64,000 nucleotides of DNA, taken from the NCBI GenBank assembly GCA_001464695.1, contig LNDQ01000091.1, forward strand, positions 1 through 64,000, in the 5' to 3' direction. Made by a program: the position numbers and the translations under genes. Within the stretch, counting starts at the first letter, position 1; every line of letters begins with the position of its first letter. The notes beneath the pieces are model-generated. The model saw only the letters and a list, made by a program, of their open reading frames with translations. It ran no database searches and was not told where the DNA came from. Shown one piece after another: positions 1 to 64,000 of the stretch. The DNA comes from Betaproteobacteria bacterium Ga0077523 (GTDB taxonomy: Bacteria; Pseudomonadota; Gammaproteobacteria; Burkholderiales; Ga0077523).

Positions 1-728
1 TCGAACTCCTCGTTGTTGAAGTACTTCACCGTCTCGTAGTTGAGCAGGCTGTCGATGGCGCGCGTATTGGCCTTCGAATCGAGCTCGTTCGCGCGGCGGC
101 GGATGTCCATGCGCCACTCGGTGATCGAGAAGGTGAACGCGATGTAGATCGCGACCGCGCCGAAGGTCACCGCCGGGAATCGCCAGTCGAACTTGGCGAG
201 CAGCACCGCCGCCACGAGCCCGAACTCGAGGATCACCGGGATGATCGAGAACAGCATGTAAGAGAGCAGCGTCGAGATGCCGCGCGTCCCGCGTTCGATG
301 TCGCGGGTGACGCCGCCTGTCTGGCGTTCCAGGTGGAACCGCAGGGACAGCGCGTGCAGATGCTGGAACACCTGCAGCGCGACGCGGCGGATGGCGCGTT
401 TCGCCACACGCACGAAGACGATGTCGCGCAACTCGGCGAACAGTGTCGTCGACAGCCGCAGCAGCCCGTACATGCCGAGCAGCGCGAGCGGCAGCACCAG
501 GATCTGCTGCTTCGCATCGAGCGAATCGACGATTCCCTTCATGACCAGCGGCACGCCGACGTTCGCGAGCTTCGCCAGGACCAGGAACGTGAGCGCTACG
601 GCCACGCGCCACTTGTAGTCGAGCAGGTAAGGCAGCAGCGAGCGGATCACGCGCCAGTCGCTGCGTGCACGGGGCGCAGCACCGGTGCTGGCGGCGGTCA
701 CGGCGGGCGTCGCGGCATGCGGACTCAT
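1..728 (-). CDS. ATM1-type ABC exporter, N-terminal part (3' end cut by window edge)
   Basis: About 242 residues of an inner-membrane ABC half-transporter (permease-ATPase fusion) are visible, translated leftwards from the ATG at 726-728. The sequence has several hydrophobic segments, the helical-domain stretch TGGVTRDIERGTRGI and the segment LLNYETVKYFNNEEFE. That last segment is characteristic of the ATM1/HMT1-like group, which exports glutathione-type or heavy-metal-related conjugates. The nucleotide-binding domain (Walker A/B, signature) lies beyond the left edge and cannot be checked. The N-terminus before the first membrane helix is Ala/Thr-rich and probably cytoplasmic. The substrate is inferred from family only. 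A terminator of the upstream gene lies just ahead of the start, so this gene probably has its own promoter. Confidence 0.85.
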   Translation of the reverse strand, partial: MSPHAATPAVTAASTGAAPRARSDWRVIRSLLPYLLDYKWRVAVALTFLVLAKLANVGVPLVMKGIVDSLDAKQQILVLPLALLGMYGLLRLSTTLFAELRDIVFVRVAKRAIRRVALQVFQHLHALSLRFHLERQTGGVTRDIERGTRGISTLLSYMLFSIIPVILEFGLVAAVLLAKFDWRFPAVTFGAVAIYIAFTFSITEWRMDIRRRANELDSKANTRAIDSLLNYETVKYFNNEEF

Positions 729-757
729 TCGGGCGATATGGGGGCGGCGCAGCCAGC

Positions 758-786
758 AAAAAAGGGCGCGGGATGGACCGCGCCCT
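758..786 (-). terminator. Rho-independent terminator of the Sel1-like gene
   Basis: A perfect 9-bp stem (763-771 with 778-786) and a 6-nt loop are followed, read on the minus strand, by a run of six T (758-763). It sits downstream of the minus-strand gene ending at 1074 and upstream of the ABC transporter start, so it separates the two transcripts. Confidence 0.75.
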
Positions 787-833
787 TCGAGGGCCTCGCT
801 AAACCGGCTCGGGGGGAGCCGGATTATCTCATC

Positions 834-1077
834 TCACTCACCGCCCAAGGTACGCCGAGGGGCCGTGCGCCCCACCCACTACGTCGCTTGCCGTTGGAGG
901 GCCCGTGCGCCCCAGCTCCGCTGGCCGCGAGGCCAGTCACGATGCTTAGTGACTCAGCTTCGCCGGCCGCTGCCCACTCACGACCGCTAACACCTCACTC
1001 ACCGCCCAAGGTACGCCGAGGGGCCGTGCGCCCCAGCTTCGCTGGCCGCTGCCCACTCACGACCGCTGACACCTCAC
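834..1077. repeat. Direct repeats in the gap between ABC exporter and Sel1-like gene
   Basis: The 345-bp gap 729-1073 contains two direct copies of a 42-bp sequence (834-875 and 995-1036, about 160 bp apart). A second, about 40-bp sequence also occurs twice (about 958-997 and 1037-1077), with two base differences. The copies interlock, as if a roughly 80-bp unit had been partly duplicated. No gene was recognised here apart from the terminator at 758-786. Confidence 0.7.
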
Positions 1078-1625
1078 CACCGATACCTCTGCGTGAAACC
1101 GAAGGTGATGCCGGGGCCATAGCCCCAACCGGGGCCATAACCCCAGCGCGGGCCCCAGTAAGGTCCCCAGAACGGATCGTGGAAACCGCTGCCGTAGCCC
1201 CAGTACAACTCGTTCGAGCGATGCGGGGGCCGCGCCGCGCGTTTGCGCTCTTCCTCCTGCTTGCGCAGCGCCTCGCGCGCTTCCCACTCGCGTTTCTCCG
1301 CTTCGAGCGCGCGTTTGCGCCAGATGTCGGGGTCATCGGCCTCGGCGCGGGGTGCCGCAGTCTTGCCCACACTCAGCTCCTCGGCCAGTCGGCGCCAGCG
1401 GAAGGCCTGCTCGCGGTCGACTGGGGTGCCAAGGCCGCGCTCGTTGATCTCCGCCAGGGCACTGGCAGCCCGCGCATCGCCGGCGTCGGCGGCCATCACG
1501 AGGTAACGGATCGCCGTAGCGTAGTCCTGCCTCTGGTAGGCGGCCCAGCCTTCGCTGTAGTCGGGGGATTCGGCGAGCGCCGTGCCGGCCATGAGCAGAC
1601 TGGCGGCAAGCCATCGGATCTTCAT
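1074..1625 (-). CDS. Exported Sel1-like repeat protein
   Basis: A 183-residue protein with a cleavable signal peptide (MKIRWLAASLLMAGTALA). One TPR/Sel1-like repeat pair follows at about residues 20-85 (for example AYQRQDYATAIRYLVMAADA and ALAEINERGLGTPVDREQA). A charged, probably helical stretch runs from about 100 to 145, and the C-terminal tail is rich in Gly, Trp, Tyr and Pro with repeated WGP and YGPG motifs. Sel1/TPR proteins usually mediate protein-protein contacts in the periplasm or envelope; no partner is evident. The start at 1625 is chosen because AGGAG lies 8 nt upstream and the signal peptide begins there. A longer reading frame upstream runs through the intergenic repeat and is not credible. 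Confidence 0.8.
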   Translation of the reverse strand: MKIRWLAASLLMAGTALAESPDYSEGWAAYQRQDYATAIRYLVMAADAGDARAASALAEINERGLGTPVDREQAFRWRRLAEELSVGKTAAPRAEADDPDIWRKRALEAEKREWEAREALRKQEEERKRAARPPHRSNELYWGYGSGFHDPFWGPYWGPRWGYGPGWGYGPGITFGFTQRYRW

Positions 1626-1712
1626 CGTTCTCGTCTCCTGCATCCGGTGATGTCGGGTGCAACGCGGGTTCGACATGCTAGACGTGTGAAGATTCTGCGC
1701 TGATCCCCTATG

Positions 1713-1873
1713 TTCCCTCCCCCAGCTTGCTGGGGGAGGGTAAGGGTGGGGGCCGGCATTCGCGAGATCGCTGCAGTTGCTTGCCCCCATCCCAACCTTC
1801 CCCCACCAAAGGTGGGGGAAGGGGTGTACGACTCCCTCCCCGGCTTTGCCTGGGGAGGGCTGGGGTGGGCGGC
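1713..1873. repeat. Intergenic palindromic element, locus 1
   Basis: First of ten loci of a recurring intergenic element. One half-element (about 1713-1753) is a hairpin whose arms are C-runs and G-runs around a short loop. It is followed by a full paired element (about 1782-1873) made of two such hairpins, each flanked by CCCCCATCCCAACC-like and GGGTTGGGGTGGG-like outer arms. It lies between the Sel1-like gene and the PH-domain-like gene, both on the minus strand. Confidence 0.8.
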
Positions 1874-1894
1874 CTTCGGGTGGGGGCTGCGCCG

Positions 1895-2368
1895 TCAATC
1901 CCTGGACTGCTGATACCGCTTGTTCAGCGCGGCGATGAACACCTCAGCCTGTGGCACCGACACGACCAGCGCATACCCTTGGTTGGTCGGAATCAGGATC
2001 GACGGCTCGCCGTCGCGCACGAATACCTGCGCCCGGCGGCCGTCGGCCAGGCGGAACCACCCGCTGCGGTAGCCCGCCAGGCCGCCGCCGAAGACGGTGC
2101 CCGCGATGCGGGCCTCAGGATCCTGCCGCGGATCGACGATCCGCGCACCGCCGAGGTCGAGCTGGTCGACCCGCAGCGTCGGCCCGAGCAGGTCTCCCCG
2201 CACCACCAGCATGTTGCCGGTGAGCTCCACGCGCATGTGCCGCTCGGCCCAAAGGATGTGAGCGACAACTGCGGTGATCAGGACAACGGCAACGATGAGG
2301 ATGTCGCGCGCGATGCGCGGACGCCGCGGCGTTGCGAGGCTGGCGGTGGGTTCGGAGGGTGCAGCCAC
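1895..2368 (-). CDS. Membrane-anchored protein, possible PH-like domain
   Basis: A 157-residue protein with one N-terminal membrane helix (about residues 23-41, DILIVAVVLITAVVAHILWA) and a beta-rich C-terminal domain. The pattern of that domain (MRVELTGNMLVVRGDLLGPTLRVDQLDL, broken here by register, then SILIPTNQGYALVVSVPQ) resembles bacterial pleckstrin-homology-like domains; this is a weak, pattern-based call. It is the last gene of a three-gene minus-strand group: the preceding stop (2370-2372) and this start (2366-2368) are separated by one base, implying translational coupling. Function unknown. Confidence 0.7.
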   Translation of the reverse strand: MAAPSEPTASLATPRRPRIARDILIVAVVLITAVVAHILWAERHMRVELTGNMLVVRGDLLGPTLRVDQLDLGGARIVDPRQDPEARIAGTVFGGGLAGYRSGWFRLADGRRAQVFVRDGEPSILIPTNQGYALVVSVPQAEVFIAALNKRYQQSRD

Positions 2369-2369
2369 C

Positions 2370-2834
2370 CTAGACCAGCAGCACGAGCAGGCTCACGAAC
2401 CCGCCGGCCAGCATGCTGCCGGCCAGCACGTACACCGAGGCGCGCGGCTCGTGCACCCGCATCTGGACCGTGACCGAAGCCCCACCGTTGGTCCCGCCAC
2501 CGAACGCCTTCAGCCGGTAGCGGCCCGGACGATCGACCCGGATCTGCTCCACCATGACTTCGTCGCCGGTAATGGGCAGGCGCACTTCCCGGCTCCACTG
2601 CCAGCTGCCTTCGCGCTCGAGTTCCAGGCGTAGACCGGCGGCGGCGTCGGCGCGTCCCGGCACCGAGCGGGCCGTAATGCGCATCGGATTCATCTGCGGC
2701 TCGACGTCGAACGCCGCTTCCCCGGGGACGTCACAACGTGACAGCAGCCGCGCCCCGAAGAAGGTGCAGTACATGTAGTAACCGCTGGCGATCAAGAACC
2801 CGCCCAGGGTCACGAGGAAAAGGGCAAACGGCAT
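2370..2834 (-). CDS. Two-helix membrane protein of unknown function
   Basis: A 154-residue protein with a membrane helix near the N-terminus (FALFLVTLGGFLIASGYYMY) and another at the very C-terminus (VYVLAGSMLAGGFVSLLVLL). Between them is an approximately 105-residue domain that probably folds as a beta sandwich and would lie outside the cytoplasm. No family was recognised. AGGA precedes the ATG by about 7 nt. It is cotranscribed with the adjacent gene at 1895-2368 and probably with the short ORF upstream. Confidence 0.7.
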   Translation of the reverse strand: MPFALFLVTLGGFLIASGYYMYCTFFGARLLSRCDVPGEAAFDVEPQMNPMRITARSVPGRADAAAGLRLELEREGSWQWSREVRLPITGDEVMVEQIRVDRPGRYRLKAFGGGTNGGASVTVQMRVHEPRASVYVLAGSMLAGGFVSLLVLLV

Positions 2835-2878
2835 GGAAATTCCTGCATCGGCAGCCTTGACGGCCGCCTCGTGGGGAG

Positions 2879-2992
2879 TCAGCGCCGGCGCTGCCCCTTC
2901 GCGCGCACGGGGATCGGCTGGCGCATCGGCACCGGGCGGGTGACGCTGTTGACCAGATCGAGCAGTTTTCCGAGCAGAACGAGGATGGGCAT
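2879..2992 (-). CDS. Possible 37-residue small protein heading the membrane-protein operon
   Basis: A short reading frame beginning MPILVLLGKLLDLVNSV, with a hydrophobic or amphipathic N-terminal half and a basic C-terminus (RAKGQRRR). An AGGAG box sits 6-7 nt before the ATG at 2990-2992. It lies 44 bp upstream of the next minus-strand gene in the same direction. The good ribosome site and operon position support translation, but the peptide is too short for coding statistics and no family is recognised. Confidence 0.4.
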   Translation of the reverse strand: MPILVLLGKLLDLVNSVTRPVPMRQPIPVRAKGQRRR

Positions 2993-3264
2993 GGCGGACT
3001 CCTGTGTCCGAAGAGTTGGACGTGCAATGGCACGCTTACGCCAGGGGATTTAGCAGGTTGCATGCCACTCGTTCGAAGCGGTCGGCAGGGCCGCAAGTCC
3101 ATGAAGCGCATGGCGTTGACCGCCTCCTGGCGCCAGGGTTCGCGCAATTTGGGCACCCGTCGTACGGAGCGGCGTCACCCGGATGATGGGCCGCCACGAC
3201 GGGCCGGATAGAATGCGGTTGGGCGCTTCGCGCGACCCCCACAAACTACATGGAGACCCGGCCC

Positions 3265-3750
3265 ATGGCCCAAGGAACTCGCAGACGACCCTGGAAGTGG
3301 TTGTTCTGGTTGATCGTCTTTCCGATCGCACTGTTCGTCCTCTACACCTGGTTCGTGCTCTGGTGGAGCTATGCGGAGGGCGAGCGGGCCGGCTACCTGC
3401 AGAAGCTCTCGAAGCGCGGCTGGCTCTGCAAGACCTGGGAAGGCGAGCTGAGACTGGTGACCATGCCAGGCACCGTCGCCGAACCGTTCCTCTTCACCGT
3501 GAGGCGGGACGACGTGGCGAAGAAGCTCAATGAGAATATCGGTCAGCGCGTGTCGGTCGATTACAAGCAGCACGTGGGGATCCCGACCTCCTGCTTCGGC
3601 GACACGCAGTATTTCGTCGAGGACGTGCGCATCGTTCATGAGCCGACCCTGCCGCCGAGTTCACAGGAACGACCAGCGGAGGTGGCACCGGCTGCTCCAG
3701 CCGCTCCGGCCGCCACCGGAACCACTGCACCGCCCACCGAGACCAAGTGA
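3265..3750 (+). CDS. Conserved membrane-anchored hypothetical protein
   Basis: A 161-residue protein with one N-terminal membrane helix (about residues 10-35). A globular domain with the stretch YLQKLSKRGWLCKTWEGEL follows, and the C-terminal tail is low-complexity Ala/Pro. The central stretch matches a conserved betaproteobacterial hypothetical that is sometimes labelled 6-phosphogluconate dehydrogenase; nothing here resembles that enzyme, so the label should not be used. The ATG at 3265 is chosen over the in-frame ATG at 3250 because GGAG lies 9 nt upstream of it. Its stop overlaps the start of the next SDR gene by one base (TGATG), so the two are coupled. Confidence 0.75.
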   Translation: MAQGTRRRPWKWLFWLIVFPIALFVLYTWFVLWWSYAEGERAGYLQKLSKRGWLCKTWEGELRLVTMPGTVAEPFLFTVRRDDVAKKLNENIGQRVSVDYKQHVGIPTSCFGDTQYFVEDVRIVHEPTLPPSSQERPAEVAPAAPAAPAATGTTAPPTETK

Positions 3751-4502
3751 TGGCGGCAGAACGAGTCTTGATCGTGACCGGCGCCGGCCGCGGCATCGGC
3801 GCCTCCATCGCCCGCATCGGTGCGCGCGAGGGTTTCTCGGTCTGCGTGAACTATGCGCGCAACCGCGCTGCGGCCGAAGGAGTGATCGCCGACATTCGCA
3901 ACACCGGCGGCCATGCCATCGCGGTGCAAGCCGATGTCGCGCAGCGCGACGAGGTGAAGCGCATGTTCGAAACCGTCGATCGCGAACTCGGCTCCGTCAC
4001 CGCGCTCGTCAACAACGCCGGCATCACCGGGCCGCTCACCGCGATCGAGGACATCACCGACGCACCCTTGCGTGAAGTGTTCGGCACCAACGTCGACAGT
4101 CTGTTCTGGTGCTGCGGCGAAGCGGTGCAGCGCATGGCGCGCAAGCACGGCGGCAAGGGCGGCACGATTCTCAACGTCGGCTCGATCGCCGCGCGCAATG
4201 GCGGCATGGCGGGCATGGTCGCGTACGCAACATCGAAGGGCGCGGTCGACAGCTTCACGCTCGGCCTCGCGAAGGAGGCCGGTCCCGAGGGCATCCGCGT
4301 GAACTGCCTGCGCCCCGGCACCACCGAGACCGACATCATCATTCCGCTCGGCGGCGCGGATCTCGCGAAGCGCGTCTCCGCGGCTACGCCGCTCGGACGA
4401 CTGGGGCAACCCGATGAGATCGCGGAAGCCGCCATCTGGCTCGTTTCGGACAAGGCTTCGTTCACCCACGGTGCGATTCTGGACGTTTCGGGCGGCCGCT
4501 AA
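3750..4502 (+). CDS. Short-chain dehydrogenase/reductase, FabG-like
   Basis: A 250-residue classical SDR. The NAD(P)-binding TGAGRGIG is at residues 10-17, the structural NNAG at 88-91, and the catalytic Ser145, Tyr159 and Lys163 (YATSK) are all present. Family length is about 250, so the gene is intact. It should catalyse NAD(P)H-dependent interconversion of a carbonyl and an alcohol in the cytoplasm; the substrate cannot be read from sequence. The ATG overlaps the upstream stop codon (TGATG); a GTG one codon earlier is also possible. It is the last gene before a structured intergenic region. Confidence 0.9.
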   Translation: MAAERVLIVTGAGRGIGASIARIGAREGFSVCVNYARNRAAAEGVIADIRNTGGHAIAVQADVAQRDEVKRMFETVDRELGSVTALVNNAGITGPLTAIEDITDAPLREVFGTNVDSLFWCCGEAVQRMARKHGGKGGTILNVGSIAARNGGMAGMVAYATSKGAVDSFTLGLAKEAGPEGIRVNCLRPGTTETDIIIPLGGADLAKRVSAATPLGRLGQPDEIAEAAIWLVSDKASFTHGAILDVSGGR

Positions 4503-4606
4503 GAGCAACCTGATCCGTTCCTATCGCATGCGCTGATCGGCGCATGCGTCGCCCCCTGGCGACCGTCGTGGCTGCGCACGTCGTGTGAGCGTCGGGGCAG
4601 CAACTC

Positions 4607-4727
4607 CAGAACGCTCAACGCGGAGGACGCGGGGGACGCGGGGGACGCGGGGGACGCGGGGGAAAGTCAAAACCAAGACGACGAAGGCTTCGGTTTTCCC
4701 CCGCGTCCTCCGCGTTGAGCGTTTCTG
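4607..4727. repeat. Long inverted-arm element made of 9-bp tandem repeats
   Basis: Within the 478-bp gap 4503-4980 lies an almost perfect inverted repeat with arms of about 29 bp (4607-4635 and 4697-4727). The left arm runs into four tandem copies of a 9-bp GGACGCGGG unit. The intact stem would be very stable, with a short AT-richer loop around 4665-4690. No gene was recognised in the rest of the gap. A structurally similar but sequence-distinct element is at 44454-44596. Confidence 0.8.
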
Positions 4728-4980
4728 TTCGGTGGCCGCTTCATCCCACGAGGAACCTCATATGTCAGGTGAGGAATCCATCGCCCGAGCAGGGAGGTCG
4801 TCCGAACGCCGTCGCGAATAGCGCGGCGGTGTGCGGACCAGCAAGTCACGCCTCGTCGTGAGACGCGGGTGCGCTCCCCGTGCGTCACCGCGGCTCGCGC
4901 GTCGCCGGATCCAACGGGATGGCGCGCGCTCCGGTCTTCGAGATTGCAGGGTCCAGACCATCTGACAAGGAGGATGCGAC

Positions 4981-5934
4981 ATGGGCACCAGGAACAAATT
5001 GCTGTGGGCCGCCAACGCGATTGCACTCGCGGCGACGGTCACTTTCGCGCCCGGAGCATGGGCGCTCTACGTGGGCATGTACGCGATCGGCGACAACGTG
5101 CCGACCGCTTCCGGCGGCTGCGGTGGCGATGACCGGCCTTCGTGGCCGGGCATGGCGCAGGCGTGGTGGGACGAGATGGGTGCGAAGGGTCACTACCAGG
5201 GGCCGGCGGCCAATCGCTACAAGTACGTCGACGGCAACATGATCGTGCGGCGCTTCTGCGATCCCCAGCACGACCCCGACTGCCGCGACTACCAGTCGTC
5301 CTATCCCGCGGGCGTGGACTGGATGGACGCCGCGATCATCGCCACCCACGGTTGGGACGACGGCGATCACTGGGGTGGAATCATGCGCTGGCCCGATCCG
5401 GCGGTCAGCAACGAATGCGCGCTGCGGTTCGGCGGCTCGTCGACGCAATCGCGCTGGGGCGACTCCTATCTCATGTTCGTGATCGCCTCGTCGTGCCAGA
5501 GCGCCGACGACGACAACCTCAACGGCATCCGCTTCCGCATGCAGGACACCGCGACGTCCAGCTCGCGGCGCATGCACCAGTTCGATGGCTTCCACGGAAT
5601 CATGTACATCTCCTCGAGCTTCAACGGCGACTACAAGGAGACCGCGAAGGACGGCCACTCGGGCTCGATCGCCAACGCGTGGGTCACCAACCACTTCAAG
5701 AACAACTCGGTGGGCTGCGCGGGCTACGACCCGTGGAACTGGTTCGGCACGTGCCAGGACCAGTGCCCGATCGCCTACTCGATCGGCTCGAGCGGTGCCG
5801 ATGCCCAGTACCGGCTGCTGAACGAACGCTACAACTACACCTTCAGCGACCCGACCAGCGTGAACTACTACTGGTACATGTACTACGAGGGCTGCAACCC
5901 GGTCGGCGAGAACACCTTCGGCTCGGCGGATTGA
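4981..5934 (+). CDS. Exported protein with caspase-like His-Gly / Cys pattern, possibly DUF6345-like
   Basis: A 317-residue protein with a signal peptide (MGTRNKLLWAANAIALAAT through about residue 28). Ten or more cysteines suggest disulfides. Features worth noting are IIATHGWDD (His123-Gly124) and FVIASSCQS (Cys172), a spacing and context like the His/Cys dyad of clan CD cysteine peptidases and CHAT-like proteins. The family may be DUF6345, but that is from memory. The ribosome site AAGGAGG is 9 nt upstream. The next gene, also exported and of unknown function, starts 61 bp downstream in the same direction, so they may act together. The hydrolase idea is inference. Confidence 0.75.
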   Translation: MGTRNKLLWAANAIALAATVTFAPGAWALYVGMYAIGDNVPTASGGCGGDDRPSWPGMAQAWWDEMGAKGHYQGPAANRYKYVDGNMIVRRFCDPQHDPDCRDYQSSYPAGVDWMDAAIIATHGWDDGDHWGGIMRWPDPAVSNECALRFGGSSTQSRWGDSYLMFVIASSCQSADDDNLNGIRFRMQDTATSSSRRMHQFDGFHGIMYISSSFNGDYKETAKDGHSGSIANAWVTNHFKNNSVGCAGYDPWNWFGTCQDQCPIAYSIGSSGADAQYRLLNERYNYTFSDPTSVNYYWYMYYEGCNPVGENTFGSAD

Positions 5935-5995
5935 TCCGGCCGCGCTGCGCCTGCGCGTTGAACGCGCATTCCCACAATCTCATCGGAGCACTTCC

Positions 5996-7117
5996 ATGAA
6001 ACGCTTCCAGCACGCCGTGCCGGTGATCCTCGCCGGCCTGATCCTGGCCGCGGCCAATCCGGCCTTCGCCCAGAAAAGAGAGTTCCAGAGCAAGGAAGAA
6101 CTCGCGGGGTTCCTCCGCGAACGCATGCCCGACTTCCTGAAGAGCGACGAGCAACTGAAGAACCTCGTCGGACAGATCCTGAAGACCCCGCTCGCCCCGC
6201 CGCTACGCGAGACCTTCGATCCGAACAAGGCATTGAAGGCGCTCATTCCCGACGGCACCAGCGTGCCGTCCACCGATTGCCGTCGCACCAGCACCCCGGG
6301 CGGTGAACGCGATCCGGGCGACTGTACCGCCACGGTCGGCGACGAAAGCGGGGCCGGTGCCTTCACGCGGTTCAGCCACAGCAAGAGCATCGGCTTCGGC
6401 AACATCAAGCTCGTCAAGCGTCCGCCGATTCCGCCGCAACCGCCTGAACCGGAGAAGCTGCCCGCGGTGAAGGTGACCGATGCGCAGGCGCTGGAAGACG
6501 CGCTCAAGCTGCTCACCGAAACCCTCGGCCTGCCCAAGTCGGAACTGCCGCTGCCGCCAGCCGGTGCCAAGGGCGGACTGCCGGTGCGCAATCTCAATGT
6601 GCAGGGGGGCGAAGACGGCAAGCTCGGAACGCCCATCACGATCCAGAAGGTCGTGTTCCTGCAACGCGGCTTCCAGCTCGGCACGCCGATACCGGCCGGA
6701 CCGGCATCGCTCACGCACATTCCCGGGCCAGGCAAGGCCATGGTGATGTACGGGGCCGAAGGTCTCGCCGGATTGTCGGTGCAGGGTTGGCAGGAACTGC
6801 GCGTGGATCCCGATATCAGCGAAAGCGACACCAAGTCCGGCGCGCAGCTGATGGACGAGATCGCCGAAGACCTCTTCAACGAAGGCGTGCGCAACGCGGC
6901 CGACATCCGGATGGGAGCCATCGTCAGCAGTGACCAGCGCAACCAGATCGGCCTGCTGCTGCCTGCGGTCCAGGTGTTCGTGCTGCCGGTACCGGACGCC
7001 CTGAGCGAGGAAGCCCAGCGCCAGTTCGCCGGACAGACGACTGCCGGACTGATCCGCGAATACCCGCTGGTCCACCGCAAGGAGCTCTCGCCCCTCGGTC
7101 GGCCGCGCGGCGAATGA
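5996..7117 (+). CDS. Exported protein of unknown function
   Basis: A 373-residue protein with a clear signal peptide ending in NPAFA-Q near residue 25. The mature part starts with a charged helical segment (KREFQSKEELAGFLRERMPD). A Cys-containing region and a Pro-rich linker follow (PPIPPQPPEPEKLP, about 140-155), then a mixed alpha/beta C-terminal domain of about 200 residues. No domain was recognised. It follows the exported caspase-like protein closely and may form an operon with it. A GC-rich hairpin 20 bp after the stop probably ends the transcript. Confidence 0.75.
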   Translation: MKRFQHAVPVILAGLILAAANPAFAQKREFQSKEELAGFLRERMPDFLKSDEQLKNLVGQILKTPLAPPLRETFDPNKALKALIPDGTSVPSTDCRRTSTPGGERDPGDCTATVGDESGAGAFTRFSHSKSIGFGNIKLVKRPPIPPQPPEPEKLPAVKVTDAQALEDALKLLTETLGLPKSELPLPPAGAKGGLPVRNLNVQGGEDGKLGTPITIQKVVFLQRGFQLGTPIPAGPASLTHIPGPGKAMVMYGAEGLAGLSVQGWQELRVDPDISESDTKSGAQLMDEIAEDLFNEGVRNAADIRMGAIVSSDQRNQIGLLLPAVQVFVLPVPDALSEEAQRQFAGQTTAGLIREYPLVHRKELSPLGRPRGE

Positions 7118-7137
7118 CGCTGTAGTCGAGACATCGC

Positions 7138-7166
7138 ACGCCGGCGCGCCGCGCGCGCGCCGGCGT
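7138..7166. terminator. Strong GC hairpin without T-run
   Basis: Perfect 11-bp inverted repeat (7138-7148 with 7156-7166) around a 7-nt loop, located between the stop of the exported unknown protein and the ribosome site of the PEP-CTERM gene. No U-tract follows on either strand, so it may act as a transcript-stabilising or attenuating stem rather than a classical terminator. Confidence 0.45.
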
Positions 7167-7195
7167 CGAACCAGGAACCCACAGGGAGTTCAATC

Positions 7196-7993
7196 ATGCA
7201 AAAGCTTGGCTTGACGAGAATCACCGGCGCGATCGCGCTCGTCGCGGGAATCGCCGCCACGGGCCCGGCCGCGGCCGCCATCAACCTGGGACCGCAGGGC
7301 GACGATCTGCAGAACGGCGCTTTCAACCAGATGAGTTTCGGTGCGGCGGGCCGCGCCAACGTCCTGCCGCTGCTCTATGTCGGCGATCTGGGTGGCACCG
7401 GATCGGCGAAGAGCTTCGTCGACGGTACCGACCTCGCCTTCGACTACGACATCGTCGGGCTCGGCACCTCGATCGTGACCGTCACTTACACGGTGACGAA
7501 CGACGAGTTCGGCGGCGGCGCATTCAACGACTTGCGGCTGATGGTCGCCACTCGCGCGAAAGGCGACCCGGCGGCACTCGATACGGCGGCTGCCACCGGC
7601 TTCGCCGGAGCCCCCGCCCCCGGGCAGGCTGTGCAGTTCCGCGTGTTCGACGCCGGTGCTGCCGGCGATTCGCCGGTCGCCCAGATCATCAACGCCAACG
7701 GCCTGAACGGCGCGAACGCGTGCGGCGCGGGCTGCCTCCCCGAAATGGCATTGCAGTGGAACCGCGCCTCGCTCGACACGGGCGATACGTGGACAGTGAG
7801 CTTCCAGCTCATCGATGATCCGTCGCTCGTGGCGGGCGGCCGCTACCTGCAATCCACGTCGTTGGGTGCCGGCGGTGCATCGCTCATCGTCGGCAACCCG
7901 GTGCCGGTACCCGAGCCCAGCACGTACGCGCTGCTGTTCGGCGGTCTGGGCATGCTGGCGCTCGCCCGTCGGCGCCGGCGCGCGATTGCCTGA
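7196..7993 (+). CDS. PEP-CTERM sorting domain protein
   Basis: A 265-residue exported protein: N-terminal signal peptide (to about residue 30), a beta-rich ectodomain, and a C-terminal sorting signal. That signal comprises VPEPSTYALL, a hydrophobic helix and an Arg-rich end (ARRRRRAIA). Proteins with this tail are processed by exosortase (EpsH/XrtA family) and delivered to the surface or to exopolysaccharide. No exosortase or polysaccharide gene is in the window, so the machinery is elsewhere. GGAG lies 9 nt before the ATG. A second PEP-CTERM gene is at 18960-19799. Ligand or role of the ectodomain unknown. Confidence 0.9.
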   Translation: MQKLGLTRITGAIALVAGIAATGPAAAAINLGPQGDDLQNGAFNQMSFGAAGRANVLPLLYVGDLGGTGSAKSFVDGTDLAFDYDIVGLGTSIVTVTYTVTNDEFGGGAFNDLRLMVATRAKGDPAALDTAAATGFAGAPAPGQAVQFRVFDAGAAGDSPVAQIINANGLNGANACGAGCLPEMALQWNRASLDTGDTWTVSFQLIDDPSLVAGGRYLQSTSLGAGGASLIVGNPVPVPEPSTYALLFGGLGMLALARRRRRAIA

Positions 7994-8051
7994 CGTCGTT
8001 CCACCCCCAGCGGCGGGTTGCATGCGACCCGCCGCACTCTCGGAGCCTGCC

Positions 8052-8819
8052 ATGAATCCACCAAACCCGTCTGCACTCCTGCTGGCCGCCAGCCTGTTGT
8101 CGATCCCGACATGGACGATCGCAGCCGATCGCGTCGATGCGCCCTTGCGCGATGAAGTGCGTGCGCTGCGCGATGAAGTGCGCACGCTGCAGCAGGACAT
8201 GCGCGATCTGAAGCAGGCGCTCGCAGCGCGGCGCGCCGGCGGGTGGGAGAAGGTCGATGCCGTCGTGGGTCCGGAGGACAGCCCACAGCTCGGGGCCCAG
8301 GACGCGCGACTGGTGCTGATCGAGTTCTCGGATTACCAATGCCCGTATTGCGTGCGCCATTACACCGAGACGTTCAAGCAGCTCGAACGCGACTACATCG
8401 CCGCCGGCAAGCTGCGCTACGTGGTGGCCGAGATGCCGATCGCGCAGATTCATCCGCTGGCGTCGAAAGCCGCCGAGGCCGCACGCTGCGCGCGCGAACA
8501 GGGCAAGTTCTGGGAGATGCACGGGCGGTTGTTCTCGAATGCGCGGCAGCTCGAACCGTGGTCGGCACATGCCGAGGCGCTGGGTCTCGATACCGGCGCA
8601 TTCCAGTCATGCCTCGATTCCGGGCGTCACCTCGATGAGATCACGCGCAATGCGGCAGCCGCACAGCAAAGCGGCATCTCGAGCACACCGACGTTCCTGC
8701 TGGGCATCGCGACCGGCGACACCGTGCGCGTCATACGGCGGCTGCGCGGCGCGGCGCCGTATGCGGCTTTCAAGGCGGAGATCGATGCGTTGCTGGCGGA
8801 GCCGGTGGCGTTGAAGTAA
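8052..8819 (+). CDS. DsbA-family thioredoxin-fold protein with coiled-coil N-terminus
   Basis: A 255-residue periplasmic protein. A signal peptide (about residues 1-25) is followed by a heptad-like helical region (about 30-60, DEVRALRDEVRTLQQDM). The DsbA/Com1-like thioredoxin domain then carries the active-site CPYC at 97-100 and the cis-Pro region SGISSTPTFLLG near 210-220. It would oxidise, reduce or isomerise disulfides in exported proteins; the coiled coil suggests oligomerisation. The preceding secreted proteins are Cys-containing and are plausible clients. The start at 8052 is chosen because the signal peptide begins there; a longer frame overlaps the PEP-CTERM gene. Confidence 0.88.
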   Translation: MNPPNPSALLLAASLLSIPTWTIAADRVDAPLRDEVRALRDEVRTLQQDMRDLKQALAARRAGGWEKVDAVVGPEDSPQLGAQDARLVLIEFSDYQCPYCVRHYTETFKQLERDYIAAGKLRYVVAEMPIAQIHPLASKAAEAARCAREQGKFWEMHGRLFSNARQLEPWSAHAEALGLDTGAFQSCLDSGRHLDEITRNAAAAQQSGISSTPTFLLGIATGDTVRVIRRLRGAAPYAAFKAEIDALLAEPVALK

Positions 8820-8829
8820 GGGGCGCTGC

Positions 8830-8943
8830 TGCCCCCATCCCAACCTTCCCCCGCCTGCGACGGGGGAAGGAGTGCCTGCGCTCGAGGCTGGGGATGTACG
8901 CACCTTCCCCCACCTGCGGTGGGGGAAGGGTGGGATGGGGGCA
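8830..8943. repeat. Intergenic palindromic element, locus 2
   Basis: Two C-run/G-run hairpins (centred near 8855 and 8918), enclosed by outer inverted arms beginning GCCCCCATCCCAACC and ending GGGTGGGATGGGGGC. The region between the hairpins is a short unique spacer. Lies between the DsbA-like and mandelate racemase-like genes, both on the plus strand. Confidence 0.85.
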
Positions 8944-8998
8944 GCCGCACACATCCCCAACCATGGCATCCTTCCCTTTTTCACGGACGATGTCACCC

Positions 8999-10087
8999 AT
9001 GAACAAGATCGCCTCGTTACGCAGCGACCTCTACCGCATTCCCCTCCCCGTCACTCTCACCGACAGTACCCACGGCGAGATGACGCACTTCGAACTGATC
9101 ACCGCCCGCGTCGTGGACAGCGACGGCGTCGAGGGCGTGGGCTACACCTACACCGTCGGGACCAACGGCTCGGCGATCCACGCCACCATCGCCAAGGATC
9201 TGACGCCATCGCTCGTCGGCGAACGCGCCGACCTCATCGAAGCGCTGTGGCAGAAGATGTGGTGGCGCGTCCACTACGGCGGGCGCGGCGGCGCGGCAAC
9301 CATGGCCATCGCCGCCATCGACATCGCCCTGTGGGATCTCAAGGCGAAGCGTTTCAACGTGCCGCTGTGGACGTTGCTCGGCGGCTTCGACGCCAAGGTG
9401 CCGTGCTACGCGGGCGGCATCGACCTGTGGTTCACGCTCGACGCATTGCTCGCCCAGACCGACGGCAACCTGAAGAAGGGCTTTCGCGCGATCAAGATGA
9501 AAGTCGGACGGCCCAAGCTTTCCGAGGACGTCGCGCGGGTGCAGGCGATGCGCAAGCACCTCGGCGCCGACTTCCCGTTGATGGTGGACGCCAACATGCG
9601 CTGGAGTGCGGATGAGGCGATCCGCGCCGCACGGGCCATGCAATCGTCGCAACTGGTGTGGCTGGAAGAGCCCACCATCCCGGACGACATCGCCGGGCAT
9701 GTGCGCATCGTGCGCGAAGGCGGGTTGCCGGTGGCCACCGGCGAGAACATGCACACGCTGAACGAATTCCAGAACATGATCCACGCGGGTGGTGTGACGT
9801 TTCCTGAACCGGACGTCACGGTGGTCGGTGGCGTCACCGGTTTCATGAAAGTGGCCCGGCTTGCCGAAGCGGCAAATCTGCCGGTCACGTCCCACGGTGC
9901 GCACGACATCACGGTGCATTGCCTGGCGGCGTGTCCGAACCGCAGCTACCTGGAAGCGCACGGGTTCGGGCTGGACAAGTACATCGCCGACCCGTTGAAG
10001 ATAGAGGAGGGATTCGCGATCGCGCCGGACCGGCCCGGGCATGGGATCGTGTTCGATTGGAAGGGGTTGGAGGCGCTTCGGGGTTGA
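8999..10087 (+). CDS. Enolase-superfamily enzyme, mandelate racemase subgroup (KxK type)
   Basis: A 362-residue enzyme that keeps every hallmark of mandelate racemase at a constant +2 offset from the Pseudomonas enzyme. The catalytic lysines are Lys166-x-Lys168 (AIKMKVG), the metal ligands Asp197, Glu223 and Glu249, Asp272-His299 form the base dyad, and Glu319 is also present. Such enzymes abstract the alpha proton of a carboxylate using Mg2+; the reaction may be racemisation or acid-sugar dehydration, and sequence alone does not decide. The ATG at 8999 is used; an in-frame ATG 9 bp upstream is possible. Two further members (23628-24731, 54246-55418) differ at the second lysine. Confidence 0.88.
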   Translation: MNKIASLRSDLYRIPLPVTLTDSTHGEMTHFELITARVVDSDGVEGVGYTYTVGTNGSAIHATIAKDLTPSLVGERADLIEALWQKMWWRVHYGGRGGAATMAIAAIDIALWDLKAKRFNVPLWTLLGGFDAKVPCYAGGIDLWFTLDALLAQTDGNLKKGFRAIKMKVGRPKLSEDVARVQAMRKHLGADFPLMVDANMRWSADEAIRAARAMQSSQLVWLEEPTIPDDIAGHVRIVREGGLPVATGENMHTLNEFQNMIHAGGVTFPEPDVTVVGGVTGFMKVARLAEAANLPVTSHGAHDITVHCLAACPNRSYLEAHGFGLDKYIADPLKIEEGFAIAPDRPGHGIVFDWKGLEALRG

Positions 10088-10208
10088 GCGAATCCATTCG
10101 AGTAATCGCGTGACTCGGCATCGTTCGCCCCCTCCTGCGGAGCGCGCGCCGGCCTGCATGCCGGCGCCGTTCGACGGGCTCGCTGCTTGCAGCTCGAATT
10201 CCCCGCCT

Positions 10209-10296
10209 CACCCCCAGCCCTCCCCCGACGAAGTCGGGGGAGGGGGTGTACGACTCCCTCCCCCAGCAATGCTGGGGGAGGGTCGGGGTGGGGGCC
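10209..10296. repeat. Intergenic palindromic element, locus 3
   Basis: Paired hairpin element with loops at about 10230 and 10268. The first stem contains CTCCCCCGAC/GTCGGGGGAG and the second CTCCCCCAGCA/TGCTGGGGGAG; the outer arms are CACCCCCAGCCC and GGGTCGGGGTGGGGG. Lies 20 bp upstream of the metallo-beta-lactamase-fold gene, so it would be in its 5' leader if transcription starts upstream. Confidence 0.85.
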
Positions 10297-10315
10297 GCAG
10301 CATTCACCACAGGCC

Positions 10316-11224
10316 ATGCTGCCAACGTCCATAAACGTCATCGTCCGCGACTGGCTCAACGCCAATCACATCCTCTTCCTGGGTCCGGAGGAGAACGTGC
10401 TGGTCGACGCCGGCTACGTCACCCACGCCGACACCACGATCCGCCTCGTGCGCGAACGTCTGGGTGACCGCCCGCTGCACCGCCTCGTCAATACGCACTG
10501 TCACTCCGATCACATGGGCGGCAACGCTGCCGTGCAGCGCGCCTTCGGTTGTCCGATCTGGATTCCGGAAGGCGAAGCCCCGCTCATCGAAACCTGGGAC
10601 ACGCGCGCGCTGTGGATCGACTACGCCGGCCAGCGCGCGGAGCGATTCCGGTTCGATGCGATCGTCCGACCGGGCGATACCCTTGCCATGGGAGGGTACG
10701 ACTGGAAATCCATCGCCGCACCCGGTCACGACATGGGTGCGCTCATGTTCTGGAACGAACCGGAACGCATCCTCGTTTCCGGCGACGCGCTGTGGCAGCG
10801 CGGCTTCGGCATCGTATTGCCGGGCGAGGGCTGGCGCGAGCGGCTTGCGGCCGCGCGATCCACCCTGGAGACGATTCGCAGCCTCGGGCCACGCATCGTG
10901 ATCCCCGGCCACGGCGCGCCGTTCACCGAAATCGATGCGTCCATCGACTTCTGCCTGGGCCGCATCACCGCGTTCGAGGCGGACGAGACCAAGCTGGCGC
11001 GCTACATATTGAAAGTCATGCTCTCGTTCGCGCTGATGGACGTCGGCAGCCTCGAGGCAGCGACCCTGGCCGATTATCTGGCAACGATTCCGTTGTACCG
11101 TGAGTACGACCGCACCTGGTTTCACCTGGGCTACGAAGAGCTCGCCCGGCAGCTGTTCGACGACCTGGCGCGCAGCGGCGCGATCGTGAAGCGCGATGGC
11201 CGCATTTTCCCGGCAGCCGCCTGA
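10316..11224 (+). CDS. Metallo-beta-lactamase-fold hydrolase
   Basis: A 302-residue protein with the binuclear zinc signature NTHCHSDHMGG (His61, His63, Asp65, His66). The downstream metal ligands APGHDMG, SGDALW and PGHGAPF are also present. The C-terminal roughly 80 residues look like the small helical domain often found at the end of this family. Family members hydrolyse thioesters, lactones, phosphodiesters or similar bonds; the substrate is not evident. A cytochrome c4-like gene follows after 24 bp, suggesting an operon. The start at 10316 avoids reading through the upstream palindromic element. Confidence 0.88.
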   Translation: MLPTSINVIVRDWLNANHILFLGPEENVLVDAGYVTHADTTIRLVRERLGDRPLHRLVNTHCHSDHMGGNAAVQRAFGCPIWIPEGEAPLIETWDTRALWIDYAGQRAERFRFDAIVRPGDTLAMGGYDWKSIAAPGHDMGALMFWNEPERILVSGDALWQRGFGIVLPGEGWRERLAAARSTLETIRSLGPRIVIPGHGAPFTEIDASIDFCLGRITAFEADETKLARYILKVMLSFALMDVGSLEAATLADYLATIPLYREYDRTWFHLGYEELARQLFDDLARSGAIVKRDGRIFPAAA

Positions 11225-11248
11225 ATCCTCGATCCGGAGACGATCCCG

Positions 11249-11836
11249 ATGAACGTACCCACGAACTGCTGCATCGACATCATCCTGCGTGCCGCTCTGT
11301 TTCTGCTGGTACTGAACGCGGGGCAAGCGTCAGCCGCAGAGGGCGATCCTGCGGCGGGCAAGCGCAAGACCGTCACTTGCAACGGTTGTCACGGACAGGC
11401 CGCGATGAAGAGCGTGCCGAGCCTCGGCGGCCAGAGTCCGGCGTATTTCGTGGCGGCGATGATCGCGTATCAGGATGGCGTGCGCACCCATGCCACCATG
11501 CGCGACGTCGCGAAAGCGTGGTCGTTGCAGGATCTCAAGAATTTCGCCGCGTGGTATGCGGAGCCCCTCGCCCCGGCCGCCGAACTTGCTGCAGCGCCGC
11601 CATCGTCAGAACGCTGCGTGGCTTGTCACGGCGCCGACGGGCGCGATGCGGTGTCGCCTGACGTGCCCCGCATCGCGGGGCAGAAGGTGAACTATCTAGA
11701 GCAAGTGCTGCGCGAGTACCGGGGCGGAAGCCGCTTGCACGCTGTCATGCAGCAGCAAGCGGCTGACTTGACCGACGAGGATATCGCTGCACTCGCCCGT
11801 TACTTCGCCGGGCGGGCGGGGCTGCAGGTGAAGTAG
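11249..11836 (+). CDS. Diheme cytochrome c4-like protein
   Basis: A 195-residue periplasmic protein: signal peptide to about residue 30, then two cytochrome c domains with haem motifs CNGCH (44-48) and CVACH (123-127). Candidate axial methionines are Met84 and Met167. The length and two-domain symmetry match cytochrome c4, an electron carrier between the bc1 complex or dehydrogenases and terminal oxidases or peroxidases. A diheme cytochrome c peroxidase is encoded 1.6 kb downstream and could be a partner. Cotranscription with the upstream metallo-hydrolase is likely. Confidence 0.9.
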   Translation: MNVPTNCCIDIILRAALFLLVLNAGQASAAEGDPAAGKRKTVTCNGCHGQAAMKSVPSLGGQSPAYFVAAMIAYQDGVRTHATMRDVAKAWSLQDLKNFAAWYAEPLAPAAELAAAPPSSERCVACHGADGRDAVSPDVPRIAGQKVNYLEQVLREYRGGSRLHAVMQQQAADLTDEDIAALARYFAGRAGLQVK

Positions 11837-11837
11837 T

Positions 11838-12219
11838 GTGCCCCCATCCCAGCCTTCCCCCAGCGAAGCTGGGGGAAGGAGTGTCTGCGCTTGCCGGAGA
11901 CGAGGCGCATGCGCCGTACATCCCCTCCGTCGGCCATGCCGGGGGAGCGAAGCTGGGAGGAAGGAGTGCCTGCGCTTGCCGGAGACGAGGCGCATGCGCC
12001 GTAAATCCCCTCCGTCGGCCATGCCGGGGGAGCGAAGCTGGGAGGAAGCGGTGCCTGCGCTTGCCGGAGACGAGGCGCATGCGCCGTTCATCCCCTCCGT
12101 CGGCCATGCCGGGGCAGCGAAGCTGGGAGGAAGGGGTGCCTGCGCTTACCGGAGACGAGGCGCATGCGCCGTACATCCCCTCCCCCGGCTATGCCGGGGG
12201 AGGGTCAGGGTGGGGGCCC
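11838..12219. repeat. Palindromic element expanded into a 4-copy, 85-bp tandem array (locus 4)
   Basis: The gap 11837-12240 is almost entirely repetitive. It begins with a half-element hairpin and ends with a complete hairpin at about 12180-12205. Between them a unit recurs with an exact 85-bp period: the sequence TTGCCGGAGACGAGGCGCAT starts at 11891, 11976 and 12061, and at 12146 with one change. Each unit contains the 12-bp palindrome GGCGCATGCGCC and part of the C-run/G-run hairpin (CGAAGCTGGGAGGAAG). Copies differ at only a few bases, indicating recent expansion. Reading frames across it are by-products of the repeat. Confidence 0.9.
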
Positions 12220-12240
12220 GATGCTTGCCCGGCCCGACGA

Positions 12241-13095
12241 TCACCGCTTCGTGATCACCACCTCCAGATACTCGGCCGGCACCACGAGTGACTTCGCACC
12301 CGCCCGGTTGAACCGTGCAAGCAACTCCACCAGTCGCTTGTGCAGAGCGTTCTGGTTGTCGGCGTCGAGCGCCGCGAACACCTTGTGCGTCGGGCCGTAG
12401 AAGTTGCGGAAGATCTCGATGAAGTGCTCGGCCGAGCGGTAGCGGAACATGAAGTAGCGGCGCTCGCAGCGGATGTCCGCGGCGCGCGTGCCGAACAATT
12501 GCACGAGCCGCGGTTCGGAGCCCCACCCCATGGGTGACTTGAGCCCGGCCGGCGGCGGCACGAACGCGGCAATGGTCCGGAAGAGCTCGCCGAGGAAGCC
12601 CTCGGGCGTCCAGTTCGCCATGCCGATGCGGCCGCCGGATTTCACGACCCGCAACATCTCGGCGGCGGCCTGCTCCTGGTTCGGCGCGAACATTACGCCG
12701 AAAGTGGACAGCACCACGTCGAACGTTTCGTCGGTGAACGGCAGAGCTTCCGCATCGGCCACCTGGAACTCGATCGGCAACCGATCGCCGGCTGCGCGCT
12801 TGCGCCCCTGCTCCAGCAGATCGGGCACGTAGTCGGTGGAAGTGACGTTCGCGAACCGGCGCGCTGCGGCGAGCGATGCGTTGCCGTTGCCGGCAGCCAC
12901 ATCGAGAACCGCTTCGCCGGAATACAGGTCCACGGCCTCGCACAGCGATTCGCCGACGATCTGCAGCGTGGTGCCGACGACACCGAAGTCGCCGGATGCC
13001 CAGGTCGCCTGCTGGCGCGCCTTGATGGCCTTGAGATCGGGTTGCGGTGTCGCCTCTGGCGCGGCATCGGCCGGGCGTGTCTGCGTCGTCTGCAT
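12241..13095 (-). CDS. Class I SAM-dependent methyltransferase
   Basis: A 284-residue cytoplasmic enzyme of the UbiE/COQ5-like group. Motif I is VLDVAAGNGNA (residues 63-73), and the expected acidic residue of motif II and the DALPF-like post-motif (ADAEALPFTDETFDVV) follow. The start at 13095 has GGAGG 8 nt upstream; the frame continues upstream but without a ribosome site. It transfers a methyl group from S-adenosylmethionine to an unknown small molecule. It stands alone, divergent from the cytochrome c peroxidase gene. Confidence 0.88.
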   Translation of the reverse strand: MQTTQTRPADAAPEATPQPDLKAIKARQQATWASGDFGVVGTTLQIVGESLCEAVDLYSGEAVLDVAAGNGNASLAAARRFANVTSTDYVPDLLEQGRKRAAGDRLPIEFQVADAEALPFTDETFDVVLSTFGVMFAPNQEQAAAEMLRVVKSGGRIGMANWTPEGFLGELFRTIAAFVPPPAGLKSPMGWGSEPRLVQLFGTRAADIRCERRYFMFRYRSAEHFIEIFRNFYGPTHKVFAALDADNQNALHKRLVELLARFNRAGAKSLVVPAEYLEVVITKR

Positions 13096-13417
13096 GATGA
13101 AACCTCCGTGATTCGATGTTTGGGGGATGAATCCGCCTCGCTTGCCGCTTTGGCGTCTCAAGGCAGGCGCATTCTGTAGATCACCTCCCCTCGACACCCG
13201 GCCGGGCGTCGGCGAGATTTGTCCGTTCGTCCGGAGTTGCAGCAGCGTCTTGATCGAGGCACCGCGGCACTTGATCGACACTCCGAACCGGCGGCATTCG
13301 ATCGGTCGGCGCCGGGCCGGCGACGCCGCTCGCGACGTCGATTACCATAGCGATACAACACGGGCCTTGGTCGTACCGCTGCGGCACGGCCCCGAACCGA
13401 CAGAGGAGAACCCAGCC
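13096..13417. other. Divergent intergenic region, methyltransferase / cytochrome c peroxidase
   Basis: 322 bp between two divergent genes. It should hold both promoters, but no consensus -35/-10 pair stands out on either strand. GC-rich partial dyads occur around 13195-13215 and 13300-13335. No small gene or palindromic repeat element was recognised. Confidence 0.4.
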
Positions 13418-14485
13418 ATGCGCAAGGCACTGCTCGCGACGACCGTCGCATCCGCCCTCGCTCTCGCCACTTTCGGCAGCGTTATCGCCGGGGACGAAGC
13501 CGACAACGCGCTGCTCACCCGGGCACGGGCACTGTTCAAGCCCTTGCCCGCGGACGCAAGCACGCCCGAGCGTCCGATCACGCCCGAGCTCGTGGCACTG
13601 GGGCGCGCCCTGTTCTTCGAAACCCGTGTCTCCACCGACGGCAAGCAGAGCTGCGGCGAATGCCACCAGCCCATGTTCTACGGTACCGACGCCCTGCCGC
13701 GCTCCGTCGGCAACTCGGGGAAGGTGCTGCCGCGCAACGTGCCCACGGTGTTCAACACGGCGCTGCAGTTCGCGCAGCACTACGGCGGCAACCGCGTCGA
13801 CGTAGAAGAGCAGGCACTGAAGGCGTTGGTGAGTCCGCTCGCCTACGGCAACAAGGATTTCGCCGCGGCCGAAGCACGCCTGCGCGCAATTCCCGGCTAC
13901 CGCCCGCAATTCGAGCAGGCCTTCCCGGGCCAGGCCGAACCCGTCACCGCCGAGAACTGGAGCAAGGCCATCGGCGCCTACGAACGCACCCTGCTGACGC
14001 CCGCCCCGTTCGATCGATTTCTTGCCGGCGACACCGCCGCGCTCAGCGCACAGGCGAAGCAGGGGCTCGACAAGTTCATGACCGTCGGCTGCGCCGGCTG
14101 CCACAGCGGTGTGGCCGTCGGCGGGCAGATGTACCAGAAGTTCGGCCTGACGCAGGACTACTGGAACCTGACGGGCAGCACCGAGATCGACATCTTCAAG
14201 GGCCGCGACAAGGGCCGCTTCCAGGACACCAAGAAGGAGGAAGACGCCTTCATCTTCAAGGTGCAGCAGTTGCGCAACGTGGCCGTGACCCCGCCGTACT
14301 TCCACGACGGCTCGGTGGCGGAGTTGCCCGATGCGGTGCGTGTGATGGGCAAGCTGCAACTGGGTCGCGACCTGCCCGACGGCGACGTCGCGGACATCGT
14401 CGCCTTCCTCGAAAGCCTCACCGGCGAAGTACCGGCGCAGTTCGCGGCGGTACCGAGCCTGCCGACGGGCGGGTACCGCCGTTAG
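13418..14485 (+). CDS. Diheme cytochrome c peroxidase
   Basis: A 355-residue periplasmic enzyme with a signal peptide (to about residue 24). Haem motif CGECH lies at 79-83 (low-potential, peroxidatic site) and CAGCH at 225-229 (electron-entry site). The calcium/interface region and the C-terminal axial Met310 region (RVMGKLQLGRDL) are present. It reduces hydrogen peroxide using electrons from small cytochromes. A good ribosome site (AGAGGAGA) precedes the ATG. The cytochrome c4 at 11249-11836 is a plausible donor. Length is normal for the family; related MauG-type enzymes are less likely. Confidence 0.92.
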   Translation: MRKALLATTVASALALATFGSVIAGDEADNALLTRARALFKPLPADASTPERPITPELVALGRALFFETRVSTDGKQSCGECHQPMFYGTDALPRSVGNSGKVLPRNVPTVFNTALQFAQHYGGNRVDVEEQALKALVSPLAYGNKDFAAAEARLRAIPGYRPQFEQAFPGQAEPVTAENWSKAIGAYERTLLTPAPFDRFLAGDTAALSAQAKQGLDKFMTVGCAGCHSGVAVGGQMYQKFGLTQDYWNLTGSTEIDIFKGRDKGRFQDTKKEEDAFIFKVQQLRNVAVTPPYFHDGSVAELPDAVRVMGKLQLGRDLPDGDVADIVAFLESLTGEVPAQFAAVPSLPTGGYRR

Positions 14486-14560
14486 CGGGTTTCGGCAGTC
14501 GACTCGATTGTCGCGGTCCTCTCCCTTTCCCGACTACGCCGAGAGGGAGGAGATTGACGT

Positions 14561-14855
14561 CCTGAATCGCCGCCAATCGCAGGCACTCCTTCCCCCGCGA
14601 TAAGCGGGGGAAGGTTGGGATGGGGGCAACGGCGGTTGCAATGCCTATGAACTTCGCCCCCACCCTAACCCTCCCCCGACTGTGTCGGGGGGGGAAGGTT
14701 GGGATGGGGGCAACGGCGGTTGCGATGCCAATGAACTTCACCCCCACCCTGGCCCCCGCCGACTGTGTCGGGGGAGGGGATGCACTTCCTGAATCGCCGC
14801 CAATCGCAGGCACTCCTTCACCCGCGATAAGCGGGGGAAGGTTGGGATGGGGGCC
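14561..14855. repeat. Intergenic palindromic element, locus 5, with nested duplications
   Basis: The gap 14486-14856 contains a hairpin half-element, then two tandem copies of an 84-bp segment (starting at 14611 and 14695). A 68-bp segment (14561-14628) recurs at 14788-14855. Stems are of the CCCCCGCGATAAGCGGGGG and CTCCCCCGAC type. The array ends 2 bp before the stop codon of the convergent CNP1-like gene. Confidence 0.85.
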
Positions 14856-14856
14856 G

Positions 14857-15423
14857 CTACCGGTCGCGCCTCATCACGGAAGAGCTGGTCAGACGGTCGA
14901 ACACGTCTTCGAGTGTCGCGACCGGCCGGCCCTGGGGCGTGCAGAAGTAGCTCTTCGCGAGCAGGTAGCGGATCGCCGCGGGACCGGCGTCGCTGACGCG
15001 CTGCCACTGGCCCGTGAAATCCCTGGTCCAACCGCCGTCGGGGCGCGCCAGGTAGTAGCCCCGCCATTCGTCGGGGCCGCACCGAATACCCTCGTACGTG
15101 ATCTGCTTCTGGTCGCTCGCCGCGGTCGCCACCAGCGTATAGCGAATGATCTCATCGGGCCCGATCGAAAACGCCGCCCGGTCGAGGTAGACCTCTTTCC
15201 CCGGATAATGCGGCACGTCGATCTGCATCAGATTCTCGGGTCGCGGCGGGGGCGGCGGCGGCATCTCGCGCTCGGTCGCCCGCTCTTTCGGGATCTTGTC
15301 GATCTTGGGGGGCGGTTCAGTCCCCGGAATCACGTTGCCGCGCGAGTCATATTGCTGCGCGGCGGCCTGCCCGCCGAGAACGGCGGCCAGGCCCAGGCTC
15401 ATCGCTATCGCTGTGGTCTTCAT
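14857..15423 (-). CDS. CNP1-like family protein (exported)
   Basis: A 188-residue exported protein: signal peptide to about residue 22, a Pro-rich charged segment (about 35-62), then the CNP1-like domain. Diagnostic stretches are IRYTLVATAASDQKQITYEG and EWRGYYLARPDGGW. The family (first noted as Neisseria cryptic protein 1) is common in betaproteobacteria and has no established function. It is alone on its strand, with a palindromic element just downstream and a divergent YciH-type gene 68 bp upstream of its start. Confidence 0.88.
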   Translation of the reverse strand: MKTTAIAMSLGLAAVLGGQAAAQQYDSRGNVIPGTEPPPKIDKIPKERATEREMPPPPPPRPENLMQIDVPHYPGKEVYLDRAAFSIGPDEIIRYTLVATAASDQKQITYEGIRCGPDEWRGYYLARPDGGWTRDFTGQWQRVSDAGPAAIRYLLAKSYFCTPQGRPVATLEDVFDRLTSSSVMRRDR

Positions 15424-15491
15424 ACGGCGGAACCTCCGATGCGTCGTTTCGATCCCCGATCGGCGACAATACGCGCCTCCGGTTTCCCGTA

Positions 15492-15872
15492 TTGTCCCCC
15501 ATCCTCTTGAGCAACGGCAAAGCCGCCCGCGGCGGCCTCGTCTATTCCACCCAGCACGGCAAGACCTGTCCCGGCTGCCGCCGCCCGATCGCCGAATGCG
15601 TTTGCGGCCGATCGAGATCCGCACCCGCCGGCGACGGCAACGTCCGCGTGTCGCGGGTGAGCAAGGGACGCGGCGGCAAGACCGTGACGCTGGTGACCGG
15701 TGTGCCGCTCGCCGCCGACGCGCTCGCCGCGCTCGCCTCGGAGCTGCGCCGCACGTGCGGTTCGGGCGGCACGGTGAAGGACGGTGCGATCGAGATCCAG
15801 GGCGACCACACCGATGTGCTGGTGAGCGAACTCGCCAAGCGCGGCTACAAGGCAAAGCGCGCCGGTGGCTGA
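15492..15872 (+). CDS. yciH: SUI1/YciH-family translation factor-like protein
   Basis: A 126-residue protein. The N-terminus has the YciH hallmarks [17 protein letters not shown] and ECVCG, a possible zinc-binding Cys cluster. The SUI1 domain follows with [19 protein letters not shown] and the C-terminal [14 protein letters not shown]1 is the eIF1 fold; bacterial YciH binds the ribosome and affects start-site fidelity under stress. The start is a TTG at 15492, with no in-frame ATG upstream before a poor context. The stop overlaps the next gene, rluF-like, by 8 nt. Confidence 0.9.
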
Positions 15873-16635
15873 TTCCACACCACCGCGAGCGCCCGACGCC
15901 GACGGCATGGTGCGCGTTTCGAAACTCCTGTCCGAGCGCGGCCTGTGCTCGCGTCGCGAAGCGGATCTCTTCATCGAGCGCGGCTGGGTATTCGTGGATG
16001 GGCACCCGGTCACCGAACTCGGCACGCGCGCACTGCCCACGCAGACCATCACCCTGTCGAAGGAAGCGCGCGCCGCCCAGCTCACGCAGGTGACCATTCT
16101 TCTCAACAAACCCGTGGGCTACGTCTCCGGGCAGGCCGAGGAAGGCTACAAGCCGGCGGTCACGCTCATCATGTCGCAGTCGCGCTTCAAGGGCGATCGC
16201 GCGCCGCTCAAGTTCAGTCCGGCGCACCTCAAGGGTCTCGCGCCGGCCGGGCGCCTCGACATCGACTCCACCGGCCTGCTGGTGCTGACGCAGGATGGTC
16301 GCATCGCGAAGCAGCTGATCGGCGAGGATTCGGAGATCGAGAAGGAATACCTCGTGCGCGTACAGGGCAAGCTGTCGCCGCAGGGGCTGGCGCTGCTGCA
16401 GCACGGCCTGTTGCTGGACGACGAACCCTTGAAGCCCGCACAGGTGCAATGGCAGAACGAGGATCAACTGAAATTCATCCTGCGCGAAGGCAAGAAGCGG
16501 CAGATCCGGCGCATGTGCGAACTGGTCGGCTTGAAGGTGACCGGATTGAAGCGCATCCGCATCGGTAACGTGCGTCTGCACGACCTGCCGACGGGCCAAT
16601 GGCGTTATCTCGGCAAGGACGAGCGCTTTCGGTGA
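15865..16635 (+). CDS. 23S rRNA pseudouridine synthase, RluF/RsuA family
   Basis: A 256-residue enzyme with an N-terminal S4 RNA-binding domain (about residues 16-60, [20 protein letters not shown]). The catalytic core has [15 protein letters not shown], Asp132 being the conserved nucleophile, and the late motif [16 protein letters not shown]. It isomerises uridine to pseudouridine in rRNA; by overall pattern it is closest to RluF, which targets 23S rRNA. The start is GTG at 15865, overlapping the end of yciH by 8 nt; the end overlaps the next gene (GTGA), so yciH, this gene and the DUF1415 gene form a coupled operon. Confidence 0.9.
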
Positions 16636-17222
16636 CCGAGGAAGAGGTCGTCGCCGCGACTGAGACGTGGCTCGACATCGCGGTCATCGGGTTGACCCTG
16701 TGTCCGTTCGCCAGCGCGGTGCGCACGGCGAACCGCATTCGCTTCGTGGTCAGCACGGCTCGCAACATCGACGCGCTGTTCGACGATCTGCAGGAGGAAC
16801 TGAAGATTCTCGCGGCGGCCGACCCGTCGCAGATCGAGACCACCCTGCTGATCGCACCGAACGTGCTCGGCGACTTCCTCGACTTCAATGATTTTCTCGA
16901 CGTGGCGGATGAAGCGGTCGCCGAACTGGAACTGGAAGGTGTGATCCAGGTGGCGAGCTTTCATCCGGACTATCGCTTCGCGGAGACCGAAGCGGACGAC
17001 GTTACCAACTGCACCAACCGGTCGCCGTTTCCGACGTTGCATCTGCTGCGGGAGGAAAGTGTCGAGCGGGCGATCGAGGGCTACGGCGACACCAGCGAGA
17101 TCTTCGAGAAGAACGGGGAGACGCTGCGCAAGTTGGGGTGGGAGGGCTGGCGCAAGGTGATGGGCGCGATTGCAGGCGCCGGCCCCCACCCTGGCCTTCC
17201 CCCGGCTGCGCCGGGTGCATAG
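16632..17222 (+). CDS. DUF1415 family protein with repeat-derived C-terminus
   Basis: A 196-residue protein. The DUF1415 signature [10 protein letters not shown] near the N-terminus and [20 protein letters not shown] with [13 protein letters not shown] are unmistakable; biochemical function is unknown. The start is GTG at 16632, overlapping the rluF-like stop (GTGA). The last 15 or so residues ([15 protein letters not shown]) are encoded by a half-copy of the genome's palindromic intergenic element, which has supplied a new reading-frame end and stop codon. Family proteins normally end before this. Confidence 0.9.
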
Positions 17223-17268
17223 CCCAGGCACAAGGTTGACCCACCATTCATCCACAACGGAGCCTCTC

Positions 17269-18657
17269 ATGAACACCGCCGCCGCCACCATCGAAAGCCG
17301 TGACATCGCCAGCGTGCTGCACCCTTACACCCACCTGCGCCGTCACGAATCCCAGGGCCCGCTCGTCATCACCCGCGGCAAAGGCGTGTTCGTCTACGAC
17401 GACAAGGGCAACGAATACCTCGAAGGTCTGGCGGGACTGTGGTGCGTGTCGCTCGGCTTCAGCGAACAGCGCCTCGCGGATGCGGGCGTACGACAGCTCT
17501 CGACCCTGCCCTACTACCATCAGTTTGCGGGCAAGTCCCACGCCGTCGGCATCGAACTGGCGGAGAAGCTGCTGGGCATGCTGCCCGTGAAGATGTCGAA
17601 GGTGTTCTTCAACAATTCCGGATCGGAAGCCAACGACACCGCCATCAAGATGGTCTGGTACTACCGCAACGCGCTGGGCCAGCATCGCAAGAAGAAGATC
17701 ATCTCGCGCATCCGCGGCTATCACGGGGTGACGGTGGCCACTGCGAGCCTCACCGGCCTGCCGGACAATCATCGCGACTTCGACCTGCCCATCGCGAACG
17801 TGCGTCACGCCGATTGCCCGCACCACTACCGGTTCGGCAAGCCCGGCGAGACCGAGGAGCAGTTCGCCACACGGCTCGCCGAGAGCCTCGAAGCGCAGAT
17901 CCTCCGCGAGGACCCGGAGACGGTCGCTGCCTTCATCGCCGAACCGGTGCAAGGCGCAGGCGGCGTGATCGTGCCGCCGCGCACCTATTTCGAGAAGATC
18001 CAGCCCATCCTCAAGAAGTACGACGTGCTGTTGATCGCCGACGAGGTGATCTGCGGCTTCGGCCGCACCGGCAGCATGTTCGGGACCGAGACCTTCGGCC
18101 TGCAGCCGGACATCATGACCATGGCCAAGGCGTTGTCGTCCGGCTACGTGCCGATCTCGGCGACCGTGATCAACGACAAGCTCTACCAGGCGTTCCTCAA
18201 CCAGAGCGACAAGATCGGGCAGTTCGCGCACGGCTACACCTACTCCAACCATCCGGTGCCGTCGGCCGTGGCGCTGGAGACTCTGAAGATCTATGAGGAA
18301 CGGGACATCATGAAGCACATCCGTTCCATCGTGCCCACGTTCCAGTCGTTATTGCGCAGCTTCGCCGACCATCCATATGTCGGCGAGGTTCGCGGTGTCG
18401 GGCTGATCGGCGCCATCGAGTTCGTCAGCGACAAGGCCACGCGCGCGGCCTTCGACCGGAAGCTGGGCATCGGCGCGACCATCGCAGCGGCTGCACAGAA
18501 GTCCGGGTTGCTGGTCCGCGCGTTGGGCGACACCATCGCCTTCTGCCCGCCGCTGATCATCAGCGAGGCGGAGGTGAAGGAACTGTTCGCGCGGTTCGCC
18601 AAGGCAGTGGAGATCGCGACGCCGGAGATCGAGAAGATCGCCGCGGCGGCGAAGTAG
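17269..18657 (+). CDS. Class III (omega) aminotransferase
   Basis: A 462-residue PLP enzyme. The expected class III features are present: NNSGSEANDTAIK near residues 115-127, the cofactor-binding Asp258 (LIADEVICGFGRTG), and the Schiff-base Lys287 (MTMAKALSSGY). Overall it resembles omega-amino acid, putrescine or beta-alanine:pyruvate transaminases (SpuC-like). It transfers an amino group from a terminal amine or omega-amino acid to a keto acid. The start at 17269 follows CGGAGC; 46 bp separate it from the DUF1415 gene. It could feed on amines produced by the catabolic cluster at 28-35 kb, but this is speculative. Confidence 0.9.
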   Translation: MNTAAATIESRDIASVLHPYTHLRRHESQGPLVITRGKGVFVYDDKGNEYLEGLAGLWCVSLGFSEQRLADAGVRQLSTLPYYHQFAGKSHAVGIELAEKLLGMLPVKMSKVFFNNSGSEANDTAIKMVWYYRNALGQHRKKKIISRIRGYHGVTVATASLTGLPDNHRDFDLPIANVRHADCPHHYRFGKPGETEEQFATRLAESLEAQILREDPETVAAFIAEPVQGAGGVIVPPRTYFEKIQPILKKYDVLLIADEVICGFGRTGSMFGTETFGLQPDIMTMAKALSSGYVPISATVINDKLYQAFLNQSDKIGQFAHGYTYSNHPVPSAVALETLKIYEERDIMKHIRSIVPTFQSLLRSFADHPYVGEVRGVGLIGAIEFVSDKATRAAFDRKLGIGATIAAAAQKSGLLVRALGDTIAFCPPLIISEAEVKELFARFAKAVEIATPEIEKIAAAAK

Positions 18658-18959
18658 TCACCGCAGCAGAGAACCGACCCTGGGAAAACCCCAGGAAGGG
18701 ATCGTCAAGGGCCACCGGCTGCCGTCCCGGCCGGCGCGGTCGACGCACGCCCCAACATCGTGCATGCAATCCGTTACCGACCGGATTCCGACCGCCGCGC
18801 GCGGCATCGCTCCAGAGCCACCCGTTGAGTTTCTTTACACCCTTACGCTTCGTCTGCCACACCGCACCTGCAATTCAAGACATTGAGCCGATGGAACGCA
18901 AGATGCTATCGGCATTCGCCGATCCGCCATCTCAAGAATTCCATACGGAGACCACAACC
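18658..18959. other. Intergenic region between aminotransferase and PEP-CTERM gene
   Basis: 302 bp. A small hairpin (18679-18684 with 18690-18695) lies 21 bp after the aminotransferase stop but has no T-run. Nothing else was recognised; an in-frame ATG at 18891 would extend the PEP-CTERM protein but lacks a ribosome site. Confidence 0.4.
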
Positions 18960-19799
18960 ATGCGACGCACTATCCTGGTGCTGTTGGCACTGTGCCTCGG
19001 CTGGACGGGCAGCGCCGGCGCTGCGGTAGTCACGTACAGCACCGGCTTCTTCAGCTTCGGCGACACCGTCAACCTCACGGGACTGGAGGGCGACTACGCC
19101 GCCAACTTCGGCATCGGGCCGGGCTTCCAGTCGCTGCCGGGCTTCGACAGTTCGCTCGGGACGCTGACCGGCGTGAGTGTATCCATCAACTACTCGCTGC
19201 TGCTGAGTGCCGCCCTGCAGGCGAACGACGACCGGGGCGAATTCGACCTGATCTTCCCCCTGCCTTTCCCGATCAACGAACGCAACGACGTCCAGGGGAC
19301 CGCGCGGGTCCAGGCGACGGTCACGACCCAGATCTTCAATCCCGCGAGCGCGGCCGACGTCTACACCACAGCGCTGCTCCTTGCTGCTTGCAGCGGCGGT
19401 ATCACCGAAGCCGAGCCGATCGCCTGCGACGATGCCGCGAGCCAGACCTTCACCCATACGGCGAACATCTCGCTCGACAGTGTCGATCTCTCGCTCTTCG
19501 AGGCCGTGGATCCGATCCAGTTCTACTCGATCACCCAGGGGCAGGTGACCGGATCGTGCGGACCTGGTGACCTGTGCGCGGTGAACGCGGGGCTCAACGG
19601 CATGAACGCGTCCTTCGGCGTCACCTACACATACACGCCGGTCAACGACCCCGGCAACGGCGGCAACAACGGTGGAAACGGTGGGACCGGCGGCAACGGC
19701 AACACCGTGCCGGAACCGGGTGCGCTGGCGCTGCTCGGCGCCGCGTCGCTCGCGGCGGCAGGCGCGCTGCGGCGCGCTCGACGCACCTGGCTGACCTGA
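18960..19799 (+). CDS. PEP-CTERM sorting domain protein
   Basis: A 279-residue exported protein. Signal peptide MRRTILVLLALCLGWTGSAGA is followed by a beta-rich ectodomain with a few cysteines and a Gly/Asn-rich linker (GNGGNNGGNGGTGGNGN). The sorting tail VPEPGALALLGAASLAA-GALRRARRTW completes it. The tail marks it as an exosortase substrate. The flexible Gly/Asn linker before the sorting signal is unlike the other PEP-CTERM protein at 7196-7993. The ATG at 18960 is preceded by GGAG at about 9 nt. Confidence 0.9.
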   Translation: MRRTILVLLALCLGWTGSAGAAVVTYSTGFFSFGDTVNLTGLEGDYAANFGIGPGFQSLPGFDSSLGTLTGVSVSINYSLLLSAALQANDDRGEFDLIFPLPFPINERNDVQGTARVQATVTTQIFNPASAADVYTTALLLAACSGGITEAEPIACDDAASQTFTHTANISLDSVDLSLFEAVDPIQFYSITQGQVTGSCGPGDLCAVNAGLNGMNASFGVTYTYTPVNDPGNGGNNGGNGGTGGNGNTVPEPGALALLGAASLAAAGALRRARRTWLT

Positions 19800-19817
19800 T
19801 CGCCAACTGACCTATCA

Positions 19818-19848
19818 TCCCGTCCGACGAATCACGTTCGCGGACGGA
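19818..19848. terminator. Hairpin after PEP-CTERM gene
   Basis: Inverted repeat CCGTCCGaCGAA / TTCGcGGACGG with one unpaired base on each side, 19 bp past the stop codon. No T-run follows; a possible weak or Rho-assisted 3' end. Confidence 0.4.
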
Positions 19849-19954
19849 TGCGGAAAATCGGTGTCCTGCGGCACGACGCGGGGCATCCCGGAAGTGCCGG
19901 CGGACACCCCCCATCGGACCGCGCCAGAGCGCAGCGCCGCCCGAGGAGGCATCC

Positions 19955-20233
19955 GTGTGCCGCAACATCCGCACCCTGTTCAACTTCGAACCACCCGTCA
20001 CCGAGGACGAGATCCACGCTGCCGCCCTGCAGTTCGTCCGCAAGGTGACCGGCTTCAGCAAGCCTTCGAAGATCAATGAGGCAGCCTTCCTGCAGGCTGT
20101 CGACGACATCGCCCGAGTGTCCCGCGACCTGATGCGATCGCTGGAGACGACGGCACCGCCGCGCAACCGCGAGGAAGAAGCCGCGAAGGCAAAGGCTCGC
20201 TCGGCTCTGCGCTACACCGCGAGGCCCCAATGA
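19955..20233 (+). CDS. DUF2277 family protein
   Basis: A 92-residue cytoplasmic protein of the DUF2277 family, recognised by MCRNIRTLFNFEPPVTEDEI, the central QFVRKVTGFSKPS and the C-terminal APPRNREEEAAKAKARS. Length is as expected. Start is GTG at 19955 with GAGGAGG about 9 nt upstream. Function unknown; the family is widespread in soil bacteria. It lies 24 bp ahead of the MetX-like hydrolase in the same direction. Confidence 0.9.
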   Translation: MCRNIRTLFNFEPPVTEDEIHAAALQFVRKVTGFSKPSKINEAAFLQAVDDIARVSRDLMRSLETTAPPRNREEEAAKAKARSALRYTARPQ

Positions 20234-20257
20234 CCGTTGCGTTGCGGGACCCTGCAG

Positions 20258-21301
20258 ATGGACGGTAACGGCCTGCGTCATCCGCCGCTGTCTCCGGGGC
20301 AGATCGATGCCCTCCATCGCCACGCCGACCTCGGCGATCTGACGCTGGAATCCGGCGCCGTCATCCACGACTTCCGCCAGTCGTACGTCGTCCACGGCAA
20401 GCTCGATGCGGAGCGCAGCAACGCCATCCTCGTCTGCGCCTCGCTCACGGGCAACCATCATCGGCTCGACTTCCTGATCGGCCCCGGGCGCGCACTGGAT
20501 CCGGATCGCTATTGCATCATCGTGACTGATCCGATCGGCAATGGTCTGTCGACCTCGCCATCGAACAGCACCCGCCAGCCTGGTATGGCGTTCCCGCGGT
20601 TCGTCATCCGCGACATGGTGCATGCGCAGCACCGGCTACTGACGGAAGTGCTCGGCATCCCGCGCCTGCATGCCGTCGTCGGGGCATCCATGGGCGGCAT
20701 GCAGGCGCTGCAATGGGCCGTGAGCCACCCGGACTTCATGACGGCATGCGTGGCCATGACGCCCATGGCGCGCACCTCTCCCTGGGCGATCCTCGTCACC
20801 GAAACGGCCCGGTCCTGTCTCATGGCCGACCCCGGATGGAATGGCACCCAGTTCACCGCTGTGCCCGAACGCGGCTGGCGTGCCTATGCCGGGCTCATGT
20901 CGGTACTGCTGTCGCGCACGCCGAAGGCGCTTGACCAGACGCTCGACGGACTCGACGCATCGCACCGGTGGTTCGAACAATCGGTTCGGCAGGTGCACTC
21001 GAACGCCTTCGACGCCACCGACTACCTGTATCAGTCGTGGGCGTACGAGACGCACGATGTGGGAACCACATCGGGCCATACCGCCACCGACGCTGCCTTG
21101 GCCGCCGTGAGGGCGCGCACGCTGATCCTGGCGCCGCCTTTGGACCTGTTCAATCCTGTCGAGAACGCGCACTCGACTGCGGCGGCGGTTCCGAATGTGC
21201 GCTTGGTGGAGATTCCCTCGGTCCAGGGTCATCAGGCCGCTACGAGTCTGATGGAAGAGGATGCGAACGCTATCAACAGAGCGATTCGCGAGTTCCTGTA
21301 G
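20258..21301 (+). CDS. MetX-like alpha/beta hydrolase (acyltransferase family)
   Basis: A 347-residue alpha/beta-hydrolase of the homoserine O-acetyltransferase (MetX) group. The nucleophile elbow GASMGGMQALQW has Ser144, the acid is probably in APPLDLFNPVEN, and the C-terminal His lies in SVQGHQAATS. True MetX proteins carry LTG(D/N)..A and an Arg-rich substrate pocket; several of those positions differ here (for example LTGNHHRLDFLIGPG), so acyltransfer to homoserine is doubtful and a hydrolase or other acyltransferase is as likely. The start at 20258 is the first in-frame ATG. A second MetX-like gene is at 28180-29247. Confidence 0.8.
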   Translation: MDGNGLRHPPLSPGQIDALHRHADLGDLTLESGAVIHDFRQSYVVHGKLDAERSNAILVCASLTGNHHRLDFLIGPGRALDPDRYCIIVTDPIGNGLSTSPSNSTRQPGMAFPRFVIRDMVHAQHRLLTEVLGIPRLHAVVGASMGGMQALQWAVSHPDFMTACVAMTPMARTSPWAILVTETARSCLMADPGWNGTQFTAVPERGWRAYAGLMSVLLSRTPKALDQTLDGLDASHRWFEQSVRQVHSNAFDATDYLYQSWAYETHDVGTTSGHTATDAALAAVRARTLILAPPLDLFNPVENAHSTAAAVPNVRLVEIPSVQGHQAATSLMEEDANAINRAIREFL

Positions 21302-21530
21302 CGATGCCGCCCCGGTTCGCCGGCGCTGCCAGTACGGACGAAAGACAGCATCCGCCGCTTGACCCTGTGCTGTTTCGAGGCTCTACTCGCGACGGCAGCG
21401 GAGATGACCCTTCTTGTGCGCTCATTGGGCCCCCTAAATGGAGGTCATGTGCCTGAAGCAGAAGTACATGCGAACCGATCATCACGGCGAATGACGCTTT
21501 GTGAAGCGACGAGTAGGGCCTCGACATCAC

Positions 21531-21993
21531 GTTATGCCGCACGATGACTGAGCCTTCCATGAAACCCGCTGCCGTAACACTCGACAAGCTTGACGTCGCC
21601 GAACACCAACTGGATCGAGCGCTTCAGCTGTTTCTTGACGAGGCGGATTACGTGTCGGCCATAACCCTCGCCGGTGCCAGCGAGGAGATCCTGGGCAAGC
21701 TCCTGGAGTCTTCAGGCCAGAGCCATTCGCTCAAGGAATTCATTGATGGTTGTGTTCAAACCGGTCGCGTGGTGTTCGGTGAAACGTGGCCAGCTAAAGA
21801 ATTTGTGGATATGGCCAATTTCTTTCGTAATGGCTTGAAGCATTACACCGATGGTCAGCCAATGACGATCCCTCGGGAGGCTGCTGCAGAAATGCTCGAC
21901 CGTACCATCGACAATTATTGGAAGCTCACTGGTCGCGAGACATCTCGTATTCGGCGGTTTATGGAGGAGGAGCACGGTGTGTAGCGGCATAAC
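21531..21993. repeat. 10-bp inverted repeat flanking the HEPN-like gene
   Basis: GTTATGCCGC (21531-21540) lies 3 bp before the start codon, and its exact inverse GCGGCATAAC (21984-21993) begins at the last base of the stop codon. The pair tightly brackets one lower-GC gene. Confidence 0.7.
21544..21984 (+). CDS. HEPN-like small protein, lower GC, possibly acquired
   Basis: A 146-residue, mostly helical protein. The C-terminal half contains FFRNGLKHY, that is Arg95-x4-His100, which fits the R-x4-6-H motif of HEPN-fold RNases and toxins. The N-terminal half (VAEHQLDRALQLFLDEADYV and ITLAGASEEILGKLL) is the usual HEPN helical pair. Base composition is visibly lower in G+C than the neighbours and codon use is less biased. 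No antitoxin or nucleotidyltransferase partner is adjacent, so its role is open: nuclease, relic, or stand-alone stress protein. The start at 21544 or the ATG at 21559 are both possible. Confidence 0.65.
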   Translation: MTEPSMKPAAVTLDKLDVAEHQLDRALQLFLDEADYVSAITLAGASEEILGKLLESSGQSHSLKEFIDGCVQTGRVVFGETWPAKEFVDMANFFRNGLKHYTDGQPMTIPREAAAEMLDRTIDNYWKLTGRETSRIRRFMEEEHGV

Positions 21994-22085
21994 CCCCGCA
22001 TGCACCGGACAAAAAGGTCCAAGGTCTCGATCGCAGTTCTCGCACCCACCACGTAACACCCGGCCGTTCGTCCACGAAACCCGCC

Positions 22086-22406
22086 CTACGGCTGCCCCAC
22101 CATCACCTCGCTGATCTGCATGACCGGCTTCAGGTCGGTGTAGTTGGGAATGTCGGCCAGGATCTCCTTGGCGTGAGGACCAAATCCCGCCTGGAATGAT
22201 TCCACGCTATCGCTGTAGATGTGGCACATGCCGACGTACGTCGGCGGCTCGCCCGGTGCGCCGCCCGCCAGCCCCTTATCGACCGTGTAGAAGAGGCACG
22301 CCGCGCCCATCCGGTTCTTGACCAGCGGCATGTGCTTGTCGCGGTAGTAGTCGTGGTCGAAACGGGCGCCCGGCTTGTGGGGGTACATCACGCTGACCTT
22401 GATCAT
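22086..22406 (-). CDS. EthD-family protein
   Basis: A 106-residue ferredoxin-fold (dimeric alpha-beta barrel) protein of the EthD family. It is recognised by MIKVSVMYPHKPGARFDHDYYRDKH (broken here by length), the conserved MPLV and the C-terminal YTDLKPVMQISEV. EthD proteins accompany catabolic oxygenases and may remove or isomerise reactive products; none has been assigned a firm reaction. GGAG lies upstream of the start. Isolated on the minus strand; the 289-bp gap between it and the next minus-strand gene shows nothing recognisable. Confidence 0.85.
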   Translation of the reverse strand: MIKVSVMYPHKPGARFDHDYYRDKHMPLVKNRMGAACLFYTVDKGLAGGAPGEPPTYVGMCHIYSDSVESFQAGFGPHAKEILADIPNYTDLKPVMQISEVMVGQP

Positions 22407-22695
22407 TGCGGTCTCCTCGGGTGTTGTTATCCGGGTCGATGTTCGACCCGGTCAGTTTGGTCGTCGCCACCATAGCGCAACTTCGACGAGCACCGCCACT
22501 TCGCCGCGACGGTCGACCACGCGATCCGTATTCGAGCGGACATCCACCGATGCACTATTTGGGTTGCGCGATTTTCGTGGTCTATGCTCCGATCGACGAC
22601 CCGCGCCACTACGACGAACCCATTCGGCGCAAGGGTTGGACAGGGAGGTCCGTGTTCTGACAGGGCCTCGCGGAACCGTCACCCCCGGGAACGCG

Positions 22696-23136
22696 TCACC
22701 TGACTTCTATCGTCGCCCTCATTCCGGCCTCCGAGTGCGTACGGGTCGACATGACGTCCTCGAACTTTCCCGTACGCACGGGCAGGAACCACCACTCCGC
22801 GACGCTCCCCGGCTTCAACTCCAGGCGGCGCACCGGCCCGTAGACTTCGGCCAGCACCTTCCCGTCGCCGCCGAGGACGGAGACCTTGCGCGAGTAGACG
22901 GCATCGGCCAGCCCTTGCGAACCGAAGTAGTAGGCATTCGGACTGGGGTTCTCCAGACGCAACTGGTACAGCTTGCCGGTCTCCAGAATCAGCGCGTCCG
23001 GCGTGAACCGGTGTTCGCCGCCGGGCGACCCGAGCACCATCGTCAGCGGCGTCGGTTCCTGCCGGGTGAGATCGCCCGCGGCGCTGACGGCGCCTGCAAC
23101 CAACATCAACAGGGGGCTTATCCAGATCGCCTTCAT
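22696..23136 (-). CDS. Exported cupredoxin-like protein lacking key copper ligands
   Basis: A 146-residue exported protein with a signal peptide to about residue 20 and a Greek-key-like beta pattern (YQLRLENPSPNAYYFGS, then the C-terminal loop and strand). The C-terminal loop MSTRTHSEAGMRATIEV lines up with the C-x4-H-x4-M copper loop of plastocyanin-type cupredoxins, but Cys is replaced by Ser130 while His134 and Met139 remain. The usual upstream His is also absent (Asn68 region). It is therefore unlikely to hold a blue copper site; it may bind Cu(I) or have lost metal. GAGGAG precedes the ATG. Confidence 0.7.
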   Translation of the reverse strand: MKAIWISPLLMLVAGAVSAAGDLTRQEPTPLTMVLGSPGGEHRFTPDALILETGKLYQLRLENPSPNAYYFGSQGLADAVYSRKVSVLGGDGKVLAEVYGPVRRLELKPGSVAEWWFLPVRTGKFEDVMSTRTHSEAGMRATIEVR

Positions 23137-23253
23137 GTTCGTCTCCTCGTGGTCGCACTACGTTCTCGTCGATTCGACGTACTGACCGCACCGGATTCGT
23201 TCTGGTTCATCTTCTTCCCGCACGGATTGATACATCGTCGGGCAGTCGTCGCG

Positions 23254-23520
23254 GCGGCCGAGGTCTACCAACAGTTCCCGATGGCACAGGAGCTGTGCCG
23301 CGTGGAGGTGACGAAGCCGGATCCCACGGCGCTACCGTCCAGCCCGCAGGTCAGCACGGAGCCTCTCGATTACAAAAAAATCAGCGGCTGCGCCGAGCGC
23401 GCGCAGCGCATCTAGGATCTCGACGCCGAGATCGAGCGCTTGTCCGCCCGCTATCGGGACCTGGAGGCTCAGCAAGGGCCCTTGCTGGATCGCCTCGGGG
23501 AGCTCACCCGCACACGCTGA
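23254..23520 (+). pseudogene. Decayed, 5'-truncated copy of the coiled-coil secreted protein
   Basis: Translated in one frame this stretch reads EVYQQFPMAQELCRVEV...KPDPTALP...LDYKK, then an in-frame TAG at 23413, then DLDAEIERLSARYRDLEAQ and LLDRLGELTRTR to a TGA. It aligns throughout with residues of the intact gene at 24751-25146 (VYQQFQMAQEMRRVEL, LDYNELQ, DLGAEIERLYARHQEIEAQ, LLQRLGEITRAH). The signal peptide and first 20 or so mature residues are missing. It is thus a partial duplicate that has decayed, on the other side of the enolase-superfamily gene. Confidence 0.85.
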
Positions 23521-23627
23521 ACCCCTGAACCATCGAGGCGCAACCGATACACTATCCGTGATTCGCAACGTACTGGCGCACCGACGCCGGCTTCCGACAA
23601 TTCATCCTCACGGCAGGAGTTGTACCC

Positions 23628-24731
23628 ATGAATACCGCTTCTCTCCCCCGACTCACCCTGGAAAGCATCCGGGTCCGGGGCGTGGTCGTCCCGTTGCGGC
23701 GCCCCATCGTCGCAAAGGTCGGCGAGTTCCGCCAATGGCCATTCATCCTGATCGATGTGATGACGAAGGAAGGGGTGATCGGCCGCAGCTACCTGGAGCC
23801 CTACGTGGAGAAGTCGGTGAAGTACATCGCCCAGGCGATCACCGATCTCGCTGACGCGCTGAGGGGTAAGCCGCTCGCCCCGCTCGATGCCTACCGCGAT
23901 GGCATGCGGGCGATGCACCTGGTCGGGCGGGAAGGCGTCTCGCTCATTGCGATCTCCGGCCTCGACATGGCCATCTGGGATGCGCTCGCCAAAGCGGCCA
24001 ACGTACCGCTGGCCGTGCTGCTGGGCGGAACGACCGGACCAGTGCGCGCGTACAACACCAATGGGTTGTGGCTGATTCCGCTGGACCGCGTCGAGAAGGA
24101 GGCGGAAGAACTGGTCGCCCAGGGCGGTTTCAAGGCCATCAAGATCCGCCTCGGTCGCGACAAGCTCAAGGACGATCTCGCCGTCATCGCCGCGGTGCGG
24201 CGCGCGATCGGCGACGACGTCCAGCTCATGTGCGACTTCAACCAGGGGCTGAGTTTCGGCGAGGCGCTATTGCGGTTGCATGCGCTGGACGACCAGGGAC
24301 TCTCCTGGTTCGAGGAGCCGATCGTCTACGACAACCTGGAAGGCTGCGCGCAGATCGCCCGCGAGATGAAGACCCCGGTGCAGATCGGCGAAAACATCTA
24401 TGGTCCGCGGGAGTTCCTCAAGGCGGTGAACGCGCATGCGGCTGACCTGTACATGCCTGACCTCATGCGCATCGGCGGTGTCACCGGGTGGATGCGCTCG
24501 GCCGCCATCGCCGGCGCGGCAGGCCTGCCCTTGTCGAACCACCTGTATCCGATGATCTCGACGCATCTGCTGCGCGTCAGCGAAACCGCGGACTGGCTCG
24601 AGTGGAGCGACTGGGCGGAGCCGATTCTCGCCAATCCGTTGCCGGTGAAGGATGGGTTCGCGATGGTGCCCGATGTGGCCGGTGTCGGGCTCGAATGGAA
24701 CGAGGACGCGGTGAAGCGGTTGGCGATCTGA
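23628..24731 (+). CDS. Enolase-superfamily enzyme, mandelate racemase subgroup (KxR type)
   Basis: A 367-residue enzyme of the mandelate racemase/muconate lactonising group. Metal ligands are Asp203, Glu229 and Glu255, with the dyad Asp278-His305 and Glu325 at the expected positions. The catalytic pair is Lys172-Ile-Arg174 (AIKIRLG), so the second lysine of the KxK motif is Arg. That leaves His305 as the clear base on one face and suggests a one-base reaction such as acid-sugar dehydration rather than racemisation. Flanked by a secreted coiled-coil gene (20 bp downstream) and by its decayed copy upstream. Confidence 0.88.
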   Translation: MNTASLPRLTLESIRVRGVVVPLRRPIVAKVGEFRQWPFILIDVMTKEGVIGRSYLEPYVEKSVKYIAQAITDLADALRGKPLAPLDAYRDGMRAMHLVGREGVSLIAISGLDMAIWDALAKAANVPLAVLLGGTTGPVRAYNTNGLWLIPLDRVEKEAEELVAQGGFKAIKIRLGRDKLKDDLAVIAAVRRAIGDDVQLMCDFNQGLSFGEALLRLHALDDQGLSWFEEPIVYDNLEGCAQIAREMKTPVQIGENIYGPREFLKAVNAHAADLYMPDLMRIGGVTGWMRSAAIAGAAGLPLSNHLYPMISTHLLRVSETADWLEWSDWAEPILANPLPVKDGFAMVPDVAGVGLEWNEDAVKRLAI

Positions 24732-24750
24732 TGACGAGGCGGCTACGAAC

Positions 24751-25146
24751 ATGTTCAATCTGAGACCTTTACTTCTTTTGCTTGCGCTTGCCGCCCCCTT
24801 GTGCGGCCATGCGGGTGCCGGGACCGATCTCGAGGCAAGGCAGATCGAGACGACGCTCGGTCGCCTCCAGCGGGAGCAAGAAAGCGTTTACCAACAGTTT
24901 CAGATGGCGCAGGAGATGCGGCGGGTCGAGTTGGCGAAGCCTGATCCTGCTGCGCTCCCACCGAACGTGGAGATCAGCCCGCCGCCGCTCGACTACAACG
25001 AACTGCAGCGCCTGCGCGAGGCACACCAGCAGCGCATCCAGGATCTCGGCGCCGAGATCGAGCGCCTGTACGCCCGCCATCAAGAGATCGAAGCGCAAAA
25101 AGCACCCTTGCTGCAGCGCCTCGGTGAAATAACGCGCGCGCATTGA
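24751..25146 (+). CDS. Small exported coiled-coil protein
   Basis: A 131-residue exported protein: signal peptide to about residue 23, then an almost entirely helical mature region rich in Glu, Gln, Arg and Leu with heptad spacing (IETTLGRLQREQESVYQQF; RIQDLGAEIERLYARHQEIE). A Pro-rich break lies around residues 68-82. It probably forms a coiled coil in the periplasm; no family known. A degenerate copy lies at 23254-23520. The start is 19 bp after the enolase-superfamily stop, so cotranscription is likely. Confidence 0.75.
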   Translation: MFNLRPLLLLLALAAPLCGHAGAGTDLEARQIETTLGRLQREQESVYQQFQMAQEMRRVELAKPDPAALPPNVEISPPPLDYNELQRLREAHQQRIQDLGAEIERLYARHQEIEAQKAPLLQRLGEITRAH

Positions 25147-25179
25147 CGCGACTGCGCCACAACAACGAGGAGACGCACG

Positions 25180-25611
25180 ATGAAAAAGTCGTTCTTGCTG
25201 CTGGGTCTATGCATGATGTCCACGGTCGGATCCATCAACGCCGCCGACAGCGACAAGGCCGGGATCATGATTCCGGCCAACGCCATGGACTGGAAGGAAC
25301 TGAATCCGGCCTGGCCCGTGACGATGGTTCCGCTGTGGGGTGACCGCAGCAAAGGTGAGTACGCGATGCTCCTCAAACTGCCGGCAGGCTTCGTCGCGCC
25401 GATCCATGCTCACACCGGCGATTACTACGGCATCAATCTCACGGGAACCTGGCGCCACTCCTTCGAGGGCGGCGAGGAGAAGGATCTGCCGCCGGGTTCC
25501 TACGTGTTTCAGCCTGGATTGGGCTTCCATGGAGACGCCTGCGTCGGGCCCGAAGACTGCGTCCTGTTCCTCCACCAGCATGTGAAGGGCGACTTCATTC
25601 CGAAGCCGTAG
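25180..25611 (+). CDS. Exported cupin protein (DUF4437-like)
   Basis: A 143-residue protein with a signal peptide (to about residue 21) and a single cupin barrel. Metal-binding candidates are His76 and His78 (PIHAHTGDYYGI) and His117 (GFHGDACV). Two later cysteines could form a disulfide. Periplasmic cupins of this kind are often sensors or dioxygenase/isomerase-like; the specific role is unknown. GAGGAG precedes the ATG. It follows the coiled-coil gene by 33 bp and may share its transcript. Confidence 0.78.
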   Translation: MKKSFLLLGLCMMSTVGSINAADSDKAGIMIPANAMDWKELNPAWPVTMVPLWGDRSKGEYAMLLKLPAGFVAPIHAHTGDYYGINLTGTWRHSFEGGEEKDLPPGSYVFQPGLGFHGDACVGPEDCVLFLHQHVKGDFIPKP

Positions 25612-25694
25612 AGACTCGTTGCGCCGGATCTCGACAACCAAGTGGCGGTCCGGTGAGGCGCGCGAGCCCGCCACCGGCACCCGCGCTCGTCACA

Positions 25695-26465
25695 TCACCG
25701 CGGCGCCGTGAGTACCCTGCCGCCTTCGAAAGTGATGGATCGCGGTTCCCATCGCAGGAGGACCTCGCTCTCCGCCAAGGCGACGTACTCCTTTGCCTGA
25801 TCGCCCGGCCGCTTCGTGACGTCACCGCAGCGCAATTCGAGAGATTGTCCGCCCTGGATGGACAGGCTGCGATCGATGAAGCAACTATCGATGCCCATGA
25901 GTGATTCGGGATCGGAGGGCGATCGCACCGAGACCGAACCGGTCACATGGGTGATGGTCTGTGCCGTATTGTTCCTGAGGCGGTAGGTGGTCACGAGCGT
26001 GGGGGCATCGTGGATCGCCTCGCCCGGAGAGGGCCGACGCCCGAAGGCTTCGTCCGCCGTCGTGATCTCCTTCTTGACGACCTCGATGGCCAGCGCTTCG
26101 CGCAATGGCTCGAGCGTAGCTTCGCGGGCCGCGCGGAAATCGGCAACCCTGGCCTCTTCCGCTCCGTTCGTGACGACGAACTCCCGTTGCAGTTTGATGG
26201 CTTCGGCAAAGGTGCGCGCCGTCAGCGGCGCACTCGGGTCCGCGAGATTCGCGGGCAGGACGTCACCGTTGCTGCGCTTCAGGTAGTCCAGCACCAGTTG
26301 GCGCTCTTCGGCAGGCAGTTGGTCCAGTTGCGGCTGGACCTTGGGGATGTCGGCAAGGTTCAGCGGCAGCCGGGTCGTGTGCGGGTCGGGCGAACAGGCG
26401 CCAATGCCACCCACGAGCACAGCGGCCATTGCGATTGTGCGGAGCGTGTCGAATGTCGTCATCAT
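25695..26465 (-). CDS. Putative lipoprotein of unknown function
   Basis: A 256-residue protein with a lipobox-type signal (AMAAVLVGGIGAC, lipidated Cys near residue 24), so anchored to a membrane on the periplasmic side. A helical domain (about 40-160) is followed by a beta-sandwich-like domain with LVTTYRLRNNTAQTITHVTGS-type pattern, typical of FxLYD-like or bacterial Ig-type modules. No family name can be given with certainty. The start is one of two adjacent ATGs (26465 or 26462). It is convergent with the cupin gene, with 83 bp between the stops. Confidence 0.75.
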   Translation of the reverse strand: MMTTFDTLRTIAMAAVLVGGIGACSPDPHTTRLPLNLADIPKVQPQLDQLPAEERQLVLDYLKRSNGDVLPANLADPSAPLTARTFAEAIKLQREFVVTNGAEEARVADFRAAREATLEPLREALAIEVVKKEITTADEAFGRRPSPGEAIHDAPTLVTTYRLRNNTAQTITHVTGSVSVRSPSDPESLMGIDSCFIDRSLSIQGGQSLELRCGDVTKRPGDQAKEYVALAESEVLLRWEPRSITFEGGRVLTAPR

Positions 26466-26636
26466 CTCGTCCGGAGCGGGGCCAAGAAGATCTGCCCGAC
26501 GCGGCACCATTGCTCGCGCCAGGGTATTTTCGGCACGCGAGATCCGGTTCTTTAGCGCACCCGTCGACACGCGGAATGCCGCGACACCGGGTCGCGGCAG
26601 GGCCGGGATCACGATTCCGGCCCTGGACCTCCTTCG

Positions 26637-27938
26637 TCAGTTCAACCCCATGCAGCTCGCGTAGTAGCTGACCGTCCCCGACCAGTCAGAAAAGATGCCC
26701 AGGACACCCACCTGCCGGGCCAGAACGTCCAGCGTGGTCATGATGTCACCGTCGTTCTTTAGCGCGTCCAGCGTCGTCTGATAGTAGTAGGAAGGTGCCG
26801 CCGTGCCCTTGGTGGGCAACACGTCCTCGACGATGCGACCGGAACGTTCGATGGTCCAGGTGATGATGTCGAGGCCGGCCGCCTTCGCGTCCTTCGCATA
26901 CTGCGAGGGCACGATCTTGCCGGTGTTCGGGTCCACGGCGAGCAGGACCCACATGGGCGGCGCGACGATCTTGATGCCCTGGGCGGCGTAGCCCCTCAGC
27001 TCGGCGGCAGTGGGCACATCGGCGGGCACGTTGGCATCGTCGAGATACACGGCCTGCTGGCCGAAGCGCGGCTCGTTCCTGATCCAGTACAACACGTCAT
27101 CCTTGTTGAACGACTGCGCCCAGACCTTGCGCGGGTGGATCCCGGCGGCCTTGTAGTCGTCGATCATCGCCTGAGCGTAGTTGGCCTGGCTGCCGAACAC
27201 CGCTTCCACCTGCAGGTTGGCGGCACGGTTCGGGCCTTTGAGTTCCGGTGTGTACTTGCCGCCGAGTTCCTTGATGAGTTCGATGCTTTCCCTGTGCGTG
27301 AGCAAAGTGCCGCCGGTCGCGTAGAGGTCGGTCCGCCAGTTCGCCGTGCCGCCCTGATACTCCTGCGGCGTCTTCGCGTTCGGGTTGGACGCATCCATCT
27401 TGCCCACCAGGGACTTGTACTCGTCGATGCGCAGGTCGCTCGTGCAGCACAGTGCCGTGGCCGCCTTGACACGCGTGCCATTGCCGTCGAACTCCGCCGG
27501 TTCGAATGGCCTGGTGCACTTGGCGGCGAGTGGCGACACCAGGATGTTGGTGGTCGTATGCAGATCGCACTGATCATGACGGCAAACCAGCTTGCCGTCA
27601 CGCGTGAACGTCACGTCGCACTCGAGGATGCCTGCCCCCATCCGTGCACCGGCCTCGTGGCTTTCCTTGGTGTGCTCGGGGAACTGCAGCGGCGCGCCGC
27701 CGCGGTGGCCGATCGAGAAGTCGGTCTTGTAGAACGGCCCGGCGCTGCAGCTCTCCAGCTTCCGCTTGAGCGGGCTGGGGGTCATCTTGTCGATCAGATA
27801 GTACGGACGCGGGCCGACCTGCACGCCGGTACGCTTGCCATCGTCACGGTCCCAGCGGTCGTCTCCGGCGTTCGACGCGAGCGGCGCGAGACAAGCGCCG
27901 AACAATGCAATCACGCATGCAATCCTGGTCCCCAGCAT
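26637..27938 (-). CDS. Exported glycerophosphodiester phosphodiesterase
   Basis: A 433-residue periplasmic enzyme with a signal peptide to about residue 24. GDPD catalytic features are present: SIGHRGG (His78-Arg79), ILECDVTFTRDG (Glu106, Asp108) and CRHDQCD (His121). At over 430 residues it is longer than the cytoplasmic UgpQ type (254 residues at 47526-48290) and has an insert between about 130 and 210 with several cysteines, similar to large secreted GDPDs. It should release an alcohol and glycerol 3-phosphate from deacylated phospholipids. The ATG at 27938 has AGGAGATCG upstream. Confidence 0.9.
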   Translation of the reverse strand: MLGTRIACVIALFGACLAPLASNAGDDRWDRDDGKRTGVQVGPRPYYLIDKMTPSPLKRKLESCSAGPFYKTDFSIGHRGGAPLQFPEHTKESHEAGARMGAGILECDVTFTRDGKLVCRHDQCDLHTTTNILVSPLAAKCTRPFEPAEFDGNGTRVKAATALCCTSDLRIDEYKSLVGKMDASNPNAKTPQEYQGGTANWRTDLYATGGTLLTHRESIELIKELGGKYTPELKGPNRAANLQVEAVFGSQANYAQAMIDDYKAAGIHPRKVWAQSFNKDDVLYWIRNEPRFGQQAVYLDDANVPADVPTAAELRGYAAQGIKIVAPPMWVLLAVDPNTGKIVPSQYAKDAKAAGLDIITWTIERSGRIVEDVLPTKGTAAPSYYYQTTLDALKNDGDIMTTLDVLARQVGVLGIFSDWSGTVSYYASCMGLN

Positions 27939-28112
27939 TTTCGATCTCCTGTGTTGGCATGGACCGATCGCGTCCATTCCAGGGGTCGCGTCGGGCTCCC
28001 CACAAGCTAACCAGTTGAAGTGTCGCGCACGTTTACCCGGCGTGACCGATTTGTGCACGGGGGATGCAGAAAGGAGTACACCCCAGCGCGCGAGCGGCAA
28101 CACATTTGGGTG

Positions 28113-28142
28113 TTTACACAGGATTAATGGTTCATGTATAAA
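28113..28142 (+). promoter_or_regulatory. Candidate sigma-70 promoter of the MetX-like gene at 28180
   Basis: TTTACA (28113-28118) and TATAAA (28137-28142) separated by 18 bp in a locally AT-rich stretch, ending 37 bp before the start codon. It is the best -35/-10 match noticed in the window. Confidence 0.6.
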
Positions 28143-28179
28143 CCTTTACTCATAGACATCCATCGCGACCGATACCGGC

Positions 28180-29247
28180 ATGGGCGTTGCGCAGGAACCC
28201 CAGCTTCAAGCAACGGCACCCGCCCCTGGCGACCGTTCCAGCTCGTCGACAGAAGGCGTGCACGACCTGCGCGACTTCGCCCTGCAGAGCGGCGAGGTCA
28301 TGCCCTCCTTGCGCATAGCGTGGAAGAGCTTCGGCAGGCTGAACGCCTCCGCCTCCAACGTCATCGTCTACCCGACGTCCTTCGGCGCGAAGGACGAAGA
28401 CATCGAATGGCTGGTGCACGAACAGGTGCTGGACCCGGCGCGTTACTTCGTCGTCATCCTCAACCTCACGGGGAACGGCAAATCATCGTCGCCGAGTCAG
28501 GTTCCAGGACCGACGAGCTTCCCCGCGATCTCGGTCTACGACAATGTCTACGCGCAGCGGCTGACGCTGGAAGCAGTTTTCGGCATCCGCGAGATCGAGA
28601 TGGTGTACGGCTGGTCGATGGGCGGGATGCAGGCATATCACTGGGCGAGCGCGTTTCCCGACGTCGTGCGCCGTATCGCCGTCGTGTGCGGATCGGCCCG
28701 CTGCGCCACCCACAACTACGTGTTCCTGGAGGGCGTGAAGGCCGCGCTTCAGGCGGATCCGGATTTCCGCGATGGCTGGTTCCACGGCCCCGCCCGTCGC
28801 GGTTTGGCGGCCATGGCCCGGGTGTACGCAGGTTGGGCGCTGTCGCAGGCTTGGTATCGGGAGCAGAAGTGGATCGAGGGCGGCTACTCGTCGCTGGAGG
28901 ATTTCCTGCAGCGCTCCTGGGTGGAACCGTTCTCGCAACGCAATCCGAACAATGTGTGTGCGCAGATCCGCACGTGGCAGGAGGCGGATGTGGGTCGTCA
29001 TCCGGCGTACGGCGGCAATTGGCAGGCGGCGCTGCTGGACATCCAAGCGTCCGTGCTGTTGATGCCGAGCGAGACCGATCTCTATTTTCGCGTGCGCGAT
29101 AACGAGATCGAGGCGGAGCATCTGCGCAATGTGGTGATGGCGCCGATTCCATCCATCTGGGGGCATCGGGCGGGGAATCCGCGGCATGGTGGGGCGGATC
29201 TCGCGTTCGTGCGGGCGGCGGTGGCTCGGCATTTGGGGATGGGGTGA
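28180..29247 (+). CDS. MetX-like alpha/beta hydrolase in catabolic cluster
   Basis: A 355-residue alpha/beta-hydrolase of the MetX group. The nucleophile elbow is GWSMGGMQAYHW with Ser146 and a C-terminal His lies in SIWGHRAG. LNLTGNGKSSSPS replaces the usual MetX oxyanion and substrate stretch, and the Arg/Asp residues that bind homoserine are not evident, so homoserine acetylation is unlikely. It stands in front of a regulator, a glutamine synthetase-like ligase and a Rieske oxygenase system. It could hydrolyse an amide or ester intermediate of that pathway; this is inference from position. A good promoter lies 37 bp upstream. Confidence 0.8.
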   Translation: MGVAQEPQLQATAPAPGDRSSSSTEGVHDLRDFALQSGEVMPSLRIAWKSFGRLNASASNVIVYPTSFGAKDEDIEWLVHEQVLDPARYFVVILNLTGNGKSSSPSQVPGPTSFPAISVYDNVYAQRLTLEAVFGIREIEMVYGWSMGGMQAYHWASAFPDVVRRIAVVCGSARCATHNYVFLEGVKAALQADPDFRDGWFHGPARRGLAAMARVYAGWALSQAWYREQKWIEGGYSSLEDFLQRSWVEPFSQRNPNNVCAQIRTWQEADVGRHPAYGGNWQAALLDIQASVLLMPSETDLYFRVRDNEIEAEHLRNVVMAPIPSIWGHRAGNPRHGGADLAFVRAAVARHLGMG

Positions 29248-29297
29248 GGCAAAGATGAGCGCTGGTTTGTTGGTCGCGCGACGATGGGATATTGCTG

Positions 29298-29399
29298 GCC
29301 CCCACCCTAACCCTCCCCCGGCTGCGCCGGGGGAGGGGATGTACACCATATGTACACCCCTTCCCCCACCTCTGGTGGGGGAAGGTTGGGATGGGGGCC
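29298..29399. repeat. Intergenic palindromic element, locus 6 (best-formed copy)
   Basis: The clearest copy in the window. An outer arm GCCCCCACCCTAACC is followed by hairpin CTCCCCCGGCTGCGCCGGGG, then a central GTACACCATATGTAC imperfect palindrome, then hairpin CCCCCACCTCTGGTGGGGG and the closing arm GGTTGGGATGGGGGC. The whole unit can fold as a cross with two side stems. It separates the MetX-like gene from the GntR gene. Confidence 0.9.
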
Positions 29400-29467
29400 A
29401 ACCGCCTCGCAATCGAACAAGCGTGCCACACACGCCGCAGCACCGCAGTCCACGGAGGAACACCAAC

Positions 29468-30307
29468 ATGACAACCACAATTCCAGGCACGAACATCATC
29501 GCGAAGAGCAGCCCGCGAATACCGATCATGCGCGGCCGCTCGGCAAGCATCTCCACAGCTGCCAACGCGCTGCTGCGCGGCGATGGAACTTCGATCAACC
29601 CGTTCGAACTCACGGTCGAGCGGCTCGGCTCGTCGATCAAGATGGGCCTCTTCGCGCCCGGCGACCAACTTCTGCCGGAACGGGAGCTGGCCGCGTTGAT
29701 GGGCGTGAGCCGTCTCACGTTGCGCGCGGCGTTGCGGGCGTTGGAACAAGCCGGCTTCGTCACGGTACAGCGCGGTCGCTACGGCGGCACGTTCGTGGCG
29801 GAATCGGTACCCAAGCCGGACAAGCAGCGGCGGATGAAGGCCGCCCTCAACATCGCGCCCGATGTGCTGGAGGACTGGATCTCGCAGCGGCATGTGCTCG
29901 AAGTAGGCGTGGCGGAGCTCGCCGCACAGAAGGCGAGCGAATCCCAGATCCAGGCACTGGTGGACCTCAACGCCGAGATGAAGAGCTTCGAGCACGACCT
30001 CAATCGCTACCGGCCGCTCGATACGATGTTCCATTTGGGGCTCGCACGCGCGACGGGCTCCGGCGGACTGGAGACGTGGGTCGCGCAGACGCACGCCCGC
30101 CTGTCGGAGCTGATGCGCTTCATCCCCTCCACCAAGGGTGCCCTCTCGCACTCCACGGACTATCACGCGCAGATTCTCGATGCGATCGCCAAGCGGGACG
30201 CCGAGGAAGCACGCCACGTGATGGCACAGCACGTCGAGGCCACCAACAGCATGTTGCGCGGCCTGCTGCCGCAACGAACGTCGCGACCTGCGGCACGGCG
30301 CAAATGA
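29468..30307 (+). CDS. GntR-family transcriptional regulator with FCD domain
   Basis: A 279-residue regulator. The N-terminal winged helix-turn-helix (about 47-112) has the GntR signature FAPGDQLLPERELAALMGVS and RLTLRAALRALEQAGF. The C-terminal FCD all-helical domain (about 125-265) senses a small acid or metal-bound ligand and has the expected Asp/His pattern (RPLDTMFHLGLARATG; STDYHAQILDAI; AQHVEA). The N-terminal 45 residues are an extra, Ser/Ala-rich extension. It directly precedes the glutamine synthetase-like gene (41 bp) and is the obvious candidate regulator of the downstream operon. GGAGG ribosome site. Confidence 0.9.
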   Translation: MTTTIPGTNIIAKSSPRIPIMRGRSASISTAANALLRGDGTSINPFELTVERLGSSIKMGLFAPGDQLLPERELAALMGVSRLTLRAALRALEQAGFVTVQRGRYGGTFVAESVPKPDKQRRMKAALNIAPDVLEDWISQRHVLEVGVAELAAQKASESQIQALVDLNAEMKSFEHDLNRYRPLDTMFHLGLARATGSGGLETWVAQTHARLSELMRFIPSTKGALSHSTDYHAQILDAIAKRDAEEARHVMAQHVEATNSMLRGLLPQRTSRPAARRK

Positions 30308-30348
30308 TCACCAATCCATTCCTTCATCACTGACCACCGGACCTCACC

Positions 30349-31710
30349 ATGAATGCTCGCCACGACCCCATCGCGACCCCGCAAGTGCAGGAATTGAAGG
30401 AGGCGGGCGTCAAGTACGTGCTCGCGAGCTTCGTGGACCTGCACGGCAACAACAAGGCCAAGGCGGTGCCGCTCACGCACTTCGGCCAGATGGTCGCGGG
30501 CTCCGAGCTCTTCACCGGGGCGGCGCTCGACGGCGTGCCGCAGGAGGTGAACGACGAGGAAGTCTCGGCTCACCCCGATATCGACAGCATGATGATCTGC
30601 CCGTGGAACCGGGAGCTTGCATGGGCGCCGAGCGATCTGTACCTCGAAGGCAAACCGTTCGAGGCATGTTCGCGCGGCATCCTCAAGAAAGTGCAGGCGC
30701 AAGCTGCGGCGATGGGCTACAAGATGATGCTCGGCATCGAACCCGAGTTCTTCATCCTGAAGCACGACGAGACCGGCGCCGTCGTTCCGGTGAGCGAACG
30801 CGACGTGCTCGACAAGCCCTGCTACGACGTGAAGGGTCTGCTCGACAGCTACTCGTTCGTGGACGAAGTCGTGTCGGCCATGAACGATCTCGGGTGGGAC
30901 GTCTACTCGTTCGATCATGAGGATGCGAACGGTCAGTTCGAGATCGACTTCATGTACGCCGATGCGCTCGCCATGGCCGACCGCATCACCTTCCTGCACT
31001 TGATGATCGGCGAGATGGCGCGCAAGCGTGGCTGGTTCGCGAGCTTCATGCCGAAACCGTTCCACGATCGCACCGGCAGCGGCGCGCATTTCAACATGTC
31101 GCTGGCGGACCTGGCCGGCAGCACCAACCTGTTCGCGACACAGAACGACCCACGCGGCTGCGGGCTCTCGAAGCTCGGCTACCAGTTCGTGGCCGGCGTG
31201 CTGCGCCATGCGCCGGCGATCTGCGCCGTCATCGCGCCCACGGTCAACAGCTACAAGCGGCTGGTGCGGCGCGGCTCCATGTCGGGCTTCACCTGGGCGC
31301 CGGTATTCGTGTGCTACGGCAACAACAACCGCACCAACATGCTCCGCATCCCGCTCGCGGGCGGCCGGGTCGAATGCCGTGCCGCGGACAGCTCCTGCAA
31401 CGTCTATCTCGGTGCGGCGCTGATGCTGGCAGCAGGGTTGGAAGGCATTCGCGAAGGCCTCGATCCGGGCGAGCCGCATGCCGAGAACATGTACCTCTAT
31501 TCCGACGCGGAGCTGGCCGCGAAGGGCATCAGCTGGTTGCCGCGCAGCCTTGGCGAGGCCATCGACGCCTTCGAAGCCGATGCGCTCGCCAAGTCGGTGT
31601 TCGGACCGGTGATGTTCAAGTCGTTCATCGACTACAAACGCGCCGAATGGCATTCGTTCCAGACCGCCGTGACGGATTGGGAACGCAATCGCTATCTGAA
31701 GCATTTCTGA
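30349..31710 (+). CDS. Glutamine synthetase-family ligase (type III, GlnT-like)
   Basis: A 453-residue enzyme that aligns end-to-end in pattern with type III glutamine synthetases (GlnT). Recognisable are SFVDLHGNNKAKAVP, GIEPEFFIL, FDHEDANGQFEI, FMPKPFHDRTGSG, PTVNSYKRL, NNNRTNMLRIP and the C-terminal DWERNRYLKHF. It would ligate glutamate to ammonia or, more often in this branch, to an amine, with ATP. Relatives make gamma-glutamyl-anilide, -methylamide or -isopropylamide as the first step of amine catabolism. It starts an operon with a Rieske oxygenase, its reductase and an SDR. No glutamine amidotransferase partner is present. Confidence 0.85.
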   Translation: MNARHDPIATPQVQELKEAGVKYVLASFVDLHGNNKAKAVPLTHFGQMVAGSELFTGAALDGVPQEVNDEEVSAHPDIDSMMICPWNRELAWAPSDLYLEGKPFEACSRGILKKVQAQAAAMGYKMMLGIEPEFFILKHDETGAVVPVSERDVLDKPCYDVKGLLDSYSFVDEVVSAMNDLGWDVYSFDHEDANGQFEIDFMYADALAMADRITFLHLMIGEMARKRGWFASFMPKPFHDRTGSGAHFNMSLADLAGSTNLFATQNDPRGCGLSKLGYQFVAGVLRHAPAICAVIAPTVNSYKRLVRRGSMSGFTWAPVFVCYGNNNRTNMLRIPLAGGRVECRAADSSCNVYLGAALMLAAGLEGIREGLDPGEPHAENMYLYSDAELAAKGISWLPRSLGEAIDAFEADALAKSVFGPVMFKSFIDYKRAEWHSFQTAVTDWERNRYLKHF

Positions 31711-31745
31711 GTCCGACCCGGTCGGTTCGCATCCAGGAGAAGCCC

Positions 31746-32933
31746 ATGCTTGCAGCGAAGGAAACACGAAGGACCGTCGGCGACCTCGAGGCGCTGTTGA
31801 AGGAAGTGGCGCGCATCGGCGCTCTACCGCTCGAACGCGCCGAGACCTTGCCGCCCGGGGCGTACACGAGCCAGGACTTCTTCCAACTCGAAGTGGATCG
31901 CGTGTTCAAACCCGGCTGGATGTGCGTGGCCCACGTCTCGCAATTGCCGAACAAGGGCGACTACCTCTCGCTCAATTGGCTCGGCGAACTGATGGTGGTG
32001 GTCAACGACGGCGCACACATCCGCGTGCTGTCGCGGGTGTGTCTGCACCGCTGGGCGCCCATCTGCGAAGGCAAGGGCAACGCCGGCAGCTTCGTGTGCC
32101 CGTTCCACAAATGGTCCTACACGCTCGAAGGTCGTCTGATCGGCGCGCCGCTGATGGACCAGGCCGAGTCGTTCGATCCGGATAGCTGCACGCTGCCGGA
32201 GTTCCGGTCCGAAGTGGTGGACGGCTTCGTGTTCGTCAACCTGGACAACAGCGCCGAGCCGCTGAAGCCGACCATCGGCGAGATGTCCGAAGCGCTCGCC
32301 AACTATCAGCTCGATCGCCTCGTGGTGGGATCGGTGCTCGAGTACGAGTGCAAGTTCAACTGGAAGATCATGGTGGAGACCTTCATGGAGTGCTACCACC
32401 ACATCGGACCGCACGTGGATACGTTCGAGCCCGACTTCCCGGCGAAGATCAGCTATGTGGAGGACTCGCGCCTCGCGTGGACACGCGGGTTTGGCGTCGC
32501 CCGACCGGAGGTGGTTCCCGGCGTGTGGGAAGTGGGCCTGCCGCGCTTTCCCAAGGTGAATGCGAAGGAGTGCGAAGCCTTCGGTCTGTATCTTGTCTAC
32601 CCGTTCCTCATGCTCGCCACGTTCCCGGATCGCGTCGTGTGGTTCCAGGCGCAACCCGTCGGCCCGGACGTGACCCTGCTGCGTTGCCACCAGATGCTGC
32701 AGCCGGAGACCAAGGCGCTGCCGGATTTCCCGAGGATGATGGAGATTCAGGACAAGACCTTCGACGTGATCAACCTGGAGGACATCTCCGTCAACGCGAA
32801 GCAGCAGATCGGCGCCAAGTCCGGTTTCGTCAAATCGGGGCGTCTGAGCCATCTCGAGAAGGCGATCTGGCAGCTCAATCAATACGTCGCGCACGCGATC
32901 GTCGGCACCGATCGCACGCTGCTGCATCGCTGA
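31746..32933 (+). CDS. Rieske non-haem iron oxygenase, alpha subunit (Glu-bridge type)
   Basis: A 395-residue oxygenase. The Rieske centre is Cys99-x-His101 ... Cys118-x2-His121 (VCLHRWAP; CPFHKW). The mononuclear iron ligands are His218 and His223 (MECYHHIGPH), with Asp346 in NLEDIS as likely third ligand. At the position of the usual bridging Asp there is Glu215 (ECYH), as in carnitine/choline-type monooxygenases (CntA/YeaW). That suggests an amine-type substrate rather than a plain aromatic ring. AGGAG precedes the ATG by 8 nt. The electron donor is the next gene, 3 bp away. Confidence 0.9.
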   Translation: MLAAKETRRTVGDLEALLKEVARIGALPLERAETLPPGAYTSQDFFQLEVDRVFKPGWMCVAHVSQLPNKGDYLSLNWLGELMVVVNDGAHIRVLSRVCLHRWAPICEGKGNAGSFVCPFHKWSYTLEGRLIGAPLMDQAESFDPDSCTLPEFRSEVVDGFVFVNLDNSAEPLKPTIGEMSEALANYQLDRLVVGSVLEYECKFNWKIMVETFMECYHHIGPHVDTFEPDFPAKISYVEDSRLAWTRGFGVARPEVVPGVWEVGLPRFPKVNAKECEAFGLYLVYPFLMLATFPDRVVWFQAQPVGPDVTLLRCHQMLQPETKALPDFPRMMEIQDKTFDVINLEDISVNAKQQIGAKSGFVKSGRLSHLEKAIWQLNQYVAHAIVGTDRTLLHR

Positions 32934-32936
32934 ACG

Positions 32937-33974
32937 ATGGGTTGCCGGTTCGTATTCGACGACGGCGAGACGTTCGACACCGTTCCGGCCTCCGGCGAGT
33001 CGCTGCTGGCGACCGCCGAGCGCCACAGTGTTTCCTTGCTGGTGGACTGCCGGGAGGGCACCTGCCTGTCGTGCCGGGGACGATTGATCAACGGTCGGGT
33101 CCGCTATGCCGAGCGGCACGAGCGTACGTTGCGCCTGGCTCCACTCGCGGCTGACGAGGTCCTCTGCTGCATCGGCGAACCAGCCTCGGACGACGTCGAG
33201 ATCGTCTTCGGCTATCCCCGCGCTGCGGTCCGCCCGGCGCGGAAGATGGTTCTGGAGATCCTCGAGGTGGCGCCGCTCTCGGAAAAGGTGATGGCCCTGC
33301 GCGGCGCCATCCGCGGCCGGTTCAAACTCGTCTTCATGCCCGGTCAATACCTCGAAGTGCAGGTGCCGGACAACGGCAGCCGGCGCAGCTATTCGATGGC
33401 GAATGCGTCTTCCACGCCGAACGAAGTTGAACTGCACGTGCGCATCATCCCCGGCGGCGCGATGAGCGACTACCTCCAGCACCGTGCCAAGCCGGGTGAT
33501 CTGCTCGACGTGCGCGGACCGCTCGGCGTCTTCTACCTGCGGCGCCGTCCCGCTGCTCGCGTATTCGTGACCGGCGGCACCGGCCTGGCACCGGTCGTGG
33601 CGATGCTGCGTGACCTGGTGGCGTGGGGCGAGGTGGATAGCCCCGTCTCCGTCCTGCACGGGGTGACCACTCGCGGCGATCTCTACGGGCTCGATGAAGT
33701 GCAAGCCCTGCTGGCGAACTTCACCGACAGACGAATTGCCGTAGCGATGCAGGAAGCGGACAACACCTGGGTCGGCGTACGCGGGCGCGTGACCGACTTG
33801 CCGCTCGCCGGCGAGCTCACCCGTTTCAGGGACGATGTGGATGTCTACCTGTGCGGTCCGCCGCCGATGATCCAGGCGGTACGACAGGTGACGGATCAGG
33901 CCGGCATTCCACCGCATCGCGTGTTCGCGGAAGCATTCTCGGCTGCACCGGCCTCGGCCACCACCAAAGTCTGA
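32937..33974 (+). CDS. Ferredoxin-FAD-NAD reductase of the Rieske oxygenase
   Basis: A 345-residue one-component reductase. The N-terminal plant-type 2Fe-2S ferredoxin has Cys38-x4-Cys43-x2-Cys46 and Cys77; the FAD motif is RRSYSMAN (about 149-156), and the NAD(P)-binding motif GGTGLAPV (213-220) with a C-terminal YLCGPPPM follows. This ferredoxin-first order matches class IB reductases (BenC-like). It passes electrons from NADH to the Rieske centre of the preceding oxygenase. Start 3 bp after the oxygenase stop, so tightly coupled. A two-component system with no separate ferredoxin is implied. Confidence 0.92.
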   Translation: MGCRFVFDDGETFDTVPASGESLLATAERHSVSLLVDCREGTCLSCRGRLINGRVRYAERHERTLRLAPLAADEVLCCIGEPASDDVEIVFGYPRAAVRPARKMVLEILEVAPLSEKVMALRGAIRGRFKLVFMPGQYLEVQVPDNGSRRSYSMANASSTPNEVELHVRIIPGGAMSDYLQHRAKPGDLLDVRGPLGVFYLRRRPAARVFVTGGTGLAPVVAMLRDLVAWGEVDSPVSVLHGVTTRGDLYGLDEVQALLANFTDRRIAVAMQEADNTWVGVRGRVTDLPLAGELTRFRDDVDVYLCGPPPMIQAVRQVTDQAGIPPHRVFAEAFSAAPASATTKV

Positions 33975-33986
33975 CGAAAGGGTTAC

Positions 33987-34748
33987 ATGGATCTCGAACT
34001 CAAGGGCCTGCGCGCGCTCGTGACCGGGGGCACCAAGGGCATCGGTCGCGGTATCGCCGATACGCTGGCGGCCGAGGGCGCGGACGTCGCCATCTGCGCC
34101 CGCAATGCTGGCGAAGTGACTGCGGCCGTGAAGGCGCTGAGCGCGACCGGGGTTCGAAGCTTCGGGAAAGCCCTCGACGTCGCCGATGCCGCAGCCCTCA
34201 AGACCTGGGTGGACGAGTCCGCTGCCGCGCTCGGCGGCATCGACATCATCGTCGCCAACGTCAGCGCTCTCGCGCTCGACAACGACGAGGCCGCGTGGAG
34301 GATCGGCTTCGACGTCGACCTGATGGGCACCGTACGTCTCGTCGATGCAGCCCTGCCCTATCTCGAGAAGAGTTCCCGGCCCGCCATCGTCACCATCGCC
34401 AGCATCTCGGCGCGCGACATCGATTTCACCGCCGGTCCATACGGGGCCTTCAAGGCCGCGATCGTGCACTACACCCATGGCCTTGCGTTCCGCCTTGGCG
34501 CGAAACGCATTCGCGCCAACTCCGTTTCACCGGGCGACACCTACTTCGAAGGCGGTGTGTGGGAGAAGATCCGCGCGGAAGATCCGAAGACCTACGAAGC
34601 TTCCATCACTGCCTGCCCGCTCGGTCGCATGGGCACGCCGCTCGAGATGGGCAAGGCCGTGGCGTTTCTGGCGAGCCCGGCCGCAAGTTTCGTCAACGGC
34701 GCGAATCTGGTGGTGGACGGGGCGCTCACGAGCGGCGTGCAGTTGTAG
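33987..34748 (+). CDS. Short-chain dehydrogenase in the Rieske operon
   Basis: A 253-residue SDR with TGGTKGIG (13-20), catalytic Ser near 139-141, Tyr152 and Lys156 (PYGAFK). The usual NNAG is replaced by ANVSA (residues 90-94), as in some specialised catabolic SDRs. It follows the reductase by 12 bp and closes the operon. A reasonable inference is oxidation of the hydroxylated product of the Rieske oxygenase, but the substrate is unknown. No beta (small) subunit of the oxygenase lies in the operon, so the oxygenase is probably an alpha-only trimer. Confidence 0.88.
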   Translation: MDLELKGLRALVTGGTKGIGRGIADTLAAEGADVAICARNAGEVTAAVKALSATGVRSFGKALDVADAAALKTWVDESAAALGGIDIIVANVSALALDNDEAAWRIGFDVDLMGTVRLVDAALPYLEKSSRPAIVTIASISARDIDFTAGPYGAFKAAIVHYTHGLAFRLGAKRIRANSVSPGDTYFEGGVWEKIRAEDPKTYEASITACPLGRMGTPLEMGKAVAFLASPAASFVNGANLVVDGALTSGVQL

Positions 34749-34813
34749 CATCCGCGCGAGGCACATTCCGCTGACCGTGGCAACGTACTTGTTCCCACTG
34801 GAAGAACCGACAC

Positions 34814-35380
34814 ATGGCACCGCCCCGCCGCACCGCTGCTGCGGCCGGCTCATCGACGGCTGTGATCCTGCGACCCGCCGTGCCGGCCGACGTCGCGTTG
34901 CTGCGCCACTGGGACACCCAGCCGCACGTCCTGGCGTCCGACCCCAACGATGACTGGGAGTGGGAAACGGAGCTCGGTCAGTCGCCCGACTGGCGCGAGC
35001 AGTTCATCGCCGAAGTCGGTGCCCGTGCCGTCGGCTTCGTGCAGATCATCGATCCGGCACGCGAGGACAGTCACTACTGGGGCGACGTCCCGCCGGATCT
35101 GCGAGCGGTCGATCTGTGGATCGGCGAAGCGGACGACCTGGGCCAGGGCTACGGCTCGCAGATGATGCAGCTGGCACTCGATCGCTGCTTCGCGGTGCCC
35201 ACGGTGACGGCCGTTCTGATCGATCCGCTGGCGAGCAACGTCCGAGCGCATCGGTTCTACGAGCGGTTCGAGTTTCGCTTGCTCGAGCGCCGCCGCTTCG
35301 GCACGGACGAGTGTTTCGTCTACCGCCTGGATCGTGCCGGCTGGTTGACGCGGCAAAGCGCCCAACCGGGTCGGCGCTGA
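34814..35380 (+). CDS. GNAT acetyltransferase, AAC(6')-like
   Basis: A 188-residue GNAT-fold enzyme with acetyl-CoA-binding motif A (LGQGYGSQMMQLAL) and an N-terminal VILRPAVPADVALLRHWDTQ. The latter resembles the aminoglycoside 6'-N-acetyltransferase / RimJ-like subgroup. Substrate is uncertain: it may acetylate an aminoglycoside, a ribosomal protein or a siderophore. Family resemblance alone does not show resistance. The N-terminal roughly 15 residues before VILRP are low-complexity, so the start could lie slightly downstream. Convergent with the ABM gene, 22 bp between stops. Confidence 0.8.
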   Translation: MAPPRRTAAAAGSSTAVILRPAVPADVALLRHWDTQPHVLASDPNDDWEWETELGQSPDWREQFIAEVGARAVGFVQIIDPAREDSHYWGDVPPDLRAVDLWIGEADDLGQGYGSQMMQLALDRCFAVPTVTAVLIDPLASNVRAHRFYERFEFRLLERRRFGTDECFVYRLDRAGWLTRQSAQPGRR

Positions 35381-35402
35381 GTCGCCTCCGGCTCCGGCCT
35401 CG

Positions 35403-35747
35403 CTACCCGTGCAGCGCGACCGAATCATCCGGCGCTTCGCGACGATCGTTCATGCCGTAGTCGCGAATGACGCTGGCGACGCGCAAACGATAGTCGGCGA
35501 AGATCGACTTGCGACTCATGCCCTGGACGCGCCGATGCTCCTCGAGATTGCGCCACTGGTGCACAGCCTCCTCGTCGCGCCAGAAGGACATGGACAGGAT
35601 CTTGCCCGGTTGCGTCAGGCTCTCGAAGCGCTCGATCGAGATGAACCCGTCGACCTGGGCAAGCAGCGGGCGCAGATGCGCCGCGGAATCCAGATACGCA
35701 TGGCGCCGATCGGGCTGCGGCAACGACTCGAAGATGACGACGATCAC
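35403..35747 (-). CDS. Antibiotic biosynthesis monooxygenase (ABM) domain protein
   Basis: A 114-residue dimeric alpha-beta barrel protein. Pattern: IVVIFESLPQ..., LRPLLAQVDGFISIERFESL, KILSMSFWRDEEAVHQWRN and FADYRLRVASVIRDYG, typical of a conserved ABM subgroup. These proteins often detoxify or modify small quinone-like molecules or degrade haem; no reaction is assigned here. The start is a GTG at 35747 with GGAG 9 nt upstream; a longer frame upstream overlaps the divergent DUF3565 gene and is rejected. Confidence 0.85.
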   Translation of the reverse strand: MIVVIFESLPQPDRRHAYLDSAAHLRPLLAQVDGFISIERFESLTQPGKILSMSFWRDEEAVHQWRNLEEHRRVQGMSRKSIFADYRLRVASVIRDYGMNDRREAPDDSVALHG

Positions 35748-35810
35748 GTTCTGACTCCGGATGCATGGAGGGCGGTACGATACCGCAGGATCTCCCGATC
35801 GAGACGACTC

Positions 35811-36014
35811 ATGGACCGGCGCATCGTCGGGTTTCACCAGGATGACGAACTGCATTGGGTCGCAGAGCTGGAATGCGGCCACGGACAGCACGTCCGTCAC
35901 GATCCGCCATGGATCAGTCGCCCCTGGGTCACCAGCGCCAAGGGCCGCCAGGCCATGCTGGGGCGGGTGCTGGCCTGCAAACGGTGCGACGACCCGCCAA
36001 CCCCGGACGAGTGA
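35811..36014 (+). CDS. DUF3565 small protein
   Basis: A 67-residue protein of DUF3565: MDRRIVGFHQDDELHWVAEL, ECGHGQHVRH, PPWISRPWVTS and CKRCDD. The Cys and His residues (ECGHGQH...CKRCD) could bind a metal. Function unknown. It is divergent from the ABM gene with 63 bp between the starts, and is followed by a VOC gene in the same direction. Confidence 0.88.
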   Translation: MDRRIVGFHQDDELHWVAELECGHGQHVRHDPPWISRPWVTSAKGRQAMLGRVLACKRCDDPPTPDE

Positions 36015-36057
36015 CCGGTTTCTTGCGACAATGGACCATCCGATCGCAGGAACTCCC

Positions 36058-36480
36058 ATGGCCGCGCTGCACCCGTTCCACCTCGCCTTCCCCGTCACGT
36101 CCCTCGACCAGGCCCGCACCTTCTATGGCGGGTTGCTGGGCTGTCCTGAAGGGCGCTCGTCGGATGAATGGGTGGATTTCGACCTATACGGCCACCAGAT
36201 CGTCGCGCACCTGTCGCCCGATGAAGCGGGCCACCGGCAGACCAACGCGGTGGATGGTGACAACGTGCCGGTACGTCACTTCGGCGTGGTGCTGTCGATG
36301 CAGGAATGGGACACCCTGGCGGCGAAGCTCAAAGCCGCGCACACGCGGTTCGTCATCGAGCCGCACATCCGCTTCAAGGGGCAGGTGGGCGAGCAGGCCA
36401 CCATGTTCTTTCTCGATCCATGCGGCAATGCGCTCGAGTTCAAGGCGTTCGCCGATCCCTCGAAGCTGTTCGCGAAATAG
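36058..36480 (+). CDS. VOC-family (glyoxalase/dioxygenase-fold) protein
   Basis: A 140-residue VOC protein with candidate metal ligands in PFHLAFPV (first His), VRHFGVVL (second His) and FFLDPCGNALEFKAF (Glu). Such enzymes are glyoxalases, isomerases, extradiol-type dioxygenases or thiol transferases; substrate unknown. The ATG at 36058 with AGGA upstream is preferred; one at 36031 would add nine residues. The next gene starts 5 bp after its stop. Confidence 0.85.
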   Translation: MAALHPFHLAFPVTSLDQARTFYGGLLGCPEGRSSDEWVDFDLYGHQIVAHLSPDEAGHRQTNAVDGDNVPVRHFGVVLSMQEWDTLAAKLKAAHTRFVIEPHIRFKGQVGEQATMFFLDPCGNALEFKAFADPSKLFAK

Positions 36481-36485
36481 CACGC

Positions 36486-37049
36486 ATGGCCTCTGACGTC
36501 GGACACACGCGCGCAATCCTGATCGCCGTCGCGACGCTCCTGATCGCACTGGCATCCGGCCCCTCGCTCGCCGCCGATGCGGATGCGATCGCTTCCGCCG
36601 ACCCGACGTCGATGGCCGTCCCGTCAAACCTGCTCGCGGAGCTGGAGACGTTCCTGCGCCAGCGCAGGATTGCCACCGAGAATCTGACAGCCGACCAGAT
36701 GGTCGCGGTGATGATCGACTGGTATCGCTTCGCTTCCGCCCGCGCGGTCGACGGAAATGCGGTGAGCGACACGTTGCAGTACCGCTACGGCGGCTGGTCC
36801 GAAGGCTGCGCGACCGGCTTCAAGCTGAGCCTGCTGCGCCGGGCAGGCGCAGGCGCCGACCGCGTCGCGGGCATCACGCTCCTGTTCGAACCGAGCAGCA
36901 AGTCGGAGATTGCCGCATTCTCGACCACGTCGGCGGACTGGCCTTCCATCGATAGTTTCCTGGAGGCGGTCCAGAGTTCACCGGCGTTTCGCCAGTTCGC
37001 TTCCGCCAAGCCCATGGGGGTCATGCTGGAGCGCGGCGGGCTGCGGTAG
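36486..37049 (+). CDS. Exported protein of unknown function
   Basis: A 187-residue exported protein with a signal peptide ending near ALASGPSLAA-D (about residue 30), then a mostly helical domain. Recognisable stretches are LLAELETFLRQRRIATENLT and MIDWYRFASARAVDG, and a C-terminal beta part. One cysteine (GCATGFKLSLL). No family recognised. It follows the VOC gene by 5 bp and is probably translated from the same message. Confidence 0.7.
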   Translation: MASDVGHTRAILIAVATLLIALASGPSLAADADAIASADPTSMAVPSNLLAELETFLRQRRIATENLTADQMVAVMIDWYRFASARAVDGNAVSDTLQYRYGGWSEGCATGFKLSLLRRAGAGADRVAGITLLFEPSSKSEIAAFSTTSADWPSIDSFLEAVQSSPAFRQFASAKPMGVMLERGGLR

Positions 37050-37068
37050 GCGCGCCAGACAACAACCG

Positions 37069-37195
37069 CCCCCATCCCAGCCTTCCCCCACCGAAGGTGG
37101 GGGAAGGAGCCTAGACTCCCTCCCCCGGCAAAGCCGGGAGAGGGCGCAGTACACCCCTTCCCCCGCGATATGCGGGGGAAGGTTGGGATGGGGCC
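37069..37195. repeat. Intergenic palindromic element, locus 7 (three hairpins)
   Basis: Three C-run/G-run hairpins in a row inside the outer arms: stems around loops at about 37094, 37129 and 37171. The rest of the gap 37050-37302 holds no recognisable gene. Confidence 0.85.
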
Positions 37196-37302
37196 TCCAT
37201 CTGCGACGACGCCCCGCTGCAGCAACGAAGCGCTGGCGGGTGACAGCAGTGAGAACCCACGCCAAACCTACGACACGGTCGTGACGCCGCCCCAACCCTA
37301 CT

Positions 37303-38283
37303 TCACGAAAATCCCGCCACCGGGTGCGGCACATAGGGCTCTTCCAGAGCAGTGACTTCCTCGGCAGTCAATTCGACCGCCATCGCCTTCACGGCGTCCT
37401 CGATATGCCGGATCTTGGTGGCGCCGACGATCGGCGCCGTGATCCCCGGCTTCTGCAGCAACCACGCGAGTGCGATCTGTGCCATGGGCACACCGCGCTT
37501 GCCGGCAACTTCTGCAACGCGATTCACCACACGGCTGTCAGCGTCGTCGAAACCCTTGTACAGCTTCTTGCCGAATTCGTCGGTCTCGGTGCGCGCCGTG
37601 GCTTCGCCCCAGGGCCGTGTCAGCTTGCCGCGTGCCAGCGGGCTCCATGGCAGCACGCCGATGCCTTCCGCGCGGCACAAGGGCAGCATCTCGCGCTCCT
37701 CCTCGCGATGCATCAAATTGACGTGGTTCTGCATGGTCACGAAACGCGTCCAGCCGTGCCGCGCGGAGGTGTGGAGCATGGTCGCGAACTGCCAGGCGTA
37801 CATGGACGAGGCCCCGATGTAACGCGCCTTGCCGGTCTTGACCACGTCTTGCAGCGCCTCGAGCGTTTCCTCGATGGGCACAGTCGGGTCGAAACGGTGG
37901 ATCTGGTACAGGTCGACGTAGTCGGTGCCGAGGCGGCGCAGGCTGTGGTCGATCTCGGCCAGGATGGCCCGCCGCGACAACCCCTGCCCGTTCGGACCCG
38001 GACGCATGCGACCGTGGACCTTGGTCGCGATCACCACTTCCTCGCGCTTCGCAAGATCCTTGAGCGCCCGCCCGACGATCTCTTCGCTGGTGCCGTCGGA
38101 GTAGACGTTGGCGGTATCGAAGAAGTTGATGCCGGCCTCGAGCGCCTGCTTGATGAAGGGGCGGCTGTCCTCTTCCTTCAGGGTCCAGGGGTGCGGCCCG
38201 CGATCCGGGATGCCATAGCTCATGCAGCCCAGGCAGATCCGGGAGACCTCCAGTCCGGTCGAACCGAGTTTCACGTACTCCAT
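37303..38283 (-). CDS. Aldo/keto reductase
   Basis: A 326-residue AKR of the AKR11/13-like group. Catalytic residues sit in FFDTANVYSDG (Asp, Tyr), VVIATKVHG (Lys) and YQIHRFD (His). The cofactor region GITAPIVGATKIRHIEDAV is typical for NADPH binding. Length is standard. It would reduce aldehydes or ketones with NADPH; substrate unknown. Alone on the minus strand, divergent from an OYE-like gene. Confidence 0.9.
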   Translation of the reverse strand: MEYVKLGSTGLEVSRICLGCMSYGIPDRGPHPWTLKEEDSRPFIKQALEAGINFFDTANVYSDGTSEEIVGRALKDLAKREEVVIATKVHGRMRPGPNGQGLSRRAILAEIDHSLRRLGTDYVDLYQIHRFDPTVPIEETLEALQDVVKTGKARYIGASSMYAWQFATMLHTSARHGWTRFVTMQNHVNLMHREEEREMLPLCRAEGIGVLPWSPLARGKLTRPWGEATARTETDEFGKKLYKGFDDADSRVVNRVAEVAGKRGVPMAQIALAWLLQKPGITAPIVGATKIRHIEDAVKAMAVELTAEEVTALEEPYVPHPVAGFS

Positions 38284-38471
38284 TGCTGCTCCTTCGGTGA
38301 GTGCTGCAGGATCGCTACTTTAGATCAACGCATTCTCGATCCGCACCGTGTTCGTGACGCACTGAGATTTCGCCGCGCGCTGCGAAGTTGCGGCGCCCCG
38401 CGCATCGGCTTACCCTCTTGCTCACGCCGGTCTCGGGGGGCCGAAGTTCCATCCATCGCCAGGGGGTCACC

Positions 38472-39725
38472 ATGGCTGCTGGTAGCGCAGGCCTCTTTAC
38501 GCCCATCCGCATCGGCACGCTCGAGCTGCCGGGACGCCTCTTCAAGACCGCCACGGCGGAGACGCGGGCCACCAACGACGGATTCATCACCCAGGATGTG
38601 ATCGACTTCTACCTGCCGATCGCCCGGGGCGGTGCGCCGCTCATCATTACCGGCAACATCTACATCAGCCTCGAGGCGAAATCGGCGCCGCGCCAAGTGG
38701 GCGCGGATCACGACGACAAGATCCCGGGTCTCACGCGGCTAGTGGACGCCGTCCACGCGCATGGAGCGAAGTTCATCGCGCAGCTCAATCATTGCGGCCG
38801 CCAGCTGGTGCCTCGCTTCGTCGGCTCGCCGGGCGCCGTGTCCGCGTCGGAGGTGAAGGAGCTCATGACCGGCACGCGCCCGCGCGCGCTGACCACCGCA
38901 GAGATCCAGCGCATCGTGGGGGAGTTTGCCGCTGCCGCCGAGCGCTGCAAGCGTGCCGGTTTCGACGGCGTGCAGATGCATTCTGCCAACGGCTATCTGC
39001 TGAGCCAGTTCCTCACGCCGTACACCAACCGCCGCACGGACGGATACGGCGGCTCGCTGGAGCAACGCACGCGTTTTTGCCGCGAAGTGCTGCGCGCCAT
39101 CCGCGCACGCGTAGGGCCCGATTTTCCGATCATCATGAAGATGAACGGCTCCGATCAACTGGTGCTGCGCGACGGTTTGAAGACCGCGGAACTGGTGGAG
39201 GTGGCCGCGATCATGGAGCGCGAAGGGGTGGACGCGGTGGAGATCACCGTCGGGCACTACGAATCCGGTTTCTGCATGGCGCGAGGCCGATTCCAGATGT
39301 GCATGCGGAACATGGTCGACGGCGCGCTCAACTTCGTGCCGCCGATGCGGCGCTGGCTCTTCCGCACGTTCCGGCCGCTCATCGCTCTTGGTGCCAATCT
39401 GCTGTGGAGTCCGTACGAGGGCTTCAATCTCGATTACGCGCGCCGGTTCAAACAGCGTCTGAAGATCCCGGTCATCTGTGTGGGCGGGTTCCGCTCGCGA
39501 GTGGCCATGGAGGAAGCCCTCGCACAGGGCAGTTGTGACGCCGTTTCCGCAGGGCGGGCGTTCATCGCCGATCCCTATCTCTATCGCCATCTGCGCGACG
39601 GCGTGCCAGGGCCACGCTGCGTGGAGTGCAATGCGTGCATCGGCCACCTCGGATCGCAACCGGTCGAGTGCTATCACCCGATGGTGAGAATGGAGAAGGA
39701 CGCGATGCTCGCGCGGGAGGGGTGA
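38472..39725 (+). CDS. NADH:flavin oxidoreductase, Old Yellow Enzyme family
   Basis: A 417-residue FMN-dependent TIM-barrel enzyme with KTATAETRATND, AQLNHCGRQLVPR and SANGYLLSQFLTPYTNRRTD. It ends in GPRCVECNACIG, which recalls the start of the 4Fe-4S site of larger 2,4-dienoyl-CoA reductase relatives, but the second domain of those enzymes is absent. It probably reduces activated alkenes or enoates. The ATG at 38472 has AGGGGGT upstream. Divergent from the aldo/keto reductase. Confidence 0.88.
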   Translation: MAAGSAGLFTPIRIGTLELPGRLFKTATAETRATNDGFITQDVIDFYLPIARGGAPLIITGNIYISLEAKSAPRQVGADHDDKIPGLTRLVDAVHAHGAKFIAQLNHCGRQLVPRFVGSPGAVSASEVKELMTGTRPRALTTAEIQRIVGEFAAAAERCKRAGFDGVQMHSANGYLLSQFLTPYTNRRTDGYGGSLEQRTRFCREVLRAIRARVGPDFPIIMKMNGSDQLVLRDGLKTAELVEVAAIMEREGVDAVEITVGHYESGFCMARGRFQMCMRNMVDGALNFVPPMRRWLFRTFRPLIALGANLLWSPYEGFNLDYARRFKQRLKIPVICVGGFRSRVAMEEALAQGSCDAVSAGRAFIADPYLYRHLRDGVPGPRCVECNACIGHLGSQPVECYHPMVRMEKDAMLAREG

Positions 39726-39737
39726 GGGGATATCGCT

Positions 39738-39865
39738 GGCCCCCATCCCGACCTTCCCCCGGCAAAGCCGGGGGAAGGAGCTGTAAACACCTCCCCGACT
39801 CGGTCGGGGAGGAAGCCGTACGCCCCTTCCCCCGCCAACGGTGGGGGAAGGCTGGGATGGGGGCG
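39738..39865. repeat. Intergenic palindromic element, locus 8
   Basis: Three hairpins between outer arms GCCCCCATCCCGACC and GGCTGGGATGGGGGC, filling the 142-bp gap between two convergent genes (OYE-like and clsB). Confidence 0.85.
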
Positions 39866-39867
39866 AG

Positions 39868-41034
39868 CTACCGCCCCTCGAGCCGCGACGTACCGATAAG
39901 CCCCGCCGCAATGCGCCCCACGGCGATGGCCGTCCACGACAGCAACCGATCGAACCACGGACGCCTGGCGAGCGACTCGGTCACGACGGGTTCGGCACCC
40001 TTCACCATGGCTGTTTCGAGTATCGACTGCAATTCGGCTGCGAAGCGCGAATCATCGACAACCACGTTGGCCTCGCGCGCCATCAGCAAACTCAAGGGGT
40101 CGATGTTCGAGGAACCGACGGTGGCCCAGTGCCCATCGATCACGGCGACCTTCGCGTGCAGCCACGTGGCGGTGTAGTCGTGCACCTCCATGCCGGCCGC
40201 CAGCAGGCGACCGTGCAAGGCGCGAATCGCGTAGTGCACCCAGAAGTACTCGCGCTTGCCTTGCAGCAGCAGCCGCACTTTCACGCCCCGTTGCGCTGCC
40301 ACGCGCAGTTCGCGGCGGAACCGCCGGCCCGGAAGGAAGTACGCATTGGCGATGAGGATCTCGCGCTGGGCAGCTTCGATCGCTTCCAGATAGGCATCTT
40401 CGATTGTCCGGCGATTGCGCAGATTGTCGCGGACCAGGAATGCCGCACGCTGGCCCCCGGGATAGGCGGGCGGCGGCGGGCAGGCGTCCATGCGCGGCCC
40501 CACGCGCCGGCCGACCCGCGTCCACTCGACCAGCTTCCAGAGTCGACGCATCGCGGCGTGCATGTCGGTGACGATCGGACCTTCCACACGGACCGCAAAA
40601 TCGAACCGCGGCGCGCCTTCGCCGGTTCCGTCGCGATCGTCGAGGATGTTGATGCCACCGCAGAAACCGATGCGCCGGTCGACGACGACGAGCTTTCGAT
40701 GCATGCGCCGCAGTCGGTTGCGGCGGAACCGGCCCTTCGCAAGCTCGGGGCGGAAGACCAGGATCGACACCTTGTCTGCTTCGAGAATGTCGCGTAGCGG
40801 CTGCACGAGGTTCGACGCACCGAACCCATCCACCAGCAGTCGCACCGCCACACCTCGGCGCGCAGCGCGGGCGAGGCATTCAGCGATGCGCTGCCCCGTG
40901 AGATCGTTCTCGAAAATGTAGGTTTCGAGGTGAACTTCTTCGCGGGCCGCGTCGATGGCCGCTTCGAGCGCGGGGAAGTACTCGTCGCCGGTGGTCAGCA
41001 GCGTGATGCGGTTGCCTTCGACCCACTGCGTCAT
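39868..41034 (-). CDS. clsB: Cardiolipin synthase B (phospholipase D family)
   Basis: A 388-residue PLD-family enzyme with two HKD motifs: MHRKLVVVDRRIGFCGG and LHAKVAVIDGHWATVGSSN. It condenses phosphatidylglycerol with another phospholipid or alcohol to make cardiolipin-type lipids at the inner membrane. The start overlaps the stop of the preceding endonuclease/exonuclease/phosphatase gene by 4 nt (ATGA), so they are translationally coupled. In E. coli clsB is likewise coupled to ybhP, a protein of this type. Confidence 0.92.
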   Translation of the reverse strand: MTQWVEGNRITLLTTGDEYFPALEAAIDAAREEVHLETYIFENDLTGQRIAECLARAARRGVAVRLLVDGFGASNLVQPLRDILEADKVSILVFRPELAKGRFRRNRLRRMHRKLVVVDRRIGFCGGINILDDRDGTGEGAPRFDFAVRVEGPIVTDMHAAMRRLWKLVEWTRVGRRVGPRMDACPPPPAYPGGQRAAFLVRDNLRNRRTIEDAYLEAIEAAQREILIANAYFLPGRRFRRELRVAAQRGVKVRLLLQGKREYFWVHYAIRALHGRLLAAGMEVHDYTATWLHAKVAVIDGHWATVGSSNIDPLSLLMAREANVVVDDSRFAAELQSILETAMVKGAEPVVTESLARRPWFDRLLSWTAIAVGRIAAGLIGTSRLEGR

Positions 41035-41780
41035 GCTTTGGTGAGCAGAGCCGAGAGACAGACGTGATCGGACAGCTTGGAGAACGACCGGCCGCGGTGT
41101 GCGTGCGCGATCTTCACGCGGAAGCCTCGGACGTAGATGCGATCGAGGTTCAGGATCGGCATGCGCGCCGGGTAACTCGCTGCCGGCCGACCATGCACCG
41201 CCTCGAACACCTCGGCCAGCTTGAGGTCGTGGGCGAGCCGATGACCGGCACGCCGTGTCCAGTCATTGAAATCGCCGGCCACGACCAGCGGCGCGCCCGG
41301 TGGCACCAGGCGATCGATGCGCTCCTTGAGACGTTCGACCTGGCGATGGCGCCACACGGCAAACAGACCCAGGTGCACGTTGATGCAATGCAATCGCTGC
41401 GACCAGCCGGGCACCTCGATCTCGCAGTGAAGCAGGCCGCGGCGCTCGAGCGTCGACATCGAGATGTCCTCGTTGTCCCAGTTGGCGATCGGAAACTTGG
41501 AGAGGATCGCGTTGCCGTGATGGCCGTGATCGTAGACCGCGTTGCGGCCGTACGCGAATTCCGGCCACAGCGTATCGGCGAGGAACTCGTATTGAGGAGC
41601 GGCAGGCCAATTGGCATGGCGCGCCGCGTGGTGCATGTGGAGCCCCTGCACTTCCTGCAGGAACACGAGGTCGGCACCAACCGCATGCAGCTTCTCGCGC
41701 AAGTCGTGCACGGTGAGCTGCCGCTGGAACTGCGAGAAGCCCTTGTGGATGTTGAAGGTGACGACGTGGAGGGTTTCCAT
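41031..41780 (-). CDS. Endonuclease/exonuclease/phosphatase family protein (YbhP-like)
   Basis: A 249-residue EEP-fold hydrolase: VVTFNIHKGF, LVFLQEVQG, INVHLGLF, VVAGDFNDW and the C-terminal LSDHVCLSA supply all the metal and phosphate-binding residues. Likely a phosphodiesterase or phosphatase acting with clsB, to which it is coupled by a 4-nt overlap; the E. coli ybhP-clsB pair has the same layout. Substrate unknown. Confidence 0.88.
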   Translation of the reverse strand: METLHVVTFNIHKGFSQFQRQLTVHDLREKLHAVGADLVFLQEVQGLHMHHAARHANWPAAPQYEFLADTLWPEFAYGRNAVYDHGHHGNAILSKFPIANWDNEDISMSTLERRGLLHCEIEVPGWSQRLHCINVHLGLFAVWRHRQVERLKERIDRLVPPGAPLVVAGDFNDWTRRAGHRLAHDLKLAEVFEAVHGRPAASYPARMPILNLDRIYVRGFRVKIAHAHRGRSFSKLSDHVCLSALLTKA

Positions 41781-41830
41781 GCGTCAGTTGTCGCGGAAAG
41801 CCAAGCGGAGGAAAGCTAGCTAGCGCTGCA

Positions 41831-41935
41831 TCACGGCTGGAACTCGAAGTACCGCTCCAGGAGGTTCGAGTCATCGAAATGCCGCGCGGACACGGTGGCG
41901 CGTAGCGCCTGGTGCGGGCAGCGCGGCAGAGGCAT
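41831..41935 (-). pseudogene. Duplicated tail of the lipoprotein gene
   Basis: A 34-codon reading frame whose last 18 codons repeat exactly the C-terminus of the gene at 41959-43398 (RHFDDSNLLERYFEFQP). The preceding residues show weak similarity (LRATVSA versus HATAFVGR). The identical nucleotide block is 56 bp long (41828-41883 and 41956-42011, 128 bp apart). It looks like the leftover 3' end of a duplicated or deleted paralogue rather than a gene. Confidence 0.7.
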
Positions 41936-41958
41936 TTCGATGGCAAGTGCTCGCAGCA

Positions 41959-43398
41959 TCACGGCTGGAACTCGAAGTACCGCTCCAGGAGGTTCGAGTC
42001 ATCGAAATGCCTGCGCCCCACAAACGCCGTTGCATGCCGTCCCCACTGCCGCATCGCACCCGGCTCCTTCACGCCCATTGGCCAGAAAAACCAGCGTTCG
42101 CCGCGCTCGGTCCCGGCGACGATGCCGTCTGGACGAAACAGGCTGCGGTGACTGCCATCGCGCAACTGGATCGATCGCAGGTCGGCATCGGCGGCGAACC
42201 CGAAGCCGATGCCCGGCGGATTGCCGTCGATCACGCTCACCCGCTGCAGGTAGTGGGTACGGGCCGCGATGCGCAAGGCGATGCGCTGGTTCGGGCCGAC
42301 GTCCGGAAGCTGCTGAGGCACGAAGGCCCACTCATCGGTCGTGTCCGGTGCGGGCTTCATGCTTGCGCGCGGGGTCGGAAAGAACTGGTGATAGCAGCCG
42401 CACTGGTGGATCGAGTCGTAGATCAAGGGGCGGCCGTCAGGTCCGAGGGTGACACGCCAGATGATGCCGTCGAGCCGGCCGCCCAGCATGTCGGCCCGAC
42501 TGGTCTTCGGGCGCGAGGGGAACCAGAAGCTGTAGACGAGTTGCGTCAACACCTGGTCGCCGACCATGGTGTGCGCCACTCGCGCGTAGGTGACGGGATG
42601 AGCGATGTCGACCAGCGGTGCGCCATCATCATCGAGGGCCGGGTTGCCGATCCGGTCGTGGTCGGTGACCGTCTCGATCTCCAGCACCGGCGCGTGACGT
42701 TGCAGTTCCCCCGACAGCGCCGGATCCACCCCGGGCAGGGAAGCGATCGACCCGCCGTGGGGAACATAGCGTTCCACGGGGCCACGCAGAGGCAGCTGGT
42801 CGAGCGGGGTCGAGAAGGTCTTCACGGTCTCGCGCTGGTACTTGCGCACGCCCGAAGCGAACGGGTACTTGGTGAGCGCGTACACGCCGGTCACCCGCTT
42901 CCAGGTCTGGTAGTCGTCCGGGACTTGCACGGTGGTCGGCGCGCTGCCGTCGGCGCGAGCGGCCGCGAGCAGGCGATCACCGCATGCATCGAGAGCAGCA
43001 TCGAAGGGAACGTCGGGAAAAGCGACGTCCGCGCGGGCGATCAGAGGGACCTGCCGGTCGGCCGGGAGATTGGCGAGCTCGATCCGTCGCGCGTCTCGAT
43101 CGAAGTCCCGCATCCGGCCGTACCACTCATCGGCGGACAGCCGGCCGGCCTGGGCCGCGGTGAATCGATCGGTACGGAGGTAGGGAAATCCGGGCACGGC
43201 ATGGACGCCGCCATCCCGGACCTTGGCGGCATCGACCGCCTCGTCGGTCGCCGTAACCAGGCGCGCGCACGCGGCAATCTGCATATCGTGGTCGAGCGTG
43301 CGGGCCGGAAACGGGGCGGTGCGATAGGCCGGCGTGGCCGCACAAGCAGCCAGGATCAGCAACCCGGCCAGTGCAGCGACGGAGCGCAACGGACTCAT
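41959..43398 (-). CDS. Large lipoprotein of unknown function
   Basis: A 479-residue protein with a lipobox (AALAGLLILAACAA, lipidated Cys near residue 19). No domain was recognised with certainty. Features are acidic/aromatic repeats such as YQTWKRVTGVYALTKYPFASG, YSFWFPSRPKTSRADMLGG, SIHQCGCYHQFFP and the C-terminal RYFEFQP. The family is conserved in betaproteobacteria in my recollection, without function. It overlaps the upstream SRPBCC gene by 4 nt (ATGA) and so is coupled to it; both appear to be inserted within the otherwise conserved nudB-clsB neighbourhood. Confidence 0.75.
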   Translation of the reverse strand: MSPLRSVAALAGLLILAACAATPAYRTAPFPARTLDHDMQIAACARLVTATDEAVDAAKVRDGGVHAVPGFPYLRTDRFTAAQAGRLSADEWYGRMRDFDRDARRIELANLPADRQVPLIARADVAFPDVPFDAALDACGDRLLAAARADGSAPTTVQVPDDYQTWKRVTGVYALTKYPFASGVRKYQRETVKTFSTPLDQLPLRGPVERYVPHGGSIASLPGVDPALSGELQRHAPVLEIETVTDHDRIGNPALDDDGAPLVDIAHPVTYARVAHTMVGDQVLTQLVYSFWFPSRPKTSRADMLGGRLDGIIWRVTLGPDGRPLIYDSIHQCGCYHQFFPTPRASMKPAPDTTDEWAFVPQQLPDVGPNQRIALRIAARTHYLQRVSVIDGNPPGIGFGFAADADLRSIQLRDGSHRSLFRPDGIVAGTERGERWFFWPMGVKEPGAMRQWGRHATAFVGRRHFDDSNLLERYFEFQP

Positions 43399-43955
43399 GG
43401 CCGGGCGAGCGCCACGCGGCGCTGGATCTCTTTCACCATGGCCGTGAACTGGCGGCCGATCGCCCGCTTGACCGCCGCGGTCTCGACCAGGTCCGGCAGC
43501 CAGAATGCGGGCACGATGCGGCCTGTGTACGTGAATCGCAGCGTGCCCCCCTCGTTCTTGAGATCGTAGCGCCCGTCCATTTCCTTGAAGCTGCCGGCCA
43601 CGGCCCGCGACGTCACCCATTCGTAAGGAAATTCGACGATTTCGAGCCGCACCTCGATCGACCGGCGCAGCAGGAACAGACTCGCCGCCCCCTTCTGCTC
43701 CACCAGGACGTTGTTGCCGTTGCGCATGATGACACGGCTTTCGGTCATGTCGGGAATGAAGCGCGTGAGCCCCTCATAGTCGGTGAGCACGGCCCAGGCC
43801 TGCTCGGGTGTGGCTTCCAGCTCATGGAATGCCTCGACGACCACTGCAGCGCCATCGCGGTGCGCCGTGATGGTCTGCCCTTGCACGGGCGGCGAAGCGC
43901 ACAGTGCCGCCAGGCAGAGCCACGGGGAAAGGGTCAGCACAGCCGCTCGCTGCAT
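43395..43955 (-). CDS. Exported SRPBCC (START/polyketide cyclase-like) protein
   Basis: A 186-residue protein with a signal peptide to about residue 27 and an SRPBCC lipid-binding fold: VVVEAFHELEATPEQAWAVLTDYEG, FIPDMTESRV, VASFKEMDGRY-like (AGSFKEMDGRYDL) and the final long helix. It would bind a hydrophobic ligand in the periplasm. The ATG at 43955 is preferred for the signal peptide; a GTG at 43970 gives five more residues. The stop overlaps the next gene's start. Confidence 0.85.
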   Translation of the reverse strand: MQRAAVLTLSPWLCLAALCASPPVQGQTITAHRDGAAVVVEAFHELEATPEQAWAVLTDYEGLTRFIPDMTESRVIMRNGNNVLVEQKGAASLFLLRRSIEVRLEIVEFPYEWVTSRAVAGSFKEMDGRYDLKNEGGTLRFTYTGRIVPAFWLPDLVETAAVKRAIGRQFTAMVKEIQRRVALARP

Positions 43956-43986
43956 CGCTCTTAGGACCACGATGCCGTGCCAGCGT

Positions 43987-44439
43987 TTAGCTGGGGGGGC
44001 CGGATTTCTCGGGAAGCTTGCGGATGGCGGCCGCGTTGCTCGAGGAGAAGCAACGCTCCGCCGCCTCCTCCCAAGGCAGCCAGACGTGGTTCAGGTGCTC
44101 GCGGGGCTCCAGCCGGACCGGCAGTCGGGCCGGCACTTCCAGGCCGAACACGTGCTCGGTATTGCGCGTCACTCCCGGCGCATAGCGCCATTGCCATTGC
44201 GGGTAGATGTCGTAGACGTTCTGGTAACGCCAGTCGGTGAGGCAATGCTGCGAAACATCGATGCCGGTTTCCTCCATGACCTCGCGCGCCGCGGTCGCCT
44301 CGAGCGGCTCGTCCTCGCTCTCGAGACTGCCGGTGACCGATTGCCAGAACCCGGGGTGATCCGCGCGCTCGATCAGGAGCACTTCGAGTTCGGGGGTATG
44401 GATGACCACGAGGACGGAGCGGGGGATCTTGTGGGGCAT
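43987..44439 (-). CDS. nudB: Dihydroneopterin triphosphate diphosphatase
   Basis: A 150-residue Nudix hydrolase. The Nudix box is GSLESEDEPLEATAAREVME followed by ETGID, with all catalytic glutamates. The N-terminal KIPRSVLVVIHTPELEVLLI and the position directly downstream of aspS identify NudB, which removes pyrophosphate from dihydroneopterin triphosphate in folate synthesis. The start at 44439 is used; upstream frame enters a repeat element. Confidence 0.92.
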   Translation of the reverse strand: MPHKIPRSVLVVIHTPELEVLLIERADHPGFWQSVTGSLESEDEPLEATAAREVMEETGIDVSQHCLTDWRYQNVYDIYPQWQWRYAPGVTRNTEHVFGLEVPARLPVRLEPREHLNHVWLPWEEAAERCFSSSNAAAIRKLPEKSGPPS

Positions 44440-44453
44440 ATCGAAACCACATC

Positions 44454-44596
44454 TTGAACCACGAAGGTCGCGAAGGACACGAAGGTCCACGAAGGAAATC
44501 TCTCCGGCGATCCATGCCAGGCACCGCCGAGACTGCCTTCGATCCTGTCGCCCTCCTTCGTGTTCCTTCGTGTCCTTCGCGTCCTTCGTGTTGAAA
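44454..44596. repeat. Long inverted-arm element of GAAGGACAC-type repeats
   Basis: Arms of about 42 bp (44454-44495 and 44555-44596) are inverse copies with only a few mismatches. Each is built from short tandem units of the type CGAAGGACACGAAGG. The roughly 59-bp spacer has no gene. It fills the gap between aspS and nudB, which are usually close together; it resembles the element at 4607-4727 in architecture but not in sequence. Confidence 0.85.
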
Positions 44597-44611
44597 GCGG
44601 TTTGCCCTTTC

Positions 44612-46372
44612 CTACCGCACCTTGATGTGCAGTTCCCGTAGCTGCTTCTCGTCCACCGGGCTCGGCGCCTTCACCATCAGGTCCTGCGCCCGCTGCGTCT
44701 TGGGAAACGCGATCACGTCCCGGATCGACTCCGCCCCGGTCATCAGCGTGACCATCCGATCGAGGCCGAAAGCGATGCCGCCATGGGGCGGAGCGCCGTA
44801 CTGGAGCGCATCGAGCAGGAAGCCGAATTTCTGTTGCGCCTCTTCCGGACCGATGTCGAGCGCGGTGAAGACTTTCGACTGGATCTCCTGCCGGTGAATA
44901 CGGACCGAACCGCCGCCCATCTCCCAGCCGTTCAGCACCATGTCGTAGGCCTTCGCCGTGGCCTTGCCCGGATCGCTGTCGAGGAAATGCTCATGCCCGT
45001 CCTGCGGGCTGGTGAACGGGTGATGCAGTGCATCCCAGCGCTTCTCGTCCTCGTTCCATTCGAACATCGGGAAGTCGACGACCCACAGCGGCTTCCATTC
45101 CTTCACCGCGAGGCCGCGGTCGTGGCCAACTTTCGAGCGCAGCGCGCCGAGCGCATCGTTGACGACCTTGGCCTTGTCGGCGCCGAAGAAGATCAGGTCG
45201 CCGTTCTCCGCACCGGTTTCGCGCATGATGCGGGCGATCACCGGCTCGGTCAGGAATTTGAGGATGGGCGACTGCAAGCCTTCGACACCCTTGGTCCAGT
45301 CGTTGACCTTGATGTAGGCGAGCCCCTTCGCGCCGTAGATGGCGACGAACTGGGTGTAGTCGTCGATCTCCTTGCGCGACAGCGTGCCGCCACCGGGCAC
45401 GCGCAACGCGGCGACGCGGCCGTTCGGCATGATCGCGGCCTCGCGGAACACCTTGAAGTCCACGTCGCGCATGACGTCGGTGAGTTCGGTCAGCACGAGC
45501 GGCACGCGCAGGTCGGGCTTGTCGGAACCGTACTTCGACATCGCCTCGGCGAAAGTGAGCCGAGGAAACGGATCCACGAGCTCGATGCCCATGGTTTCCT
45601 TGAAGATGGCGCGCACCATCTCTTCCATCAGCCCGGTGATCTCTGCCACGCCGAGGAAAGAGGTCTCGATGTCGATCTGCGTGAACTCGGGTTGCCGGTC
45701 GGCGCGCAAGTCTTCGTCGCGGAAGCACTTGGTGATCTGGTAGTAGCGGTCGAACCCCGACATCATCAGGAGTTGCTTGAAGAGCTGCGGCGATTGCGGC
45801 AGGGCGAAGAACTCGCCGTGGTGCACGCGCGAAGGCACGAGGTAGTCGCGCGCGCCTTCGGGCGTGGATTTGGTGAGCATCGGCGTTTCGACGTCGATGA
45901 AACCCTGCGAATCAAGATAGCGGCGCACGGCCATCGCAACCTTGTAGCGCAGCCGCAAGTTCTGCTGCATCGGCGGACGGCGCAGGTCGAGATAGCGATA
46001 CTCGAGGCGGATGGTCTCGGAGATGTTCTCGTCGTCCATCTGGAACGGCGGCGTCAGCGCGGTGTTGAGAATCTCGATGCTCTTCGCGAGCACCTCGATT
46101 TCGCCGCTCTTCAGGTTGGCGTTGGTGGTGCCTTGCGGCCGCTCGCGCACCTTGCCTTCGACCTTGACCACGAACTCGCTGCGCACGCGATCGGCGGCGG
46201 CGAAGGTGTCGGGCGTATCGGGATCGATCACGACCTGGACCAGACCTTCGCGATCGCGCAGGTCGATGAAGATCACCCCGCCATGGTCGCGCCGCCGGTG
46301 CACCCACCCGCACAGGGTGACGGATTGTCCCAGATAGCTCTTGTCGATGAGTCCGCAGTAGTTGGTACGCAT
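44612..46372 (-). CDS. aspS: Aspartyl-tRNA synthetase
   Basis: A 586-residue class IIb synthetase of bacterial type. The N-terminal OB-fold anticodon domain begins [20 protein letters not shown]; motif 2 is [20 protein letters not shown], the GAD insertion follows, and motif 3 is [15 protein letters not shown]. It charges tRNA-Asp. Whether it also charges tRNA-Asn cannot be read from this window. It follows DUF502 by 29 bp in the conserved fmdB-DUF502-aspS-nudB block. Confidence 0.97.
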
Positions 46373-46401
46373 GAATACTCGATGGGTGGGATGGGTGTGG
46401 T

Positions 46402-47019
46402 TCAGGGCTTCGCCAGCGCGCGGCGCGGCGGCACCGGCGGTGGAGCGACGCCCATGGAAATGATGTACTTGAGAGCCTCGTCGACGCTCATGTCGAGCTC
46501 GATCACGTCCTTGCGCTGCAGGATCACGAAGTAGCCGCCGGTGGGGTTCGGCGTCGTGGGCACGTAGACGCTCACGTAGTCGCCTTCAAGGTGATTCACC
46601 ACGTCGCCGCCCGGCGTGCCGGTAAGGAAGGCAATGGTCCACATACCTTCACGAGGCCATTCGACCAGCAGCGCCTTGCGGAAAGCCTCGCCCTTGGACG
46701 AGAACAGCGTGTCGGAGACCTGCTTCACGCTGTTGTAGATCGACTTCACCACCGGGATGCGGCCGAGTATCGACTCCCAGACATGCACCAGCCGCTGGCC
46801 GAGAATGTTGGCGCCGAACACGCCAGTCACCAGCACGATCAGCACCGTCAGCAACGCGCCGAGGCCCGGCACGTCGAAGCCCAGCCAGGCATGCGGCCGC
46901 CACGCGGCCGGCAACAGCAGCAGACTCTGGTCCATGGTGGTGACCAGGGCGTGCAGCACCCACAGGGTGATGCCGAGGGGTACCCAGATCAGCAGGCCGG
47001 TGATGAGGTAGCGTCGCAT
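46402..47019 (-). CDS. DUF502 membrane protein
   Basis: A 205-residue inner-membrane protein with two N-terminal membrane helices (about 5-26 and 52-76). A soluble C-terminal domain carries the DUF502 signatures [19 protein letters not shown] and [16 protein letters not shown]. Function unknown; its place between fmdB and aspS is strongly conserved in betaproteobacteria. Confidence 0.92.
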
Positions 47020-47102
47020 GGAAACAATTACGCGGAAGGTGTGGGGTCACACCCTCCGCGTTGGTGTCGTCGGTGTCGCGCCGAGGCGCGGGTCAGCAGA
47101 CT

Positions 47103-47408
47103 TCAGTGACAGGCGCAGTTGCCGCCGCACGCAGTCGCGGGTGCTGCGTCGGCCTTGGGCTTGTCGCCGCTGCTTTCGGTCTTGGTCTCACCGCCACCCT
47201 CGGTCTTGGCCGCAGCCGGCTTGGAACCGCCCTTGAAGTCGGTCGCGTACCAGCCGCTGCCCTTCAACTGGAACCCGGCGGCGGAGATCAGCTTGGTCAT
47301 GGTGGACTGACCGCAGGCCGGGCAGACCGCGATCGGAGCGTCGCTGATCTTCTGCAGGAACTCCTTCTCCTGCCCGCAACTGCCGCAGCGGTATTCGTAG
47401 ATCGGCAT
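47103..47408 (-). CDS. FmdB-family zinc ribbon protein
   Basis: A 101-residue protein with an N-terminal FmdB-type zinc ribbon, Cys8-x2-Cys11 and Cys29-x2-Cys32 (MPIYEYRCGSCGQ; CPACG). The conserved KLISAAGFQLKGSGWYATDF follows, then a low-complexity Lys/Glu/Ala tail ending in CGGNCACH. The family is proposed to be regulatory. It is first of the operon leading to aspS. GGGAG precedes the ATG and a TATAAT lies about 26 bp further upstream. Confidence 0.92.
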   Translation of the reverse strand: MPIYEYRCGSCGQEKEFLQKISDAPIAVCPACGQSTMTKLISAAGFQLKGSGWYATDFKGGSKPAAAKTEGGGETKTESSGDKPKADAAPATACGGNCACH

Positions 47409-47433
47409 GATATCTCCCGGAAAATGAAGCGGA

Positions 47434-47439
47434 ATTATA
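47434..47439 (-). promoter_or_regulatory. Perfect -10 box of the fmdB-DUF502-aspS operon
   Basis: TATAAT on the minus strand 26 bp before the fmdB start codon in an otherwise GC-rich intergenic region. No good -35 was found at 16-18 bp, so it may rely on an activator or an extended -10. Confidence 0.55.
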
Positions 47440-47513
47440 CCCATGGCGCCGGTGCGGCGCACTCGAGCGTCATTTTGGGACACCACCCCGGCAATCCAAG
47501 AGCCACGCACCGC

Positions 47514-47519
47514 TAAAAT
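47514..47519 (+). promoter_or_regulatory. Possible -10 box placing the ugpQ transcript start at its ATG
   Basis: TAAAAT ends 7 bp before the A of the ugpQ start codon. If it is used, transcription would begin at or next to the ATG and the message would be leaderless; no Shine-Dalgarno is visible other than CGGGG. No -35 match at standard spacing. Confidence 0.3.
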
Positions 47520-47525
47520 CCGGGG

Positions 47526-48290
47526 ATGCTCAATACCACTCGCTGGCCCTACCCTCGCATCATCGCCCACCGCGGCGGCGGTACCGTCGCCCCCGAAAAC
47601 ACCCTGGTCGCCCTGCGGGTGGCGGCCTCCCTGGGGTTCGGCGGGGTCGAGTTCGACGTCAAACTGGCCCGCTTCGGGGTCCCGGTGCTGATGCACGACG
47701 ACACCCTGGACCGGACGACCGATGGCCGTGGCCCGGTGGTCGAGCGCGACGCAGCCGAGTTGCGGGGGCTCGACGCGGGCATCTGGTTCGCCAACGAGTT
47801 CGCAGGTGAGCACGTACCGACGTTCGACGCCGCCGCCAACCTGTGTCGGTCGCTGGGTCTCTGGGCGAACGTCGAGATCAAGCCGGACGCCGACAACCCG
47901 GAAGAAACCGGCCGGATCGTCGCTGGTCTGGCCGCACGCTACTGGAAGGATGCAAGCCCGGCGCCCCTCCTCTCCTCGTTCGCGGAAGGCGCGCTGGCGG
48001 CCGCCCGCGAGGCAGCACCCGAACTGCCCCGGGCCCTGCTGGTCGAGGACCCGCCGGCGGACTGGCGCCGGCGCACCGAGGCGCTCGGGTGCCGTGCCCT
48101 GCACTGCCGCCACGATGGCATCACCGCCACCCTGGTGGAGGCCGCCCACGAAGCCGGGCTGGGTATCCTGGCGTACACCGTGAACGACCCGGGACGGGCC
48201 TATGTGCTGTTCGAGATGGGGGTGGACGCGATCGTGACGGATGAGTTGCGGGACATCCGGGCGGATTTTCTGACGGGGGGTGGACGGTAG
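47526..48290 (+). CDS. ugpQ: Cytoplasmic glycerophosphodiester phosphodiesterase
   Basis: A 254-residue GDPD without a signal peptide: IIAHRGGGTVAPENT (His15-Arg16), VEFDVKLA (Glu42, Asp44), LMHDDTLDRTT (His57) and NVEIKPD. It hydrolyses glycerophosphodiesters to glycerol 3-phosphate. Divergent from fmdB. The secreted GDPD at 26637-27938 is a different subfamily. Confidence 0.93.
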   Translation: MLNTTRWPYPRIIAHRGGGTVAPENTLVALRVAASLGFGGVEFDVKLARFGVPVLMHDDTLDRTTDGRGPVVERDAAELRGLDAGIWFANEFAGEHVPTFDAAANLCRSLGLWANVEIKPDADNPEETGRIVAGLAARYWKDASPAPLLSSFAEGALAAAREAAPELPRALLVEDPPADWRRRTEALGCRALHCRHDGITATLVEAAHEAGLGILAYTVNDPGRAYVLFEMGVDAIVTDELRDIRADFLTGGGR

Positions 48291-48310
48291 GGGAGGCCCG
48301 ACACGTTGCG

Positions 48311-48405
48311 CGGCCCCCATCCCGACCTTCCCCCACTCGCGTGGGGGAAGGGGTGTACGGCTCCTTCCCCCGGCTCTGCCGGGGGAAGGCTGGGATGGGG
48401 GCAAC
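48311..48405. repeat. Intergenic palindromic element, locus 9
   Basis: Two hairpins (loops near 48339 and 48376) between arms GGCCCCCATCCCGACC and GGCTGGGATGGGGGC, between ugpQ and the MliC-like gene. Confidence 0.88.
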
Positions 48406-48447
48406 GATGTAGACTCGAAATCAGCACCCAGACACCCGAGGGGCCCC

Positions 48448-48846
48448 ATGGCTACGCATTCGACACCGGGAATCGCTGCGACCGTCCTGCTGGCCGTATC
48501 CGTGCTCACACCCGGCTGCGCCACCAAGAAAGAACCCGTCTACAAGACCTACTACTACCGCTGCAGCGACACCTCGCGGTTCGCGGTCAAGGAGATGGAC
48601 AAGAACCGCGTCGAGCTGGCACGTGGCCCCAACCGCTACGTCCTGAAACCTGCCGAGGCAGCCACCGGGACCAAGTATGCGAGCGACAAGGCCAGCTACT
48701 GGAACAAGGGCGACGAGGTGGTATTCGAGGTCAAGGAGAAGACCTACACCGGCTGCAAGCTGGACAGCGTGCAGAGCAGCGACGAGGCGATCCGCAGGCT
48801 CCAGATCAATCTTCCCTCGAGCACCGACAGCCCCGAGCAGAAGTAG
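48448..48846 (+). CDS. MliC-like lysozyme-inhibitor lipoprotein
   Basis: A 132-residue lipoprotein: lipobox VSVLTPGC (lipidated Cys near residue 24), then a small beta-barrel domain with a disulfide pair (YYYRCSD and TYTGCKL). The MliC-like pattern VLKPAEAATGTKYASDKASY WNKGDEVVFEV (read with the break) supports inhibition of C-type lysozymes at the cell surface. The key Ser/Lys residues fit the family loosely. Convergent with the UbiB-like gene, with only 19 bp between stops. Confidence 0.75.
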   Translation: MATHSTPGIAATVLLAVSVLTPGCATKKEPVYKTYYYRCSDTSRFAVKEMDKNRVELARGPNRYVLKPAEAATGTKYASDKASYWNKGDEVVFEVKEKTYTGCKLDSVQSSDEAIRRLQINLPSSTDSPEQK

Positions 48847-48865
48847 CCCGCACGCCGGACGGCGG

Positions 48866-50548
48866 CTATTCCTTGTTCGACCGCCGGATCGACCAGATCA
48901 GCCAGAGGCTGTTCAGGCCGGCGATCACGAAGCCGAGCAGCCCGAACAGCGGGAGGCCGAACAATTCCGGACCACCACGCACCGTCATCACGATGGACGA
49001 CCCCACGATCAATGCGGCGGTCACCACGCCGATGGTCAACCGATTGGCGCTGTGGTCGAGCTGGTGGCCGAAACGGTCTAGCCGCTTCAGGTCGAGCTCG
49101 ATGGTGAGCCGCCCGCGGCGCGCATCGCGCAGCAGTCGGGCGAGATCGTCGGGCAAACCGGTGATCGCGGCGATGGCGCCTGCGATGCCGCGCTGCGCGC
49201 GCCGCGCCACCGCCTTCGGCTGATAGCGGTCATGGATCACGCGGCGGACGAACGGATCGATGTACTCGATCAGGTGGAAGTCCGGATCGAGCTGCCTGCC
49301 CAGACCTTCCAGAGTGATGAGCGCCTTGAAGAGCAGCGTGAGGTCCGACGGCATCACGATCTGGTGATCGCGCATGATGCCCGTGATGTCGGAGAGCAGC
49401 TGACCGAGGTTGATGTCCTTGAGCGGCAGGTGCTCGTAGTTGAACACCAGGTCACCCAGGTCGGACGCGAGGCGTGATTCGTCCACGCGCGCATCACCGG
49501 TCCAGTCGAGCAACACCGACATCATGCCCTCGTCGTCGCGGCGCGCGAGCGCGCCGAGCAGATCGACGATCTGGTCGCGCCGCTCGTTCGACAACCGGCC
49601 CACCATGCCGAAGTCGATGAGGCACAGGCGGTTGCCGGGCAGGTAGAACACATTGCCCGGATGCGGGTCGGCGTGGAAGAACCCGTCGACCAGGATCATC
49701 TTGAGCACGGCACCGGCGCCGCGCTGTGCCAGCACCTTGCGGTCGAGGCCGGCCCGCTCCACCAGTTCGAGATCGTTGCCCGGCACGCCGTCGATGAACT
49801 GCTGGACGTTCATCGACGCTCCGGTGAACTCCCAGTACACCTTCGGGATCACGATGGCGCCTTCGTCCGCGAAATTGCGAGCGAACCGCTCCTGGCTGCG
49901 CGCTTCGACCGCGAGGTCCATCTCGCGCGCCAGGGATTTGCCGAACTGCGCCACCATCTCCACCGGCTGGAAGCGCTTCAACTCCGGCAGCTCCGCTTGC
50001 GCCACCGTCGCGAGTGCGGAAAGGATGCGCAGGTCGGCGTCAATCTTCGCGCGGATCGCCGGCCGTCGCACCTTCAGCACCACGGCCGTGCCGTCCGGCA
50101 GCCTGGCCCGATGCACCTGGGCGATGGACGCGGCCGCGTGCGCCCGTTCCTCCAGATCGACGAATACGTCGTGCGGTGAACGACCGCCCAGCGCCAGCAA
50201 CATCTCTGGCAGGACGTCGGCAAACGGCACCGGCGGCACCGAGTTCTGAAGCTTCTCGAACTCCGCGATCCACTCGGGCGCGAACAGGTCGACCCGTGTC
50301 GCGAGCACCTGGCCCAATTTCACGAACGTCGGCCCCATCTGCTCCAGCGCCATCCGGATGCGCACGGCCAGGTCCACTTCGCGCAGGCTGTGGTCCTGAC
50401 CGACCGACAGCATCTCGCCAGCGCGTTCGAGCACCGTGCCCACACCGGCGCGCCGCACGACATCGCCGAAGCCGTGGCGGATGAGGATGCCCGCGAGCTC
50501 CCGCAAACGCGGCAGATCGCGCATCGCGTGCAGGGTTTCGATCAGCAC
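48866..50548 (-). CDS. UbiB/ABC1 (ADCK) family atypical kinase
   Basis: A 560-residue member of the ABC1/AarF family. The KxGQ motif (FVKLGQVLATR) and the Ala-rich loop (AAASIAQVHRA) that replaces the normal Gly-rich loop are both present, as are FHADPHPGN and LIDFGMVGRL. Two C-terminal membrane helices (about 500-550) are predicted by hydrophobicity. Such proteins have ATPase activity and support ubiquinone synthesis or lipid trafficking. It is not next to other ubi genes, so a ubiB name would be a guess. Confidence 0.9.
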   Translation of the reverse strand: MLIETLHAMRDLPRLRELAGILIRHGFGDVVRRAGVGTVLERAGEMLSVGQDHSLREVDLAVRIRMALEQMGPTFVKLGQVLATRVDLFAPEWIAEFEKLQNSVPPVPFADVLPEMLLALGGRSPHDVFVDLEERAHAAASIAQVHRARLPDGTAVVLKVRRPAIRAKIDADLRILSALATVAQAELPELKRFQPVEMVAQFGKSLAREMDLAVEARSQERFARNFADEGAIVIPKVYWEFTGASMNVQQFIDGVPGNDLELVERAGLDRKVLAQRGAGAVLKMILVDGFFHADPHPGNVFYLPGNRLCLIDFGMVGRLSNERRDQIVDLLGALARRDDEGMMSVLLDWTGDARVDESRLASDLGDLVFNYEHLPLKDINLGQLLSDITGIMRDHQIVMPSDLTLLFKALITLEGLGRQLDPDFHLIEYIDPFVRRVIHDRYQPKAVARRAQRGIAGAIAAITGLPDDLARLLRDARRGRLTIELDLKRLDRFGHQLDHSANRLTIGVVTAALIVGSSIVMTVRGGPELFGLPLFGLLGFVIAGLNSLWLIWSIRRSNKE

Positions 50549-50572
50549 GGTGCTAGCCGCGCTGCCCGCCCG

Positions 50573-50968
50573 TCACTTCACGTGACCCAGCATCCGGTCC
50601 TTCGCGATGAAGTACTTGCGCGCGTGCGCCACGACCTGCGCGTCGGTCGGATGGTCGACGGTCTCGACGCCGAGCACCTTAGCACCGAGCTCGGGCTGGT
50701 GGCGATCGAGATGCCGCACCAGTTCGAGTTTCGCACTTCCGGGACCGACCACGAGAATCTCGCCGACACCGGCCAGCAGCGCCGCGATGCGATCGAAGTA
50801 GTGCGGTTCTCCGGCCTGGTGCCCGGCGCCCACCGAACCGCGCTTGTGGTGCAGATGCGGATGGCGATCGGACGCGTGCGCGCTGAACTTCTCCACGTCT
50901 TCGGACGTGAAATGCATGACGTGCGCCTCGGCGTGATCGAGCCAGACTACGGCGTGGTAATGGGGCAT
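50573..50968 (-). CDS. Translational machinery protein (bacterial eRF1-like family)
   Basis: A 131-residue protein with MPHYHAVVWLDHAEAHVMHF, HHKRGSVGAGH, ILVVGPGSAKLELVRHLDRH and GVETVDHPTDAQVVAHARKY. This matches the small family called translational machinery protein, related to archaeal/bacterial eRF1 domain 3 proteins. The role on ribosomes is inferred from fold. The start at 50968 gives the family N-terminus. Between a UbiB-like gene and a DUF6781-like gene, all on the minus strand. Confidence 0.85.
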   Translation of the reverse strand: MPHYHAVVWLDHAEAHVMHFTSEDVEKFSAHASDRHPHLHHKRGSVGAGHQAGEPHYFDRIAALLAGVGEILVVGPGSAKLELVRHLDRHQPELGAKVLGVETVDHPTDAQVVAHARKYFIAKDRMLGHVK

Positions 50969-50996
50969 GGGAATCCTTCGTGCGTATCGGGAATGG

Positions 50997-51635
50997 TCAT
51001 TTCTTGGGGGCATCCTTGTTGGCGAGCGCCTCGGACATCCCGGCCAGGAAGCCGCTCGCCACCTGGGCGAACCGCTCGCTCATCTTGCGCGCCGCATCGA
51101 AACTGGCAGCGGTGCTCTCGCCCGCCGTGTTCGCGACGCGGCTCGAGAACTCGCCCATGATCCTGGCGACCGCCGCCCCGGTGTCGGTGCCGGTTCGGGT
51201 GGCGTGCGCCGCGAGTTCCTGCATCTCCTTCTTCACCTGGCCGCCGGTGCGTTCGGCCGCCTTGGCCATGCTGCCGAGGAGATCCTTCTCCATGGTCTTC
51301 AAGTTCTCGAGGGTGGCCTTGAGTTCGGTATCGTTGAACTCCTTCGTCTTCGACGTGAGCTCCGAGAGTGCCAACTGGGTCGCGTGCGCGGACTTCGTGA
51401 AGGCCTCGTCCAGCCCCGCGAAGGCCTGCGACAGCGCCTGCCGCATGTCGGTACCGTGCTTCTCAGCGCCCACGGTGATGCCATCGGCCATCTGCGACAT
51501 CACCTCACGCATGCCGGTAAAGTCGAAGCGATGATCGCGAATCGCGGCGAGCGTCATGTCACGCACCTTCGCACGGATGTCGACACCGTCGGCGACCGAC
51601 TTCGCGGCGCCGGACTTGAGATCGTCTTTGCTCAT
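50997..51635 (-). CDS. DUF6781-like helical protein
   Basis: A 212-residue, entirely helical and highly charged protein (for example IRAKVRDMTLAAIRDHRFDF, MADGITVGAEKHGTDMRQAL, ALSELTSKTKEFNDTELK). The pattern agrees with DUF6781 and loosely with phasin-like apolipoproteins. Phasins coat PHA granules, and a PHB depolymerase-like gene lies directly upstream, so a storage-granule role is possible but unproven. The ATG at 51635 has GAGGAGG upstream. Confidence 0.75.
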   Translation of the reverse strand: MSKDDLKSGAAKSVADGVDIRAKVRDMTLAAIRDHRFDFTGMREVMSQMADGITVGAEKHGTDMRQALSQAFAGLDEAFTKSAHATQLALSELTSKTKEFNDTELKATLENLKTMEKDLLGSMAKAAERTGGQVKKEMQELAAHATRTGTDTGAAVARIMGEFSSRVANTAGESTAASFDAARKMSERFAQVASGFLAGMSEALANKDAPKK

Positions 51636-51715
51636 GCTGGCCTCCTCGCTGCACGTCGATGGGGATGCGACCGAAGCATTATCCTCCCGGGCGCGGCGGT
51701 CGCAATTGACCTCGG

Positions 51716-53158
51716 TCAAGGACACGGGCCGACCGAAAATCCCCCCGGAATGCGATGGAGTTGCGTGGTGGCGAAAATGTTCCACCAACCCATCGGCTGA
51801 TTCGAACCAAGCGCGTAGGTGAGGCCCCAGAGCACATAGGCGCGCCCGGCACGGACGTGTGCCACGTTGTTGGTCAGCCACGGATCGCATGCCAGTGGGC
51901 GCGGTTTCGTCGTTCCATCCAGGCGCCCTTCCGCGATCACCTGACCCGCCGCGCCCAGCGCACGCCACATCAGCACGTTGCGAGTCGCCGGAGGCAGTCC
52001 GTCGACGGCCGCCGCTGCCTGCGGGCCCGGCACACCGATGGTGCGGCCGGCGACCGCCAGTTCATGGCGCGCCGCGCCCGCAACGGGGCTCCAGGCGACC
52101 GCCAGCGTCGTCGACGATGCGTCGATCACCGTCGGCCCCAGGGGCAGGACCGGTGCGGTACCCGCCTGAGCCGAGCCGCTCGCCACGCGATCCACCATGC
52201 CTCGAATCGCCGCGATCTGTGGCGCCGCCTTCGTGAGATAACCCGATCCGGTGTAACCCCACCAATCCCAGCAGCCATAGGGATTGAGCGGCATGCCCCA
52301 CGTGGCCCGTGCCTGCGGATAGATCACGATCATCCGGTTCGTCTCGGCCCATTGGTTGTAGCCGGCGTAGCGGTAGAAGGCGTCAGCGACGGACTCCGCG
52401 CTCTGGCGGCAACCGTGCAGGGCCACGTGAATGCGGCAACCGCCGGCACTCACGCATGCTTTCGGGACATACGCGTAGCCTTCGTCGGCGAGCGCCGAAG
52501 AGCGCGCGCTGCCAGCGGCAAACTCGGTCTGATCAAAGGCACGCAAACTCGCATCCGATGGATTTCCCGGCGGTGCCAGGCGGCCGTAGATGAACTGCAG
52601 CAGCGCGCCGGCCGCGTCGTAGCCGCAGGCCGCGATGAACTGCCCGCCCGTCAAGTCGCACCGGTCGCCGCGGTCCAGCGTGACCAGAGCATGGCCGGCA
52701 TTGAGATCGTTGCGATAGAAGACCTGATGCCCGGGCAGCAGGGCACGGTAGAAATCCACCAGGGCATCGGTCGCCGACTGGCGCACGACGCCATCGTTGT
52801 ATCCCGAGAACAGCCAGACGCGGGAGCGCGCCAGCGCCGTCGGCGGATCGATCCTGCCCTGGCGCGCGGCCTCCCTGGCCGCATCGACGAACGGCTTGGC
52901 CGATGGCGAGCCGTGCGAGCATTCGCCCGTCGCGCGGTCGGCATTGCCCTTGGCGCACCCCCAGAGACCACCGGCGAAGACGCCCGCGCCCTTCACGACA
53001 CTGGCGTGGGCAACGTGAAACTGCACCGCCATGTACGCTCCGGACGAGAGACCGGAGACCGAGGTTTCGCTCAGTTCGGCGGACAGTGCGGGCAGGCGAT
53101 CGGCACCCCATGCATACGGGCACAGGAGCGCAACCACGAGAGCGACGAGAGAACGCAT
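51716..53158 (-). CDS. Exported PHB depolymerase-like enzyme (type 2 catalytic domain)
   Basis: A 480-residue exported hydrolase: signal peptide to about residue 18, and a lipase box GLSSG at residues 36-40 (Ser38) early in the mature chain. FSGYNDGVVRQS probably carries the catalytic Asp, VALHGCRQS is near the His, and CWDWWGYTG also stands out. A C-terminal fibronectin-type module (about 340-420) is suggested by LPLGPTVIDASSTTLAVAWS. It would hydrolyse extracellular short-chain polyhydroxyalkanoate. A seven-codon longer start at 53179 is possible. Confidence 0.82.
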   Translation of the reverse strand: MRSLVALVVALLCPYAWGADRLPALSAELSETSVSGLSSGAYMAVQFHVAHASVVKGAGVFAGGLWGCAKGNADRATGECSHGSPSAKPFVDAAREAARQGRIDPPTALARSRVWLFSGYNDGVVRQSATDALVDFYRALLPGHQVFYRNDLNAGHALVTLDRGDRCDLTGGQFIAACGYDAAGALLQFIYGRLAPPGNPSDASLRAFDQTEFAAGSARSSALADEGYAYVPKACVSAGGCRIHVALHGCRQSAESVADAFYRYAGYNQWAETNRMIVIYPQARATWGMPLNPYGCWDWWGYTGSGYLTKAAPQIAAIRGMVDRVASGSAQAGTAPVLPLGPTVIDASSTTLAVAWSPVAGAARHELAVAGRTIGVPGPQAAAAVDGLPPATRNVLMWRALGAAGQVIAEGRLDGTTKPRPLACDPWLTNNVAHVRAGRAYVLWGLTYALGSNQPMGWWNIFATTQLHRIPGGFSVGPCP

Positions 53159-53250
53159 TGCCTCATGGTAGGGACCCAACGGTACCTAGGCAATGCGACG
53201 GGTTGGAACACCCTCCGATGCCTGATCCCTGACCTCTGAACCCTGACGCG

Positions 53251-54036
53251 CTAAGCCGCCTCTTCGAGCGACAGGTCGCCTCCGGCGACCGCGCCCACGG
53301 GATCACCCTTCCAGTGCAGCAACTCCATCCGGCCGTCCGGATGCTCGACGATGGCCGTGCAGCTGTCGACCCAGTCGCCGCAATTGATGTAGGTGATCCC
53401 GTCGATGGTCTTGAGGGCGGCGGCGTGAATGTGGCCGCAGACCACGCCGTCCAGGCCGCGCTCCTTGACCGCGTGCACGACCGATGCCTCGAAGCTGTAG
53501 ATGAACTCCAGCGCCCCCTTCACCTTACGCTTGGCATAGCCCGCCAGCGACCAGTAGCCGGAGATGCGGAACGTGCGGCGAATGAGCGACAGCAGCACGT
53601 TCACGCGCACCAGGAAGTTGTAGAGCACATCGCCCAGAACCGCGACCCAGCGGTGATAGCGCGTGACCTGGTCGAATTCGTCGCCGTGCAGCAGTACGTA
53701 GCGCTTGCCGTCGGCAGCGGTGTGCACGTACTCCTTCACGAGGTCGATGTCGCCGAACGAAGTGCCGACGTATTCGCGCAACGCTTCATCGTGATTACCG
53801 GGTACGAAGATCACCTTCACGCCATGGCGCGCCTTGCGCAGGATCTTCTGCACCACCGTGTTCTGCGCACGCGACCAGACGATGCCGCGACTCATGGACC
53901 AGAAGTCGATGATGTCGCCCACCAGGAAGAGGTACTCCGACTCGTAGTGCTTCAGGAACGAGTGGAGCTGGTCGGCCTGGCACGCCCGCGTGCCGAGGTG
54001 GATGTCCGACAGGAAGATCGACCGGACCTGTTCCAT
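53251..54036 (-). CDS. Calcineurin-like phosphoesterase, UDP-2,3-diacylglucosamine pyrophosphatase-like (LpxH type)
   Basis: A 261-residue metallophosphoesterase. Metal-binding motifs: FLSDIHLG (Asp11, His13), LVGDIIDFW (Asp41), PGNHDE (Asn81, His82), LLHGDEFD and VVCGHIHAA. The pattern is that of the LpxH/LpxH2 group which hydrolyses UDP-2,3-diacylglucosamine in lipid A synthesis, although LpxH homologues outside the lpx cluster can have other substrates. ATG at 54036; an extended frame to 54075 has no ribosome site. Confidence 0.85.
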   Translation of the reverse strand: MEQVRSIFLSDIHLGTRACQADQLHSFLKHYESEYLFLVGDIIDFWSMSRGIVWSRAQNTVVQKILRKARHGVKVIFVPGNHDEALREYVGTSFGDIDLVKEYVHTAADGKRYVLLHGDEFDQVTRYHRWVAVLGDVLYNFLVRVNVLLSLIRRTFRISGYWSLAGYAKRKVKGALEFIYSFEASVVHAVKERGLDGVVCGHIHAAALKTIDGITYINCGDWVDSCTAIVEHPDGRMELLHWKGDPVGAVAGGDLSLEEAA

Positions 54037-54245
54037 CACCGCTCGCGCCGCAAAACCGCTCCCGTTCTCCGGCAAATGCCGGAATCGGGATCGAGGCCGG
54101 GCGCACGCACCCGGCTGAATGGCAGGGATATCAGGTTCGTCTTCAAGGCGAGCGGTCGAGCCGCCCGACAGGTCGGGACGTTAGCGGCTGATTGTTACCG
54201 GAACATGACTCGCCGCACCTCTCCGGACGCGGCAGCCGAAGCGGC

Positions 54246-55418
54246 TCAACGAAACTCGTGCAGGGCCACGCGGTTCTTCGCGATGAAATCCCAGTCATAG
54301 GTCACACCCAGGCCCGGCCCGGTGGGTACCGTGAAACAGCCGTCGTCGCCGACCGCTTCGAGAGCGTCGCTGTAGCCGCAGGTATAGACCGGCGGGACCG
54401 CATTGGGCATGTCCGGCCCCACCAGCGCAATCTCGTAGTAGTTGCTGTTGCGCATTGCTGCCATGCAATGCCGGTGTGCAGGGCCACACGCGTGCACCTC
54501 GGCATCGACACCGAAACCTTCGGCGATGTGGGCGATCTTCATCGCGCCCGTGATGCCCATGTCGTATTCCGGATCCACGCGCAGGAAGTCGGTGGCGTTG
54601 GCGATGAGGAAATCCGCCTTGGGCTCGACGCCGCGGATGTGTTCGGTCTGCAGGATCGGCGTGCGGATCATCTCGCGCAGCTTGCGGTGAGCGTATTGCG
54701 AAACGCCGCTGTCGCGGAACGGGTCTTCGTACCAGAAAAAATTGGCGTCGTCGCACGCGCGCCCGACGTACAGCGCGTCGGCAAAGGTCCGAAGCTCGCA
54801 GGCCGGATCGATCATCAGTTCCATGGTGTCGCCCACCACTTTGCGTGCGTGCAGGACGTTCGCCGCTTCCTTGCGTTTGTCGCCTTCGTGCCAGCCGTGG
54901 ATCTTGAACGCGGTGTAACCCAGCTCGCGGCATGCGAGCGCAAAGTCGCCGAAGGCTTCCTTCGAATCCAGGCCACCGGAATGCTGGGCGTGATAGGTGC
55001 TGGCATACGCCGGCAGGCGCCACCGGTAGCCTCCCAGCAACTCGGCCACGGAAGCGCCGTACTTCTTGCCGGCCAGATCCCACAGCGCGATATCCAGCGG
55101 ACCATGCCCCATGTGATCGAACTGTCGCGACTCACGCTTGAGGTCGTCGTAGATCGCTTCGCGCTGCTCGGCTTCGCGCCCGACCAGGAACGGGGCCAGC
55201 ATGATGGTGGAGCCGAGAGCAGCCGCGGAACCGACCCAGTGGGTGACGTATTCGCCGCGCAGGCCGTTGTCGGTCATCACCGCGACCGCGTATTTGGTGA
55301 GGCGGGTCTTGGCACCCTTCACGTACTCGAGTGCGCCGACGCTGGCGGCGCGGGTCATGCCGAGGTTGGCGGCGTCGAACTGGAATACGTGGACCTCGAC
55401 CTTGGTGATGCGGCTCAT
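54246..55418 (-). CDS. Enolase-superfamily enzyme, mandelate racemase subgroup (KxH type)
   Basis: A 390-residue enzyme. Catalytic pair Lys172-Ile-His174 (AFKIHGW), metal ligands Asp204, Glu231 (WYEDP) and Glu259 (QTEHI), His309 (EVHACG) and Glu329. The KxH motif marks a different branch from the KxK and KxR enzymes at 8999 and 23628. Likely an acid-sugar dehydratase or epimerase. The start at 55418 is chosen as the family N-terminus (MSRITKVEVHVFQF); the upstream frame is Arg/Ala-rich noise. Single-gene transcript by position. Confidence 0.87.
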   Translation of the reverse strand: MSRITKVEVHVFQFDAANLGMTRAASVGALEYVKGAKTRLTKYAVAVMTDNGLRGEYVTHWVGSAAALGSTIMLAPFLVGREAEQREAIYDDLKRESRQFDHMGHGPLDIALWDLAGKKYGASVAELLGGYRWRLPAYASTYHAQHSGGLDSKEAFGDFALACRELGYTAFKIHGWHEGDKRKEAANVLHARKVVGDTMELMIDPACELRTFADALYVGRACDDANFFWYEDPFRDSGVSQYAHRKLREMIRTPILQTEHIRGVEPKADFLIANATDFLRVDPEYDMGITGAMKIAHIAEGFGVDAEVHACGPAHRHCMAAMRNSNYYEIALVGPDMPNAVPPVYTCGYSDALEAVGDDGCFTVPTGPGLGVTYDWDFIAKNRVALHEFR

Positions 55419-55507
55419 GCTTGAAGTCTCCTCACCCACTTGTTTTGAGGGGAGAAGGATAGCATTCGCCCCAAGGGCGATACCCGCCAGCGCGCGAGCC
55501 CTTGCCC

Positions 55508-55547
55508 GGAAAAAGAGCCCCGGCCGCCGCAAGCGGCTTGCCGGGGC
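55508..55547 (-). terminator. Rho-independent terminator of the exported protein gene at 55584
   Basis: GC-rich stem GCCCCGGC.../...GCCGGGGC (55517-55547) with an inner GCCGC/GCGGC continuation, followed on the minus strand by a T-run (55508-55514). It lies 36 bp beyond the stop of the 55584-56030 gene. Confidence 0.7.
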
Positions 55548-55583
55548 AGCCTCTCCAAGCAGGGAGAGGGGGGAGGAGTCGAC

Positions 55584-56030
55584 CTACTTCTTCTCTGGAT
55601 GGTTCGCGATCTGCACGGAATCGATCTGTTTTGCGATCGGGGGCTCCGAGCCGCCAGGACCGCCGCGCACAACCTTCGGGGCTTCGTGGCCGGTGATGCA
55701 TGCATCGCGAACCTGGCACGGCTTGGCGCTGGCGAAGTTGCGCGAGCCGACGGTGCGCGTCACTACGTAGACGTCATCCGGCGCGCCTCCGGTGCCCCAG
55801 CGCATTTCGCCGACATACTCCCGCGCCTTGACCGGTCCATTGTCGCGATAGTCGGCGTACTTGCCGGGGTCGGCGCTGCAGGTGTCGCGGGTGTCGCAGG
55901 AATTGCTCCAGCGCGAGGTCGGTTCGCCAGCGCCAACCGGCTGGGAAAGGCACGTGACGACGCCTATGGCGACCGCCGCGAACGACAACTGAATCGCGGA
56001 ACCGTCGAATTGCTGTGTGAACACTTTCAT
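55584..56030 (-). CDS. Small exported Cys-containing protein of unknown function
   Basis: A 148-residue exported protein. Signal-like N-terminus (to about residue 33, QPVGAGEP), then about 115 residues with four cysteines (SNSCDTRDTCS; KPCQVRDAC) that could form two disulfides. A Pro/Gly-rich C-terminal part follows. No family recognised. AGGAGG ribosome site 9 nt before the ATG. Followed by its own terminator. Confidence 0.7.
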   Translation of the reverse strand: MKVFTQQFDGSAIQLSFAAVAIGVVTCLSQPVGAGEPTSRWSNSCDTRDTCSADPGKYADYRDNGPVKAREYVGEMRWGTGGAPDDVYVVTRTVGSRNFASAKPCQVRDACITGHEAPKVVRGGPGGSEPPIAKQIDSVQIANHPEKK

Positions 56031-56289
56031 GCTGGCCTCCTGAACCTTGGCTACCCGGACGTCGTCGACCCTCGTGGGATCGCGGCGCCACGATCCCGGG
56101 TTGAGGTCGCGACACCGTCACGCAGCGCGGCTGCGCGATCCGATCGCCGAATCGCCGCCTACCTTGCTGCACGTGCCGACAGTCTGCGATCCCGGTGCTG
56201 TCCAGTCTCTTCACCAAGAGGCATAGGCCGATGCTCATATCCGCTCCGGGGCCCAAGAGCGATGACTCCGGATCGCCCCCCGATCGGGG

Positions 56290-56808
56290 TCAGCGAGTGG
56301 GGTGGCGCTTCTGGTCGACAAACTCCTGCAGATACAGTCCTGCAGGGGTCTTCGTCTTGCCGAAGCGCTCACTTGCGCGTTCGAGGATCGGGGCACTCGT
56401 TTCGCTCGGGTAGGCGGCGATCGCGGCCGCGGCGCGAATCCTGACCCGCGTTATGCGATTTGCCAGTTCCATGCTTACGTAGTCCTCTTCCGAAACAAGG
56501 GGCCCACTCACGACCAGATCCGGGTTCTCCTGGTAGAACATCGCCATTTTCCGGTATGCAGTCTCCAGGGCTGGGCGATACTGCGCCGCGATCTCCGTAT
56601 CGAGCGCCGTCAGTACCTCGTCGAAGCAAAGCGCCAGATCCTCGCTGGCAACGAGCGCATCGAGCGCAGACGAGTCGCATTCCTCGCAGTGCAGCCACGC
56701 ACGAAACGCATCGCCTACTTCCGGACGGTTCACGAAAGTGCAATCGGCTGCACCGACTTGGGTCGAAAGCATCGCAAACAGAAGCACCACCGACAAGAAG
56801 CGATTCAC
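56290..56808 (-). CDS. Exported helical protein of unknown function
   Basis: A 172-residue exported protein: signal peptide to about residue 20, then a helical domain with three cysteines near the start (ADCTFVNRP; LHCEECDSS). HEAT-like stretches follow (LALCFDEVLTALDTEIAAQY; RITRVRIRAAAAIAAYPSE). No family recognised. It lies 37 bp downstream of the metallopeptidase gene on the same strand and may be coexpressed. Confidence 0.7.
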   Translation of the reverse strand: MNRFLSVVLLFAMLSTQVGAADCTFVNRPEVGDAFRAWLHCEECDSSALDALVASEDLALCFDEVLTALDTEIAAQYRPALETAYRKMAMFYQENPDLVVSGPLVSEEDYVSMELANRITRVRIRAAAAIAAYPSETSAPILERASERFGKTKTPAGLYLQEFVDQKRHPTR

Positions 56809-56845
56809 GATCGTCTCCTCCTTGAAGCTGCATTCATGGCGGCCT

Positions 56846-57904
56846 TCACCGGCATCCGTCGGAGCTCAGGTCGATCGGCGGACAAGGGAACTCGATACCG
56901 TCGTCACACCATTCCCCCTCTTTGTTGCGACCCGATGCGATCCATGAAATCTTGCGGAAATGCATACGGATACATTGACCGAGTTCAAAACGCTCTCTCG
57001 GATCGTCGGAGAGATCGGCGTCGGGGTGCATCACGTTCTTGGTGCAACTGTCACCCGCACAGATCATATGGCCCAGCGCCAGGGCATGGCCGATCTCGTG
57101 CGCGAGGGTTTCGGCATTGGTGGATTTTGCATACACCAGGATGATCCCGCGATTCCCGTCCGGGGTAGTCAGTTCGATCCAATTCCCGCGGCGAGCCGGA
57201 TCCGCTGGATCCCTCAACACGTAGTAGACGTTCAGGCTTCCTGTTTCATATCTTCCAAGAGGCGGCTTCATCAATGCACTTGCCGTCGCTTGACCCCACT
57301 CCAGGCGATTGCCCAGATCGAGTTCCTCCTTCACCTGCAGCTTGATCTCGATGCCGCAACCCTTCCTCTCGTTCAACAACTCCACCGCTCGATTCACATC
57401 GAGGTCTACCCGGCTCTTCATCGTCCCCGCGGATGGCTGCACATCCTTCGCCATCCAGACCTTTAGTTTCAACGTTGGTCTGTTCTTCAGTGATACCCCC
57501 ATAGAGTCGCGCCCGTCGCGCCAGCCTGGCCCATCTTCGCCATCGAGAGGCATCGTATTGCTGCCTACCCCTTTCCTCACGGCAAGCGCGAATATCTGTG
57601 AGTGACCGCATGGCGCTCGTCGGGCACCCAGTTCCGGAGAAACGTCAATCGGTCCAGGCCCCATGACAGCCCGGATCTGATGGCTGCAGACGCAAGCACC
57701 ACCGGATGCTCGTTGGCGCCGACTGATCACGAGAGTCGCCTCGTCCGTTTCCGACAGTTGGGGAATCGTCACCGCATCGGTCACGTTCTGGGCATTGGAA
57801 TTCGGCATGGACAGCCCTGCGATCAACAGCGTGGCCCACTTCAACCCGGCGACGCCCATCCGATTGGCATGTCTACACTGCGCGTCCGGTGTTAGCATTT
57901 CCAT
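56846..57904 (-). CDS. Exported zinc metallopeptidase (metzincin-like)
   Basis: A 352-residue protein with HEIGHALALGH at 269-279, an extended HExxHxxGxxH zinc site with Glu270 as base, and a Met-turn candidate Met292 (NVMHP) at the spacing expected for metzincins. The N-terminus has a hydrophobic segment (WATLLIAGLSMP) after about 22 residues, so export uses a long n-region or starts at the second Met. Several cysteines suggest disulfides. AAGGA precedes the ATG at 57904. Two further exported genes follow on the same strand. Divergent from the response-regulator gene 77 bp away. Confidence 0.82.
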   Translation of the reverse strand: MEMLTPDAQCRHANRMGVAGLKWATLLIAGLSMPNSNAQNVTDAVTIPQLSETDEATLVISRRQRASGGACVCSHQIRAVMGPGPIDVSPELGARRAPCGHSQIFALAVRKGVGSNTMPLDGEDGPGWRDGRDSMGVSLKNRPTLKLKVWMAKDVQPSAGTMKSRVDLDVNRAVELLNERKGCGIEIKLQVKEELDLGNRLEWGQATASALMKPPLGRYETGSLNVYYVLRDPADPARRGNWIELTTPDGNRGIILVYAKSTNAETLAHEIGHALALGHMICAGDSCTKNVMHPDADLSDDPRERFELGQCIRMHFRKISWIASGRNKEGEWCDDGIEFPCPPIDLSSDGCR

Positions 57905-57981
57905 CTTGATTCATCCTTGATGGCGGTAAGGTTCAGGAAGTCCCGCGCGGCAGTAACGGCGGATCCAGGGGGCAATGCTCG

Positions 57982-58695
57982 ATGCGCGTGATCGCGATCG
58001 AAGATCATCGGCTGGTGTACGACGCACTCGAAGCCGTCGTTCGCCTGATCGATCCCAATTGCGAACTGCGGTTCGCAGCGACGCTCGCGGACGCCCTGGC
58101 GGCGATCGAATCCGACGGGCCGCCCGATCTCGTGCTCATGGACCTCGGCTTGCCCGATTCCCAGGGGCTCGCCACCTTGCGACGCTTCCGAGAATGTCAT
58201 TCTGATGTGCCCGTGGTCGTGATCTCCGGCACCGACGAGCAGGACGAGGGGTTCCAGGGAATCGTCTTCGACGCGATCAACGAGCATCGCGCCATGGGAT
58301 ACATCCCGAAGAGCCATGACCGTGACCGCGGGTTGACGGCCTTGCGTCATGTCCTCGCCGGTAACGTCTATCTCCCTCGCGAAGCGGTTCATCAGGCCGC
58401 CGAAAGTCGTCGCACCGCACTCAGTCGAGCCACCGATGAGCCCATCGTCGTCCACCCTGTGGAGGTCTCCGACGCATTGCGCAAACAGGGCTTCACGGAA
58501 GCCCGGGCGCGGGTGGCCCGCCTGTTGCTCGAAGGCCTGTCCAACAAGGAAATCGCCCGCAAGCTGTCGATCACCGAACACACCGTCAAAGCGCACGCCA
58601 GCCATATCTTCGAGACATTGAACGTGAAAACCCGGTTGCAGGCAGTGGTCAGACTGGAACGCCTGATGAGCGAGGTGACGCGATCCCGAAGTTGA
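57982..58695 (+). CDS. Orphan NarL/LuxR-family response regulator
   Basis: A 237-residue regulator: receiver domain with phospho-acceptor Asp54 (VLMDLGLPDSQG), acidic pair in IEDHR, Ser82 and Lys110 (YIPKS). A LuxR-type helix-turn-helix follows (about 170-230, LLEGLSNKEIARKLSITEHT and VKAHASHIFETLNV). No histidine kinase is adjacent, so the partner is elsewhere. Divergent from the exported metallopeptidase, it may control that cluster. The start codon has GATGCG rather than a strong ribosome site nearby. Confidence 0.9.
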   Translation: MRVIAIEDHRLVYDALEAVVRLIDPNCELRFAATLADALAAIESDGPPDLVLMDLGLPDSQGLATLRRFRECHSDVPVVVISGTDEQDEGFQGIVFDAINEHRAMGYIPKSHDRDRGLTALRHVLAGNVYLPREAVHQAAESRRTALSRATDEPIVVHPVEVSDALRKQGFTEARARVARLLLEGLSNKEIARKLSITEHTVKAHASHIFETLNVKTRLQAVVRLERLMSEVTRSRS

Positions 58696-58706
58696 TTGCG
58701 GGCGAC

Positions 58707-61700
58707 TCATGGCAGCAGGAACGTCCGGCGCGACAGCGGCTTTGCACGGTTCCCCGCGTCGAATGTCCTGACCACGATCCGCCATCCTTGTGTCCTTCGA
58801 TGTACCGAGATGCGCGAGTAACCCCCGTCGTGGAACCCCTGCTCTCCATCGACCTCGACGAAGTCGAGCGCCTGGTAGGTCAAACGATTGCCGTTCGGGG
58901 TGACGACCGCTGTCCGTTCCGCGTAGTCCGCTCGTCTTCCGTTTGCGAAAGGAATCGGTGCATAGAACGGAGAAGCGCTGATGCCAATGGCGCGCACGGA
59001 AGTTTGCGGGTTGTCCGCGGAACGAAACTCCAACCCCACCGTCATGGAGCAATGCGAGTCACCGCTCAGGAAAACCACATTGCGGATCTCGTCGGTAGCG
59101 ATGACATCGATGACTTCGTTCAGCGAACCGAAGTAGCCCCCCCAACCGTCTTCGCGGCGGCGATAGGCCTTTTGTCGATCGGCGCCGTCCCGAGTCAGAG
59201 GCGCCAGTACGCTTCCCGACACTACGAACTTCGGACGATCGTCATTTCTCTGGCTCTTCAGCCAGGCGATCAGCGCCTCGTGACCCTTCGCCGCAATGCG
59301 ATAGTTGCGTGTACCGGTGTCGATGTTCCTGGACTCTCGCGACGTGCGACTGTCGAGGCAGAAGAATCGGAACCCTCCCGCGGCGAACTCGTAGCTGAAG
59401 TCCGCTGGCGGAACCCGGGGCTTCACCGGTCCGAGCCGGCCCACGGAGGCCTGATAAACGGAATAGGCTAGCCGCGCCCAGGCTTCCCGCGAGACTTCGA
59501 CAATGTTCAACGGATCCGTGATGCCATCGTGGGTTGGTTCGAAGTTGTCCCAGAGTTCGTGATCATCGATGGCAAAGTAGACCGGTAGATTGCCGGTGAG
59601 GGTCGCAAACGCCTGGCTACTCCATGCCTTCTGATAGCGGCTCACGACGCGCGAACGCGCCGACTCCGTGTCGAGGACGCCCGCGGTCGCATCGGCATAG
59701 ATCTGGTCCCCGATCATCAAGACCATGCCGACCGGATCACCCGCCGCCATGCGCTCGTGCATCCGCAGGAAAGGCCGATCGGCCCGTTCGTTCTCGAACA
59801 TCGTCCCCGGGTAGCGGCAGGAACCGATCAGGAATGCGAGGCGGTCGCTGTTCGACCCGAGGGCGTTCAAGTGATCCGGATTCGGCGTGGTCAGGTTGTC
59901 GACAATGCGGTGAGCCTCGAGCGCGCTGAAAGCATCCTTGATCAGGGCGAAAGTCAGTGGCTGCTCAGGCTTGTGGCCGCCCGGACGGAATGTACCGAGC
60001 GCCGTTTCCTTCAGGGGATCGACGTACTCGCGCTCGTCCGCCCCCCCGTCGGCCACACCGATCGCGAAGACCGGCAGGTGCAGGCTGCCCACCCAGAGGG
60101 ACTTTCCGATGAGCCGATCCACCGGCACGTCGGCGATGGCGTAAGTGGTCAACGAGATCTCCTTGCGCTCGCCTCGGTCGGTGCGCACTTCCCAGCTGGT
60201 CCACACGCCGATCAAGTCCCCCGAGGGCTTGCTATCGGGGGCACCTTCGTCCACTGCGAACACGACCCCATACTTCGGTGGATCGGTCTCGGTCGTATCG
60301 ATTTCCCACCAGATTCGCACATAGACACCGGGAACGACACCTGCAGTGAATACCGGCCTCGTCCAGCCCAGGACAGGGCCCCGAACAGCAGGCTTCAGGG
60401 TCGGGACCTCGCCAGGCCCGGGATCCTGTGAGATGAGGTTGCTCGTCAGAAAGCGGTCCACCCACGGGTACACTTCACGATGCGCGTCGCAGCCGAGCCA
60501 CAGGTCGAGATGCCCGAAATCCTGTTTGACCACACACAAATGGGTACGTCCGCCCTGCACCTGCGATATGCGCGCAAAGTTCCTTCGAGACGTCTCGGGA
60601 TCGAACACATCGCTGCGCTTGCCATGCAGGAACGCGATCGGAAAGGTCATGTATTTCTCGATCGAGTGGTCCAGGAAATACTCGTTGATGCCCCCTTCGA
60701 ATACGACACGACCGCGTTGCACGAAATCGGTGATCTGCCGAAAGGTCTTCATGTTGGCCGCACCGAGCAGGCCGCCCATCGCCTCATGGGTGCGCCGATC
60801 GATATTGCCATGGGGCCAATTCTGGCCGTAGACGGCCGTGATTCGATGACACGTGGCGAGATCCGTTCGAGGTGGACAGGGCAGCACGGCATCGTGTGCA
60901 CGGCCTTCCGAGAGCTCGACCGGATATGTGGCCGCGATACGGTCGGCGAGGATCGGCAACCAGTCCTTGGTCTGATGGGCCGACACATCGATGTGGTCGA
61001 GTCCCACCACGTCTTCGAGAAACGCGGCGAGTTCCGCCCGCAGTTGGTTCGACGATGATCCGACGATGAAGGGACCGATCTGGCTCATCACGGCAGCGCG
61101 AATCCATTTTCCGGAATCGAACTCGCCCAGCAGGACACCCATACTGAACACCGCTGCGCCCATGCAATGCGCCAGGACGTCCACCTGCTCGCTGCCGGTC
61201 AGTTCGAGAATTCTCTTGACGGCACGGGGCAGATCGTAGCTCGCGACTTCGTCGAAGGACCACTGGTGTCGGCACGAGTCGAGGGCAGTGCTGGTTCGCA
61301 ACTCAACCAGCCAGACGTCGAATCCGCACTCGCACAAGTGTTTCACCAGACATCGCTCCAGCGTGGGTGAGGTGAAGATCGCACATGAATGCGCAAAGCC
61401 GTGCGTGACTACCAGCGGAACGAGCTTACTGTCGCGGTGAGCCGGATCCCAGTAGTGGGACACCAGCAACCTGACGTCGTCGGCCGTGGTGATCCAGTGC
61501 TGCTCCGGTCCGACTACGCCCGCGACTGGCCCCGGGCGTTGGAGTTTTTCCACGGGTTCCGGCGGGTAGTCAGGCGCGCGAAAATGCCAGAGATAGGTCT
61601 TGATGACGAGACGTGCGACGAACAACGCCAGAGCGGCAAGCGCAGTCCATCCCGCCATTGCATGGGGCTGCTTCTCGATCTGCGGCGGTCGGTTGCGCAC

Positions 61701-64000
61701 TGCGTCGAGAAAATTCATCGTGACCCGACCCGAAGCGGGACACCGCGTGCCGGACCGATGCTTCACCACGACGTCGAGATCCACAAGCGAACGCCAGACG
61801 TTGATGCCCTCGGCGAATGCGATGGTCTTGCGGCCAAGCAGCACATATTCCACGTTGTCGCGCCCGCGAAACGCGAGCTCGTAGGTCATGTAGCGCCGTT
61901 CACCCGCGTGGGCGGCAAGTTTTATCAATGACCACGACCGCCTTGCTATCTCGATGATGCGCTCGCCCGCGGGCTTGTCCTTCGATTCGGAACAGTTGAT
62001 CTCCCGGCACGCTTCTTCCTCACCACGGAGTTTCCACCAGTAGCGGATCGCCCTGACGATGCGACACAGGATGGGATCATGGTCGCGATGCAGCATGGCG
62101 ATCGAGCCTTCGACGTCGATCTTGCCGCCGCTGCGCACGGTCGACGGTGGAGATGGACCTTCGAGCAATCTGGAGTCTGCGCCGCCACCGGGATCGTTAT
62201 GCCAATGCACCTCGTCACCCGGATTCGACGGTGTCACCTCGACCACGAACATCTTCCCAGTAACAGGGAAGCGTCGATCCTCTTCTTGCAGCGATGCGAT
62301 TACGTCCCGAACGGGGAACTCGAGTTCCAGTTCGAGGTGTATCTGTTCTGGATTGCAGCCGCCTTCGTACTTCGCAGGGTCACCGAGCCACCGGCCTAGT
62401 CGGGTTTCCCAACCGCGTGCGGGCTCGCTGCGACATCTGGGCTCCGTCCGGAAAGGCCGGTCGTCGCCACGGACACTCCCCACCAGTTTCTCCCGCAGGC
62501 GCACATCCACCGATTCGTCTTCGCGAGCCCGATACGGCGGCCCGACGTCCGGAACCGGCGGAAGTGGGTCGCCCGCCTTGCCGTAGTCGATGACCCAACC
62601 GCGGGCCGTCGCCAACGCCCTTACGTTACGTTCTGCCAGCGCCGTGATCGTGAGCAACGGATTGATGGCCAACGCCGATGGAACGATGGCGCCGTCCATG
62701 ACGTAGAGTCCTTCGTGGACGCTTGTGGAGGTGCGTGTGTCGAACACCTGGCCCCAATGATTCACCACACCGGTGGTGCACTCGTCCGCCATGCGACATC
62801 CGCCCAAGGGGTGGACAGTTACCAGACTGCCCCGCGGCGATGGTCCGGACAGTACGCTGGACATCGAGTCCGGCAAGGGCTTCCAGATGGGGTTCGGAAT
62901 CGGGATGCCGCCCAGATTGCGTGCGGCATCGAGGATGTTCTCTACGGCCTGATACACCGCCTGGTCGCCGACGCCCTCCCATTTCACTTGCATCGTTCCT
63001 TCAACATCGTCACCTTGCTTGCCGAATTCGAGGCGGCCGGCCGCGTCGTCGTGACCCATGATGAGAAACACTTGGGTGCGCTCCATGGCCTGCCGGCTGA
63101 TGGCGAGGGGATCGGTGCTTCGGCCTATGCGATCGCCCTTGAGACGGAACGAGGACAGTTGCGCGAGCATGCCCGAAGTCGTGAGCAGCTCGCCGGCAAG
63201 ATGCGCCAGCGGCCCGGGAATCGCGCCATCTTCGATGACCACCCGCTGGTCGGGGCAGGTTGCATCGCGCAGGTCGATGATTCCTGCCGCCATCGGTCCG
63301 ACCACTGGATCTGGCCGCCGATCCGGGCCCGCGCTGCCCCAGCCGATGGCATTGACGGGCGCGTCCTGATCGTAGCCGAACGCAAGCGTGTCACCATTGC
63401 AGCTGAACCCTGCGCCCAATTGGTCGGAGGCCTTGATCAAGCCCCTGCGCTTCGAGCGCAGCAGGATCTCGGTACTACCGAACGAGCCGGCGGCGAGAAT
63501 GACCGTATCGGCCCGGAGTGTGCGAACTTTGCGGTAGCTGCTGTCGTTTTGGCGTGCGGTGGGCCGGAAATTGACCAGCCACCGACGGTTCCGAGCCACC
63601 GTAAGCACACTGACGCCCGTGTACAGGCTGGCACCGTGTGCCCTGGCATCGGGCAGGTAGTTCATGGTGAGTGTGTTCTTCGCCCAGAAGTTGCACCCGG
63701 AACAACAATCTCCGCACTGGCGACAGGGTTGCTGGGGAGCGAGCGCCGCCGTTACCGGCGTGATTCCAGGCTGACGAATGGCGACACCCAGTGGACGACA
63801 ACGCGTCCTGTCATCGGTACCGTCCACCGCAATCTCGCGATTCAGCTTGCGCAACGCCGTCAGCTTCTGCGGGGCGGGCGTGCGCTCGTACGCTGATACA
63901 CCGAGCATTTCTCGAGCGAGCTGGTAGTCGTCTTTCAGAAAGTGTGGTCGATGCCGGATGAATGACGGCCAAGGGGGGCTGGCAAACACCTCCGGCCGCG
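58707..64000 (-). CDS. Three-enzyme fusion: GMC oxidoreductase, alpha/beta hydrolase, PhoD-like phosphoesterase (5' end beyond window)
   Basis: One uninterrupted frame of over 1,760 residues; no start codon is needed at 63989 because the frame stays open to the edge. Part 1 (about 1-470 of the visible chain) is a GMC flavoprotein of the cholesterol oxidase-like group: PCRQCGDCCSGCNFWAKNTL, VILAAGSFGST, VHPLGGCRM and NPLLTITALAERN; its FAD-binding start is off the edge. A roughly 350-residue linker follows. Part 2 (about 830-1185) is an alpha/beta hydrolase with Cys942 as nucleophile (LAHCMGAA) and His1160. Part 3 (about 1380-1755) is PhoD-like: GDQIYADA, AIDDHELW and SGDSHCSMT. Combined redox, acyl and phosphoester chemistry on one lipid or sterol is plausible, but inferred. 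Confidence 0.9.
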   Translation of the reverse strand, partial: RPEVFASPPWPSFIRHRPHFLKDDYQLAREMLGVSAYERTPAPQKLTALRKLNREIAVDGTDDRTRCRPLGVAIRQPGITPVTAALAPQQPCRQCGDCCSGCNFWAKNTLTMNYLPDARAHGASLYTGVSVLTVARNRRWLVNFRPTARQNDSSYRKVRTLRADTVILAAGSFGSTEILLRSKRRGLIKASDQLGAGFSCNGDTLAFGYDQDAPVNAIGWGSAGPDRRPDPVVGPMAAGIIDLRDATCPDQRVVIEDGAIPGPLAHLAGELLTTSGMLAQLSSFRLKGDRIGRSTDPLAISRQAMERTQVFLIMGHDDAAGRLEFGKQGDDVEGTMQVKWEGVGDQAVYQAVENILDAARNLGGIPIPNPIWKPLPDSMSSVLSGPSPRGSLVTVHPLGGCRMADECTTGVVNHWGQVFDTRTSTSVHEGLYVMDGAIVPSALAINPLLTITALAERNVRALATARGWVIDYGKAGDPLPPVPDVGPPYRAREDESVDVRLREKLVGSVRGDDRPFRTEPRCRSEPARGWETRLGRWLGDPAKYEGGCNPEQIHLELELEFPVRDVIASLQEEDRRFPVTGKMFVVEVTPSNPGDEVHWHNDPGGGADSRLLEGPSPPSTVRSGGKIDVEGSIAMLHRDHDPILCRIVRAIRYWWKLRGEEEACREINCSESKDKPAGERIIEIARRSWSLIKLAAHAGERRYMTYELAFRGRDNVEYVLLGRKTIAFAEGINVWRSLVDLDVVVKHRSGTRCPASGRVTMNFLDAVRNRPPQIEKQPHAMAGWTALAALALFVARLVIKTYLWHFRAPDYPPEPVEKLQRPGPVAGVVGPEQHWITTADDVRLLVSHYWDPAHRDSKLVPLVVTHGFAHSCAIFTSPTLERCLVKHLCECGFDVWLVELRTSTALDSCRHQWSFDEVASYDLPRAVKRILELTGSEQVDVLAHCMGAAVFSMGVLLGEFDSGKWIRAAVMSQIGPFIVGSSSNQLRAELAAFLEDVVGLDHIDVSAHQTKDWLPILADRIAATYPVELSEGRAHDAVLPCPPRTDLATCHRITAVYGQNWPHGNIDRRTHEAMGGLLGAANMKTFRQITDFVQRGRVVFEGGINEYFLDHSIEKYMTFPIAFLHGKRSDVFDPETSRRNFARISQVQGGRTHLCVVKQDFGHLDLWLGCDAHREVYPWVDRFLTSNLISQDPGPGEVPTLKPAVRGPVLGWTRPVFTAGVVPGVYVRIWWEIDTTETDPPKYGVVFAVDEGAPDSKPSGDLIGVWTSWEVRTDRGERKEISLTTYAIADVPVDRLIGKSLWVGSLHLPVFAIGVADGGADEREYVDPLKETALGTFRPGGHKPEQPLTFALIKDAFSALEAHRIVDNLTTPNPDHLNALGSNSDRLAFLIGSCRYPGTMFENERADRPFLRMHERMAAGDPVGMVLMIGDQIYADATAGVLDTESARSRVVSRYQKAWSSQAFATLTGNLPVYFAIDDHELWDNFEPTHDGITDPLNIVEVSREAWARLAYSVYQASVGRLGPVKPRVPPADFSYEFAAGGFRFFCLDSRTSRESRNIDTGTRNYRIAAKGHEALIAWLKSQRNDDRPKFVVSGSVLAPLTRDGADRQKAYRRREDGWGGYFGSLNEVIDVIATDEIRNVVFLSGDSHCSMTVGLEFRSADNPQTSVRAIGISASPFYAPIPFANGRRADYAERTAVVTPNGNRLTYQALDFVEVDGEQGFHDGGYSRISVHRRTQGWRIVVRTFDAGNRAKPLSRRTFLLP

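Follow-up and report, generated by a model that had tools for sequence, protein, structure and literature searches.

The question raised by this locus is whether a minus-strand reading frame that runs off the end of the window (the whole stretch of DNA analysed, 64,000 nucleotides) indeed encodes three enzymes in one chain, and what such a protein might do. The initial annotation had described a GMC flavoprotein, a hydrolase with a Cys nucleophile and a PhoD-like phosphoesterase in a single frame, and all of these points have been borne out. Inside the window the frame comprises 1,760 codons (58707-63989) and is open to the edge; the contig beyond the window (116,345 bases), to which the annotation had pointed for the N-terminus, carries it on to an ATG at 64379, resulting in a full length of 1,890 aa with no internal stop. 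As a check for chance, the longest opposite-strand ORF overlying the fusion has been found to span 393 aa only, and the same module order is kept in relatives at 28-37% overall identity, which together argue against a chance origin of the frame. Profile searches, also proposed initially, have placed GMC_oxred_N at residues 32-309, GMC_oxred_C at 520-582, Abhydrolase_1 at 988-1077 and PhoD at 1537-1807, each above its Pfam gathering score. The fusion is genuine, extends past the window edge and is a variant, with new features, of known families. Its parts are arranged as follows:

58707..64000, minus strand: in-window part of the fusion ORF (stop codon 58707-58709, ATG at 64379; L002:1708-7380, minus strand)
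62550..64000, minus strand: in-window part of the GMC flavoenzyme module, residues ~1-610, ending at 64379 (Pfam, conservation)
64260-64277, minus strand: FAD loop GSGYGG of the GMC module, outside the window
63693..63725, minus strand: CRQCGDCCSGC, i.e., CxxCxxCxxxC with C219, C222, C225 and C229, a predicted Fe-S site (conservation, spacing)
62796-62819, minus strand: TVHPLGGC with the catalytic-type His of the GMC module
62646-62672, minus strand: LAINPLLTI with the catalytic-type Asn of the GMC module
61680..62522, minus strand: linker module, residues 620-900, which goes with the hydrolase, as part of a separate hydrolase ORF, where the genes are split in genome G151
61587..61667, minus strand: hydrophobic helix, residues 905-931, a possible membrane contact
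60420..61472, minus strand: alpha/beta-hydrolase module, residues ~970-1320 (Pfam, alignments)
61152-61178, minus strand: elbow VLAHCMGAA of the hydrolase module with the nucleophile Cys1072
60606-60626, minus strand: acid position of the hydrolase module, Ser1256
60501-60521, minus strand: His1290 of the hydrolase module
59850..60362, minus strand: stretch from the hydrolase to the PhoD core, residues 1340-1510, whose location suggests that it is the PhoD module's N-terminal domain (Pfam, alignment)
58710..59849, minus strand: PhoD-like phosphoesterase core, residues 1511-1890 (Pfam, motifs)
59808-59825, 59694-59714, 59553-59570 and 59049-59066, minus strand: PhoD motifs GSCRYP, IGDQIYA, IDDHEL and SGDSHC, respectively

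An assembly join, a frameshift, or relatives that always carry three separate genes had been named as possible objections to the fusion. None of these has materialized, as 12 complete single-ORF versions (the window and 11 further ones) are known with the motifs of all three modules, and their occurrence in several groups is the reason to dismiss an origin by assembly join. Besides the window, intact fusions are present in L003 (Betaproteobacteria SG8_39, 1,862 aa) and L004 (Polaromonas sp. AET17H-212, 1,824 aa), in genomes G055, G118, G175, G032 and G210 of the window's order, in G1064 and G1079 from other orders of its class, and on two Ensifer plasmid records, L064 (protein WP_205239617.1) and L066. 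Not counted as intact have been Ensifer canadensis (L065), where the GMC part and the remainder are in different frames, G964 (L082), with the PhoD end in another frame, and G271, which is cut by contig ends. Searches with the window protein have given matches in 21 of 300 genomes from the order, 15 of 398 from the phylum and 14 of 369 from the class, in samples that overlap, and the Ensifer protein has matched 3 of 289 genomes of another class (that of G353), among which no further fusion has been found; most of the genome matches are two-module or GMC-only relatives. A plasmid search has returned 29 records, of which 7, all from Ensifer, cover at least 80% of the query, and three of the Ensifer records have been examined. 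In a quick tree of the GMC module, the fused forms together with G097, G353 and G271 are separated (support 0.93) from the other forms (0.99); support is weak at several inner nodes, and a hydrolase tree does not hold all fused forms together. The two-module GMC-hydrolase proteins (e.g., Azospirillum oryzae WP_149201188.1) possess the same core, the Fe-S motif and the Cys nucleophile but differ in having no fused PhoD, and some adjoin a separate metallophosphoesterase gene. Two of the GMC proteins with the Fe-S motif are annotated on record as 'alpha/beta fold hydrolase', and a search of titles and abstracts, weak as evidence of absence, has returned no paper on the three-way fusion or on a cluster of GMC and metallophosphoesterase genes.

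Regarding the chemistry of the first module, GMC_oxred_N (38.8 bits, gathering score 23) and GMC_oxred_C (46.3 bits, gathering score 24.6) assign it to the GMC family, and G35, S36, G37 and G39 of the FAD loop are invariant in 18 GMC modules together with H523 and N573; a His/Asn pair is described for GMC enzymes in the excerpted text of PMC6719666. The family by sequence, the FAD loop and the His/Asn pair are shared with GMC-type cholesterol oxidase (1coy, 1b4v; NF058674), from which the fusion differs in falling below the NCBIfam cut-off (149.5 bits against 850, with other families lower still), in its four-Cys motif and in being joined to two hydrolases. The motif, which the initial annotation had passed over together with the kinase and the regulator described below, is present in 18/18 GMC modules of alignment A3. 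It has also been found in all 43 distinct GMC ORFs, from all loci, that pass a three-motif filter (FAD loop, HPxGG and NPxxT), a count that leaves out ORFs failing the filter and includes some cut by locus ends and one with Ala for Gly. When a profile of 14 of the 18 Cys-motif segments was searched, ferredoxin-type 4Fe-4S proteins came out on top and cholesterol oxidase was absent among the 60 matches listed of 154; such a match reflects a short pattern and is not proof of an Fe-S cluster, and by its sequence CxxCxxCxxxC is a probable Fe-S site. In the FAD glucose dehydrogenase BcGDH, the 3Fe-4S ligands are Cys212, Cys218 and Cys222, as given in the same excerpt (PMC6719666), and C219, C225 and C229 show the identical spacing of 6 and 4, as judged by spacing and not by residue alignment to 6a2u. 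Because the outer cysteines match these ligands, the module appears likelier to be a dehydrogenase than an oxidase. Apart from cholesterol oxidases, FAD glucose dehydrogenase is also what the GMC profile matches best. Its alpha subunit (6a2u; PMC6719666, as excerpted) combines GMC and Cys cluster in the same way, whereas the fusion has a fourth Cys completing CxxCxxCxxxC, and no gamma or cytochrome subunit has been noticed beside it. If the motif binds a cluster, these cholesterol-oxidase-like GMC proteins would shift from oxidases to dehydrogenases feeding a carrier, which constitutes a testable correction of their annotation. RoxA-like cytochrome c proteins are encoded directly 3' of two-module GMC-hydrolase genes at L053:8209-10140 (G425) and L054:2564-4684 (G099), and are possible electron partners there.

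The affinity to cholesterol oxidases could be taken to indicate catabolism of sterols and steryl esters, in which GMC would act as cholesterol oxidase or dehydrogenase, the hydrolase would remove the sterol fatty acid, and PhoD would work on co-ingested phospholipid. The nearest solved GMC structures are indeed cholesterol oxidases, the nearest solved hydrolase is a cholesteryl-ester hydrolase, and strong near-matches to the 3-ketosteroid dehydrogenase model (430-448 bits) occur in G055 and G175. Nevertheless, the score of 149.5 bits lies far below the cholesterol oxidase cut-off, and none of 10 genomes with fused or split genes exceeds the cut-off of the 3-ketosteroid dehydrogenase model NF005882 (788 bits). 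On both grounds sterol, initially put forward as a substrate to try, has found no support as a general one. As NF005882 is a single marker and some genomes are incomplete, the probability of a general role in sterol catabolism is lowered by this result rather than abolished, and we regard such a role as quite unlikely.

Following the GMC module, the linker has been the best-defined part of the first of two otherwise poor AlphaFold2 models (three-sequence alignments, mean pLDDT 38.6 and 33.5), as the best blocks of this first model are linker strands (up to 84), together with a few near the flavin loop (70-73). Fold comparison of Polaromonas residues 625-819 from this model has returned GID4 and designed beta-barrels (8x7g, Z 10.3, 4.2 A over 120 residues), so that the linker may tentatively be described as a calycin-like beta-barrel. 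The membrane-like helix proposed near residues 780-800 does exist as a hydrophobic stretch (908-926, corresponding to ~778-796 in the earlier numbering, mean KD 1.95); its conservation is only partial, as it ranks as the highest KD peak in 6 of the 11 fusions inspected, whereas another stretch ranks higher in the remaining 5, and it could be amphipathic, which leaves the suggested anchor as a possible membrane contact.

The adjacent module belongs to the alpha/beta-hydrolase fold (Abhydrolase_1, 34.9 bits, gathering score 25.8). Its Cys nucleophile and His are found in 17/17 proteins, none of which thus has the Ser nucleophile of acid lipases, and the position of Ser1256, which we take to be where alpha/beta-hydrolases usually hold the acid, is occupied by Asn in 16 of the 17 and by Ser in the window protein. 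Cys1072, His1290 and Asp1292 are invariant in two alignments, of 8 and 17 proteins, as are the FAD-loop residues, H523, N573 and the four Cys, and the Cys nucleophile extends to the separate hydrolases of G151, G754 and G623. A distant relative in G615 (L041:1498-2670) carries Gly at the nucleophile position (AHGVGA) and may for this reason be catalytically dead. Among solved structures, lysosomal (6v7n) and gastric (1hlg) acid lipases resemble the hydrolase in the core that surrounds its elbow (E 7e-7 and 8e-6), but they use a Ser nucleophile in place of Cys and differ from the Asn or Ser at the acid position here. A Cys nucleophile would also suit an acyltransferase similar to PHA synthase that esterifies the product of the other two modules, and weak matches to class III PHA synthase (TIGR01836, 22.7 bits) and to PHB polymerase structures (E 0.0067) point in this direction. 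As the former lies far below the cut-off of 365.3 and the sequence is closer to acid lipases, we consider acyl transfer or polymer synthesis very unlikely.

The C-terminal module scores 71.1 bits with Pfam PF09423 (gathering score 27) and is accordingly a member of the PhoD family. GDQ[IV]Y and DDHE are present in 18/18 PhoD modules, which had been cut around a GD[QH][IV]Y match, and [SC]GDxH in 15/18; the Polaromonas protein has GG for GD, G238 and G754 give no match, and TGDIH is visible by eye in G754. The bacterial alkaline phosphatase PhoD model NF058638 yields 20.3 bits against a cut-off of 1000. PhoD phosphodiesterases (B. subtilis 2yeq; S. chromofuscus phospholipase D) share the Pfam domain as well as GDQIY, DDHE, GDxH and C-x-Y, yet the best match to a solved PhoD is weak (E 0.0074), the module here forms the C-terminal part of a fusion, and four fusions carry Trp or His in place of the C-x-Y tyrosine. 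The excerpted text of PMC4223295 names a phosphodiesterase and a phospholipase D as PhoD exemplars, and describes PhoD proteins as extra-cytoplasmic; in the fusion, PhoD is the last part of a chain whose first part is a GMC domain. Phospholipid recycling, with PhoD as phospholipase D, the hydrolase as phospholipase A and GMC oxidizing a freed head-group alcohol such as choline, would be compatible with choline dehydrogenase belonging to the GMC superfamily. With the model for choline dehydrogenase (cut-off 605), the GMC module reaches only 25.5 bits, as opposed to 149.5 with cholesterol oxidase, and this kind of recycling is hardly probable in our view.

Phosphoesterases have also been counted in 19 non-fused core loci whose flanks were retrieved; further core loci occur in G188, Rhizobium, Leptospira, Persicobacter and Bernardetia, among others. 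A PhoD gene lies beside the core in 5 of the 19 (G097, G353, G238, G754 and G1119), above the Pfam cut-off of 27 bits in all except G1119, which scores 22.5 and has both GDQ[IV]Y and DDHE. All are on the same strand: PhoD overlaps the core by 4 bases in G097 and G238, is separated from it by a 31-base gap in G353 and lies 55 bases downstream in G1119, and in G754 GMC, hydrolase and PhoD are three separate genes in a row. The hydrolase of G097 has no Pfam report at E 0.001 and is visible in the alignment; GMC and hydrolase are separate genes in G1157, as in G754. Calcineurin-type enzymes of family A adjoin the core in 3/19 (Variovorax, G1172 and G1264, the Variovorax enzyme being 33-35% identical to the other two), and a second metallophosphoesterase family, B, in another 3/19 (Azospirillum, G1157 and G531; 34-40% identity). 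The Azospirillum enzyme, annotated as metallophosphoesterase, reaches 19.5 bits (Pfam cut-off 21.5), and the one in G531, whose gene is transcribed divergently, likewise falls short of the Pfam cut-off. An enzyme that is LpxH-like by eye occurs in 1/19 (G013, L052:4576-5439), next to a glycosyltransferase, and this adjacency may be due to chance. No phosphoesterase has been found in the flanks of the remaining 7/19 (G425, G099, G255, G015, G978, the second G1079 copy and G151). As 15 genomes searched contain 3 to 15 calcineurin-type enzymes each, rough arithmetic sets chance adjacency at ~1% per locus. The PhoD proteins of G238 and G754 are 17% and 32% identical to the window's, and for this reason the coupling has probably, on sequence grounds, arisen more than once.

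The recurrence of different phosphoesterase families beside the same core suggests a shared reaction and not mere co-expression. It thereby speaks against a fusion of convenience, i.e., three co-regulated enzymes of one regulon that are joined for stoichiometry and act on different substrates, which we hold to be distinctly unlikely even though separate neighbouring genes do occur and the linkage in one chain is consequently not essential. The recurrent pairing predicts that several Proteobacteria handle a phosphorylated lipophilic alcohol.

A further feature of the locus is its association with signalling genes:

57982..58695, plus strand: LuxR-type response regulator, convergent with the fusion, with 11 bases between the stop codons
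64475-66367 (L002:7476-9368), minus strand: membrane hybrid histidine kinase, beyond the window and 95 bases upstream of the fusion

The kinase is the likely partner of the regulator. By Pfam, 11 of the 13 lineages of the PhoD-fused clade that could be assessed have a membrane hybrid histidine kinase next to the gene, with Ensifer counted once and L003 and G964 left out because of contig ends: the window, G055, G118, G175, G032 (divergent), G210, G097, Polaromonas, G1064, G1079 and G271. Each of these kinases aligns along most of its length with that of the window, at 31-42% identity, and a regulator homologous to 57982-58695 is found near 9/11 of the kinase-bearing loci, not being seen in G032 and G1079. 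Given 16 to 70 HisKA domains in each of 12 genomes searched, a neighbouring kinase would be expected by chance in ~1-3% of loci (rough arithmetic). Kinases are neighbours of the core in G1172, G1264 and G255 as well, where the gene has two modules, and none has been recognized by motif in G238 and G754, which have PhoD beside the core outside the fused clade. G353 and Ensifer carry in place of the kinase a protein with AAA_16 and guanylate-cyclase domains, divergent from the core (L051:10386-14465 in G353; L064:3606-7616 and L066:3602-7615 on the Ensifer plasmids); on Ensifer L065 no ORF of at least 500 aa is present at the equivalent place.

Since the locus encodes one large three-enzyme protein whose relatives usually lie beside a sensor kinase, we tentatively favour, at somewhat less than an even chance, a regulated enzyme that carries out several steps within one chain on a lipophilic alcohol bearing acyl and phosphate groups. 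PhoD, or another metallophosphoesterase in its place, would cut the phosphoester of the substrate, the Cys hydrolase would cleave or transfer its acyl chain via a thioester intermediate, and GMC would oxidize the hydroxyl so exposed, with electrons passing from FAD to the Fe-S cluster and on to a carrier and not to O2. The beta-barrel linker and the hydrophobic helix might hold the greasy intermediate or the membrane, and the kinase might switch the gene on when the substrate or a related membrane signal appears. Within this scheme we infer Fe-S binding, acyl-thioester chemistry and a common substrate. Oxidation, acyl cleavage and phosphoester cleavage had initially been proposed in this sequence; joint action of the modules gains indirect support from the repeated phosphoesterase coupling, whereas no order of steps is supported. 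Cholesterol oxidase and lysosomal acid/cholesteryl-ester lipase, as best solved relatives of GMC and hydrolase, count in favour of the multi-step enzyme. Counting against it are the 7/19 core loci without phosphoesterase, the extra-cytoplasmic location described for PhoD (PMC4223295, as excerpted) in view of its place C-terminal to GMC, GG for GD in the Polaromonas motif, Ser in place of Asn or Asp at the window's acid position, the missing kinase motif in G238 and G754, and the fact that no substrate-specific pathway gene has been recognized beside the fusion.

The genomic setting adds to this picture. Within the window's family (here one genus), the fusion is present in 2/12 genomes, and the enolase-family gene that flanks it in 8/12, of which the six without fusion have been examined. 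In G118 the fusion lies between the same neighbours, an enolase-family gene, an LpxH-like gene and the next gene, which are 93%, 91% and 80% identical to the window's, whereas kinase, fusion and regulator are only 37%, 32% and 34% identical. The flanking genes are present without the cassette in G193 and G224 and close together without it in G075; G157 (enolase-family gene 94% identical) and G254 have other genes at the site, some signalling-like by eye, and on the short contig of G672 the regulator and the enolase-family gene are adjacent. Kinase, fusion and regulator are a cassette at a site that is variable within the genus. The presence of two divergent cassettes at the same site points to separate arrival or to replacement, the alternative being rapid divergence in place. 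A bolder proposal, which we rate as unlikely though not negligible, is a self-contained, horizontally moving lipid-response cassette of membrane histidine kinase, LuxR-type regulator and one three-enzyme protein, through which the lipid ligand of that same kinase would be produced or broken down. The GMC(Fe-S)/Cys-hydrolase core of this protein would offer a phosphoesterase slot that PhoD and no fewer than two further metallophosphoesterase families have come to occupy independently. If the multi-step reading favoured above is true, three steps would be performed naturally by a single polypeptide that has a dedicated sensor. Anti-phage defence has been rejected as a role, the one PADLOC match having 17 bits and covering the flavin loop only.

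The variable site itself is located between an enolase-superfamily gene and CRP/LuxR-type regulators, spanning 54246-64000 of the window and continuing to ~66400 (compared in L091-L097). Beside the response regulator, the protein encoded at 56846-57904 shows weak matches to M66 and reprolysin-like metalloproteases, both below the Pfam cut-offs, and no match in the G118 locus. Past the kinase, L002:9567-10601 and L002:11572-12711 encode two related regulators that combine, as judged by eye, LuxR-type DNA-binding and cyclic-nucleotide-binding parts.
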